From a virus: 32,791 bases of DNA. This document shows, in pieces, positions 1-32,791 of the stretch. The stretch covers positions 1 to 32,791 of IMG/VR virus record IMGVR_UViG_3300025828_000087, one strand, 5' to 3'. The stretch's first letter is position 1, and each line of letters opens with the position of its first letter. Under the pieces are notes generated by a model that worked only from the letters and a program-made list of their open reading frames with translations, was not told the DNA's origin and did no database searches. Both the position numbers and the translations under genes were made by a program.

Positions 1-397
1 CATCAGTATTTACAAATAAAGCAGATACATCTAAATCATAAACACCTGCATAACTGACTGTGATACGATTACTTGCTAATGACATACCTACTGTATATTC
101 AGATTCTGATAAATCTAATATTTGTGGCGTGTTAACAGTTGCAAAAGTTATATCTGCTCTTTCTTCAAATGTTCCATAAGGATAAGAATTTGTAGCTGCC
201 GCACTTAAAGTCAATGGAACTAATATAATCTGTGAATCAGGACTGATACGCTCATTGTAGATTGTGGTTGTGATTGCTCCACCTGTTGCCAGTGTGAATG
301 TACCAGTATTATTTGTCTTACCATTTAAGATAAGATTAGTTACTTCTGCAATTTCACGAGTATCTGCATACTGTGGTTGTAGTCTACGAAACTGCAT
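1..397 (-). CDS. Partial virion structural protein (tail region), 3' end outside window
   Basis: The frame opens with ATG at 397 and stays open for 132 codons to the window edge, so the C-terminus is missing. The start overlaps the stop of the upstream tail gene as TAATG, the junction type used throughout this operon. The protein starts MQFRRLQPQYADTREIAEV and continues as a Thr/Ala/Ser-rich beta-type sequence with no enzymatic motif. Position after the nozzle-like gene suggests a tail or fibre component. I do not recognise a named family. Confidence 0.8.
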   Translation of the reverse strand, partial: MQFRRLQPQYADTREIAEVTNLILNGKTNNTGTFTLATGGAITTTIYNERISPDSQIILVPLTLSAAATNSYPYGTFEERADITFATVNTPQILDLSESEYTVGMSLASNRITVSYAGVYDLDVSALFVNTD

Positions 398-1824
398 TAT
401 CGGTTACCTTGTGGTTTAACATCTACATCAATAGATACTGCATCTGTCCAGTTACCTGTAGGCTGTACCAAGAACCTATGATAGCGACCAGCACTGCGGA
501 CATTGGCACGACCATCTGTAGTAGTGACTACATTAACACCAAATACGCTGTTATCAGATAATTCTTTACGAGAAGCTACCTTAATATTAGCAGAGCCATT
601 ATCTATCTGTGGTCTGACTAATGTCACAACAGAGTTATAACCTAATTCAATATCTGGTGTAATGAGTTGTGAGTCGTATGTAGAGCCTGTAAAGGTGACA
701 ATCTTGTCGTTTTTAAATCCTGCAAATAAGAACTTACCACCCACCCATAATCGGTCATCCAGTGATGCAGGAATAGCCTCTAATGTTCCATAACCTAGAG
801 ATATTTCTAATGACTCTAATGTTTCACCAGTTGTTGCAATACCACCAACCCCTGTAGAAACAGTAGTTGCTCTTGACCATTTGTTTAACTGCCAGTTGTA
901 AATTAAGATACTACGGCTACCGTCCACATTAGCATAGTTCCATACGACTAGCTTTTTAATAGGGTCTACAGCAGCAGAGATGCTATCTAAATCTGTTAAG
1001 TCAGCATTTTTAAAGAAGTATCTATCTACTTTTTCTGTACCAATCCCTGTGACTGTTTGTCCGTCACATTTATAAAAACCGTCAGCAGAGAGGAAGAATG
1101 ATGTTGCACCGTACTGTGCAATACTGTTACCTTCTAAACATCCTAATCCTCTTGATATGGTATCGAACTGAAAGAATAATGGAGAACCAGAATAGGTCAT
1201 ACGCACAATAGAACGCTCTAAAAAGATAAGTCCTATCTCACCACCTGTAATCCCAGTAATGTCACCACCATCAGGAATAATCTGATAATCTGCTTGAGAT
1301 GTAGTGCCACTTGTCCATGTTGTTTCATCGTTAATATCAGACCACTGCACTTTGTTAGTATCTGTACCAGCACCAATGTTAGCAGTGACTACAAAGTCTC
1401 TTACAACTGTCACATATTTAGCTGTTGGAGCAGATGCAGATAAGTCAGCAAATGCTGCTGATGCACCGATTGTCCATGCTTGTAATTTGTCTTGATTGTT
1501 AGCACAAATGACTACTTTACCAAATTGACAGAAGTGCCATGTGTTACCAGAATAACCGCCTGATTTAGATTTGTCATCTAACGATAAGTCTGTGGCATCT
1601 AGTTTAAATATCTTGTCTGTACTGCCTGCAAAGATAACCACTTCATCACCGTATTTAGCACCAAACACAGAGTTAAGGTTAGAGGATGCGGCTTGTGAAA
1701 AATCTACAGCGTTAGCAAATGGTGCATAGCCTACAGAAGTAGGGTACACATTCTTTGCATCTCTTAATGATGTCATAGAAGGTTGGTCAGGTAACCACTC
1801 ATCAAACTGTATTCTTGTTCCCAT
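397..1824 (-). CDS. Beta-rich tail nozzle / DNA stabilisation-like protein
   Basis: A 475-residue protein starting MGTRIQFDEWLPDQPSM. It is almost entirely short beta-type segments rich in Gly, Thr, Asp and aromatic residues, with repeated blade-like stretches (for example IFAGSTDKIFKLD and RLWVGGKFLFAGFKNDK). That pattern is typical of beta-propeller nozzle or packaged-DNA stabilisation proteins (P22 gp10 or T7 gp12-like) in podovirus-like tails. It lies at the tail end of the structural operon, two bases from the ParB-like gene. The family assignment rests on pattern and position, not on a search. A generic tail hub protein is the alternative. Confidence 0.7.
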   Translation of the reverse strand: MGTRIQFDEWLPDQPSMTSLRDAKNVYPTSVGYAPFANAVDFSQAASSNLNSVFGAKYGDEVVIFAGSTDKIFKLDATDLSLDDKSKSGGYSGNTWHFCQFGKVVICANNQDKLQAWTIGASAAFADLSASAPTAKYVTVVRDFVVTANIGAGTDTNKVQWSDINDETTWTSGTTSQADYQIIPDGGDITGITGGEIGLIFLERSIVRMTYSGSPLFFQFDTISRGLGCLEGNSIAQYGATSFFLSADGFYKCDGQTVTGIGTEKVDRYFFKNADLTDLDSISAAVDPIKKLVVWNYANVDGSRSILIYNWQLNKWSRATTVSTGVGGIATTGETLESLEISLGYGTLEAIPASLDDRLWVGGKFLFAGFKNDKIVTFTGSTYDSQLITPDIELGYNSVVTLVRPQIDNGSANIKVASRKELSDNSVFGVNVVTTTDGRANVRSAGRYHRFLVQPTGNWTDAVSIDVDVKPQGNR

Positions 1825-1825
1825 T

Positions 1826-2182
1826 CTATTCCTTATGTTCTTGGTAAAATTTACTAATGTCTTGCTCTGTTAATACATAAGCATTGACAGTTTTATTGTT
1901 AATTTGTTTTAATAACCGATGCCGACCATCAATCATTCTGTATGGTTTGTTGTGTGGGTTTTGCATACCCTGTACCACAATGACTGGATAGTTTGTATTA
2001 GCTGTGATGTATCGAGCCTCTGTCTTATCTATACTGTCTAATTCTTTGTGTGATATGTCAGCAATCTGTATCTCTTGTGACGGTATCTGTTTAAACTGTA
2101 TATATTGTATGACTTGTAATACATTGATAAACATATCAGGTGTGTTATCTAACCTCCACTCACCTGTCATGATGTGTTTCAT
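1826..2182 (-). CDS. ParB-like N-terminal domain protein
   Basis: A 118-residue protein with the ParB/sulfiredoxin-fold signature DGRHRL at residues 85-90, preceded by a hydrophobic strand (YPVIVVQG). There is no helix-turn-helix or C-terminal dimer domain, so it is not a partition ParB. Small stand-alone ParB-fold proteins in phages are associated with NTP binding, nuclease or kinase-like activities, but no activity can be assigned here. Its ATG overlaps the stop of the oxygenase-like gene by four bases (ATGA), implying co-translation. Confidence 0.65.
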   Translation of the reverse strand: MKHIMTGEWRLDNTPDMFINVLQVIQYIQFKQIPSQEIQIADISHKELDSIDKTEARYITANTNYPVIVVQGMQNPHNKPYRMIDGRHRLLKQINNKTVNAYVLTEQDISKFYQEHKE

Positions 2183-2685
2183 TCTAATCTAAATCCAAAG
2201 CTAAACCGATTAGCATAACTGCCTACACAATGCCATAACTGCTCTGGCAATGCTGGTATATCAAACTCTCTGACCGTAATACCTATGTTGTCATAGTCTG
2301 TAATAATGTCATTTCCTTGTTTGTATCTAAAGAATGACTGACCGTCTGTGTATGTAATGTAAACACGCTTACAAGGTTTGTTAGAGTTTGTATGCCAACC
2401 CATGTAACCTGTTTTAGGATAGTAGTAATGACCGCTATCTATAATATTGTAATCAGGATAAAGTTCTTGCATGATGTGCATAAACTTACCTGTATTACGA
2501 CTACCAAAGTCTATGTAATAACTATCATGACTCACTGGTATATCTTTTGAAAAGTCATATTCTAAATGGCTTTCCCAGTTAGGTACTTCTTTTATTCCTT
2601 TTAATTTACTTCTATAAATAATATCAGGAACAATACTTTCTGCTAATATTAGTATTTTAGAATTTAGATTTGTATTTTTCTGCAT
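2179..2685 (-). CDS. 2-oxoglutarate/Fe(II) oxygenase-like protein
   Basis: A 168-residue protein. The C-terminal half has the double-stranded beta-helix layout: GWHTNSN with His98 and Asn100, then WHCVGSYANRFSFGF with His152 and Arg160. The second His and the Arg fit the Fe and 2-oxoglutarate ligands. The usual HxD is HxN here, so either Asn100 or another acid completes the site, or activity is altered. Similar proteins with HTNSN are, from memory, frequent in aquatic phages; substrates are mostly unknown. The start overlaps the upstream gene by 29 bases, has no clear Shine-Dalgarno, and is uncertain. Confidence 0.65.
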   Translation of the reverse strand: MQKNTNLNSKILILAESIVPDIIYRSKLKGIKEVPNWESHLEYDFSKDIPVSHDSYYIDFGSRNTGKFMHIMQELYPDYNIIDSGHYYYPKTGYMGWHTNSNKPCKRVYITYTDGQSFFRYKQGNDIITDYDNIGITVREFDIPALPEQLWHCVGSYANRFSFGFRLE

Positions 2686-3148
2686 AATCCACTAACAATG
2701 ATTGTGGATAAGTTTTAGCCACATCTAGCCCAGTGTGTGCATTAGAGTAATCTAAACTTTGTGGCATATCTCTTAATGCTTGTTTATCTGCTTCTATTTC
2801 TGCAACTAATGCAGAGTTGTTAGATGCTAATGCTCTGGTTTGATAGCCGTCTAATACTTTAAATGCGTTTGCTCTAATTTGTTTGTAGAGGTTGAGGAAA
2901 TAAGATTTGAGTAAATCTAAATCAAACACAATGTCTGTAGGATTGTCTTGGTTATCAAATACGCACTTGTCAATATGAATGTGTTTAGCACTTTCTTCTG
3001 CTTTCATATTTTCGTTATGAGGTTTAACTAATGTCCTAGAACCATGAGGAATTACACCTTCTGCTTTTAACACATCTACTGTTTTATCAGTAATAGTAAA
3101 AGCAACTTTGTTTGTTCCAACTGGTGTATTAAAGTAAACTATATTCAT
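2657..3148 (-). CDS. Tail-fibre-associated protein with chaperone-like C-terminus
   Basis: A 163-residue protein. The second half contains LDGYQTRAL followed by a helix and KQALRDMPQSLD. This resembles the C-terminal helical motif of small tail-fibre assembly proteins, and the 81-residue protein at 4714-4959 carries a matching LD...KQQLRD pattern. The first half (MNIVYFNTPVGTNKVAFTI) looks beta-stranded. An AAGGATAA ribosome site lies upstream of the ATG at 3148. It probably assists or caps the fibre encoded just upstream. No named family is claimed. Confidence 0.6.
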   Translation of the reverse strand: MNIVYFNTPVGTNKVAFTITDKTVDVLKAEGVIPHGSRTLVKPHNENMKAEESAKHIHIDKCVFDNQDNPTDIVFDLDLLKSYFLNLYKQIRANAFKVLDGYQTRALASNNSALVAEIEADKQALRDMPQSLDYSNAHTGLDVAKTYPQSLLVDYAEKYKSKF

Positions 3149-3157
3149 TCTTTATCC

Positions 3158-3994
3158 TTATGTGTAAATAACAGCAGTAATGTATGTAGGGTCAACCGCA
3201 GTAATACCAAACATTTGTGTAGCGTTACCGTCACCATCAGCAGCAGAGAACACCACATAATCGTTGTATGTTCTAATGGCTCTAATGTTAAATGTGCTAT
3301 CAGCACGACTGTATACCATTGTATTATAGAGGTCTAATGTGAAATCACTCCCTGTTACCCCTGTACCTTGTGATAATACAGCTTGGTCTACATTCCCTAA
3401 TACAACACAGTAATTAGCATCGCCATCTCTAATACCTGTATCCAATGTAATAGTGTAGTCACCTGTCCCATTCTTAACTAATGTTAAGTTAGAACTAGCA
3501 ATAACAGAACCTGTCGAGCCATTAAATGCAATGTATCCAGCAGCAGAAGCTGTATTACCTACTAGCTCTTTTACAAAAGCTGTCGTAGCAATCTTGGTAC
3601 TGTCATCTGTAGATGCTTGTGTAGTTGTGGTAGGAGAACCTGCTAAATTAACACTGTCTGCAATTTGGTCTGTGCCTACTGCATCATCGGCAATTTTAGC
3701 ACTGGTAATAGCATCTGCATCTATATCAGCAGTAGCGACTGTAGATTTTACAGCTAATGCACCTAAACCTAAATTTGTTCTAGCATCGGCTGCTGTTCCT
3801 GCATTTGTTCCACCAGAAGCAATCGGTAGTTTATCACCACTGATTCCAGACTGCCAGTCTTTAAGATGAGCCATCACCTCACGAATAGCATTGTTAATGC
3901 CTGATGGAGGACAACCTTCTGCAATATTAACACCATCTACATCGGTGTTATTACTTGCGGTTGAATCGTATTCTGATATTTTGGTTTTTGCCAT
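3158..3994 (-). CDS. Tail fibre protein
   Basis: A 278-residue protein starting MAKTKISEYDSTASNNTDV. Residues near 55-75 carry ASGGTNAGTAADARTNLG, the widespread phage fibre shaft motif, followed by Ala/Asp-rich triplet-like repeats (ADIDADAITSAKIADDAV). The C-terminal 130 residues are beta-rich and end in YITAVIYT, plausible as a receptor-contacting tip. The sequence AAGGATAAAACATG gives a strong ribosome site. It is one of several fibre-type genes in the 3-10.5 kb array. Confidence 0.75.
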   Translation of the reverse strand: MAKTKISEYDSTASNNTDVDGVNIAEGCPPSGINNAIREVMAHLKDWQSGISGDKLPIASGGTNAGTAADARTNLGLGALAVKSTVATADIDADAITSAKIADDAVGTDQIADSVNLAGSPTTTTQASTDDSTKIATTAFVKELVGNTASAAGYIAFNGSTGSVIASSNLTLVKNGTGDYTITLDTGIRDGDANYCVVLGNVDQAVLSQGTGVTGSDFTLDLYNTMVYSRADSTFNIRAIRTYNDYVVFSAADGDGNATQMFGITAVDPTYITAVIYT

Positions 3995-3997
3995 GTT

Positions 3998-4714
3998 TTA
4001 TCCTTGTCGTAACCATGTGTTTGATTCAGGTGTATCTTCCACCCATACTTCGTTTCCAGATGATACAGTAGACCATGTTTCTGCTCCTACTGCACTATCT
4101 GACCATTCTTCGCCTAACACATAACCTAAAGCAGTTATTGTGCCATTAGCATTTATAATTGCATCACCACTAAATGTTGCATTACCTAAACAGTTGACTA
4201 GAGCTTGTGCATCTATCACTGTATTTACATCTTTAATTAAACCACCTAGTGTATAGACTTCTGCACTAGCACTCATACTTGCACTAGACCTAGCCTCACT
4301 AAATCCGTTAGCTGTAACGCTGGCATTGGAGAATATTACACCACTAGCTACTGCGAGAGAGAATCCTTCTGCATCAAATAATGCGTAACCTACAATATCA
4401 CCAGATGTATTTCTAATTCTTAAGTATGATACAGATGCACTTGCCTCACCTGTAATTGCACCAGATACTGTTGCTATTTTTGTTGCATCTATAGTGACTG
4501 CACCAGATGAATTGATACCAGCATCAGCACTAAATATAGCTACACCATTAGTTGTTATAGTCGCAGTAGATGATATATCACCACTAAATGTGCGTAATCT
4601 TACAGCAGTAGATACAAGAGTGGCATCAGCAGTAATATTAGCTTCACCTAATAAAACTGCACCTGCACCTAGTGTACTAAAAGGTGATTGAGAAAATGCA
4701 GATATGCCAAACAT
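3998..4714 (-). CDS. Ala/Ser/Thr-rich beta-repeat tail protein
   Basis: A 238-residue protein of low-complexity beta segments with spaced Gly, Ala and Ser, for example repeated units of the form xITADATLVS and GAVTIDATKIA. It ends GEEWSDSAVGAETWSTV followed by a Trp-rich tail. The repeats suggest an elongated beta-helical or beta-sandwich fibre segment. The ATG overlaps the stop of the 81-residue gene as TAATG. Its function as a tail adhesin is inferred from composition and context. Confidence 0.6.
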   Translation of the reverse strand: MFGISAFSQSPFSTLGAGAVLLGEANITADATLVSTAVRLRTFSGDISSTATITTNGVAIFSADAGINSSGAVTIDATKIATVSGAITGEASASVSYLRIRNTSGDIVGYALFDAEGFSLAVASGVIFSNASVTANGFSEARSSASMSASAEVYTLGGLIKDVNTVIDAQALVNCLGNATFSGDAIINANGTITALGYVLGEEWSDSAVGAETWSTVSSGNEVWVEDTPESNTWLRQG

Positions 4715-4959
4715 TATACACCTACATCAGGTAATGTTGCTGATTTTAATTCCTCTACTGTTGTCATACTGTCTACTTGATTTGTTGCATCTCTTAATTG
4801 CTGTTTTTTAGTAACAATCGCAGATGTGTCAGCACCTGTTTCTTGTGCTTTTATAAACTCAATATCTAATGCTTGTAGTTTAGGTGCTCTTTCAGCACGA
4901 AGTTTGTCTTTAGTAATATCTTTAGCTTTAGCTATGTCTATTTTTATTCCCATGTCCAT
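4714..4959 (-). CDS. Small tail-fibre assembly (chaperone-like) protein
   Basis: An 81-residue, highly helical protein: MDMGIKIDIAKAKDITKDK, RAERAPKLQALDIEFIKA, then KKQQLRDATNQVDSM. This arrangement is a recurring small protein beside phage tail-fibre genes. The LD...KQQLRD segment matches the C-terminal part of the protein at 2657-3148, suggesting paralogous assembly factors. Its start lies inside the end of the preceding gene, a 16-base overlap. Confidence 0.6.
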   Translation of the reverse strand: MDMGIKIDIAKAKDITKDKLRAERAPKLQALDIEFIKAQETGADTSAIVTKKQQLRDATNQVDSMTTVEELKSATLPDVGV

Positions 4960-5129
4960 GCGTTCCTAAAAGTTCTGTCAGAAGGTATTTCTGAATTGTC
5001 TACGATATGATACTCTTTACCAGATGGTACATCTTTAGCTGCTATTTCTTCTACTGTTAATCCACAATCTGCTGGAACAATTATAGATACTGAACCATCA
5101 TCGTTTTTATATACTATTCTTTTATCCAT
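4944..5129 (-). CDS. Small tail-associated protein, RNAWTW C-terminus
   Basis: A 61-residue protein: beta-type N-terminus (RIVYKNDDGSVSIIVPA), then LTVEEIAAKDVPSGKEY, ending SDRTFRNAWTWE. Together with the overlapping 81-residue gene it forms a pair I recognise from tail-fibre loci of many phages and prophages, where it is annotated only as tail protein. AAGGAAAAATTATG gives the ribosome site. Confidence 0.6.
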   Translation of the reverse strand: MDKRIVYKNDDGSVSIIVPADCGLTVEEIAAKDVPSGKEYHIVDNSEIPSDRTFRNAWTWE

Positions 5130-5138
5130 AATTTTTCC

Positions 5139-5645
5139 TTATCTAAATATTGCAATTTCTGCATTTGCTGGGTCACTAGCAGAACCACTAGATGATTCTC
5201 TTACAAATCTCCTTGATGTTGTGGTTGGTGCTGTAAGACTTGGGTCTACTGGACCAAAAGAATAATTTAATGCTGCTCCAGAGAGTGTTGAACTGCCACA
5301 TACAGAAGCATAATTAGTGTCAGGCATAGCAGTTGCAAAATTGACTGTGTAGTCACCTGTACCATTATCAGTAATAGAACTAACATTACCACTTGCTCTT
5401 ATTGCTACTGTTCCTGTTCCGTTAAAGTTTACCCATGCACGACAAGCATATACAGGAGCAGAACCGCTAGCATTAAATAAACTTAAAGCATCACTATCGC
5501 TATAGGAAGATACACCAGTTACAGTTCCACTAAATGTCATATTGTTAGGAACAGTTAAATTACCACTTGCATCTATAGATAATATAGCACTTCCGTCTTG
5601 CTCTATCGTTGAACCAGATGCTGTGGGTTTTATACTAATGGTCAT
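5139..5645 (-). CDS. Tail fibre / receptor-binding protein
   Basis: A 168-residue protein starting MTISIKPTASGSTIEQDGS. A longer open frame exists upstream to 5702, but ATG 5645 overlaps the stop of the 59-residue gene as TAATG and the upstream codons are used by that gene, so 5645 is chosen. The N-terminal 40 residues (SIDASGNLTVPNNMTFSGTV) form a fibre attachment motif found on many tail fibres. The rest is a compact beta domain. One of the interchangeable-looking fibre genes. Confidence 0.7.
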   Translation of the reverse strand: MTISIKPTASGSTIEQDGSAILSIDASGNLTVPNNMTFSGTVTGVSSYSDSDALSLFNASGSAPVYACRAWVNFNGTGTVAIRASGNVSSITDNGTGDYTVNFATAMPDTNYASVCGSSTLSGAALNYSFGPVDPSLTAPTTTSRRFVRESSSGSASDPANAEIAIFR

Positions 5646-5824
5646 TACTGAACTCCGTCTAGTTGTTCCTGTGTAGGTTGAGCTAATGTTGGGTGATTCC
5701 ATTCTCTGATGTAGTCACCTTTACCATCGCTATCATTCTGAAGCATGATTGTACCAGTAGTTGGTGCAAAGTCTGCATCAGTTAAGTCTGGGTAAAGTGT
5801 TGTTATTTTTTCGTAAAGTGTCAT
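5645..5824 (-). CDS. Small XkdW-like tail assembly protein (59 aa)
   Basis: A 59-codon gene running from ATG 5824 to TAA 5645. The protein begins MTLYEKITTLYPDLTDADF, has an acidic middle (LQNDSDGKGDYI) and ends PTQEQLDGVQ. The layout resembles small XkdW-type proteins next to tail-fibre genes. AAGGATAAAACATG is a strong ribosome site, and its stop overlaps the next ATG. Likely a fibre assembly partner of the gene directly downstream. Confidence 0.7.
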   Translation of the reverse strand: MTLYEKITTLYPDLTDADFAPTTGTIMLQNDSDGKGDYIREWNHPTLAQPTQEQLDGVQ

Positions 5825-5833
5825 GTTTTATCC

Positions 5834-6448
5834 TTATGTTTGATGTAATAATACAACTGAAAAGCTACATCTGTTTGGTTCGATTGCTTTTGCAGCTCCA
5901 CTGCTATGATATGTATAAAACTCTAAAGTATCATTTTCTGAAAGATGCAATAATTTAATGTGTACATTATTGTGTTTTTCAGAAGTGCTATTAATTATAT
6001 TACCATGTTGTTGCCAAGCATCTTTATGTCCTTTAGAAACACTACTACCTCCATTTAAATATATACCAGAATGTAATACATTAGGACCATCTCTCAATTC
6101 TATTGTATGATTTACAAGATATAATCCATTATATGGAACAGTATATGTATATGTTGATGTATTATAGTTACTTGCAGAACCAGTATAAAATGCTACAGTA
6201 TCATACTGAACTTTAGTACCTGTAACATTACTAATACTTTGAGCAGAAGATGCATGAACAACAATAGATACAGGAGCTTGTGGCTTATATCCATTAGCAT
6301 TGAACTGACCTACCTCTGTAGGATTATCTGCATTACCGACACCAATCCTTAATGTTCCATCAGGTGTTGCTGGTTGATAGATAGTAAAGTTATTGCTAGA
6401 GGTAGCATCTGTTCCGACTTGTAGTTTCTTTGATTTTACTGTACTCAT
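5834..6448 (-). CDS. Tail protein with C1q-like jelly-roll domain
   Basis: A 204-residue protein. An N-terminal connector (about residues 1-55, MSTVKSKKLQVGTDATSSN) is followed by a C1q/TNF-like domain at about 60-203. Visible marks are VQYDTVAFYTGS, YTYTVPYNGLYLVN, LHLSENDTLEFYT and the closing strand CSFSVVLLHQT. C1q-like domains trimerise and bind ligands, so this is a good candidate receptor-binding tip. The ATG overlaps the upstream stop as ATGA. Confidence 0.75.
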   Translation of the reverse strand: MSTVKSKKLQVGTDATSSNNFTIYQPATPDGTLRIGVGNADNPTEVGQFNANGYKPQAPVSIVVHASSAQSISNVTGTKVQYDTVAFYTGSASNYNTSTYTYTVPYNGLYLVNHTIELRDGPNVLHSGIYLNGGSSVSKGHKDAWQQHGNIINSTSEKHNNVHIKLLHLSENDTLEFYTYHSSGAAKAIEPNRCSFSVVLLHQT

Positions 6449-6750
6449 TCTGAACCTTTAGGATATTTGTTTTTTACTGCTTGTATTTTATCTGCCATTT
6501 CTTGTGGGAATACACCTGCATGAAATAGTGCATCTAATTGGTCACCAATTGGTGGGTATTCAGATACTCTATTTCTTTGGTATTGCGTAGAAGCATATTC
6601 TGCATTTAATTCTGCAACTTTAGCAGTCACTTCTTCTAATGTAGGTTTAGTTTGTTCAGTATCTTTCCAAATTAGATTATTATAATCTTCACCTTCCATT
6701 TCCCATGTAGCGTTTGGTCTTAATGCTACTAATGCTTTTGAAATATTCAT
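6445..6750 (-). CDS. Tail-fibre-associated protein with YPPIGDQLDALFH motif
   Basis: A 101-residue protein. The N-terminus is MNISKALVALRPNATWEM, then a helix (EEVTAKVAELNAEYASTQ), then the strongly conserved RVSEYPPIGDQLDALFHAG, ending in a Lys-rich tail. The YPPIGDQLDAL motif is familiar from small tail proteins of marine and enteric phages. It is coupled by overlap to the genes on both sides and is likely a fibre assembly protein. Confidence 0.65.
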   Translation of the reverse strand: MNISKALVALRPNATWEMEGEDYNNLIWKDTEQTKPTLEEVTAKVAELNAEYASTQYQRNRVSEYPPIGDQLDALFHAGVFPQEMADKIQAVKNKYPKGSE

Positions 6751-7307
6751 TATCCAGCTACCTCCATAAGAATCATATTACATATGTTTGTAGAATGAGG
6801 GCTGTCTGTACTATCTGTGTAATTTGCTGTTCTATTTAAATACAATACAGTTCCTTCACCAGCAAAATATGTTTTATAAGTTGTTGCACTTGTTGTTGCA
6901 GGGCTGTCCATGTATTGAAATGATATTGAGTTTACATGATTTCCATCTTCACCTTGACCATTACTAGAAAATGTACCTTGTTTTCTGTTTCCAACTGAAT
7001 TACCGACACCGATATCTGTAGAATTTCTAACTAATTTATGAACCCAGCCATTTGCGTTAATATCAATTTTACCAAAATTAACCATAATTAATATTTTACT
7101 AGATGTAGAAGATGGTGTAATAGTTGTTGCTAATTCAGTTATTTCTGTCCAAGTATGAGAGGAATAGCTATATGTTTTATTTGCAGTATAAACAGTTTGC
7201 ACTACTTGTAATATTTTTCCACCTACACCAGAACCTAAATCAGAAGATGTAATAGTTCCATCAACAATTTTATCTACACCTGTATCACCATATACTTTAG
7301 TTACCAT
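6750..7307 (-). CDS. Tail fibre / receptor-binding protein
   Basis: A 185-residue protein starting MVTKVYGDTGVDKIVDGTI. ATG 7307 overlaps the stop of the 54-residue gene (TAATG), so it is preferred over the in-frame start at 7322. The first 30 residues (VDGTITSSDLGSGVGGKIL) are a common fibre connector. The remainder is a beta sandwich with alternating Thr/Ser/aromatic strands and a hydrophobic closing strand ICNMILMEVAG. Likely one of several adhesins. Confidence 0.7.
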   Translation of the reverse strand: MVTKVYGDTGVDKIVDGTITSSDLGSGVGGKILQVVQTVYTANKTYSYSSHTWTEITELATTITPSSTSSKILIMVNFGKIDINANGWVHKLVRNSTDIGVGNSVGNRKQGTFSSNGQGEDGNHVNSISFQYMDSPATTSATTYKTYFAGEGTVLYLNRTANYTDSTDSPHSTNICNMILMEVAG

Positions 7308-7471
7308 TATACAACACTCCATGTAGAACCATCACCGATTGTAATAACAATACCATCTGCTACAGTTACAGGACCAGCAGTCATAGCATTGCGATTGTCT
7401 GCGAGTGTGTAGTCAGTATCTAGTGTAATACTGTTTTCTACAAAACCTATGCCATTTATAGTAATGCTCAT
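7307..7471 (-). CDS. Small tail-fibre tip-like protein (54 aa)
   Basis: A 54-codon gene. It starts MSITINGIGFVENSITLD and ends TAGPVTVADG followed by VITIGDGSTWSVV. The same ending type, GPVTINGGVSVTVPSGSNWK, closes the 162-residue tail protein at 10036-10524, so the short protein is effectively a stand-alone copy of that beta repeat. It overlaps both neighbours (ATGA upstream, TAATG downstream). Confidence 0.7.
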   Translation of the reverse strand: MSITINGIGFVENSITLDTDYTLADNRNAMTAGPVTVADGIVITIGDGSTWSVV

Positions 7472-7623
7472 TCTGCCTCCTCTGGTGTGTTACCTTCTGC
7501 TACCCATTCTAGGTATTCTTGATAGTCTGTGTTAGCTTCGTCTTTAGGTATAAAAGTATTGTCAGTAGTTCTTAATATTACATTTGCTTCTATACTATTT
7601 TCATCGTTAATTTTTTTATACAT
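7468..7623 (-). CDS. Small acidic tail-region protein (51 aa)
   Basis: A 51-codon gene from ATG 7623 to TGA 7468. It starts MYKKINDENSIEANVILR and ends in an acidic helix (EYLEWVAEGNTPEEAE). It starts one base after the stop of the large fibre gene, and its own stop overlaps the next start. Size, charge and position fit a fibre assembly helper. No family is claimed. Confidence 0.6.
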   Translation of the reverse strand: MYKKINDENSIEANVILRTTDNTFIPKDEANTDYQEYLEWVAEGNTPEEAE

Positions 7624-8658
7624 TTATAACTCCGCACTAAATGCTGCTGATTTATCTGTTCTTAAAACTGCAAACTGAACTGTTGTTCCTCCAGTCCAAC
7701 CATTTATCGCTATTGATGCTCCTGTTTGGGATAGTTCAGTAAAATATATAGCAGAACCACTACTGGTTTTGTTACCATTATGTCTAATAGTTAATGCTGT
7801 ATTTAATAAAGTAACTGATGGTGTTGCTCTCATTTCACAATAATATCTAACACCCCACCATATTTGAGTAGAACTATCCCAATGACCAATACACCCATTA
7901 CCAAATGGTATTTGATAATACCTCTGACATCTTGCTAACTCCATATCATAAGGTCTGTGTTCAAATGGTGTAGCTATATCTCCTTTTTCAAATTGTATTT
8001 GAGAGAAATCTATTGTGCCTGTATTTGTATCTGTAATTTGCACTCCTACCCATAAACTATGGTTGTTATCTGTACCTAGTGTTTTACCTGATATTGATGG
8101 AACATTAACAGTAAATGTAAACTTTTGCCAATCAGTTGTTAAAGCTACTGTGCCTAAAGATGTAACAACAGTAGCTGAAGGAGAGCCACCTGTGCCAAAA
8201 TATTGCACTATTCTTGCATTAATAGTTGTAGAACCTGATGGACGTCTAGCATAAAAAGATAATGTAGCTGTTTGTCCAGCTAAAGTTCTTACATCTTCAA
8301 TTCTTTGGTGAACTTCATAATTTTGACTATTAGAGTTAATTGTCCATCTTCCATAATAACTTGGTTCATTAGGAACTTCAGTTTGTCCTAATGTAAATGA
8401 CTGTCTTGCAAAACTACCACTAGCTGCACCAACCTTAAATCTATCGGCAGTATAAGCTGAACCACTTAATGATATTGATGTTCCTCTTTGCCATATATCA
8501 AAATTACCATTGATGATAAGATTGCGTACACCTAAAGCATTTTGTGTTGCTAGTGTGCTAGAAGTGGCAGGTAGGTTTAGTGTTGTTGTTCCTGCAACTG
8601 CTGGTGCTTGTATGGTAACTTCACCAGATGTATCGCCTTTTAGTTTTATACTTGCCAT
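7624..8658 (-). CDS. Tail fibre with carbohydrate-binding-like domain
   Basis: A 344-residue protein starting MASIKLKGDTSGEVTIQAP, the common fibre connector that ends LNLPATSSTLAT. ATG 8658 overlaps the upstream stop (TAATG) and is preferred over an in-frame start 18 bases upstream. From about residue 45 it has NLIINGNFDIWQRGTS and TADRF, the start of a phage beta-sandwich module related to carbohydrate-binding domains. The module continues to about residue 240 (FEKGDIATPFEHRP). A separate C-terminal beta tip follows. Probably a major receptor-binding protein. Confidence 0.75.
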   Translation of the reverse strand: MASIKLKGDTSGEVTIQAPAVAGTTTLNLPATSSTLATQNALGVRNLIINGNFDIWQRGTSISLSGSAYTADRFKVGAASGSFARQSFTLGQTEVPNEPSYYGRWTINSNSQNYEVHQRIEDVRTLAGQTATLSFYARRPSGSTTINARIVQYFGTGGSPSATVVTSLGTVALTTDWQKFTFTVNVPSISGKTLGTDNNHSLWVGVQITDTNTGTIDFSQIQFEKGDIATPFEHRPYDMELARCQRYYQIPFGNGCIGHWDSSTQIWWGVRYYCEMRATPSVTLLNTALTIRHNGNKTSSGSAIYFTELSQTGASIAINGWTGGTTVQFAVLRTDKSAAFSAEL

Positions 8659-9002
8659 TAAACTACCTCTGTCCAATTCGTAATAGATTCATTCCAGATA
8701 TACTGACCTTCTTCAGGCATGGGAACTGGTGCTTCCCATAAACAAGTGGTTTCATTTAGTGTCCATGATGCAAATGGTTGTGGTGGAATAAACGCATCTT
8801 TTTCTCTATCGTAAGTATAACCAATACCTGCAAAGTTTTTTCTTAATGGTGTTCCACCTAATGTATGTTCACCACCATGTGTATTATAAGATGTCTGTAT
8901 CCATTCACCTGCTGAATCATCTACAAATGTATCAAAAAATTCTTGTTCAGCAACTATGACTTTAGTTACGATACCATCTGTTACTTTTGCGTAATGTGCC
9001 AT
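8658..9002 (-). CDS. Conserved small tail protein (MAHYAKV family)
   Basis: A 114-residue protein starting MAHYAKVTDGIVTKVIVAEQ, with WIQTSYNTHGGEHT and NFAGIGYTYDREKDAFIPPQ. This is a family I recognise as widespread in marine phages near fibre genes. It is rich in Trp and Pro and ends WNESITNWTEVV. Its exact role is unknown; proximity to fibres suggests a structural or assembly role. The AAGGATATATATG ribosome site supports the start. Confidence 0.75.
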   Translation of the reverse strand: MAHYAKVTDGIVTKVIVAEQEFFDTFVDDSAGEWIQTSYNTHGGEHTLGGTPLRKNFAGIGYTYDREKDAFIPPQPFASWTLNETTCLWEAPVPMPEEGQYIWNESITNWTEVV

Positions 9003-9010
9003 ATATATCC

Positions 9011-10036
9011 TTATGCCGTAAATGTTCCTGATGATGTAAATGTGTGATATGTGTATCCACCCGATGATGTAACTGTACCACCAGTTCCTCTTTGTGAACC
9101 TTGATATCTTATTATAACTATTCCTGACCCGCCATTAGCACCAATTGTACCTCCAACACCAGCTTGACCACCACCTCCACCGCCTCCACCACCTGTGTTT
9201 GCTGTTCCAGCAGTAACTGTTCCCATATTTGTACCTCCAGCACCTCCGCCACCAGAGCCACCTGCTCCTCCAGCTCCACCAGCGTTACCGCCACCACCAC
9301 CGCCTCCTCCTGCGTAAGTTGAACCATTATCCCAAGTTTTTCCTGAACCTCCTGCACCACCACTATTTCCAGAAGCATTAGCACCAACAGCATTAGCTCC
9401 TCCTCCGCCACCAGAACCTTGATACCCTCCAGCAGCAGAAGTTCCTCCAGCCGAACCTTGTCCAGATGTTCCACTACCACCAGCATATGATCCACTTCTA
9501 CCTGAACCACCACCGCCAGAACCACCTGACTTTCCTATTACAGCATCTAAACCACCAGTACCACCACCAACGGCAGTTAAACTATTAAATGTAGTATCAG
9601 AACCACTTGGAAATGTATTAGGAGCATTAGTCCCTGTGCCACCAGCTCCTACAGTAATACTATAACTATTTCCAATTAATGCAGTAGATGAACCAGCAAT
9701 ATAACCTCCAGCTCCACCGCCTCCACCATGAGAACCTGCTCCACCACCACCTCCAGCAACTATAAGATAATTAAATGCGTAATTATTAGGGTTGTCTCTA
9801 AATACTGACCAACCATTTGTTGTATATATTTCTGGTTCGTTTAGTGTGGTGTTAAAACCAATAAGACCTTGTGTTGGAGTAGATGGTCTTGTAGCTGTAG
9901 TCCATTGTGGTAACTCTAAACCATCAGCACCAAACTTAATCATTTTAGTGCCGTTTTGTTGAAATTCTATTTCACCACTCGTATCAGGAGTAATAACCAA
10001 TCCGTTTGTTGTATCTGCATTTATTGTAACTGCCAT
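9011..10036 (-). CDS. Glycine-rich tail adhesin
   Basis: A 341-residue protein starting MAVTINADTTNGLVITPDT; ATG 10036 overlaps the upstream stop (TAATG). Residues 1-90 are a connector (SGEIEFQQNGTKMIKFGADG). From about residue 93 it is dominated by Gly runs with interspersed Ser and Ala, then closes with GGSGIVIIRYQGSQR and a YTYHTFTSSGTF strand. Such domains form stacked polyglycine type II helices in phage adhesins (for example the S16 gp38 type), presenting variable loops for receptor contact. Confidence 0.75.
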   Translation of the reverse strand: MAVTINADTTNGLVITPDTSGEIEFQQNGTKMIKFGADGLELPQWTTATRPSTPTQGLIGFNTTLNEPEIYTTNGWSVFRDNPNNYAFNYLIVAGGGGGAGSHGGGGGAGGYIAGSSTALIGNSYSITVGAGGTGTNAPNTFPSGSDTTFNSLTAVGGGTGGLDAVIGKSGGSGGGGSGRSGSYAGGSGTSGQGSAGGTSAAGGYQGSGGGGGANAVGANASGNSGGAGGSGKTWDNGSTYAGGGGGGGGNAGGAGGAGGSGGGGAGGTNMGTVTAGTANTGGGGGGGGGQAGVGGTIGANGGSGIVIIRYQGSQRGTGGTVTSSGGYTYHTFTSSGTFTA

Positions 10037-10524
10037 TATACGACCTTCCAATTAGAACCTGATGGAACTGTAACACTTACTCCACCATTTATTGTGACTG
10101 GACCAACTGATAAAGCATGATAGCTGTTAGGCACAGTAAAGTTCGCACTTACTGTTGTAGAGTTTACAAAGATTCCGTTACTCGCACCCATTTGTTCTGC
10201 ATATATTGTATTAGTATCATCTTTATGTCCTGATTTTTCAGCAGGATATGTAACAAATACATTACTTGTGCCTGATAGTGTAATCGCACTACCACTGTTG
10301 CTAGACTCTAGTATGGTATCACGAGATAAAGTTGTGCCTGATGCTGTGTAAGTACCTAGACCAACTTCCCAATCATTACCAGAAGTTATGGCATAGTAGG
10401 TTGTATTACCATCACCTATTACAGAGAATGTTTGGAAACCTGTGACTGCACCAGCAAGCGTGACTGTACCTGTGCCTGTGGTCGTAGTAGTTTCCTGTAC
10501 TCTATCCTTAACGACTAATGCCAT
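10036..10524 (-). CDS. Conserved tail protein, fibre-proximal
   Basis: A 162-residue protein starting MALVVKDRVQETTTTTGTG, with TVTLAGAVTGFQTFSVIGDG and TTYYAI. The sequence type is widely conserved at the head of tail-fibre loci in podovirus-like and siphovirus-like phages. The last 30 residues (GPVTINGGVSVTVPSGSNWK) duplicate the end of the 54-residue protein at 7307-7471. AAGGATAAATAATG supports the start. It may connect the adhesin array to the tail. Confidence 0.75.
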   Translation of the reverse strand: MALVVKDRVQETTTTTGTGTVTLAGAVTGFQTFSVIGDGNTTYYAITSGNDWEVGLGTYTASGTTLSRDTILESSNSGSAITLSGTSNVFVTYPAEKSGHKDDTNTIYAEQMGASNGIFVNSTTVSANFTVPNSYHALSVGPVTINGGVSVTVPSGSNWKVV

Positions 10525-10533
10525 TATTTATCC

Positions 10534-10926
10534 TTACGCTAATGTAACTGATAAGTTGCCAGTTGTAATCTTGAAGATGTCACCAGAGTCGATTGTTTTA
10601 GCTGTGTCTAAACCTGTATGGAATAATAAGTTTCCAGCAGTAGAAGCATCATATAAACCTACATGAGTAACTTCACCCCAAGATGCTGTTGCTGTTGGAA
10701 AAGTGACATCAGCAGAGTTTGTAGAAACACCATTGGATGGAGCACCAAATGTTACTGCTGTTCTAGCATATGATGTTCCTGATGTTGATACCTCTGTGCC
10801 TGCATCTGCATCTGTTGGGTCGTTTGTAAATAAACCTACATACACAGTCGTAGGAGATGTGTAAGATGTGTTGCGGAGAACAGCATTGATAATTGCGTTC
10901 TCTAAATAATTACTAAATTCAGCCAT
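10534..10926 (-). CDS. Gp80-like tail protein
   Basis: A 130-residue protein: MAEFSNYLENAIINAVLRN, SPTTVYVGLFTNDPTDA, YARTAVTFGAP, then WGEVTHVGLYDASTAGNLLFH and a closing beta strand. This is a well-conserved family in many phages (the Gp80/tail fibre-associated type, from memory). Position between the adaptor and fibre genes fits a tail structural role. There is no catalytic motif. Confidence 0.75.
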   Translation of the reverse strand: MAEFSNYLENAIINAVLRNTSYTSPTTVYVGLFTNDPTDADAGTEVSTSGTSYARTAVTFGAPSNGVSTNSADVTFPTATASWGEVTHVGLYDASTAGNLLFHTGLDTAKTIDSGDIFKITTGNLSVTLA

Positions 10927-10932
10927 TGTTGT

Positions 10933-11553
10933 TTACCTCGTTGATAATGTTATTGACATAGGAGAAGATGGATATTCGCTATCATCATCACTTGCTCTTA
11001 ATGATGCTAGACCTCTATCATATAAAGATGCCCAAGTTGCTAATCGTTCATCGTTCATAAGATAAGGTTCAGCTTCTGCTAATGCACCGTATAAAAGCAA
11101 GTCTGGGCAGTTAGCTAGAAATAAGTTAGATGGATTACCATCAGATAAGAAATCAGGTTTGTAGTAATACACCATTCTTAATGTATATGCTGTATCAGGT
11201 TTAGGTGCAAATTGAAACTCACTACCTAGTAATGTGTACATGGTAGGTACACCTTTTTCTGTTACTCTAGCGTTTCTAAAAAAGTTAGATGTGTTTTGGA
11301 ACTGTAATACACGAACAGGTGTTGTATCTAAATGTAAGTCTTTCATTGCTAAAAAGTCTGATGGTAGAGATACTGTTGAGTCATCAGCCGTTGTTGTTGC
11401 AGTTGCTACTTTTAGCATTTGTCTAATGCGTAAATCTCTGCGTAGTCTTTGCTCTGCTAGATTAATAAAGTCAGGTATCTGTGTTGTCAGGTCACTACGA
11501 GCAAGATAATCTGCTATCGTGCTTTTTAATGTTGTGTATGAAGTAAATGCCAT
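10933..11553 (-). CDS. Head-tail adaptor (SU10 adaptor-like)
   Basis: A 206-residue protein: MAFTSYTTLKSTIADYLAR, then IPDFINLAEQRLRRDLRIRQ, VSLPSDFLAMKDLHLD, YYYKPDFLSDG and an alpha-helical end (LLLYGALAEAEPYL). This helix-bundle pattern with FINLAEQRLRRDL is typical of phage adaptor proteins that dock under the portal ring. It lies downstream of the capsid gene, as expected for a connector. The start overlaps the 105-residue gene stop (TAATG). Confidence 0.75.
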   Translation of the reverse strand: MAFTSYTTLKSTIADYLARSDLTTQIPDFINLAEQRLRRDLRIRQMLKVATATTTADDSTVSLPSDFLAMKDLHLDTTPVRVLQFQNTSNFFRNARVTEKGVPTMYTLLGSEFQFAPKPDTAYTLRMVYYYKPDFLSDGNPSNLFLANCPDLLLYGALAEAEPYLMNDERLATWASLYDRGLASLRASDDDSEYPSSPMSITLSTR

Positions 11554-11870
11554 TATACTTTACCTTGTCGTGTTCTAAAGAAACGGTTGTCTGGGTCATT
11601 TAACCAAACACGAAATGCTTTCTGGTCAATCACATGAAAGCCTCTCATAATTCCTTTTTGGTTAAGTGTGTCTATTACGGTCAATGGAATAGAAGCTATC
11701 TTATTGTCAAAGACATCATTACCCCAACGACCATTTGTTTGGTTATATTCTTGTTTGTTCTGTTCAATAATTGCGGATACATCTTGTGCAGTCTCAATCA
11801 CTAATCCACCGTCATCGGTGTCATGAGCTACTTTGTTTCTAATATTATCTTTTTCTAATATCTTCGCCAT
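11553..11870 (-). CDS. Conserved virion-region protein, possible head completion factor
   Basis: A 105-residue protein: MAKILEKDNIRNKVAHDTDD, GGLVIETAQDVSAIIEQNK, GRWGNDVFDNKIASIPLTV and FRVWLNDPDNRFFRTRQGKV. The WLNDPDNRFFRTR end is typical of a small protein conserved downstream of capsid genes in many podovirus-like phages. I infer a head or neck role; no function can be read from motifs. Confidence 0.65.
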   Translation of the reverse strand: MAKILEKDNIRNKVAHDTDDGGLVIETAQDVSAIIEQNKQEYNQTNGRWGNDVFDNKIASIPLTVIDTLNQKGIMRGFHVIDQKAFRVWLNDPDNRFFRTRQGKV

Positions 11871-11883
11871 AATAATCCTAAAA

Positions 11884-11914
11884 GGGTAATGCCCTCCGAA
11901 GAGGGCAATTATCC
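11884..11914 (-). terminator. UUCG-tetraloop hairpin after the major capsid gene
   Basis: In the minus-strand transcript the sequence GCCCTC-TTCG-GAGGGC forms a 7-bp stem (TGCCCTC with GAGGGCA) capped by a UUCG tetraloop. The stem extends outward by several pairs with one bulge (GGATAATT opposite ATTACC). It is followed by CCCTTTTAGG, a weak T tract. It sits just past the capsid stop codon and before the next gene, so it may be a partial terminator or an mRNA 3'-end stabiliser setting high capsid yield. Confidence 0.65.
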
Positions 11915-11917
11915 GTA

Positions 11918-12865
11918 TTACTCTGCAAGGTCAGCAATAATTGCGTGAGCTGCTTCGTTTTTAACTTCAAGTGTGTATTCAACAAGAAGTTGTGTTTTTT
12001 CGCTGTCACCAGTTTTAGCTAATTCGTTTGTAGCGAATGGGCGTAAATATGCAACTGAAGCATATTCTGGGTCAAGAACAAATGCTACTTCACCGTTGTC
12101 ATCAGCATCAGCAGTCATGAATCTGTTAGGAACAACAGATAATGTACCGAAGTCTGATAAGTAAACATCAGCAGCACCAACGATAGTTGTTGCTTTGTCA
12201 TTTGGTGCCATGTAGCGTTGTGCAGCAATACCAGCAAAACCTGATACTACTTGTTTTTGTGTTGGTGTAACCATAAGAACAGTTGGAGTACCACCTTGTT
12301 CGTATGCTTGTTTAACAGCAGATTTTAACATTGCTTCTGTGAATGTTGCATCTGTACCAGAAACACGAGCTGTAGTTCCGTTAGAACCAGCAGTACCTGC
12401 ACCCACATAGTTAGTATTCAACCATGCTTGTAAACCACCTAATTTACGAGCTGTAGAAGCATCACCTGTTACAGCAGCAGTATTAGATAGTAATGTTTTT
12501 TCCATATCTCGTTTAAGTTCAGCAGAAGCTTTGCTTAATTGATATGCTTTTTCAGATTTACGACCAGCCTTATCGATAGACTCTAAAGTACCAGCGATTT
12601 GGATAGTTTTTTGTGAAATCTGTGTTCTGTTACCTTTACGAACAGTTGGAGTAGCTGTTAATGATGATGCGTCTGCACCTTCAACTGCAGCGTTAGTTGC
12701 TACAGCAGCAGCTAATGAGTCTGTTTGCCATTCGTGGTATACAGCAGTTGCTTTTGTTTTACCAACAGATGACATAAATGGTGTGTCTGTTGGAGAAATG
12801 TTATAAATCACATCGGTTAAATCTTCACGATTACCAATGGATTGATAGGTTTGATATGTTGCCAT
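11918..12865 (-). CDS. Major capsid protein (SU10-type HK97 fold)
   Basis: A 315-residue protein starting MATYQTYQSIGNREDLTDV, then IYNISPTDTPFMSSVGK, HEWQTDSLAAAVATNAAVEG, and QISQKTIQIAGTLESIDKAG. This matches the SU10/DUF5309 coat protein pattern seen in many aquatic podovirus-like phages. The C-terminus (DPEYASVAYLRPFATNELAK) is also typical. It follows the scaffold gene directly, and AAGGAAG lies upstream of the ATG. No N-terminal protease-cleaved delta domain is obvious. Confidence 0.88.
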   Translation of the reverse strand: MATYQTYQSIGNREDLTDVIYNISPTDTPFMSSVGKTKATAVYHEWQTDSLAAAVATNAAVEGADASSLTATPTVRKGNRTQISQKTIQIAGTLESIDKAGRKSEKAYQLSKASAELKRDMEKTLLSNTAAVTGDASTARKLGGLQAWLNTNYVGAGTAGSNGTTARVSGTDATFTEAMLKSAVKQAYEQGGTPTVLMVTPTQKQVVSGFAGIAAQRYMAPNDKATTIVGAADVYLSDFGTLSVVPNRFMTADADDNGEVAFVLDPEYASVAYLRPFATNELAKTGDSEKTQLLVEYTLEVKNEAAHAIIADLAE

Positions 12866-12883
12866 GATTAATTCACTTCCTTA

Positions 12884-13894
12884 TTAAATAAAGTTTTCAA
12901 AAAGAGCCGCAGCATCTCTGACTTTGCCAGTTTGCTTTAGCTTATTCAGTTGTTGTTTGCGAATATCACGATTACCTTCTTTTACTTTTGTGCCTGATTT
13001 AACCATCTTGGGTGCTTGAGCAACCTTTTTGTTTACAGCAGGTTTAGATTTCTGAAGTTTGTCGTACATCATCGCTTTGTGTAGCATTAATACATGACGA
13101 GAGTCGTATACTTGTGATAACTCATTGTCTGTAAAACCTACACTCTTACCGTAGTTACGAATCTCATTTCTGATTTGTTCGCCTTTGGTTGGGTCTGAAA
13201 ACTCTGGTAGGACTTGTGAAAGTTTTTGTGCTTCCTGTTGAACTCGTTGAGCCATTTCCTGCTGCTGCTCCGCTTGTTGCTGTTGTGCAAGGCGTTGCTG
13301 TTCAGCTCGTACTTGTGCTAACTGTTCTTTCTTTTCAGTCAGTTCTGCAACTTTGACTGCGTATCCTATTGGGTCGTTTTCCTTCATATCGGCTAAATCT
13401 TCTGAACTATCTTGACCTTGTGTCAAAAACTGTTCAATAGCTTGTAGCCGTTGAGCATAAGTATCCCTAACTTGTTTAGCCTCTTGAATAGCTTTTGCTT
13501 CCGCTTCTACTGCCTTACGGTTTTCTGCTAACTCTTGAGTCTTTTTTGTGTAATCCGCACCAAGTTGATAACCTTGCATTAATTCTTCGAGGGTGACTTC
13601 TTTCTCTTCGCCAGCAGCTTTTACTGTATAGCGTGTTTCTTCTTCAAGTTCCTCTTCTTCAACTTCAGATTCATCATCATCTTCAACTTCTACATCGTCT
13701 GCATCAACAACTTCATCTTCTGTTGCTTCCGCAGCTTCTTCGTAGTCTGCACTATCTTCTTGCTCTGTTTCAACAGTTTCTGGTTGCTCATTGGAGTCCT
13801 CACTTGCTGATAAGAAGCCTTCAAATTTTGCAGCAGCTTCATTCACAGTTAGTTCTCCACTTCCTTGTTCAGGAGTCATGGTTTCTTCACTCAT
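12884..13894 (-). CDS. Capsid scaffolding protein
   Basis: A 336-residue protein directly upstream of the capsid gene. Residues about 30-90 are extremely acidic (EDSADYEEAAEATEDE, VEEEELEEETRYTV). Residues about 100-235 are a Gln/Glu/Ala-rich coiled coil. The C-terminus is basic (KKVAQAPKMVKSGTKVKEG) and ends in a short helix, DAAALFENFI. This acidic coiled-coil body with a basic, coat-binding tail is the standard scaffold design. AAGGAAATACAATG gives the ribosome site. Confidence 0.82.
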   Translation of the reverse strand: MSEETMTPEQGSGELTVNEAAAKFEGFLSASEDSNEQPETVETEQEDSADYEEAAEATEDEVVDADDVEVEDDDESEVEEEELEEETRYTVKAAGEEKEVTLEELMQGYQLGADYTKKTQELAENRKAVEAEAKAIQEAKQVRDTYAQRLQAIEQFLTQGQDSSEDLADMKENDPIGYAVKVAELTEKKEQLAQVRAEQQRLAQQQQAEQQQEMAQRVQQEAQKLSQVLPEFSDPTKGEQIRNEIRNYGKSVGFTDNELSQVYDSRHVLMLHKAMMYDKLQKSKPAVNKKVAQAPKMVKSGTKVKEGNRDIRKQQLNKLKQTGKVRDAAALFENFI

Positions 13895-13911
13895 TGTATT
13901 TCCTTAATGTT

Positions 13912-13932
13912 CCCTTTTGGCAAGGGTTGCCA
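13912..13932 (-). promoter_or_regulatory. Alternative hairpins in the scaffold gene leader
   Basis: Two overlapping inverted repeats precede the scaffold gene. CCCTT/AAGGG (13912-13916 with 13922-13926) and TGGCAA/TTGCCA (13918-13923 with 13927-13932) share bases and cannot form together. They lie in the 50-base gap between the 76-residue gene and the scaffold start. They may be a weak attenuator or a translation-modulating element; no T tract follows. Confidence 0.35.
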
Positions 13933-13944
13933 TTATAGAAAGGT

Positions 13945-14175
13945 CTATAATATCTTCCACGCTTTATCTTTAATGTCACTGTCTTTAGTGATTGATTCAA
14001 GATAAGCCATGATTTCGTCTATAGCTTGTAATCGGTTGTAATATCTTTCTCGTTCTTCTTTTTGGTGTGCTTCTGAATAACGAATATTATTGAGTTGATT
14101 GTCTCTTAACTCTTCGATTACATCTAAAAATTCTTGTGATTGTAATAAATTACGAATTGCTTCCTGTCGTGTCAT
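13945..14175 (-). CDS. Small helical hypothetical protein (76 aa)
   Basis: A 76-residue charged helical protein: MTRQEAIRNLLQSQEFLDVI, then EELRDNQLNNIRYSEAHQKE and RYYNRLQAIDEIMAYLESI. Its start overlaps the end of the upstream gene by 26 bases. Proteins of this style sit between portal and scaffold in related phages, but I recognise no function. Confidence 0.6.
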   Translation of the reverse strand: MTRQEAIRNLLQSQEFLDVIEELRDNQLNNIRYSEAHQKEERERYYNRLQAIDEIMAYLESITKDSDIKDKAWKIL

Positions 14176-14722
14176 TTGGACTTCCGTAGTTAATTGGTGA
14201 ACCTAGCAGTCCACTTAAATATCTTCCAGCTCCATAGTTACCTGTCGGTGTCGCCATAGCAGTTGGGGTCGATAAAAATGATGTTACATTCGGTGTTGGT
14301 AATGGTGCAGGTCTAGGTGATTTAGAATACACATAAGCCATAGAAGGTGAGTATTCGTATATGTCTGTATCACCTACTTTGCTTTTACTAAACCCTGTAA
14401 TGTCTGTATTAACAGGTCTAAATGATTGATTATCTACTTCAATAGTTCCTTCTGCACGATTAGAACCACCGCCAAAACCCATATTACCAAAAAAGTAACT
14501 TGGAGGTGAGTAGGTAACTGTGTATGGTTCATATACACGATTGTTACCATAGTAGTAACCAGTATCACCTACAGACTGTAGTCCAGAGTATTTACTTGGA
14601 GTTAATCCTAGTACAGCATTAACATCTATATTAGATTGTGGTGCAGCAACAATGTTAGGGGCTTTGCGTAGACTAGGGTCTAGGCTAGGTGCTAACCTGT
14701 TAAGACCTAGATTAAGTAACAT
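14150..14722 (-). CDS. Hypothetical virion-region protein
   Basis: A 190-residue Pro/Ser/Tyr/Gly-rich protein starting MLLNLGLNRLAPSLDPSLRK and mostly predicted extended, with SPPSYFFGNMGFGGGSN and KSPRPAPLPTPNV. It has no enzymatic motif and no membrane segment. ATG 14722 is one base inside the portal stop (TAATG). Composition and position suggest a minor virion protein, unproven. Confidence 0.6.
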   Translation of the reverse strand: MLLNLGLNRLAPSLDPSLRKAPNIVAAPQSNIDVNAVLGLTPSKYSGLQSVGDTGYYYGNNRVYEPYTVTYSPPSYFFGNMGFGGGSNRAEGTIEVDNQSFRPVNTDITGFSKSKVGDTDIYEYSPSMAYVYSKSPRPAPLPTPNVTSFLSTPTAMATPTGNYGAGRYLSGLLGSPINYGSPNDTTGSNS

Positions 14723-16818
14723 TACTGCATCCCTTTATTAGCAATGTTGTTAATCTTTTCTAACGCATCCATAATCATTTTAGTTTGGTCTGTTTGTAGT
14801 TTTCCTGATTTGTTTTCAGCATCCATTCTGATTTGCAATTCTTTTAATGCAAGTTCAGTAGTTTGTTGCACTTCTTTTTGCTGTAACTCTAAAGCATCTT
14901 TTTGAGCTTTCAATTGCATTTGCTCTCTTTCTAATTCAAGTTTAGCAGCATCTGTTTGAGCTTTTAATTGTGCTTTTTCTCTTTCCACTTGAGCCAATAC
15001 TTGTGCAGCTTGTGTATTAGGGTCAACTTTTTCTGGTTGTGGTTGAGATAGTTGTGCGTTCATCTCTGGTGTAATTTCATTAATAAACTCTGTAGAGTCT
15101 TTGAAACCAGCCATGTGAATAAATTTAGCTAATGTATCTCTGTATTGTTTAATGTTGACTAACGGATTAGATAATCCATAGTTTGTAATAATCTCTTCTT
15201 GTTTAGCTAAAATCATTTGCATGGTTGCTAATTGCTCTTGTCTTTGACCTGTACCTAAACCTACATTAATATTGACATTATAGTTAGTTTTCCACTCTCT
15301 TGGGTCAAACGGAATAAACTCGCCATTAATACGCACCACACGAGCTTTATCTTGGTATTTACATAACAGATGTAGGATACCTCTAAATAAACTTGTCACG
15401 CCTGTTTCTGCAAAGATACGAGCTATAAGTTCTAGCTTACCTGTAGATGCAGCAGACATAGCAGATACGGCTGTTGCTGTTACATTCTGTAAAAGGTTAG
15501 GGTCTAAACCTTGTTGTGTGTCAGATACACCTGTGCGTTTAGCTTGAATTGCATCCAAGTATTCTAGCATAGGGAATGATTGACCTGCAGAAGATTGCAC
15601 AGTCATTGGAACAATCGCTGCTGGATTCTTTAATCGAACCACACCACCTGCTGTTGATGTCAATAAGTCATCTAGGTTGACTTGTCCTTCTACTGCACCC
15701 ACTCTGTAGTTGTTAGTGAGGTAGAGGTTGTCTAACATTTGACGAACAACAGTCGACTTAATCAACTGTAAGTCCATTGCTCTATCAGCTAATGACTGAC
15801 CATAAAACTTGTGTGGAATTGGAATTGGGCAGAGAGAATGAAATGGGTTATAATCACATTCATGCTCTTCTAATATTTCATGACCTGCATACACTACTCT
15901 TCTGTATTCAGCAATGTCATCATCATCCATATCAACTTTAAGATAACATTCAAACACTTCAACTAACTGCATTGATTCATCATTAGAATCCATATCGGTT
16001 GGTTGTTCACCACGAGTGTATCGTGCTATTCTTTCAGGACTAAATTCTAGTGCATCACCAGTCGGTAGAGATTCAACAAGTTCTTCATCATAACCCATAG
16101 CCACTAATTCTGAACGAGTCATCATCTTACGGTGTGCAGTAAATGGTGAATCAGCAATACTTCTTGCTCGTTTAGAAATTAAGAACTCTTCTGGTGGTAC
16201 ATTCTCAACAGTCACTTTACCATTGTTAGTTGTTTTCTTGAGTTTTACATTATGAGAAACAATCGCTGGTGATACTTCCATACCAGTCATTTCATCAAAC
16301 ACAGCTTCTTGGATAATGGTTGTTTCTTGCTCGACCACTTCTACTTCTGGGTCTTGCATTAGAATCATTAACTCATCGTCTGTTAAGTTTTTGTATGACT
16401 CTTTCTTAACATCAATCTTGTCTTCCCAGTATGCTTTTACAATACCTACTTTTTGTAGTAGAGCATCTTTAAACCAGTTGTGCATCACAAGGAATCCATC
16501 ATTATCCTTGTTAAATACCCAGTTTACATATTCTGTAGCTTGTTTAGCAAATGGTTGGTCGCCATCGTTTACAGGTTCAAATGAAACAACATTGTCTCCA
16601 GATGCAAATAAACGCATGAGTTGTGGTAATGCACCATCAACGACTTCTGCAACTTCGCCTGTTACAATTTGAGATTTACCTTCTACTTCGTTACCATAAG
16701 GCTCACGAAGATAGTATTCTAATGCCTGTTGTCTTTCATCGGTTGTCTCCGTTTCAAGATAACCTATGGCATCTTCTATCTCATTTTCTAATATTGCTTT
16801 TAATTTTTCATTTGACAT
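14722..16818 (-). CDS. Portal protein (SU10/P22-like)
   Basis: A 698-residue protein, the normal size for portals of this group. The N-terminus begins MSNEKLKAILENEIEDAIGY. It has a clip/stem region with GVVRLKNPAAIVPM, SAGQSFPMLEYLDAIQAKRT and GVSDTQQGLDPNLLQNVTAT, the conserved portal stretch. The last 110 residues form a long Gln/Lys/Glu coiled coil (EKAQLKAQTDAAKLELEREQ), likely the barrel. It lies between terminase and scaffold as expected. Confidence 0.88.
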   Translation of the reverse strand: MSNEKLKAILENEIEDAIGYLETETTDERQQALEYYLREPYGNEVEGKSQIVTGEVAEVVDGALPQLMRLFASGDNVVSFEPVNDGDQPFAKQATEYVNWVFNKDNDGFLVMHNWFKDALLQKVGIVKAYWEDKIDVKKESYKNLTDDELMILMQDPEVEVVEQETTIIQEAVFDEMTGMEVSPAIVSHNVKLKKTTNNGKVTVENVPPEEFLISKRARSIADSPFTAHRKMMTRSELVAMGYDEELVESLPTGDALEFSPERIARYTRGEQPTDMDSNDESMQLVEVFECYLKVDMDDDDIAEYRRVVYAGHEILEEHECDYNPFHSLCPIPIPHKFYGQSLADRAMDLQLIKSTVVRQMLDNLYLTNNYRVGAVEGQVNLDDLLTSTAGGVVRLKNPAAIVPMTVQSSAGQSFPMLEYLDAIQAKRTGVSDTQQGLDPNLLQNVTATAVSAMSAASTGKLELIARIFAETGVTSLFRGILHLLCKYQDKARVVRINGEFIPFDPREWKTNYNVNINVGLGTGQRQEQLATMQMILAKQEEIITNYGLSNPLVNIKQYRDTLAKFIHMAGFKDSTEFINEITPEMNAQLSQPQPEKVDPNTQAAQVLAQVEREKAQLKAQTDAAKLELEREQMQLKAQKDALELQQKEVQQTTELALKELQIRMDAENKSGKLQTDQTKMIMDALEKINNIANKGMQ

Positions 16819-16831
16819 TATTTAATTGCCT

Positions 16832-17746
16832 TTATTTTTTTCTTGTAAGTTTAAGTCTACGGTTTAAAACTTCTTTTCTCTTTAAGTTATCTTTGTGGTA
16901 TTCTGTTATTAATGTATTTGATTTTGCTTTATCAATATATTTTTGTAACTCTTCATTAAATATATCTTTATTGCCAGTTTTATTATAATTTATAACTAAA
17001 TCTGGATTTAATAACCCCTGTCTAATATCTCCACCTTCAAAATATCTTAATTCTATTGGTAAATTTTCCCAACCTAGTTTATTAGCAACCATAATTCTAT
17101 GATTTCCTTCATTTACAAATGGTTGTCCGTATTGGTCAACCATAATAAATGGCTTATATTCTCTTACCCCTTCAACATTTAAAGGAAGATAATCACCTTT
17201 TCTTCCAGAAAAAACATTCCCACTGCCAAAATAATGAGTAGGTAAATGTTGATTTTTTTCCATATAATCTGTTAAATAATTTAATGAACTTTCTCTAACT
17301 TTTTGTTGTTCTAAATTTAATCCAAGAATTTCCTTTAAAACATTTGTTGGAATAGTAGGGTATTCACCTCTATACCCTCCAGTGATTGATGAGCCTATAT
17401 GTGCACCAATTTCTCCAGTACCACCTGCTGATGCAGCTCTTAATCTTTTTTCTAATAACCAATCTTTTGATGGAATATCACTATCTAATTTTAAATTAGA
17501 ATTTAATGAGTAAGATTTTGGAGCAATTTTTTTTATTGTTCCCAATAAACCACCACCCATAAAATCCATGCCAGTTTGCAATGCTGTTTCAGGGTTATTC
17601 ATTGCATTAACCCTTTCTTTTGCATTTGAACCTAATTTATTTATAGCTTCTGATGATTTTCCTTGAATAATTAGACCAAGAGGGGTAAGCATAAATTTAT
17701 CTTTATATTTAGATAAATCTGGAGCATAATCTTGAGCTATTACCAT
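16832..17746 (-). CDS. ParB-like-fold protein inserted between terminase and portal
   Basis: A 304-residue protein. The C-terminal part has VNEGNHRIMVANKLGWENLP at about 211-230, then IELRYFEGGD. EGNHRI is the ParB/Srx-type motif (compare DGRHRL in the gene at 1826-2182). The N-terminal half contains Gly-rich stretches (MDFMGGGLLGTIKK) and a basic C-terminus (RLKLTRKK). Its sequence is richer in Lys, Asn and Ile than its neighbours, suggesting later insertion. It could be an ejected or large-polyvalent-type protein; activity is not known. Confidence 0.6.
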   Translation of the reverse strand: MVIAQDYAPDLSKYKDKFMLTPLGLIIQGKSSEAINKLGSNAKERVNAMNNPETALQTGMDFMGGGLLGTIKKIAPKSYSLNSNLKLDSDIPSKDWLLEKRLRAASAGGTGEIGAHIGSSITGGYRGEYPTIPTNVLKEILGLNLEQQKVRESSLNYLTDYMEKNQHLPTHYFGSGNVFSGRKGDYLPLNVEGVREYKPFIMVDQYGQPFVNEGNHRIMVANKLGWENLPIELRYFEGGDIRQGLLNPDLVINYNKTGNKDIFNEELQKYIDKAKSNTLITEYHKDNLKRKEVLNRRLKLTRKK

Positions 17747-19015
17747 TTACACAATCCATTTATTGTTGACTGTAATAGGTTTGTGCCATGACTCCATAGG
17801 AGACTCGTCTAAACCTACTGCTAAATATCTAAACGCATCGGCTGCGTGTGATGACCAATCATGTAACGGTCGGTCATGAAATACATTTCTTTTTTCATCA
17901 AACACTCTGCGGTAATTTCGTAGAGCATCTAATCCTTGTTTTACTTTTTCTGGGTCAAACCAGCATCGCGGTAGTATTCGTCTGACTGATTGAATACCAT
18001 CATGTACATTAAATCTGGGTGCTATTGTGATTTGTAATCCAGCATCTTCCAACATTTCTTTTCTCGATTTACCTGTACCCAACTCTCTAACGGCAACATC
18101 GTGAGGAAGAATGTGTGTTGCATACATCCAATCGTTTTCTTGTAACCAGCTCACATAATAATCAAGACCAACACCATGATTTTCCACATAGTCGACTAAC
18201 CTTATCTCTTTGTTGACCAGTTGTGCTACCCATATTGCTGTAGAATCAGACATACCCAAGTCCCAGCCTGTGTATGTTCTCGCTAAACCATCTGGTTCTA
18301 TAGACACTAATCTACCTTTTTCTTCTAAATCATGTATCAGTTTAGAATAGTAAGAACCCTCAACAGGAGCTTGGAAAGAACATTCAAACTCTTGCATGTA
18401 TTTGTCTTCGCCCATTTCATCATAGGCAGCTTTTAATTCTTCTTTAGGGAGTAATTCTGTTTCTGATGCTTTAAACTCAAGCAAAGACCAACCTTCGTTT
18501 TTCTCGCCTCTGTCTCTTAAATCTTTAAAATGGTTTTGACCTTTCGGTGTTCCCATTGCAATACAGTAACCTTGTCGGTCAGCTAATGCTGGTCGTAGAA
18601 TCTCTGTAAACAAAGAAGGGTTGACATCACCTATCTCATCAATAACACAGCCGTCAAGATAGATACCTCGAAGAGAGTCTGGGTTATCAGCTCCATACAA
18701 AGAAATCCTGCGACCCATAAAATCCACTCGTAGTTCTGCAATGTTTGCTTTACCTCCTAGCGGTCTGGTGTACTCAAGGAGATAATCCCAAGCCACTCGT
18801 TTCGCTTGATTGTAAGTTGGTGCAATGTAGGCAAATCTAGGGTTAGATTTGTCAGAAATTAACGCTGAATGTATCAGTTGGTTAATTGCACATACGGTTT
18901 TGCCCATTCGTCTATGAGCAACCACTACTGAAAAACGGTTGTTCTTAACGAGTTGGTGTATCTGTTTTTGTGGGTCACGGGGTCTATACCCTGTATCTAT
19001 TGATTGCGACTCCAT
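17747..19015 (-). CDS. terL: Terminase large subunit
   Basis: A 422-residue packaging motor. The ATPase has a Walker A variant, AHRRMGKT (33-40), and a Walker B, CVIDEIGD, with acids 126-127. The nuclease domain begins YTGWDLGMSD with Asp252, and it contains HDVAVRELGTGKSRKEM and the late acidic motif HDWSSHAADAFRYL. It cuts concatemers and translocates DNA into the prohead through the portal. ATG 19015 is forced by an in-frame TGA four codons upstream; the nearest AGGAG is 12 bases away, so initiation may be weak. Confidence 0.92.
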   Translation of the reverse strand: MESQSIDTGYRPRDPQKQIHQLVKNNRFSVVVAHRRMGKTVCAINQLIHSALISDKSNPRFAYIAPTYNQAKRVAWDYLLEYTRPLGGKANIAELRVDFMGRRISLYGADNPDSLRGIYLDGCVIDEIGDVNPSLFTEILRPALADRQGYCIAMGTPKGQNHFKDLRDRGEKNEGWSLLEFKASETELLPKEELKAAYDEMGEDKYMQEFECSFQAPVEGSYYSKLIHDLEEKGRLVSIEPDGLARTYTGWDLGMSDSTAIWVAQLVNKEIRLVDYVENHGVGLDYYVSWLQENDWMYATHILPHDVAVRELGTGKSRKEMLEDAGLQITIAPRFNVHDGIQSVRRILPRCWFDPEKVKQGLDALRNYRRVFDEKRNVFHDRPLHDWSSHAADAFRYLAVGLDESPMESWHKPITVNNKWIV

Positions 19016-19039
19016 AGTGGGTCATCGCTCCTTTATTAT

Positions 19040-19573
19040 TTATTTAATATTTATTTTTACTGGTCTTCCATTTTTACCTATAAAGGCTGTTCCTACTTCA
19101 GTAGCTACATCAGTTAATCCAGAAGATAATCCTTGATTTAATATTTTTGCTGGTGTTCTTTTAGATAATTCTAAAACTTTTTCAGGTGTTGACATATTGC
19201 CGTACATTTTAACCAAATCATCTAAATACTCATTACTGAAGTCATAATTATCAACTACAGTTATTGTTCCATCTGGATTGTATGTGTATGTAAATCTTCC
19301 TAATGTGTTTTGTAATGGGTCTGATTCTAAATTTAAAAATTTATCATCTAATAAAGAATCTTCATAATATTTGTCTCCAACATATCCAGAAGATTTGGAG
19401 GTATTAATACCTTGCTCTTCTATTAAAGATTTTAAATTAGATAATTCATATTCTGTTAAATCTTTTTCAGTTAATGGTTTTGTTTTATCTCCAAGCAAAG
19501 ATTGCAAATACCATCTTTTTTCAGATGATACATTATCTTTCCAAGAATCATAGATGTAATCTAACAAGCCCAT
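19040..19573 (-). CDS. Hypothetical protein upstream of terminase
   Basis: A 177-residue protein: MGLLDYIYDSWKDNVSSEKR, then ELSNLKSLIEEQG, NTLGRFTYTYNPDGTITVVD and YDFSNEYLDDLVKMYG, ending KNGRPVKINIK. The segment NPDGTITVVDNYDFSN recurs, from memory, in proteins of pelagiphage-like genomes. No domain with known activity is visible. Its ribosome site is poor (AGG in the preceding stop region). Confidence 0.6.
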   Translation of the reverse strand: MGLLDYIYDSWKDNVSSEKRWYLQSLLGDKTKPLTEKDLTEYELSNLKSLIEEQGINTSKSSGYVGDKYYEDSLLDDKFLNLESDPLQNTLGRFTYTYNPDGTITVVDNYDFSNEYLDDLVKMYGNMSTPEKVLELSKRTPAKILNQGLSSGLTDVATEVGTAFIGKNGRPVKINIK

Positions 19574-19582
19574 ATATACATA

Positions 19583-19741
19583 TTACCTATTTTTTTTTAG
19601 TTGTTCCATTCTTTCTAATCTAGCTTCACGAGACATGTATAACCATTGTGCTAAATCTTCGTAGTCTCTACCGCATGAGATACAATGATTGTCCTTCATA
19701 CGACAGACACCGTTGCAGGGTGAATCATCAGACACAATCAC
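19583..19741 (-). CDS. DUF1289-like four-cysteine mini-protein
   Basis: A 52-codon gene starting with GTG 19741, which overlaps the upstream TGA (GTGA); GTG 19735 is an alternative. The sequence SPCNGVCRMKDNHCISCGR, then EDLAQWLYMSREARLERME, matches the DUF1289 signature (PCxGVC, CxxCGR, W.M..). The four cysteines could bind a metal or Fe-S cluster. DUF1289 proteins are mostly bacterial and uncharacterised. Finding one in a phage packaging locus is unusual. Confidence 0.7.
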   Translation of the reverse strand: MIVSDDSPCNGVCRMKDNHCISCGRDYEDLAQWLYMSREARLERMEQLKKNR

Positions 19742-19899
19742 CGAGATTTTTTATTAGACTTTGCAGTCTTGGCTGCTTGTTTGAATTGTTTGGCTGTAGG
19801 TGCTCCTTTTGCTCCTGCTTTACGCATTTTTTCTCCGCTTCCTGCTGCGATTCTTTTTCGTTTTGCATGGATATTTGCATAAAGTCCTTGTTTAGCCAT
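19738..19899 (-). CDS. Conserved basic mini-protein (MAKQGLYANIHAKRKR)
   Basis: A 53-codon gene with very high Lys/Arg content: MAKQGLYANIHAKRKRIAAG, then SGEKMRKAGAKGAPTAKQFK. From memory this mini-protein is strongly conserved next to terminase in marine phages, so it is certainly real despite its size. Its charge suggests DNA or RNA binding, but no role is established to my knowledge. ATG 19899 overlaps the upstream stop (TAATG). Confidence 0.82.
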   Translation of the reverse strand: MAKQGLYANIHAKRKRIAAGSGEKMRKAGAKGAPTAKQFKQAAKTAKSNKKSR

Positions 19900-20231
19900 T
19901 ATTGTATACCTAGTGCTCTTAATCTTTCTATAGCGTTAATACGCATTTCTCGTGGGGCAGACATATCATAAGCAATATTTAGAAACTGTTGTGGGTCAAC
20001 CATTTCACCTTGTGGGTTTTGTAACAATCCGCCTGTATAGAGAGGCATTTGACCATCTGCATAGTTAGGTTGCATTTCATTTGCTGGTAGAGACAGCATT
20101 TGTTTAATTGGCTGCATTATTCCTTTTTCAATTTGTTGTTGCTTGAATCGTGCAATATCTTCATCTGACAACATTCCAGATGTAGGCTGTTGCATCATTC
20201 TCATAATATCTGTTATGCTTATTTGTGCCAT
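19899..20231 (-). CDS. Hypothetical phage protein (110 aa)
   Basis: A 110-residue protein rich in Gln, Met and Pro: MAQISITDIMRMMQQPTSGM, LSDEDIARFKQQQIEKGIMQ, and a C-terminal helix EMRINAIERLRALGIQ. There is no membrane segment or enzymatic motif. It is coupled by overlap to the basic mini-protein gene. Likely part of the packaging or virion set; function not recognised. Confidence 0.6.
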   Translation of the reverse strand: MAQISITDIMRMMQQPTSGMLSDEDIARFKQQQIEKGIMQPIKQMLSLPANEMQPNYADGQMPLYTGGLLQNPQGEMVDPQQFLNIAYDMSAPREMRINAIERLRALGIQ

Positions 20232-20233
20232 AA

Positions 20234-20284
20234 TTATTTACCTTTTTTTCCGTAACCTTTTTTACCTTTGCCTTTACAAGCCAT
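20234..20284 (-). CDS. 16-residue Lys/Gly micropeptide
   Basis: The tiny frame encodes MACKGKGKKGYGKKGK. It has a clear ribosome site, AGGAGA, before a double ATG (20287 and 20284), and the stop lies three bases before the next gene. The strong ribosome site and tight spacing argue for real translation. It may be a nucleic-acid-binding peptide; its function is unknown. Confidence 0.6.
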   Translation of the reverse strand: MACKGKGKKGYGKKGK

Positions 20285-20350
20285 CATTTTCTCCTAGTGT
20301 AAAATTTGTAGTACCCTAGTTTTCAACGCTGTTGTAAAAACAGTCTACAG

Positions 20351-20368
20351 AAAAAAGGGGGGTGGGGG
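20351..20368. repeat. Homopolymer tract A6-G6-T-G5
   Basis: The plus strand reads six A, six G, a T and five G, so the minus-strand transcript has CCCCCACCCCCC then six T. It lies just past the small terminase stop codon. This is conspicuous in an AT-rich genome. It could act in pausing or termination, mark a packaging site, or be simple slippage; the sequence does not decide. Confidence 0.5.
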
Positions 20369-20369
20369 T

Positions 20370-20765
20370 CTATTCTATTCCTGTAATGACTTTTACATGA
20401 ACAGGAGCACCGTCTGGGTCTCCGCCATGCTCATGCTTTTGTGTCTCTTTCCACTGTGCACGAGATTTAAGCCAAAATATCATAGAAGTCGTATCACCTG
20501 CTTTAGCTTTCTCATACAATGTACCAGCAATGACAGAGTTAGCCTCAATACGACCACGCTTAAGTTCTTCTGGATAATACTTTGTGAGGGTGTCAGCAGA
20601 GATTGACAACATAGTTGCGATATCTTCGTACCGAGTACCTACTTTACTTAATTCATACACTTGTTTTCGGGTATCGCCATCTGGAAGGTGTGGGGGTCTG
20701 CCTACTTTTTTGGGCTCGACTTCCCCCATTATAACATTACTGTCAATATCTTTATTATCACTCAT
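20370..20765 (-). CDS. terS: Terminase small subunit (putative)
   Basis: A 131-residue protein. Residues 20-60 hold GRPPHLPDGDTRKQVYELSK and GTRYEDIATMLSISADTLTK, a helix-turn-helix of the kind used by small terminases to bind pac or cos DNA. The second half is an oligomerisation helix (LYEKAKAGDTTSMIFWLKSR). It is the first gene of the leftward packaging operon, next to the divergent promoter region. A generic DNA-binding protein is less likely given its place before the terminase. Confidence 0.78.
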   Translation of the reverse strand: MSDNKDIDSNVIMGEVEPKKVGRPPHLPDGDTRKQVYELSKVGTRYEDIATMLSISADTLTKYYPEELKRGRIEANSVIAGTLYEKAKAGDTTSMIFWLKSRAQWKETQKHEHGGDPDGAPVHVKVITGIE

Positions 20766-20775
20766 TATTAAACCT

Positions 20776-20846
20776 TTGTCAATTTTATTTTACTTATGAT
20801 TATTGTTAGTTTGATTAATTATTTAAATCAATTATATCTTGTCAAT
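20776..20846. promoter_or_regulatory. Two identical TTGTCAAT boxes, 63 bp apart, in the divergent control region
   Basis: TTGTCAAT occurs at 20776-20783 and again at 20839-20846, a spacing of 63 bp or about six helical turns. The right copy overlaps the -35 elements of both divergent promoters. This is a plausible repressor or activator pair for switching between early and packaging transcription. The Cro-like protein at 23721 is a candidate ligand, unproven. Confidence 0.45.
20818..20845 (-). promoter_or_regulatory. Promoter for the leftward packaging/structural operon
   Basis: On the minus strand, TTGACA at 20845-20840 is followed after 16 bases by AATAAT (20823-20818). It points toward the small terminase gene starting at 20765. 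Because -35 elements overlap, it cannot be occupied together with the rightward promoter. The prediction rests on consensus match only. Confidence 0.5.
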
Positions 20847-20867
20847 GTAGATTGATACTGTTATTAT
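20839..20867 (+). promoter_or_regulatory. Promoter for the rightward gene at 20941
   Basis: TTGTCA (20839-20844), a 17-base spacer and TATTAT (20862-20867) form a good sigma70-type promoter. It reads into the gene starting at 20941 after an approximately 70-base leader that contains an AAGGATATT ribosome site. Confidence 0.6.
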
Positions 20868-20940
20868 TATATTAAGCCTTGAGCTTACCCGTTCTTTAAA
20901 AACTATTTAAACTTTATTAATCTTTTAAAAGGATATTATT

Positions 20941-21252
20941 ATGTTTACTATTCCAGATGGATATTTAGTTGATTCAATTCTTAATGCTGTTAACGATGAT
21001 GAGGATTTATTCAAACGCCTAAAAGAGTTTCATATGACATTAAATGTCAATGGCGTTGATCCTGATTTACATTCTAAAATAGGGCTATTTATCAGAGTTA
21101 ATCTGAATGATGCCATGTCAGAGTTATATGATAAAGCAAAATCATTACATGAAATAGAATATGCTTTTCTAATTCGGTGTTTATTAGATGAGCTAGATAA
21201 TTCCGACCTTATTATTTTAGGTAAAAAAGCAATTCAAGAATTATCACTATAA
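20941..21252 (+). CDS. Hypothetical acidic early protein (103 aa)
   Basis: A 103-residue, acidic, helical protein: MFTIPDGYLVDSILNAVNDD, EDLFKRLKEFHMTLNVNGVD and IEYAFLIRCLLDELDNSDL. AAGGATATTATTATG gives the ribosome site, and the rightward promoter lies just upstream. Being first after the divergent promoter suggests an immediate-early role, but no family is recognised. Confidence 0.7.
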   Translation: MFTIPDGYLVDSILNAVNDDEDLFKRLKEFHMTLNVNGVDPDLHSKIGLFIRVNLNDAMSELYDKAKSLHEIEYAFLIRCLLDELDNSDLIILGKKAIQELSL

Positions 21253-21269
21253 ATCCAAATCAAATACAA

Positions 21270-21308
21270 TATCCCTTTTTTAAGTCCGAAAAACTTATTA
21301 GAGGGATA
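21270..21308 (+). promoter_or_regulatory. Two-tier RNA hairpin between early genes
   Basis: TATCCCT (21270-21276) pairs with AGGGATA (21302-21308), and inside this TAAGT (21281-21285) pairs with ACTTA (21293-21297), with internal loops TTTT and TTAG. There is no T tract, so this is not a standard terminator. It may be an RNA-processing or stability element ahead of the 49-residue gene. Confidence 0.45.
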
Positions 21309-21341
21309 ATTGTAAACTTAAACTTACAAGGAATTATTATT

Positions 21342-21491
21342 ATGACAGTAGAAAAAACTAATCAATTTATTCTTATTTCAGATATTGTTAATAATCAATA
21401 TATAAAACAAAAGTATATTGGTTATTCAATTAAAGACTGTAAGAAAATGTTTAAACAATATATAAATGAATATAAAACAGGGGCTTTTTAG
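21342..21491 (+). CDS. Small early protein (49 aa) ending inside a terminator
   Basis: A 49-codon gene: MTVEKTNQFILISDIVNNQY, then KQKYIGYSIKDCKKMFKQYI. AAGGAATTATTATTATG gives a ribosome site like that of the preceding gene. The TAG stop falls in the loop and descending arm of the terminator hairpin. The protein is Lys/Ile/Asn-rich with no known motif. Confidence 0.65.
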   Translation: MTVEKTNQFILISDIVNNQYIKQKYIGYSIKDCKKMFKQYINEYKTGAF

Positions 21492-21503
21492 CCCCTTTTT
21501 TTT
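21480..21503 (+). terminator. Rho-independent terminator
   Basis: GGGGCT (21480-21485), a TTTT loop, AGCCCC (21490-21495), then eight T residues. A textbook terminator for the rightward transcript from 20867. It overlaps the final codons of the 49-residue gene. Confidence 0.9.
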
Positions 21504-21582
21504 GCTCTTAATTTATGTATTCTTTAGGCGTAGTTATCCCATCGATAAACATTATACACTCATTTAAAATAAATGTCAATAG

Positions 21583-21610
21583 AAAAGGGGTATTTTTTTA
21601 CCCCTTTTTT
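21583..21610. terminator. Bidirectional terminator between convergent genes
   Basis: A perfect 10-bp inverted repeat, AAAAGGGGTA (21583-21592) and TACCCCTTTT (21599-21608), with a six-T loop. It is flanked by A/T tracts on both sides so it can work in both directions. It lies directly after the stop of the leftward gene at 21609. Confidence 0.85.
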
Positions 21611-21914
21611 AATCTTTTTTAACAATATTTCTTTTATCTAAACTTGTATTTAATAAATATCTATCTTTTAAATAAAAATAATCTTTATTAAAATCATATT
21701 CTTTATTATATTTACAACACCAAGCCAAAGAATATTTAAATTTTAATTCATATTTATTTATATATCTTTCAATTTTTATTAATTCTTTTCTTATTTCACT
21801 TTGCATATGTTTATTAAAAATATTATCTGAATAATCCCCCTTATATTTTGATAATCTATCTAATTCTATTGTTAAATCTTTTTCATAGTTTTTTAAATCT
21901 TGATATGTTTGCAT
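21609..21914 (-). CDS. Charged coiled-coil hypothetical protein (101 aa)
   Basis: A 101-residue Lys/Asp/Tyr-rich protein: MQTYQDLKNYEKDLTIELDR, KHMQSEIRKELIKIERYINK and a Tyr-rich end. ATG 21914 is chosen because GGAGAGTAAA precedes it, the same cassette as the plus-strand early genes; an upstream TTG at 21926 would lie within that ribosome site. It is a lone leftward gene in the early region with its own promoter and terminator. Function unknown. Confidence 0.7.
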   Translation of the reverse strand: MQTYQDLKNYEKDLTIELDRLSKYKGDYSDNIFNKHMQSEIRKELIKIERYINKYELKFKYSLAWCCKYNKEYDFNKDYFYLKDRYLLNTSLDKRNIVKKD

Positions 21915-21945
21915 TTTACTCTCCAATAAAATTAATACAATTCTT

Positions 21946-21973
21946 ATTATACATAAAAAAATAATAATGTAAA
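21946..21973 (-). promoter_or_regulatory. Promoter of the leftward gene at 21914
   Basis: On the minus strand TTTACA (21973-21968), a 16-base spacer and TATAAT (21951-21946). The -35 is part of an inverted repeat TGTAAA...TTTACA (21968-21985) that could be an operator. Confidence 0.65.
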
Positions 21974-22043
21974 CTTTTATTTACAATTATTTTAATTTAA
22001 TTTATTTATTAGATTTACTTGATATTTACTTATAGAATATATT

Positions 22044-22163
22044 ATGGATATAATATATATAGTTATTGCCTTTTGGTTATCATACTTGATAAAATCATTT
22101 TTCGCTCGACGCTTCTTACGGCGTTCGCTACAAATGATTAATTTATATTTAATCACTAAATAA
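22044..22163 (+). CDS. Possible 39-residue membrane peptide
   Basis: The 22000-22350 stretch has only this candidate frame. It starts MDIIYIVIAFWLSYLIKSFF (one hydrophobic helix), then ARRFLRRSLQ and a short tail. No ribosome site precedes the ATG, unlike every neighbour, and the same bases form hairpins, so the coding call is weak. Confidence 0.3.
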   Translation: MDIIYIVIAFWLSYLIKSFFARRFLRRSLQMINLYLITK

Positions 22164-22178
22164 AACTAGATTTTATCA
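22087..22178. other. Structured GC island in the AT-rich early intergenic region
   Basis: TGATAAAATC (22087-22096) and GATTTTATCA (22169-22178) form a 10-bp inverted repeat. AATCATTT (22093-22100) pairs with AAATGATT (22132-22139), sharing bases with the first stem, so the folds exclude each other. Inside lie ACGC/GCGT and a repeated TTCGCT (22101 and 22124). This may be an origin, a regulatory RNA or a coding region; the rest of 21986-22288 is featureless A/T-rich DNA. Confidence 0.45.
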
Positions 22179-22288
22179 TATTTTAAGACTTTTGTAAATA
22201 CCCTAAAAAACACTAACATAAAAAATAATAATAAAAACAATGATTTAAAAAATAAAATAATTTATTAAAAAATAATTAAAAAAAACTA

Positions 22289-22319
22289 TTGACAATATGA
22301 ATTGACATGATACTATAAC
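22289..22319 (+). promoter_or_regulatory. Promoter of the early small-gene array
   Basis: TTGACA occurs twice, at 22289-22294 and 22302-22307. TATAAC at 22314-22319 is 19 bases after the first. The spacing is longer than ideal; GATACT one turn earlier may contribute. It is the only promoter-like sequence before the array beginning at 22357. Confidence 0.5.
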
Positions 22320-22356
22320 CATGTAGTAACAATTTATTAATTATTGGAGAGTAATT

Positions 22357-22491
22357 ATGAATAATAAAAATAAGTTTGATTTAGGAAAGTCATTATTATT
22401 TGAATATCAAAATAATAAAAAATTTAAAGATATTTGGGATAGTTTAGAGTTAAAGAAAAAATCTGATACCCAAAAAACAAAAGGAGAGTAA
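22357..22491 (+). CDS. Early array protein 1 (44 aa)
   Basis: A 44-codon Lys/Asn-rich gene: MNNKNKFDLGKSLLFEYQNN, then FKDIWDSLELKKKS, ending TKGE. Its last codons GGA GAG TAA are also the ribosome site of the next gene. First gene after the early promoter; function unknown. Confidence 0.7.
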   Translation: MNNKNKFDLGKSLLFEYQNNKKFKDIWDSLELKKKSDTQKTKGE

Positions 22492-22493
22492 TT

Positions 22494-22745
22494 ATGGAAT
22501 TAGTAAAAATTCAAGCATATAAATATCAAGAGTTAGATGATAAAGCAAAAGAAAATTATATTCATACAATGTGGGATATGCCATTTTACTATGAAATGGA
22601 AGATGAACATGGGAATAGCATAATGAAATATGAATATTTTGGAGATTGGAAGTTATCAGAACAAATAGATTTTTGTGAGTGTAATGAATATTTATTTGAT
22701 AAATATGGTAACCCAATACATCATTTAATAGAAAAAGGAGAGTAA
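22494..22745 (+). CDS. Early array protein 2 (83 aa)
   Basis: An 83-residue protein: MELVKIQAYKYQELDDKAKE, YIHTMWDMPFYYEMEDEHG and KLSEQIDFCECNEYLFDKYG, ending IEKGE. ELDDKAKE followed by aromatic acidic stretches is a pattern seen in small phage proteins annotated only as hypothetical. The terminal Gly-Glu-stop again doubles as the next ribosome site. Confidence 0.75.
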   Translation: MELVKIQAYKYQELDDKAKENYIHTMWDMPFYYEMEDEHGNSIMKYEYFGDWKLSEQIDFCECNEYLFDKYGNPIHHLIEKGE

Positions 22746-22747
22746 TT

Positions 22748-22942
22748 ATGAAATATACAATAGAATTAGAGCCTAGATTTGATGAATTATCAGATGAATC
22801 TATGTTAAAAGTAACATCATTAATAAATGCACTAGCTAGTCATAGATTTTATTGTAATGTAGAGGAAAAAACTAATAAAGACATAGAAAAAATCATAGAT
22901 AAAATTCATGGTGTTTATTCTAAAAACTATACAGGAGAGTAA
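22748..22942 (+). CDS. Early array protein 3 (64 aa)
   Basis: A 64-residue protein: MKYTIELEPRFDELSDESML, KVTSLINALASHRFYCNVEE, then a Lys-rich helix, ending TGE with the shared ribosome cassette. It has a single Cys and no known motif. Confidence 0.7.
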   Translation: MKYTIELEPRFDELSDESMLKVTSLINALASHRFYCNVEEKTNKDIEKIIDKIHGVYSKNYTGE

Positions 22943-22944
22943 TT

Positions 22945-23070
22945 ATGCAATTTAATACAGATTTATTAGATGAGTATGCAGAGAATGAGGGATATGAAGA
23001 TTGGGAGATTGTTCCTCAAAATGATGAATCGCCATACTTTGGTGATTTGATAATTAGATTTATTAAATAA
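22945..23070 (+). CDS. Early array protein 4 (41 aa, acidic)
   Basis: A 41-codon strongly acidic gene: MQFNTDLLDEYAENEGYEDW, then QNDESPYFGDLIIRFIK. The ATG follows an exact GGAGAGTAATT cassette. Acidic small early phage proteins often act as inhibitors or DNA mimics, but that is only a possibility here. Confidence 0.7.
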   Translation: MQFNTDLLDEYAENEGYEDWEIVPQNDESPYFGDLIIRFIK

Positions 23071-23081
23071 GGAGAGTAGAG

Positions 23082-23273
23082 ATGAAAAATAAAAAAGTAT
23101 CATTCCATAACAATCATCTTATATACATCAATCAAGATGTGATAGAGGTATTGCAAAAAAGAACATGGCAAAGAAAATGTAAAGACTTCTTGACAATGCT
23201 AACTTTGCCATTTATATTGACAGTGTTGTTTGTTTTTATGGCATATTGTGTATATATGTTAAAATACTTATAG
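23082..23273 (+). CDS. Early array membrane protein (63 aa)
   Basis: A 63-residue protein: a basic N-terminus with LQKRTWQRKCKDFL, then a hydrophobic span LTLPFILTVLFVFMAYCVYM and a short KYL end. A single-pass inner-membrane protein with the basic side in the cytoplasm is expected. GGAGAGTAGAG precedes the ATG. Confidence 0.7.
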   Translation: MKNKKVSFHNNHLIYINQDVIEVLQKRTWQRKCKDFLTMLTLPFILTVLFVFMAYCVYMLKYL

Positions 23274-23283
23274 GAGAGTAAAC

Positions 23284-23532
23284 ATGAGTGTAATAAACCA
23301 AATACAAAAAGCATTTAATAGAGTAGATGAAAAAATATACAAAAAATATCGTGATTTATTAAAAAATCATGATTGGTATAGTGAATACTCTGATGACCAT
23401 AGGAGGTGGGAACAGGCATCAGTAGAATATACAGAAATTATGTGTATTGCTCAAAATATGGATAGAGATTATAAAATATTTAATGAGTATGCACCTGATG
23501 AATACAAAAAGGAGAGTAAACATGATAATTAA
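23284..23532 (+). CDS. Early array protein 6 (82 aa)
   Basis: An 82-residue charged, Tyr-rich helical protein: MSVINQIQKAFNRVDEKIYK, YSEYSDDHRRWEQASVEYTE, ending KKESKHDN. It starts after GGAGAGTAAAC and overlaps the next gene by 11 bases. No family is recognised. Confidence 0.7.
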   Translation: MSVINQIQKAFNRVDEKIYKKYRDLLKNHDWYSEYSDDHRRWEQASVEYTEIMCIAQNMDRDYKIFNEYAPDEYKKESKHDN

Positions 23533-23659
23533 ACCAACGGCAGAAGATTGTGTTAGAGTTACAATCGGAAATTGGGAGGTATGGATAGATGATAGCACAG
23601 GAGAAAAAATCATTAGCCAATACTTTTTAGATGATAAAGATGTAAAGGAGAGAAAGTGA
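23522..23659 (+). CDS. Early array protein 7 (45 aa)
   Basis: A 45-residue protein starting MIIKPTAEDCVRVTIGNWEV, then WIDDSTGEKIISQYFLDDKD. ATG 23522 is chosen over in-frame upstream starts because the GGAGAGTAAAC cassette lies directly before it. It appears as a small beta protein; role unknown. Confidence 0.7.
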   Translation: MIIKPTAEDCVRVTIGNWEVWIDDSTGEKIISQYFLDDKDVKERK

Positions 23660-23709
23660 TTATAGACATCATTGTGGGTATTATTATTTATATTATTTTA
23701 GCAGACTAA
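23656..23709 (+). CDS. 17-residue membrane micropeptide
   Basis: GTG 23656 overlaps the upstream TGA (GTGA) and follows GGAGAGAAA. The peptide IIDIIVGIIIYIILAD after the start is one hydrophobic segment with an acidic end. Its stop lies just before the next GGAG site, exactly the array architecture, which supports translation despite its size. Confidence 0.55.
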   Translation: MIIDIIVGIIIYIILAD

Positions 23710-23720
23710 AGGAGAAAAAT

Positions 23721-23909
23721 ATGCAAGACATAACACTAACAGGCATTATGCCGTATTTTGATAATTCACAATCAAAACTAGCAACAACATTAGGGGTATC
23801 AAGACAAGCCGTCAATGTATGGTTTAAAAACGATAAGATACCTTTATTAAGGGCTTATCAGATTAAAGACATCATTCAAGACATGGAAAAGGAAACCGTG
23901 AGTGAATGA
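23721..23909 (+). CDS. Cro-like helix-turn-helix regulator
   Basis: A 62-residue protein with a P22 Cro/YdaS-like HTH: DNSQSKLATTLGVSRQAVNV, then WFKNDKIPLLRAYQIKDIIQ. The recognition helix is SRQAVNVWF. It lies at the end of the small-gene array, immediately before the helicase, and is the only clear repressor-type protein in the window. Candidate targets are the TTGTCAAT or TGTAATCA sites. Confidence 0.75.
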   Translation: MQDITLTGIMPYFDNSQSKLATTLGVSRQAVNVWFKNDKIPLLRAYQIKDIIQDMEKETVSE

Positions 23910-24828
23910 GTTAAGCACAGGTGAAATTATAGCCGAACTAACCATTGACAGTGATAAGATTGATGAACTAACAGGTGAGTTAGAACAAAAATTCTCTATC
24001 ATAACCACAGATGATATACGCAAGGATATTCATAGTTGGTATCGTGGTGGTATCAAAAAAGGTAATGGGCTAGGGTTTCATCATACTAATGAGGGGTTTC
24101 TCATAAGACCACATGAAATTACAGTGGTATCAGGCACAAATGGTTCAGGCAAGACCATGTGGTTATCACAGGTAGTGTTAAAGCAATTACAAAGTGGCAC
24201 AAAGTGCATTATAGCCAGTTTAGAAATGCACCCTATATACACTTGTAGCCGAATGATGACACAGTTAGAAGGTCATGCAGATGTTACAGATGACTGTATT
24301 AATAACTTTGTGGATATAATGAAAAATAAACTATATATCTACAATCAAGCCAATGTAACTAAAACAAGAACCATCTACGCTATGATTGAATATGCCTACA
24401 ATATTTTAGGATGTAAAATTATAGTGATAGATAGTTTGATGAAGATGAATGATATTGCAGAGGATAATTATGATGCACAGAAGAAGTTTGTAGACCAATT
24501 AACTTCAATGTGCCGTAAATACCCTATTCATATCTTTCTAGTGGCTCATACAAAAAAAATGCGTGATGTGTATGAACACCCATCTAAAAATGATGTGCAT
24601 GGCAGTAACCACATTGTCAATCTTGCAGACAATCTGTTGACTGTATGGAGAAATAAAATGAAAGAAAAACAAATGGAGGATGATAAACTATCAGATGAGC
24701 AAATAAGAAATATCCCTGATGCTAAAGTCTTTGTGCAAAAACAAAGAAACTACATAGGGGAAAACGGAGAGCCTACTTTTAACTTTTATTATGACCGAAA
24801 GGGCATGAGATATAGGGATAGACCATGA
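23902..24828 (+). CDS. DnaB/Twinkle-like replicative helicase (RecA-fold)
   Basis: A 308-residue protein starting at GTG 23902, overlapping the regulator by eight bases. It has a Walker A GTNGSGKT (78-85), an IIASLEM segment and a Walker B IIVIDSLM, then HIFLVAHTKKMRD, the typical SF4 motif. No primase or zinc domain is present, so it is the helicase domain only; priming would rely on the host. With no phage polymerase seen, it would recruit host replication machinery. Confidence 0.8.
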   Translation: MNELSTGEIIAELTIDSDKIDELTGELEQKFSIITTDDIRKDIHSWYRGGIKKGNGLGFHHTNEGFLIRPHEITVVSGTNGSGKTMWLSQVVLKQLQSGTKCIIASLEMHPIYTCSRMMTQLEGHADVTDDCINNFVDIMKNKLYIYNQANVTKTRTIYAMIEYAYNILGCKIIVIDSLMKMNDIAEDNYDAQKKFVDQLTSMCRKYPIHIFLVAHTKKMRDVYEHPSKNDVHGSNHIVNLADNLLTVWRNKMKEKQMEDDKLSDEQIRNIPDAKVFVQKQRNYIGENGEPTFNFYYDRKGMRYRDRP

Positions 24829-24971
24829 CAATAAACGAACTAATCAAGCAATTAAAAGAAACATTTGGAAATGATATACAATACAGAGCCGTATCCAAAG
24901 ACGGAAAAGTCTTTAAAACTCAAGGGTTTGATGATACGAAAAATAGTGTTGACAATCGTTTCAAAGTGTAA
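24825..24971 (+). CDS. Small protein coupled to the helicase (48 aa)
   Basis: A 48-codon gene whose ATG overlaps the helicase stop (ATGA): MTINELIKQLKETFGNDIQY, then SKDGKVFKTQGFDDT. Its 3' end contains the -35 of the next promoter. Function unknown. Confidence 0.6.
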   Translation: MTINELIKQLKETFGNDIQYRAVSKDGKVFKTQGFDDTKNSVDNRFKV

Positions 24972-24977
24972 TATATT
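24949..24977 (+). promoter_or_regulatory. Promoter of the recombination operon
   Basis: TTGACA (24949-24954), exactly 17 bases, TATATT (24972-24977). The best consensus match in the window. It starts transcription just before the GGAGAG cassette at 24996 and lies within the end of the 48-residue gene. Confidence 0.75.
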
Positions 24978-25006
24978 GTAAATACATATTAACAAGGAGA
25001 GTAAAT

Positions 25007-25156
25007 ATGAGTAAAATTAAAGAGCAGTATGAATATCTACAATGGCAAATACAAGCCATGCAGAATGATTTACAAGAACTAGGTCAGCGTATGGATGACA
25101 GACAGCAGATGATGACCGATGAGCAACAACAACAGGAGAGTAATGATGGCAGATAA
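25007..25156 (+). CDS. Gln/Met-rich coiled-coil mini-protein (49 aa)
   Basis: A 49-codon gene starting after GGAGAGTAAAT: MSKIKEQYEYLQWQIQAMQN, then DLQELGQRMDDRQQMM and a poly-Gln end. A single coiled coil is likely. It overlaps the annealing protein by 11 bases. Confidence 0.65.
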   Translation: MSKIKEQYEYLQWQIQAMQNDLQELGQRMDDRQQMMTDEQQQQESNDGR

Positions 25157-25676
25157 AAGTAAGTTTCAAGAATTAAGAGTATTAGATGTTTCTAAATACA
25201 TAGAAAAGAAAGGTCAGTTTAGTTATTTGGCTTGGGCACACGCTGTAGACATATTGCTACAACATGACCCTCTGGCAACATGGGAATACCATGAGCCACA
25301 AATCTTTAATGACAGTATGATGGTCACTTGCACAGTCCATGCGTTTGGTAAAAGTATGACCATGCAGTTACCTGTGATGAACTATAAAAATCAAGCCATC
25401 AAGAATCCTGATGCGATGCAAGTTAATACAGCTATGCAAAGATGTTTGGCAAAAGCAATAGCTCTACATGGAATAGGGTTATATATCTTTCAGGGTGAAG
25501 ATTTAGCAGATTTAGACCCATTAGATTTAATTAAGAATGTATATGAAACTCAAGGCATTGATGGGGCTAGAGCCGTCTACAATAAGATGGATAATGAAGC
25601 TAGAAAGAAATGTCAGCCATTTTTGGAGGAGATAAGAAATAACAATAAGGAGAGTCAAGATGGAACAACGCACTGA
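25146..25676 (+). CDS. Single-strand annealing protein (DUF1071 family)
   Basis: A 176-residue protein. FSYLAWAHAVDILLQHDP, then VMNYKNQAIKNPDAMQVNT and RCLAKAIALHGIGLYIFQGE match DUF1071 proteins, which are phage recombinases of the Sak/Rad52-like group. They anneal complementary ssDNA during recombination-dependent replication. ATG 25146 is chosen for its seven-base spacing from GGAG; ATG 25143 is adjacent. It is paired with the YqaJ exonuclease, a standard two-component recombination system. Confidence 0.8.
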   Translation: MADKSKFQELRVLDVSKYIEKKGQFSYLAWAHAVDILLQHDPLATWEYHEPQIFNDSMMVTCTVHAFGKSMTMQLPVMNYKNQAIKNPDAMQVNTAMQRCLAKAIALHGIGLYIFQGEDLADLDPLDLIKNVYETQGIDGARAVYNKMDNEARKKCQPFLEEIRNNNKESQDGTTH

Positions 25677-26271
25677 AGAATGGCATCAGGCTAGGTTAGG
25701 TAAGGTCACAGCATCTAATTTATCCAATGTAACAGCATCAACAAGGTCAGGCGAATCTGCCTATCGTAGAAACTATAGATTAAGATTAATAACAGAACGA
25801 TTAACAGGTCAGCCAACAGAATTTATAATAAATCAAGCTATGCAACATGGTATTGATACAGAAGATGAGGCAAGAGACTTTTATGTATTTAAATACAATG
25901 ATGTAGAAGAAGTGGGCTTTATAGACCACCCTACGATAGACATGGCTGGTGCTAGTCCAGATGGATTAGTTGGTGATGATGGCTTAATTGAAATAAAATG
26001 CAGACAGCCACATAACCATACAGAAACATTAATCTCTAATCAAATACCAAGCAATTACAAGTTGCAGATGTTTTGGCAAATGGCTTGTACTGGTAGAAGG
26101 TGGTGTGATTATGTATCGTATTGTCCGTCATTCCCTGAAGAACTAAAAATGGTAGTTATTAGATTGGAATGGAATGATGAGCAAATCAAATTACTTGAAG
26201 AAGAAGTAATAAAGTTCTTAACGGAGGTTGAGGACACCATTAAATTTATTAAGGAGAACAATAATGGCTAA
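25660..26271 (+). CDS. YqaJ-type lambda exonuclease
   Basis: A 203-residue protein: RTEEWHQARLGKVTASN, GIDTEDEARDFY, GASPDGLVGDDGLIEIKCR. Asp101, Glu111 and Lys113 make the PD-(D/E)XK core, and Glu70 is also conserved. It resects dsDNA 5' ends to give ssDNA for the annealing protein upstream, whose end it overlaps by 17 bases. The cassette GGAGAGTCAAG precedes the ATG. Confidence 0.85.
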   Translation: MEQRTEEWHQARLGKVTASNLSNVTASTRSGESAYRRNYRLRLITERLTGQPTEFIINQAMQHGIDTEDEARDFYVFKYNDVEEVGFIDHPTIDMAGASPDGLVGDDGLIEIKCRQPHNHTETLISNQIPSNYKLQMFWQMACTGRRWCDYVSYCPSFPEELKMVVIRLEWNDEQIKLLEEEVIKFLTEVEDTIKFIKENNNG

Positions 26272-26551
26272 AAAGTTGTATGATATATCAGTAGTAAACG
26301 GTAGCTATACCGATGTAGAAGGTAACAAGAAGAACAGATACACTAATATTGGTGTTATCATGGAAACAGATGATGGTAATTCTTTTGCATTGATTGACAG
26401 AAGTGCAAACCTAGCAGGATTTCCATATGATGAAAGCAAAGGTAACTCTATTGTTGCATCATTGTTTAAACCTAATACAGATGGTCAGAAACAAGCACCA
26501 AAACGAAATGTTGAATCTGTATCAGAGATGACAGATGACATCCCGTTCTAA
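26264..26551 (+). CDS. SSB-like protein with DDIPF tail
   Basis: A 95-residue protein. Strand-rich body: VVNGSYTDVEGNKKNRYTNI, GVIMETDDGNSFALIDRSAN. The C-terminus ends SEMTDDIPF, the acidic tip by which SSB proteins bind partners (DDIPF). The body is unlike classic OB-fold SSB, so identification rests on the tail and on its place after the annealing protein and exonuclease. ATG 26264 follows AAGGAGAACAATA. It would coat ssDNA in replication. Confidence 0.65.
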   Translation: MAKKLYDISVVNGSYTDVEGNKKNRYTNIGVIMETDDGNSFALIDRSANLAGFPYDESKGNSIVASLFKPNTDGQKQAPKRNVESVSEMTDDIPF

Positions 26552-26717
26552 TTGGGTTTCTAGGGCGATACCTGTTGCTAATTTAAGGTATTTACCTAAA
26601 CACGCAGTAAAAGTAGGTGGAATTAGGGGTAAAAAAGGATTTGTGACGGTTAGGCTGTGTGCAGACTGGATAAAAAGAGCAGATTCTAAATATAAGGTAT
26701 TATTTAGGGGGATGTAA
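26535..26717 (+). CDS. Small basic protein ending in a terminator hairpin (60 aa)
   Basis: A 60-residue basic protein: MTSRSNWVSRAIPVANLRYL, then KKGFVTVRLCADWIKRADSK. It starts 17 bases inside the SSB-like gene without a strong ribosome site, and its TAA lies in the loop of the terminator hairpin. It may bind nucleic acid. The start is uncertain. Confidence 0.5.
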   Translation: MTSRSNWVSRAIPVANLRYLPKHAVKVGGIRGKKGFVTVRLCADWIKRADSKYKVLFRGM

Positions 26718-26726
26718 CTCCCCCTA
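26705..26726. terminator. Terminator-like hairpin shared by convergent genes
   Basis: TAGGGGGA (26705-26712) pairs with TCCCCCTA (26719-26726), eight pairs with a six-base loop. T tracts are short on both sides. It separates the rightward recombination operon from the leftward pqqA gene and could stop both. Confidence 0.6.
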
Positions 26727-26737
26727 TTTAGTATGAA

Positions 26738-26809
26738 TTACTTGTTGCAAACATACATTGTAACTTCAAAGCCGAAACGCATTTCTGTTGCTGATGGTTT
26801 TGTCCACAT
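26738..26809 (-). CDS. pqqA: PqqA, PQQ precursor peptide
   Basis: A 23-codon gene, exactly the length of the short PqqA type. The peptide starts MWTKPSATEMRFG and continues FEVTMYVCNK. Glu15 and Tyr19, which PqqE joins and which become pyrroloquinoline quinone, are both present in the EVTMY core. The Klebsiella type peptide (MWKKPAFIDLRLGLEVT, then LYISNR, from memory) aligns without gaps. AAGGGG lies seven bases before the ATG. It is a lone leftward gene with its own -10. No pqqB-E is seen, so the host would process the peptide. Confidence 0.85.
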   Translation of the reverse strand: MWTKPSATEMRFGFEVTMYVCNK

Positions 26810-26833
26810 AATGTTGCCCCTTTCTAATGAATT

Positions 26834-26850
26834 TGTAATCATTGATTACA
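26834..26850. promoter_or_regulatory. Palindromic operator TGTAATCA-T-TGATTACA
   Basis: A perfect inverted repeat with eight-base arms at 26834-26841 and 26843-26850. It starts about where pqqA transcription would start, 25 bases before the ATG. A further TGTAATT half site lies at 26854-26860. Likely a repressor site controlling pqqA; the ligand is unknown. Confidence 0.6.
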
Positions 26851-26857
26851 TGATGTA

Positions 26858-26889
26858 ATTATACTCTCTATATAAATAGAGTATAACAA
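26858..26889 (-). promoter_or_regulatory. Promoter of pqqA, overlapping an inverted repeat
   Basis: On the minus strand TATAAT at 26863-26858 is an exact -10. The -35 is weak (TTGTTA at 26889-26884 with a 20-base spacer). The region holds an inverted repeat, ATACTCT (26861-26867) with AGAGTAT (26878-26884), so a regulator may assist or block it. It may also serve the rightward gene at 26904. Confidence 0.5.
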
Positions 26890-26903
26890 TGGAGAATTAT
26901 TTT

Positions 26904-27134
26904 ATGCTAAAGAAAATACTTAAATATATTGTTCTTTTCATAATGTTATTTCTTATATTAGGGATATATATACATTATGATTTAATTAAAGAACAGCCTA
27001 GACCTGAATTTATTTGTTATAAAGGTAAGTTATTAAAAGCATTGGAAATTGACGATATTTATGTTAAGGTTGTGGGTACTCAATGTGAGTTATTTGAAGA
27101 TTTAATTATTGTAGACAAGGAGGTAGTGAAGTGA
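26904..27134 (+). CDS. Single-pass membrane protein (76 aa)
   Basis: A 76-residue protein: MLKKILKYIVLFIMLFLILG, a basic start and hydrophobic helix, then a soluble domain with FICYKGKLLKALEIDD and VKVVGTQCELFEDLIIV. ATG 26904 follows GGAGA; an in-frame ATG at 26889 would place the start inside that ribosome site. Two Cys in the outer part may pair in the periplasm. Unknown role. Confidence 0.65.
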   Translation: MLKKILKYIVLFIMLFLILGIYIHYDLIKEQPRPEFICYKGKLLKALEIDDIYVKVVGTQCELFEDLIIVDKEVVK

Positions 27135-27451
27135 GCGATGCAATTAATCCTGACCACTATAAAATTGGAGGGATAGAAACATTTGATGTCATTAAAGCAA
27201 AGTCAACAACAGAAGAGTTAATTGGCTATTGCAAAGGTAACAATAGGAAGTATTTAGATAGACGAGGGCATAAGCAATCTGTGAATCTATCTGAAATAGA
27301 AAAACTTAAAAATAGAATAGAAGAGTGTGATAAACAAGCATGGTATTTAGAAAAAGAGAAACAAATCTATACCGAACAACTTGCTAAACTATCTTCTCCT
27401 AAATTAATGCCTGATGAGTGGATAGAAGACCCACTGCATGACGAAAATTAA
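27131..27451 (+). CDS. DUF3310 protein with coiled-coil extension
   Basis: A 106-residue protein starting at GTG 27131, overlapping the upstream TGA. NPDHYKIGGIETFDVI, ELIGYCKGNNRKYLDRRGHK and KQAWYLEKE match DUF3310, a small nucleotide-metabolism-linked family common in phages. A helix (LSEIEKLKNRIEECD) and a C-terminal tail lengthen it beyond the usual size. Its function is not established. Confidence 0.75.
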   Translation: MSDAINPDHYKIGGIETFDVIKAKSTTEELIGYCKGNNRKYLDRRGHKQSVNLSEIEKLKNRIEECDKQAWYLEKEKQIYTEQLAKLSSPKLMPDEWIEDPLHDEN

Positions 27452-27587
27452 ATTGGGAGGGCAGGTATGCCACAAATGTAAACAGCCTGCAAACACTTAT
27501 GACAAGAAACAATGGTGGTGTGGAAGAGACTTGTCAGCACATGGGATATGTAAGAATGATAACAAGAAGAATAGCGATAGAGGGTGA
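27438..27587 (+). CDS. Four-cysteine zinc-ribbon-like mini-protein (49 aa)
   Basis: A 49-codon gene: MTKIKLGGQVCHKCKQPANT, then KKQWWCGRDLSAHGICKN. CxxC and a later C...C pair are a likely zinc site. The ATG lies 14 bases inside the DUF3310 gene. A DNA-binding or assembly role is possible but not shown. Confidence 0.6.
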   Translation: MTKIKLGGQVCHKCKQPANTYDKKQWWCGRDLSAHGICKNDNKKNSDRG

Positions 27588-27723
27588 ATGGTTCACTGTT
27601 CAGTTTTTTAAAGAGGAGGATGGAAGCATTAGAGTTGAAGTAGAGCATGAGATTAGGGGAAAATACTATAAAATGTATCCTGATAACAAAATAATCCTAG
27701 ACACAGAGCAGTCAATAGATTAG
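27556..27723 (+). CDS. Hypothetical small beta protein (55 aa)
   Basis: A 55-residue protein: MITRRIAIEGEWFTVQFFKE, then GSIRVEVEHEIRGKYYKMYP. ATG 27556 is chosen because a longer start at 27499 would overlap the zinc-ribbon gene by 89 bases. No clear ribosome site is seen, so translational coupling is likely. Confidence 0.5.
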   Translation: MITRRIAIEGEWFTVQFFKEEDGSIRVEVEHEIRGKYYKMYPDNKIILDTEQSID

Positions 27724-27739
27724 AATAAGGATAATATAA

Positions 27740-27805
27740 ATGAGAAGTATTTTAGCTGCCTCCAAATCGCATTGCCTACAATGCGTTTACTCTCCAAACG
27801 GCTAG
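27740..27805 (+). CDS. Possible 21-residue leader peptide
   Basis: AAGGATAATATAAATG precedes a 21-codon frame, MRSILAASKSHCLQCVYSPN, ending at TAG 27805. A perfect hairpin lies inside it. It may be a leader peptide for the gene at 27823, or chance. Confidence 0.3.
   Translation: MRSILAASKSHCLQCVYSPNG
27768..27785 (+). other. Perfect hairpin CGCATTG-CCTA-CAATGCG
   Basis: A seven-base-pair stem with a CCTA loop (27768-27774, 27779-27785), followed by TTTACTC and 30 bases later seven T residues. It could be an attenuator or a ribosome-blocking structure before the gene at 27823. Confidence 0.45.
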
Positions 27806-27822
27806 GATGCTTCTCTTTTTTT

Positions 27823-28008
27823 ATGTTTGAATATGTATTAGTTGTATATATTACAATGAAACAACCAGAATATATTGGACATTTTGTAGATTGTGCAACA
27901 GCCAATGAGTATGCTATGAAGCATTATCCAAAGGCAGAATATACAAGTTGTCTACACGAAGACTATATTAATTTACCATTTGGGTTGATTAAAAAGGAGA
28001 TTAAATAA
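27823..28008 (+). CDS. Hypothetical small phage protein (61 aa)
   Basis: A 61-residue protein: MFEYVLVVYITMKQPEYIGH, then FVDCATANEYAMKHYPKAEY and DYINLPFGLIKKEIK. The middle part (DCATANEYAMKHYPKA) is familiar from small phage proteins. Start uncertain: ATG 27823 has only AGGATG at a distance, and ATG 27856 is possible. It overlaps the next gene as TAATG. Confidence 0.55.
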   Translation: MFEYVLVVYITMKQPEYIGHFVDCATANEYAMKHYPKAEYTSCLHEDYINLPFGLIKKEIK

Positions 28009-28133
28009 TGGGTAAGGGTTCATCAGCCAGACCAATCCCCAATCGTAAACAGTTTGAGGATAATTGGGACAAGATATTTGGAAAGAAAGAAACCAGCAAA
28101 CCTAAACATACCGACAAGAAAAAGACTGACTGA
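28008..28133 (+). CDS. MGKGSS-type mini-protein (41 aa)
   Basis: A 41-codon gene: MGKGSSARPIPNRKQFEDNW, then DKIFGKKETSKPKH. The MGKGSS..P....F..NWD.IFGK pattern recurs in phages of many hosts, always unassigned. AAGGAGATTAAATAATG gives a strong ribosome site and a TAATG junction. Function unknown. Confidence 0.75.
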   Translation: MGKGSSARPIPNRKQFEDNWDKIFGKKETSKPKHTDKKKTD

Positions 28134-28404
28134 TTTAGGTTATCTTGTTGAGAATGTAGAGAAGTATAATACATTCAGTCGCCAGAAGAATGACTTATGG
28201 GGGTTTATAGACTTCTTGGCTATTAGAAGAGATGAAGTGTTAGCAATACAGGTCACCTCTAAAGCTAATATGTCTAGTAGACGAAAAAAAATTGCAGAGC
28301 ATGAAAATGTAGGGAAAGTGCGTGAAGCTGGAATACGCATTGAGTTATGGGGATTTTATAAGGAGGGTAGAAAATGGGAAGTGAAGATAGAAGACTTGTC
28401 GTAA
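28054..28404 (+). CDS. PD-(D/E)XK-like nuclease or resolvase
   Basis: A protein of up to 116 residues. KRLTDLGYLVENVEKYNTFS, then KNDLWGFIDFLAI and EVLAIQVTSKANMSSR show a PD-(D/E)XK core with Asp in FIDF and QVT in place of ExK. ARKKI and REAGIRIELWGF follow as in related phage nucleases. There is no ATG near the expected start; TTG 28054 opens the frame, and CTG 28126 lies against the stop of the mini-protein gene. It may resolve recombination intermediates. Confidence 0.6.
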   Translation: MRIIGTRYLERKKPANLNIPTRKRLTDLGYLVENVEKYNTFSRQKNDLWGFIDFLAIRRDEVLAIQVTSKANMSSRRKKIAEHENVGKVREAGIRIELWGFYKEGRKWEVKIEDLS

Positions 28405-28823
28405 AATCAAGATATGACTTTGCTGATTATAGATACACACTAAAAGGCAAAGAGTATAAAAGAAATCAAGCCATTAATATGATACTGGATGTGCTTGATG
28501 TGAAAGCAATGACCATTAATGAGTTGTCTGAAATGTTTAAAATAGATGGTCAGCCTATGCTTAATCTGATAAAGGTTATGAGAGAGAATAACTTAATCAC
28601 CAATACAAAATTAAGAAGAAATGGTCATTACTTATTTAAGTCTCGTGATGACTGTTTATTAGCTAAAGTCATGTATCCTGTAGACAAGGTTGAGCAATCA
28701 TTTACTGTAAAAAGCTCAAAGAAAAGAATGGTAGATGAAGGAACTTCTAAAAGCGAAATGAGCTCTAAATACAATATTTCTTATGGTAATTCTTATTATA
28801 ATAGTGTGTATTGGGGTGAGTAA
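28374..28823 (+). CDS. Winged-helix DNA-binding protein
   Basis: A 149-residue protein. MILDVLDVKAMTINELSEMF, then KIDGQPMLNLIKVMRENNLI is a winged-helix motif. The C-terminus is Ser/Asn/Tyr-rich (YNISYGNSYYNSVYWGE). AAGGAGGGTAGAAAATG gives one of the strongest ribosome sites here. Position before the antiterminator suggests a middle- or late-gene regulator. Confidence 0.65.
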   Translation: MGSEDRRLVVKSRYDFADYRYTLKGKEYKRNQAINMILDVLDVKAMTINELSEMFKIDGQPMLNLIKVMRENNLITNTKLRRNGHYLFKSRDDCLLAKVMYPVDKVEQSFTVKSSKKRMVDEGTSKSEMSSKYNISYGNSYYNSVYWGE

Positions 28824-29149
28824 TGGAGATGGATAGATTATTAGAGTTGTTGGATAAGTGGAAACGATACATGAACTCTGACAATCATAAGCTAGGTTAT
28901 CCTAGTAAGTCTCTAGGAATGTCTAGTGGAGGTGAATCTAGTTATGATGCGTTTGATGAGATGTATGAAGATGTAGAAGATACCAATGTAAGAACAGTTG
29001 ATGCTGTGATTCATAGTCTCCCTAAAGACCAAAAAGAAGCCATTTATGCTCGTTATCTTAATACTAAAAAGCCACAGTTGTATGAATACAAACTACAAAT
29101 AGCTATAGATAATCTACTCACCATTGTAGGTAGGAGGGTAGGAGCATAA
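28823..29149 (+). CDS. Q-like antitermination / sigma-4-like protein
   Basis: A 108-residue protein: LLELLDKWKRYMNSDNHKLG, then GGESSYDAFDEMYED and VDAVIHSLPKDQKEAIYARY. The arrangement, with the AIYARYL helix and VGRRVGA end, is typical of phage antitermination protein Q/ArpU-like regulators. It sits at the end of the early operon, the classic place for a late-gene activator. Overlaps its neighbour as TAATG. Confidence 0.7.
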   Translation: MEMDRLLELLDKWKRYMNSDNHKLGYPSKSLGMSSGGESSYDAFDEMYEDVEDTNVRTVDAVIHSLPKDQKEAIYARYLNTKKPQLYEYKLQIAIDNLLTIVGRRVGA

Positions 29150-29685
29150 TTAACATACCTATATCAGATGAAGTAGCAAGATATAGTTATGATATTGTTA
29201 AGCGTTACAGTCTGGGTAATCGTGGTTATGCAGATGGAGGGTTCAAAGAACAAAGAATTGGAGTTGTAGGTCAATACATGATATGTAATATACTAAACTT
29301 ACACAGTGACTTTAGTGGTGGGTTTGATAACGGAATAGATTTTTTATTAAATGGTAAGACTTATGATGTTAAGACAATGGGGAGAACATCGTATCCTAAA
29401 GACTATTATGTAAATAATCTAATAGGTATGCAGGCAAAGTATGAAGTGGATAGGTATGTATTTTGCAGTCTACATAAAATAGACAAAGTATTGACTATAT
29501 GTGGATGGATAGATAAAGATGAGTTTATTGATAAAGCAAAGTTCTTTGGCACAGGTCAAGAAAGAACTAGGTCAGATGGTAGTAAGTTAATTACTAAATG
29601 TGATTTGTATGAACTAGAGAATAAGTATCTAGTGCAATCTAATACTATAGATGAGTTTAAGTCCCAACTACTGCTTCCAGATTAA
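29149..29685 (+). CDS. PD-(D/E)XK-like nuclease with probable ATT start
   Basis: A 178-residue frame if ATT 29149 is the start. Before it lie AGGAGG and GGAG sites, and the junction reads TAATT where the neighbours have TAATG. The first in-frame ATG (29278) would lose a conserved-looking stretch (IPISDEVARYSYDIVKRYS). DNGIDFLLNGKTYDVKTMG gives the PD-(D/E)XK core, and ICGWIDKDEFIDKAKFFGTG the typical ending. Likely a phage resolvase or defence nuclease; function inferred from fold only. Confidence 0.6.
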   Translation: MNIPISDEVARYSYDIVKRYSLGNRGYADGGFKEQRIGVVGQYMICNILNLHSDFSGGFDNGIDFLLNGKTYDVKTMGRTSYPKDYYVNNLIGMQAKYEVDRYVFCSLHKIDKVLTICGWIDKDEFIDKAKFFGTGQERTRSDGSKLITKCDLYELENKYLVQSNTIDEFKSQLLLPD

Positions 29686-29868
29686 ATTTAACCAGTATTT
29701 TAACTGTTCTACCCTCTCTTCATCTGTTAGCTTATCTAACCACTCCTGTCGCTTCCATAGAGGCTTTTTAGAGAGGTTTAATGCTTCACAGTATCTTTGG
29801 TATTCTTTGCTGTAATTATCTGTTTGTGAGCCGTCTGGCAGTGTTATATCACGCTTGTTTTTAATCAT
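29668..29868 (-). CDS. Small hypothetical protein (66 aa)
   Basis: A 66-residue protein: MIKNKRDITLPDGSQTDNYS, KEYQRYCEALNLSKKPLWKR and QEWLDKLTDEERVEQLKYWL. Lys/Trp/Glu-rich helices resemble small phage proteins near replication genes. It converges with, and overlaps by 18 bases, the rightward nuclease gene. Function unknown. Confidence 0.6.
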   Translation of the reverse strand: MIKNKRDITLPDGSQTDNYSKEYQRYCEALNLSKKPLWKRQEWLDKLTDEERVEQLKYWLNLIWKQ

Positions 29869-30022
29869 CTAACTCTGGAATGTCTGCATAGATAGAATCT
29901 ATTACTATTTCGATAGACGAGCCGTCAGACAAGAAGATAGTCATAGTGTCTTCACCATAAGTAATGGCAACTTCCTCTATAATCTTACCTGTCATAACCT
30001 CTGCTATTCTATCAATATCCAT
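29861..30022 (-). CDS. Small hypothetical beta protein (53 aa)
   Basis: A 53-residue protein starting MDIDRIAEVMTGKIIEEVAI, then EDTMTIFLSDGSSIEIVIDS. ATG 30022 is chosen because GGGAGAATT lies just before it. SDGSSIEIVI suggests a small beta sheet. No known family. Confidence 0.6.
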   Translation of the reverse strand: MDIDRIAEVMTGKIIEEVAITYGEDTMTIFLSDGSSIEIVIDSIYADIPELDD

Positions 30023-30030
30023 AATTCTCC

Positions 30031-30774
30031 CTAAATGCTGATGGCGGATTGTAACTTTTTCATCTGTGGAATCTTTTTGTTGCTCCTCGACCATTTTCCG
30101 CAAGAGTTGCAACGAAGTCTCTGATAAACGGTATTTGTATTGCAAGCAAAACCTCTTTTCTGTAAACTGCTACTACCACAGTTAGGACATACAACACCCT
30201 CTGTGAACCCATTGTGGTTTGGATGGTTTCTAATCCAAGACAACATCTTTTCATAGACCTTTTCCAACAATACAACATCTTGGATATTATACTTCTTCAT
30301 CATATCCCAAGCCTGCTTATCTTTATTCATGCACCGTATCCACAGTTCATGACCAATATGTTTTACTTTTTCACCAAGACCTAATGCTTGAGCAACATAG
30401 TCAAGTTTATTACTAGGAAATTTAAACTTACTACGGCTAGTTCTTAATAGGTCTATCTCTCTGTAAGGTGATGGTGGAGTTAGTCCTAATAGTAGAAACT
30501 CTTTATTGAGAGTGGGTATATCAAACTTTGTGCCATTGTAATGAATGACGGCATCAGCTTCATCTAATAGTTTGTAGATTTCTTTGACCATCTTCTTATG
30601 AGATGTTTCCATCATAGAGCTAAAGTAAACATCTTTTTGACCAAGCCATTTAGCAGCCCAACACATGACATAGCTAGACTCCATCAGTTGATTCAAACTA
30701 ACATTCTGATTGTATAAACCCCAAACATGGGCGGTATTAGGTGATGTTTCTATATCAAGAAGTAATATCTTCAA
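30031..30774 (-). CDS. DnaQ/RNase H-like 3'-5' exonuclease with zinc ribbon
   Basis: A 247-residue protein starting at TTG 30774, inside the end of the endolysin gene (20-base overlap). KILLLDIETSPNTAHVWG holds the DxE motif; AVIHYNGTKFDIPTLNKE and YNIQDVVLLEKVYEKM follow as in YprB/DnaQ-like nucleases. A C-terminal zinc ribbon (CPNCGSS, then RCNSCGKWSR) is near residues 195-230. It may proofread or degrade host DNA. The alternative ATG at 30864 would overlap the endolysin by 110 bases. Confidence 0.75.
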   Translation of the reverse strand: MKILLLDIETSPNTAHVWGLYNQNVSLNQLMESSYVMCWAAKWLGQKDVYFSSMMETSHKKMVKEIYKLLDEADAVIHYNGTKFDIPTLNKEFLLLGLTPPSPYREIDLLRTSRSKFKFPSNKLDYVAQALGLGEKVKHIGHELWIRCMNKDKQAWDMMKKYNIQDVVLLEKVYEKMLSWIRNHPNHNGFTEGVVCPNCGSSSLQKRGFACNTNTVYQRLRCNSCGKWSRSNKKIPQMKKLQSAISI

Positions 30775-31195
30775 AGGGTCGTGTCCCTTTCTTATCAATG
30801 ATGAGTGCCTGCTTACGAGGCTCTGTAGGATGAAATGATAAATGCACCCACTTATCAAATTCAAGGATGACTTGGTCGTAATTAATGTTAGCTAATATTA
30901 TAGCTTCAACAATGCTATGGGGATTACCAAAGCTAGGACTGATAAAGTCAACCGCCAAGCCTTTGATGTGGCTAGAAGTTCGCTTGCTTCCCAAATAATC
31001 ATTAAGAAGCACACCCCTGTACCCAGAGCTAATAAGCATAGGAGCGTTAAGTACATCTCGGACATATTCTAATTCTTTCGCTAAAAATGTTAAATTATCA
31101 ATGACTTCAACTGTAGGGGTATTATCAATACCTAACCTAACAGCCGTATCTGAATGTGTTAATTCTTCTAAACTAAAATGCGGTGACAACTTCAT
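30755..31195 (-). CDS. Endolysin, M15A peptidase family
   Basis: A 146-residue protein: FSLEELTHSDTAVRLGIDN at the start, LISSGYRGVLLND, SSHIKGLAVDF with His76 and Asp83, and WVHLSFH with His118. These are the zinc ligands of M15A D-Ala-D-Ala carboxypeptidase-like endolysins, cutting cell-wall cross-links. No signal peptide, so the adjacent holin is needed. ATG overlaps the holin stop (ATGA). Confidence 0.88.
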   Translation of the reverse strand: MKLSPHFSLEELTHSDTAVRLGIDNTPTVEVIDNLTFLAKELEYVRDVLNAPMLISSGYRGVLLNDYLGSKRTSSHIKGLAVDFISPSFGNPHSIVEAIILANINYDQVILEFDKWVHLSFHPTEPRKQALIIDKKGTRPFEDITS

Positions 31196-31590
31196 TTAGT
31201 CAACCCTTTTGTTTTCTCAAATGTGCGTAGTCCACCCAAGCCTAACATACCCATTAATACAGTCATTAAAGAACCCATATCAAATTCAGGTAAGGCAGGT
31301 AATACAACATTAAACCACGCTGCTACGAATATTATAACAGGAGATAGTACAAAATGCCAAGCTAAAGCTATTCCGCATACCCAGCCTATAAAAGGTCTCC
31401 AGCCAGCAACTAAAGGAGAACGATGAGATGCCTCTGCTTTGTTGACCTCTATCTGTCCTTTAGCTAACTCTTGTGCGTGTTTTTCTGACATCGTAGCAAT
31501 CTCATGTGCTAACTGATTCTTCTGGTCTTTATCTTCTATAAACTTATCTAACAAACCTGCAACTGGTCCAATTAATGCTGTCCACACCAT
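31192..31590 (-). CDS. Holin, 3-TM type
   Basis: A 132-residue protein. An amphipathic N-terminal part with a coiled coil (FIEDKDQKNQLAHEIATMSE) is followed by WRPFIGWVCGIALAWHFVLS, then VIIFVAAWFNVVLPAL and LMTVLMGMLGLGGLRTFE. This is the GTA/3-TM holin pattern. It would open the inner membrane for the endolysin encoded directly downstream. Confidence 0.8.
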   Translation of the reverse strand: MVWTALIGPVAGLLDKFIEDKDQKNQLAHEIATMSEKHAQELAKGQIEVNKAEASHRSPLVAGWRPFIGWVCGIALAWHFVLSPVIIFVAAWFNVVLPALPEFDMGSLMTVLMGMLGLGGLRTFEKTKGLTK

Positions 31591-31598
31591 ACTATCTC

Positions 31599-31937
31599 CT
31601 ATATTTCGTTTTCATCAAAGCCAAATTCATCAGCTATTTTTTTTCTTAATTGCTCAAAATTTTTATCATGTCGTAAATAAGATTTACCATAATAATGATT
31701 AGCCATATGTATTATTTCATGCACCATAGACTTAATGAGGCTAGTCAAGAATCTATGTCGTTCAGGACAAACACCTATGGTATCTGGGTCTGGTGTATAG
31801 GTTGCCATGACCTTATCTGATACAGGCAGTAGTTCAAACTCAACCTCGTCTGCAGGAGGAAGACCTAGTTCTCTTAAAACACTTGTAGCAATTAACATAG
31901 AGTAAACTGCTTTAACTGTTTTAATATCTATTTTCAT
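31599..31937 (-). CDS. SprT-like zinc metallopeptidase domain protein
   Basis: A 112-residue protein. MVHEIIHMANHYYGKSYLRH carries HEIIH (His73, Glu74, His77) and a third likely ligand, His90. The layout suits a SprT-like metallopeptidase, a family involved in DNA-protein crosslink repair in some hosts. Its place in a lysis cassette is unusual; it may cleave a virion or host protein. Overlaps the next gene as ATGA. Confidence 0.65.
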   Translation of the reverse strand: MKIDIKTVKAVYSMLIATSVLRELGLPPADEVEFELLPVSDKVMATYTPDPDTIGVCPERHRFLTSLIKSMVHEIIHMANHYYGKSYLRHDKNFEQLRKKIADEFGFDENEI

Positions 31938-32320
31938 CTTCTGTCTAAAGGATTAGTCACTGACCTTTTAATTATATCAAGTTTATCTTCTACAGAACGA
32001 ATCATAGTTTCTACTTCTGATTTGGTTGCTGCTGTTGATGCCTTGAGTTCTCTTTGTGTTGATAGAGCAACTGCATTGCTTTCTTTTGCAAGCACATACG
32101 CATCAGCAACTTTTTCTTGTAACCTAACATTTGTATCTAGCCCCTCTAATTGTCGTTCCTTGATGGCTGATACTTGCAGTTTTAACTCTTTAATATTATC
32201 TTCTATTATTGTGAACTTACTGGTAGCTTCTATAGTCTTTAACATTTTATTGTAAAATGTCACCCCTGCGTAGCCGCTCCCAAGTATTATCGGAAAGAGA
32301 ATAATAATAATCTTCGACAT
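31934..32320 (-). CDS. Membrane-anchored coiled-coil protein (i-spanin-like candidate)
   Basis: A 128-residue protein. MSKIIIILFPIILGSGYAGV is an N-terminal membrane anchor, followed by a long coiled coil (IIEDNIKELKLQVSAIKERQ to VEDKLDIIKRS) and the end TNPLDRR. ATG 32320 is chosen because AAAAGGAACG precedes it; an upstream in-frame ATG exists at 32365. The architecture resembles an inner-membrane spanin subunit, but no family match is claimed. Confidence 0.6.
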   Translation of the reverse strand: MSKIIIILFPIILGSGYAGVTFYNKMLKTIEATSKFTIIEDNIKELKLQVSAIKERQLEGLDTNVRLQEKVADAYVLAKESNAVALSTQRELKASTAATKSEVETMIRSVEDKLDIIKRSVTNPLDRR

Positions 32321-32791
32321 CGTTCCTTTTGAGAAGGTCAAGTTGAAACTTTCTGGTATCTGCATTAATTGGGAACTCCTGTGTTATACTGAACATATCA
32401 GTTAATGGTGGTTGGTAAAATTCCAACGGTTTATTTAATATTTCTAATGAAAGGACTAATCCAAAGCCATGAACAATCTCTTTGCGATTATCAACGACAT
32501 TGTCTACATTGTCTTTAGACTCTTCTTTGTCCCTATCTTGTTTGTTTTCTTTTACTTCTTTGGTGCTATCAGTCTCGCTGCTAGTGCTTGTCTCGACTTT
32601 ATCACTCGTATCGCTGATTTCTTCTTGGATGACTGATTCTATTGTAGGTTCAGCAGGATTACTCGTCTGCGGTACATCTATTGTCGGTGCAATTACAGAC
32701 TCTATGGGCATGGGAGACACAGGGTTTGTAGGAGATGTCACTGATATTGGACTTACTGGGTCTGTAGTACTTTGAGTGCATGTATTCTGCG
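32247..32791 (-). CDS. Pro/Ser/Thr-rich protein, 5' end outside window
   Basis: The frame is open to the window edge with no ATG; GTG 32741 is the only in-window candidate start, so the N-terminus is probably cut off. Residues repeat PVSP/PTNP-type units (TSPTNPVSPMPIESVIAPTI), then an acidic stretch, and a folded end with FGLVLSLEILNKPLEFYQPP. It overlaps the coiled-coil gene by 74 bases. A structural or spacer-type virion protein is likely; function unknown. Confidence 0.65.
   Translation of the reverse strand, partial: QNTCTQSTTDPVSPISVTSPTNPVSPMPIESVIAPTIDVPQTSNPAEPTIESVIQEEISDTSDKVETSTSSETDSTKEVKENKQDRDKEESKDNVDNVVDNRKEIVHGFGLVLSLEILNKPLEFYQPPLTDMFSITQEFPINADTRKFQLDLLKRNDVEDYYYSLSDNTWERLRRGDILQ

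What the first reader, a model, noticed from the sequence alone, without database searches (positions are those of the whole stretch)
3158..10524. Array of fibre/adhesin genes interleaved with tiny assembly genes
At least seven fibre-type proteins with different tips (C1q-like, polyglycine, carbohydrate-binding-like, beta-repeat) alternate with 51-114 residue helpers. Two helpers share an LD...KQ.LRD motif (2657-3148, 4714-4959). The end of the 162-residue protein is repeated as a free 54-residue gene. This looks like a modular host-range locus built by duplication and exchange.
Basis: partly seen in the sequence, partly recalled or inferred. Interest (0 to 1): 0.58.

Follow-up and report, generated by a model that had tools for sequence, protein, structure and literature searches.

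The report
Phage fibre rack with matched chaperones
A small marine-type phage carries a row of interchangeable tail-fibre tips, each apparently supplied with its own matching folding helper, and related phages swap tip and helper together while keeping the attachment ends in a nearly fixed order.

Summary
The array is real. On the minus strand, between an adaptor/gp80-like pair and the tail nozzle, lie a 162-aa base protein, seven further fibre-type proteins, seven small helpers and a free 54-aa copy of the base protein's end. In 141 related arrays the fibres keep short slot-specific N-termini in one order (35 of 1174 ordered slot pairs deviate, all involving slot D), while C-terminal tips are exchanged. 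The tip family predicts the helper family: 132 of 134 de-duplicated pairs; on the 113 with a known slot, tip 111, slot 67. The rule holds in helper-fetched loci and in 14 of 15 named isolates. Tips with a built-in S74 chaperone usually lack a helper. Best reading: helpers are tip-specific fibre chaperones, and tip plus helper is the exchanged cassette. Fibre and chaperone travelling together is known; new are the ordered multi-slot rack, several unrelated helper families tied to tip families, and a repeated beta end-domain that usually precedes a fibre. Host range was not tested. Verdict: real, new variant of a known kind.

The parts
10933..11553 (-). tail adaptor (tail tube A-like), upstream border
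   Evidence: 73% identical to Venkman gp60 'tail tube A'; 'adaptor' inferred
10534..10926 (-). GP4 fiber I gp80-like tail protein
   Evidence: PF23140 E 1.6e-49; PDB 8jou E 3.7e-16
10036..10524 (-). slot A: 162-aa base protein; ends in the beta end-domain
   Evidence: 61-98% identical in 10 aligned relatives; end domain E 1e-10 to the 54-aa gene
9011..10036 (-). slot B fibre, glycine-rich tip (341 aa)
   Evidence: PF21722 E 1.9e-20; start
8658..9002 (-). helper C114, cognate of glycine-rich tips
   Evidence: phrog_7759 unknown function; upstream tip gly in 26 of 30 and 31 of 50 fetched loci
7624..8658 (-). slot D fibre, EL tip, CBM_4_9-like below cut-off (344 aa)
   Evidence: phrog_4492 tail fiber E 5.4e-76
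7468..7623 (-). helper E51, cognate of EL tips
   Evidence: phrog_20370 unknown; EL tip followed by E51-family gene 69 of 70 in arrays
7307..7471 (-). slot F: free 54-aa copy of the beta end-domain
   Evidence: present in 13 of 13 complete arrays with slots I and K, 0 of 30 without
6750..7307 (-). slot G fibre, MEVAG tip (185 aa)
   Evidence: phrog_6942 tail fiber E 2e-18
6445..6750 (-). helper H101, cognate of MEVAG tips; small alpha/beta N-domain plus helical C-domain
   Evidence: AF2 pLDDT 92.7; best fold hit XkdW 2hg7 (weak)
5834..6448 (-). slot I fibre, C1q-like tip (204 aa)
5645..5824 (-). helper J59, XkdW family
   Evidence: PF09636 E 2.1e-8, 34.2 against 24.6 bits
5139..5645 (-). slot K fibre, AIFR tip (168 aa)
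   Evidence: phrog_11355 tail fiber E 3.2e-19
4944..5129 (-). helper L61, cognate of AIFR tips (first of a pair)
   Evidence: follows AIFR tips in 23 of 37 (6 next N238, 3 next fibre, 5 contig end)
4714..4959 (-). helper M81 (79 aa from the second ATG), 16-nt overlap with L61 in another frame
   Evidence: phrog_20196 E 1.1e-20; Phage_tail_APC E 0.021 below cut-off
3998..4714 (-). slot N: 238-aa beta-repeat protein present in most relatives
   Evidence: alignment A1
3158..3994 (-). slot O fibre, conserved N-terminus, variable tip (278 aa)
2657..3148 (-). helper P163 for the O tip (outside the stated interval)
   Evidence: phrog_20196 E 1.5e-5; 7 of 7 near-identical relatives
397..1824 (-). tail nozzle (stabilization protein), downstream border
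   Evidence: phrog_3287 E 1.3e-65; PDB nozzle 8zkk E 8e-13
25660..26271 (+). YqaJ-type recombinase exonuclease; possible engine of exchange
   Evidence: PF09588 E 2.9e-24

Best explanation
The locus is an ordered rack of tail-fibre genes, presumably trimeric. Each fibre has a short N-terminus that belongs to a slot (presumed to dock it to the tail or to a neighbour) and a C-terminal tip presumed to bind the host surface. The small gene after a tip encodes a folding/trimerisation chaperone specific for that tip family; it works in trans, so one helper can serve several fibres with the same tip family. Tip and helper are exchanged together between phages by recombination at conserved N-terminal and helper DNA, while slot order stays nearly fixed. 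Shown: slot order, tip-helper pairing, generality, DNA breakpoints, helpers shared on a contig, usual absence of a helper where the tip carries a built-in S74 chaperone. Inferred: chaperone activity, docking, receptor binding, recombination as the agent.
For: Tip predicts helper 132 of 134 (MI 2.30 of 2.37 bits; 2000 shuffles mean 0.25, max 0.42); on the 113 with known slot: tip 111, slot 67. Each main tip family sits behind several slots. In loci fetched by helper: E51 preceded by EL tip 36 of 36 (anchors present) and 40 of 44 (anchors absent); H101 by MEVAG 32 of 34 and 43 of 45; C114 by gly 26 of 30 and 31 of 50. In those 239 loci any EL tip is followed by E51 in 120 of 122. Named isolates 14 of 15; P-SSP7 and Lederberg have three MEVAG fibres then one H101. 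36 of 40 tips without adjacent cognate helper have it elsewhere on the contig, 19.5 expected. S74-type tips: 22 of 27 without helper; 9 of 9 scanned carry Peptidase_S74. Breakpoints. H101 model: small alpha/beta plus helical domain, comparable with Pam3 gp25, a demonstrated fibre chaperone (PMC9608196, passages). XkdW-like gp25 of Sam46 sits beside the receptor-binding fibre and its mutations change plaques (PMC8190038, passages).
Against: No experiment shows that any of these helpers folds a fibre. Most helpers match no named chaperone family; M81 to Phage_tail_APC is below cut-off. The H101-XkdW fold match is weak (E 0.49; Z 4.7). Co-divergence of tip and helper (run before an anchor bug was mended, not rerun) has Mantel r 0.38, 0.62, 0.49 with 0 of 1000 shuffles for EL, MEVAG, AIFR, but 0.11 with 106 of 1000 for C1q, and rank correlations are weak. 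C114 without anchors is only 31 of 50 by HMM. Five S74 tips are followed by a small gene, family c7. The window's own I-J and O-P pairs rest on four and seven near-identical copies, so they do not enter the de-duplicated count. Two exceptions: an MEVAG tip followed by E51 (L101) and an O-slot tip followed by H101 (L010).
Confidence: 0.8

Rival explanations
1. Helpers are structural parts of the mature fibre (caps or connectors that stay on the virion, as the Tfa of Mu does), not transient chaperones.
For: Pairing statistics cannot tell the two apart; Mu and Ur-lambda chaperones are reported in virions (stated in PMC9608196, passages).
Against: Helpers missing next to most S74 tips and one helper shared by several fibres fit folding in trans better; Pam3 gp25 was not detected in virions.
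Confidence: 0.25
2. Tip-helper linkage is only linkage by inheritance: neighbouring genes travel together, without functional coupling.
For: They are adjacent; tip-helper rank correlations are weak.
Against: The N-terminus lies in the same gene as the tip yet is largely uncoupled from the helper (67 of 113 against 111 of 113); the rule holds in isolates such as P-SSP7, Synechococcus phage RN05-S and Xanthomonas phage FoX4.
Confidence: 0.1
3. A switching system within one genome: invertible fibre segment (Mu G type) or diversity-generating retroelement.
For: Many alternative tips at one locus across relatives.
Against: Among repeats of 25 nt or more in 1800-11600, only low-complexity glycine repeats, short direct repeats up to 41 nt at 68-73% and one palindrome were found; three of the window's unassigned larger ORFs were scanned and none is a reverse transcriptase or invertase; L002-L004 have collinear arrays, every compared protein 100% identical except a 99% adaptor in L002.
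Confidence: 0.04

Closest known systems
Fibre plus Tfa chaperone modules (Mu S/U, P2 H/G, T4 37/38; gene pairs recalled, Tfa as described in PMC9608196 passages)
   Same: Small gene after the fibre, specific to the distal tip; fibre and helper exchanged together; fixed N-terminal attachment end.
   Different: One fibre, one Tfa there (recalled); here up to seven slots and several mutually unrelated helper families, none hitting a Tfa (Caudo_TAP) Pfam model at E 0.1.
Pam3 gp24-gp25 and Alteromonas A5/V22 fibre-chaperone modules (PMC9608196, PMC10579305; passages)
   Same: TNF-like and glycine-rich tip with a two-domain chaperone (Pam3); fibre-chaperone module shared by unrelated phages (A5, V22, P24).
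   Different: Single fibre; no rack described in the passages read; sequence relation to the helpers here not tested.
Podophage GP4 tail (gp80 fiber I, PF23140)
   Same: gp80-like protein present.
   Different: Title of the GP4 paper (seen in a reference list only) gives three fibre types; here a longer exchangeable set.
Methylophilales phage Venkman (MT375522)
   Same: TerL 79%, nozzle 65%, slots A-B-D-S-N-O.
   Different: Lacks the F-G-I-K block; tips differ; helpers annotated as hypothetical, mesocentin-like or F-box/FNIP-repeat proteins.

Membership tests
XkdW (PF09636) | Pfam gathering score (helper J59) | tested here: met
   34.2 bits against 24.6
XkdW (PF09636) | XkdW fold in helper H101 | tested here: inconclusive
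   2hg7 ranks first, Foldseek E 0.49, prob 0.75; VIA Z 4.7, rmsd 3.2, 53 aligned; profile comparison E 0.0014 for one comparison
Tfa tail fibre assembly chaperones | gene directly downstream of a fibre, specific to its tip | tested here: met
   132 of 134; 14 of 15 isolates
Tfa tail fibre assembly chaperones | sequence match to a Tfa Pfam model (Caudo_TAP, name recalled) | tested here: not met
   no such hit at E 0.1 for the window's helpers; therefore 'works like a Tfa', not filed as one
Tfa tail fibre assembly chaperones | needed for folding or trimerisation of the fibre | not testable with these tools
   needs co-expression
Tfa tail fibre assembly chaperones | beta N-domain plus helical C-domain | tested here: inconclusive
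   H101 model has a small alpha/beta N-domain and four helices, pLDDT 92.7, but no Tfa or gp25 chain appears among the listed fold matches
C1q/TNF-like tips | jelly-roll fold of the tip | tested here: met
   I204 monomer model; trimer not tested
Invertible fibre locus or DGR | inverted or TR/VR repeats plus invertase or reverse transcriptase | tested here: not met
   (repeats of 25 nt or more in 1800-11600; three unassigned larger ORFs scanned; the record may be incomplete)
GP4-type podophage tail | gp80-like fiber I protein and a nozzle | tested here: met

The most novel reading that the evidence does not exclude
The 45-50 aa beta end-domain at the end of the base protein is a docking platform, and the free 54-aa gene is a second, freestanding platform that recruits a whole extra block of fibres (G-I-K). 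The tail would then carry a branched or stacked set of up to seven different adhesins in fixed order, each loaded with any tip for which the phage brings the helper: an open 'tool-holder' used by otherwise unrelated phages, including MEP401 and MEP402, which are listed as Zobellviridae.
Probability: 0.3. Interest if true: 0.75.

Novelty: new variant of a known kind. Interest (0 to 1): 0.55.

Why it matters
It proposes a testable function for several small PHROG families now listed as unknown (7759, 20370, 9114, 20196): tip-specific fibre chaperones whose type can be read off from the C-terminal family of the neighbouring fibre. It would give a simple rule for which helper must accompany a fibre tip when phage adhesins are made for study, and an annotation rule for the adhesins of abundant uncultured aquatic phages, where such proteins are currently named misleadingly.

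Tried and rejected
First pass used the 162-aa protein as an anchor without demanding its N-terminus, so the 54-aa gene was sometimes taken for it and arrays were cut short. Mended; counts quoted are from these, except the co-divergence test, which was not rerun, and the tip and helper HMMs used, whose tip seeds were built from the first-pass clusters.

The slot patterns were written by me after looking at the sequences, so slots are descriptive; fibres whose N-terminus fits no pattern are '?' and are left out of slot counts. Gene calls come from my own script, checked on the window only. The list of 'fibre' genes (130 aa or more) contains some non-fibres (2OG-like genes, endonucleases, Q168). 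Tips were de-duplicated by shared 4-mers over the last 100 residues, and tip families with a single de-duplicated member were dropped before the 132-of-134 count. Loci were fetched by helper, which favours loci that have one. The 15 isolates were picked by hand from the three listings for variety of host; the other listed records were not examined.

The expectation that helper families are homologous to each other was mostly not borne out; only XkdW-H101 is suggestive. M81 and P163 show no pairwise similarity. PDB searches with the A162, H101 and C114 profiles and the single M81 sequence gave nothing useful. The N238 profile gave a weak adhesin-like hit, E 0.0098. Absence from the structural hit lists is not evidence of a new fold.

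Literature: eight searches listed no paper whose title or abstract start describes a multi-slot rack with tip-matched helper families; this covers one open-access library only. Five papers were opened for passages and a sixth.
Full report
What is there. The window is a 32.8-kb virus record with no tRNA gene. Its nearest isolate is Methylophilales phage Venkman (TerL 79%, nozzle 65%), which infects an OM43 strain and looks short-tailed in electron micrographs (PMC8163748, passages). Between the adaptor and gp80-like genes and the nozzle lies a nearly gapless minus-strand chain: A162, B341, C114, D344, E51, F54, G185, H101, I204, J59, K168, L61, M79/81, N238, O278, P163, then Q168 and R118. In Venkman the same region is annotated with tail fibre, S74-like, FhaB-like and tail collar proteins interleaved with small genes.

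Comparison with relatives. A nozzle search gave 80 loci, a search with the N238 family 80, partly the same; with four annotated records and the window these were gene-called. After mending an anchor error, 141 arrays with 1057 genes, among them 516 of fibre length, remained. Three contigs (L002-L004) carry collinear arrays in which every compared protein is 100% identical, apart from a 99% adaptor in L002. L005, with a 98% identical nozzle, has other tips at D, I and K: DNA similarity survives at 8503-8660 (98%), 6287-6452 (94%), 7300-7642 and 5561-5835 (84%), a 69-nt patch at 7927-7995 (90%), and then collinearly at 303-4723 (95.5%). Crossovers thus fall near the end of the slot-specific N-terminus.

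Ordered slots. With N-terminal patterns, slot order is A-B-D-F-G-I-K-N-O, or with D after the F-G-I-K block; S lies after D, and T before N. Of 1174 ordered slot pairs 35 deviate, all between D and F, G, I, K or T. In 43 arrays complete from A to N, F, I and K are all present (13) or all absent (30).

Tip-helper code. Clustering the last 130 residues of fibres and, separately, the small proteins gives: EL tip then E51 family 69 of 70; MEVAG then H101 40 of 48; C1q-like then XkdW 32 of 48; AIFR then L61 23 of 37; two glycine-rich clusters then C114 8 of 13 and 5 of 6. After removing near-identical tips (312 left), 132 of the 134 pairs that have a helper, and whose tip family has at least two such members, show the majority helper of their tip family; shuffling gives mean mutual information 0.25 bits against 2.30 observed. 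On the 113 with a recognised slot, slot predicts 67, tip 111. The five tip profiles do not cross-hit each other's seeds.

Generality. Searching with helper families and then looking upstream: E51 36 of 36 and 40 of 44, H101 32 of 34 and 43 of 45, C114 26 of 30 and 31 of 50, for loci with and without array anchors in the fetched DNA; anchors could lie beyond it, so 'without' does not prove another virus group. Looking the other way in the 239 loci, EL is followed by E51 in 120 of 122, MEVAG by H101 in 108 of 139, C1q by XkdW in 24 of 32, glycine-rich by C114 in 67 of 107, AIFR by L61 or M81 in 22 of 42. Of 15 named isolates chosen from three tblastn listings, 14 have the cognate tip directly upstream by HMM; the exception, Melnitz-3, has a glycine-rich end that was not recognised.

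Why chaperones. Three observations point the same way. Tips that lack a neighbouring cognate helper have one elsewhere on the contig in 36 of 40 cases (19.5 expected); in P-SSP7 and Lederberg three MEVAG fibres are followed by one H101. The tip family with a Peptidase_S74 intramolecular chaperone (9 of 9 scanned, of 27) has no helper in 22 of 27. And two small families resemble known players: J59 is XkdW, and H101 is confidently modelled as a small alpha/beta domain plus four helices whose best, though weak, structural match in the PDB is XkdW. Pam3 gp25, a two-domain chaperone, binds a TNF-like and glycine-rich fibre 3:3 (PMC9608196, passages). Mutations in an XkdW-like protein next to the receptor-binding fibre of Sam46 change plaque type (PMC8190038, passages).

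End-domain. The C-terminal ~45 residues of A162, repeated as F54, also end other base fibres, including P-SSP7 gp17 and MEP401 gp57. In the 239 loci 102 of 103 matches are C-terminal; the next gene carries a recognised tip in 73 of 102 (2 of the 102 lie at a contig end), against 153 of 1365 for genes that are neither tip, helper nor end-domain; in the arrays 59 of 69 against 40 of 348. In the five isolate genes with this end, three are followed by a recognised tip. This suggests a platform on which the next fibre sits; that is inference.

Same rack, other backbone. MEP401 and MEP402, listed as Zobellviridae and infecting Methylophilales, carry B, D and S slots in the same order behind an end-domain gene, and a gp80-like protein at 40-41% identity, although the window's TerL, portal and capsid proteins find no match at E 1e-3 in the fetched MEP regions, which include those genes. 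The rack seems to move between phage families.

Limits. Host range, receptor binding, presence of all fibres on one virion and chaperone activity are untested. Slot patterns and de-duplication are mine. The window's own I-J and O-P pairs occur only in near-identical copies and do not enter the de-duplicated statistics; co-divergence was not seen for the C1q family.

Noticed in passing
window 2179-2685; L049:2093-2587, L047:3772-4266, L073:883-1356: Different small genes between the last fibre and the nozzle look like 2OG-Fe(II) oxygenases by eye (H...H...R pattern); of the three scanned, only L073 has a Pfam hit (2OG-FeII_Oxy_3, E 9e-5, below cut-off). The window gene Q168 has none.
   Followed up: partly
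L059:4079-4660; L398 (MEP301) 7854-8435: Endonuclease genes that begin with the slot D start, as if inserted in the slot D reading frame (GIY-YIG and NUMOD3 hits for L059; the MEP301 gene is annotated putative endonuclease).
   Followed up: partly
L057:5697-6215; L083:3248-3892 and 8613-9077: HNH-annotated or endonuclease VII-type genes sit between fibre genes; they could promote exchange.
   Followed up: no
window 4944-4959: Helpers L61 and M81 overlap by 16 nt in different frames, and are separate genes in the relatives looked at; together they might correspond to the two domains of a Pam3 gp25-like chaperone.
   Followed up: partly
window 1826-2182: 118-aa protein with a ParB-like 'DGRHR' motif (label recalled); matches PHROGs of unknown function only.
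   Followed up: no
window 25119-26271: A gene in the position of Venkman's SAK-like gp24 next to a YqaJ exonuclease: possibly a phage homologous recombination pair that drives tip exchange.
   Followed up: partly
L400 (P-SSP7) 1718-4438; L393 (RN05-S) 181-6030: Cyanophages carry similar fibre/helper rows; in RN05-S the record's annotators call the H101-like gene a tail assembly chaperone and two neighbouring genes endosialidase.
   Followed up: partly
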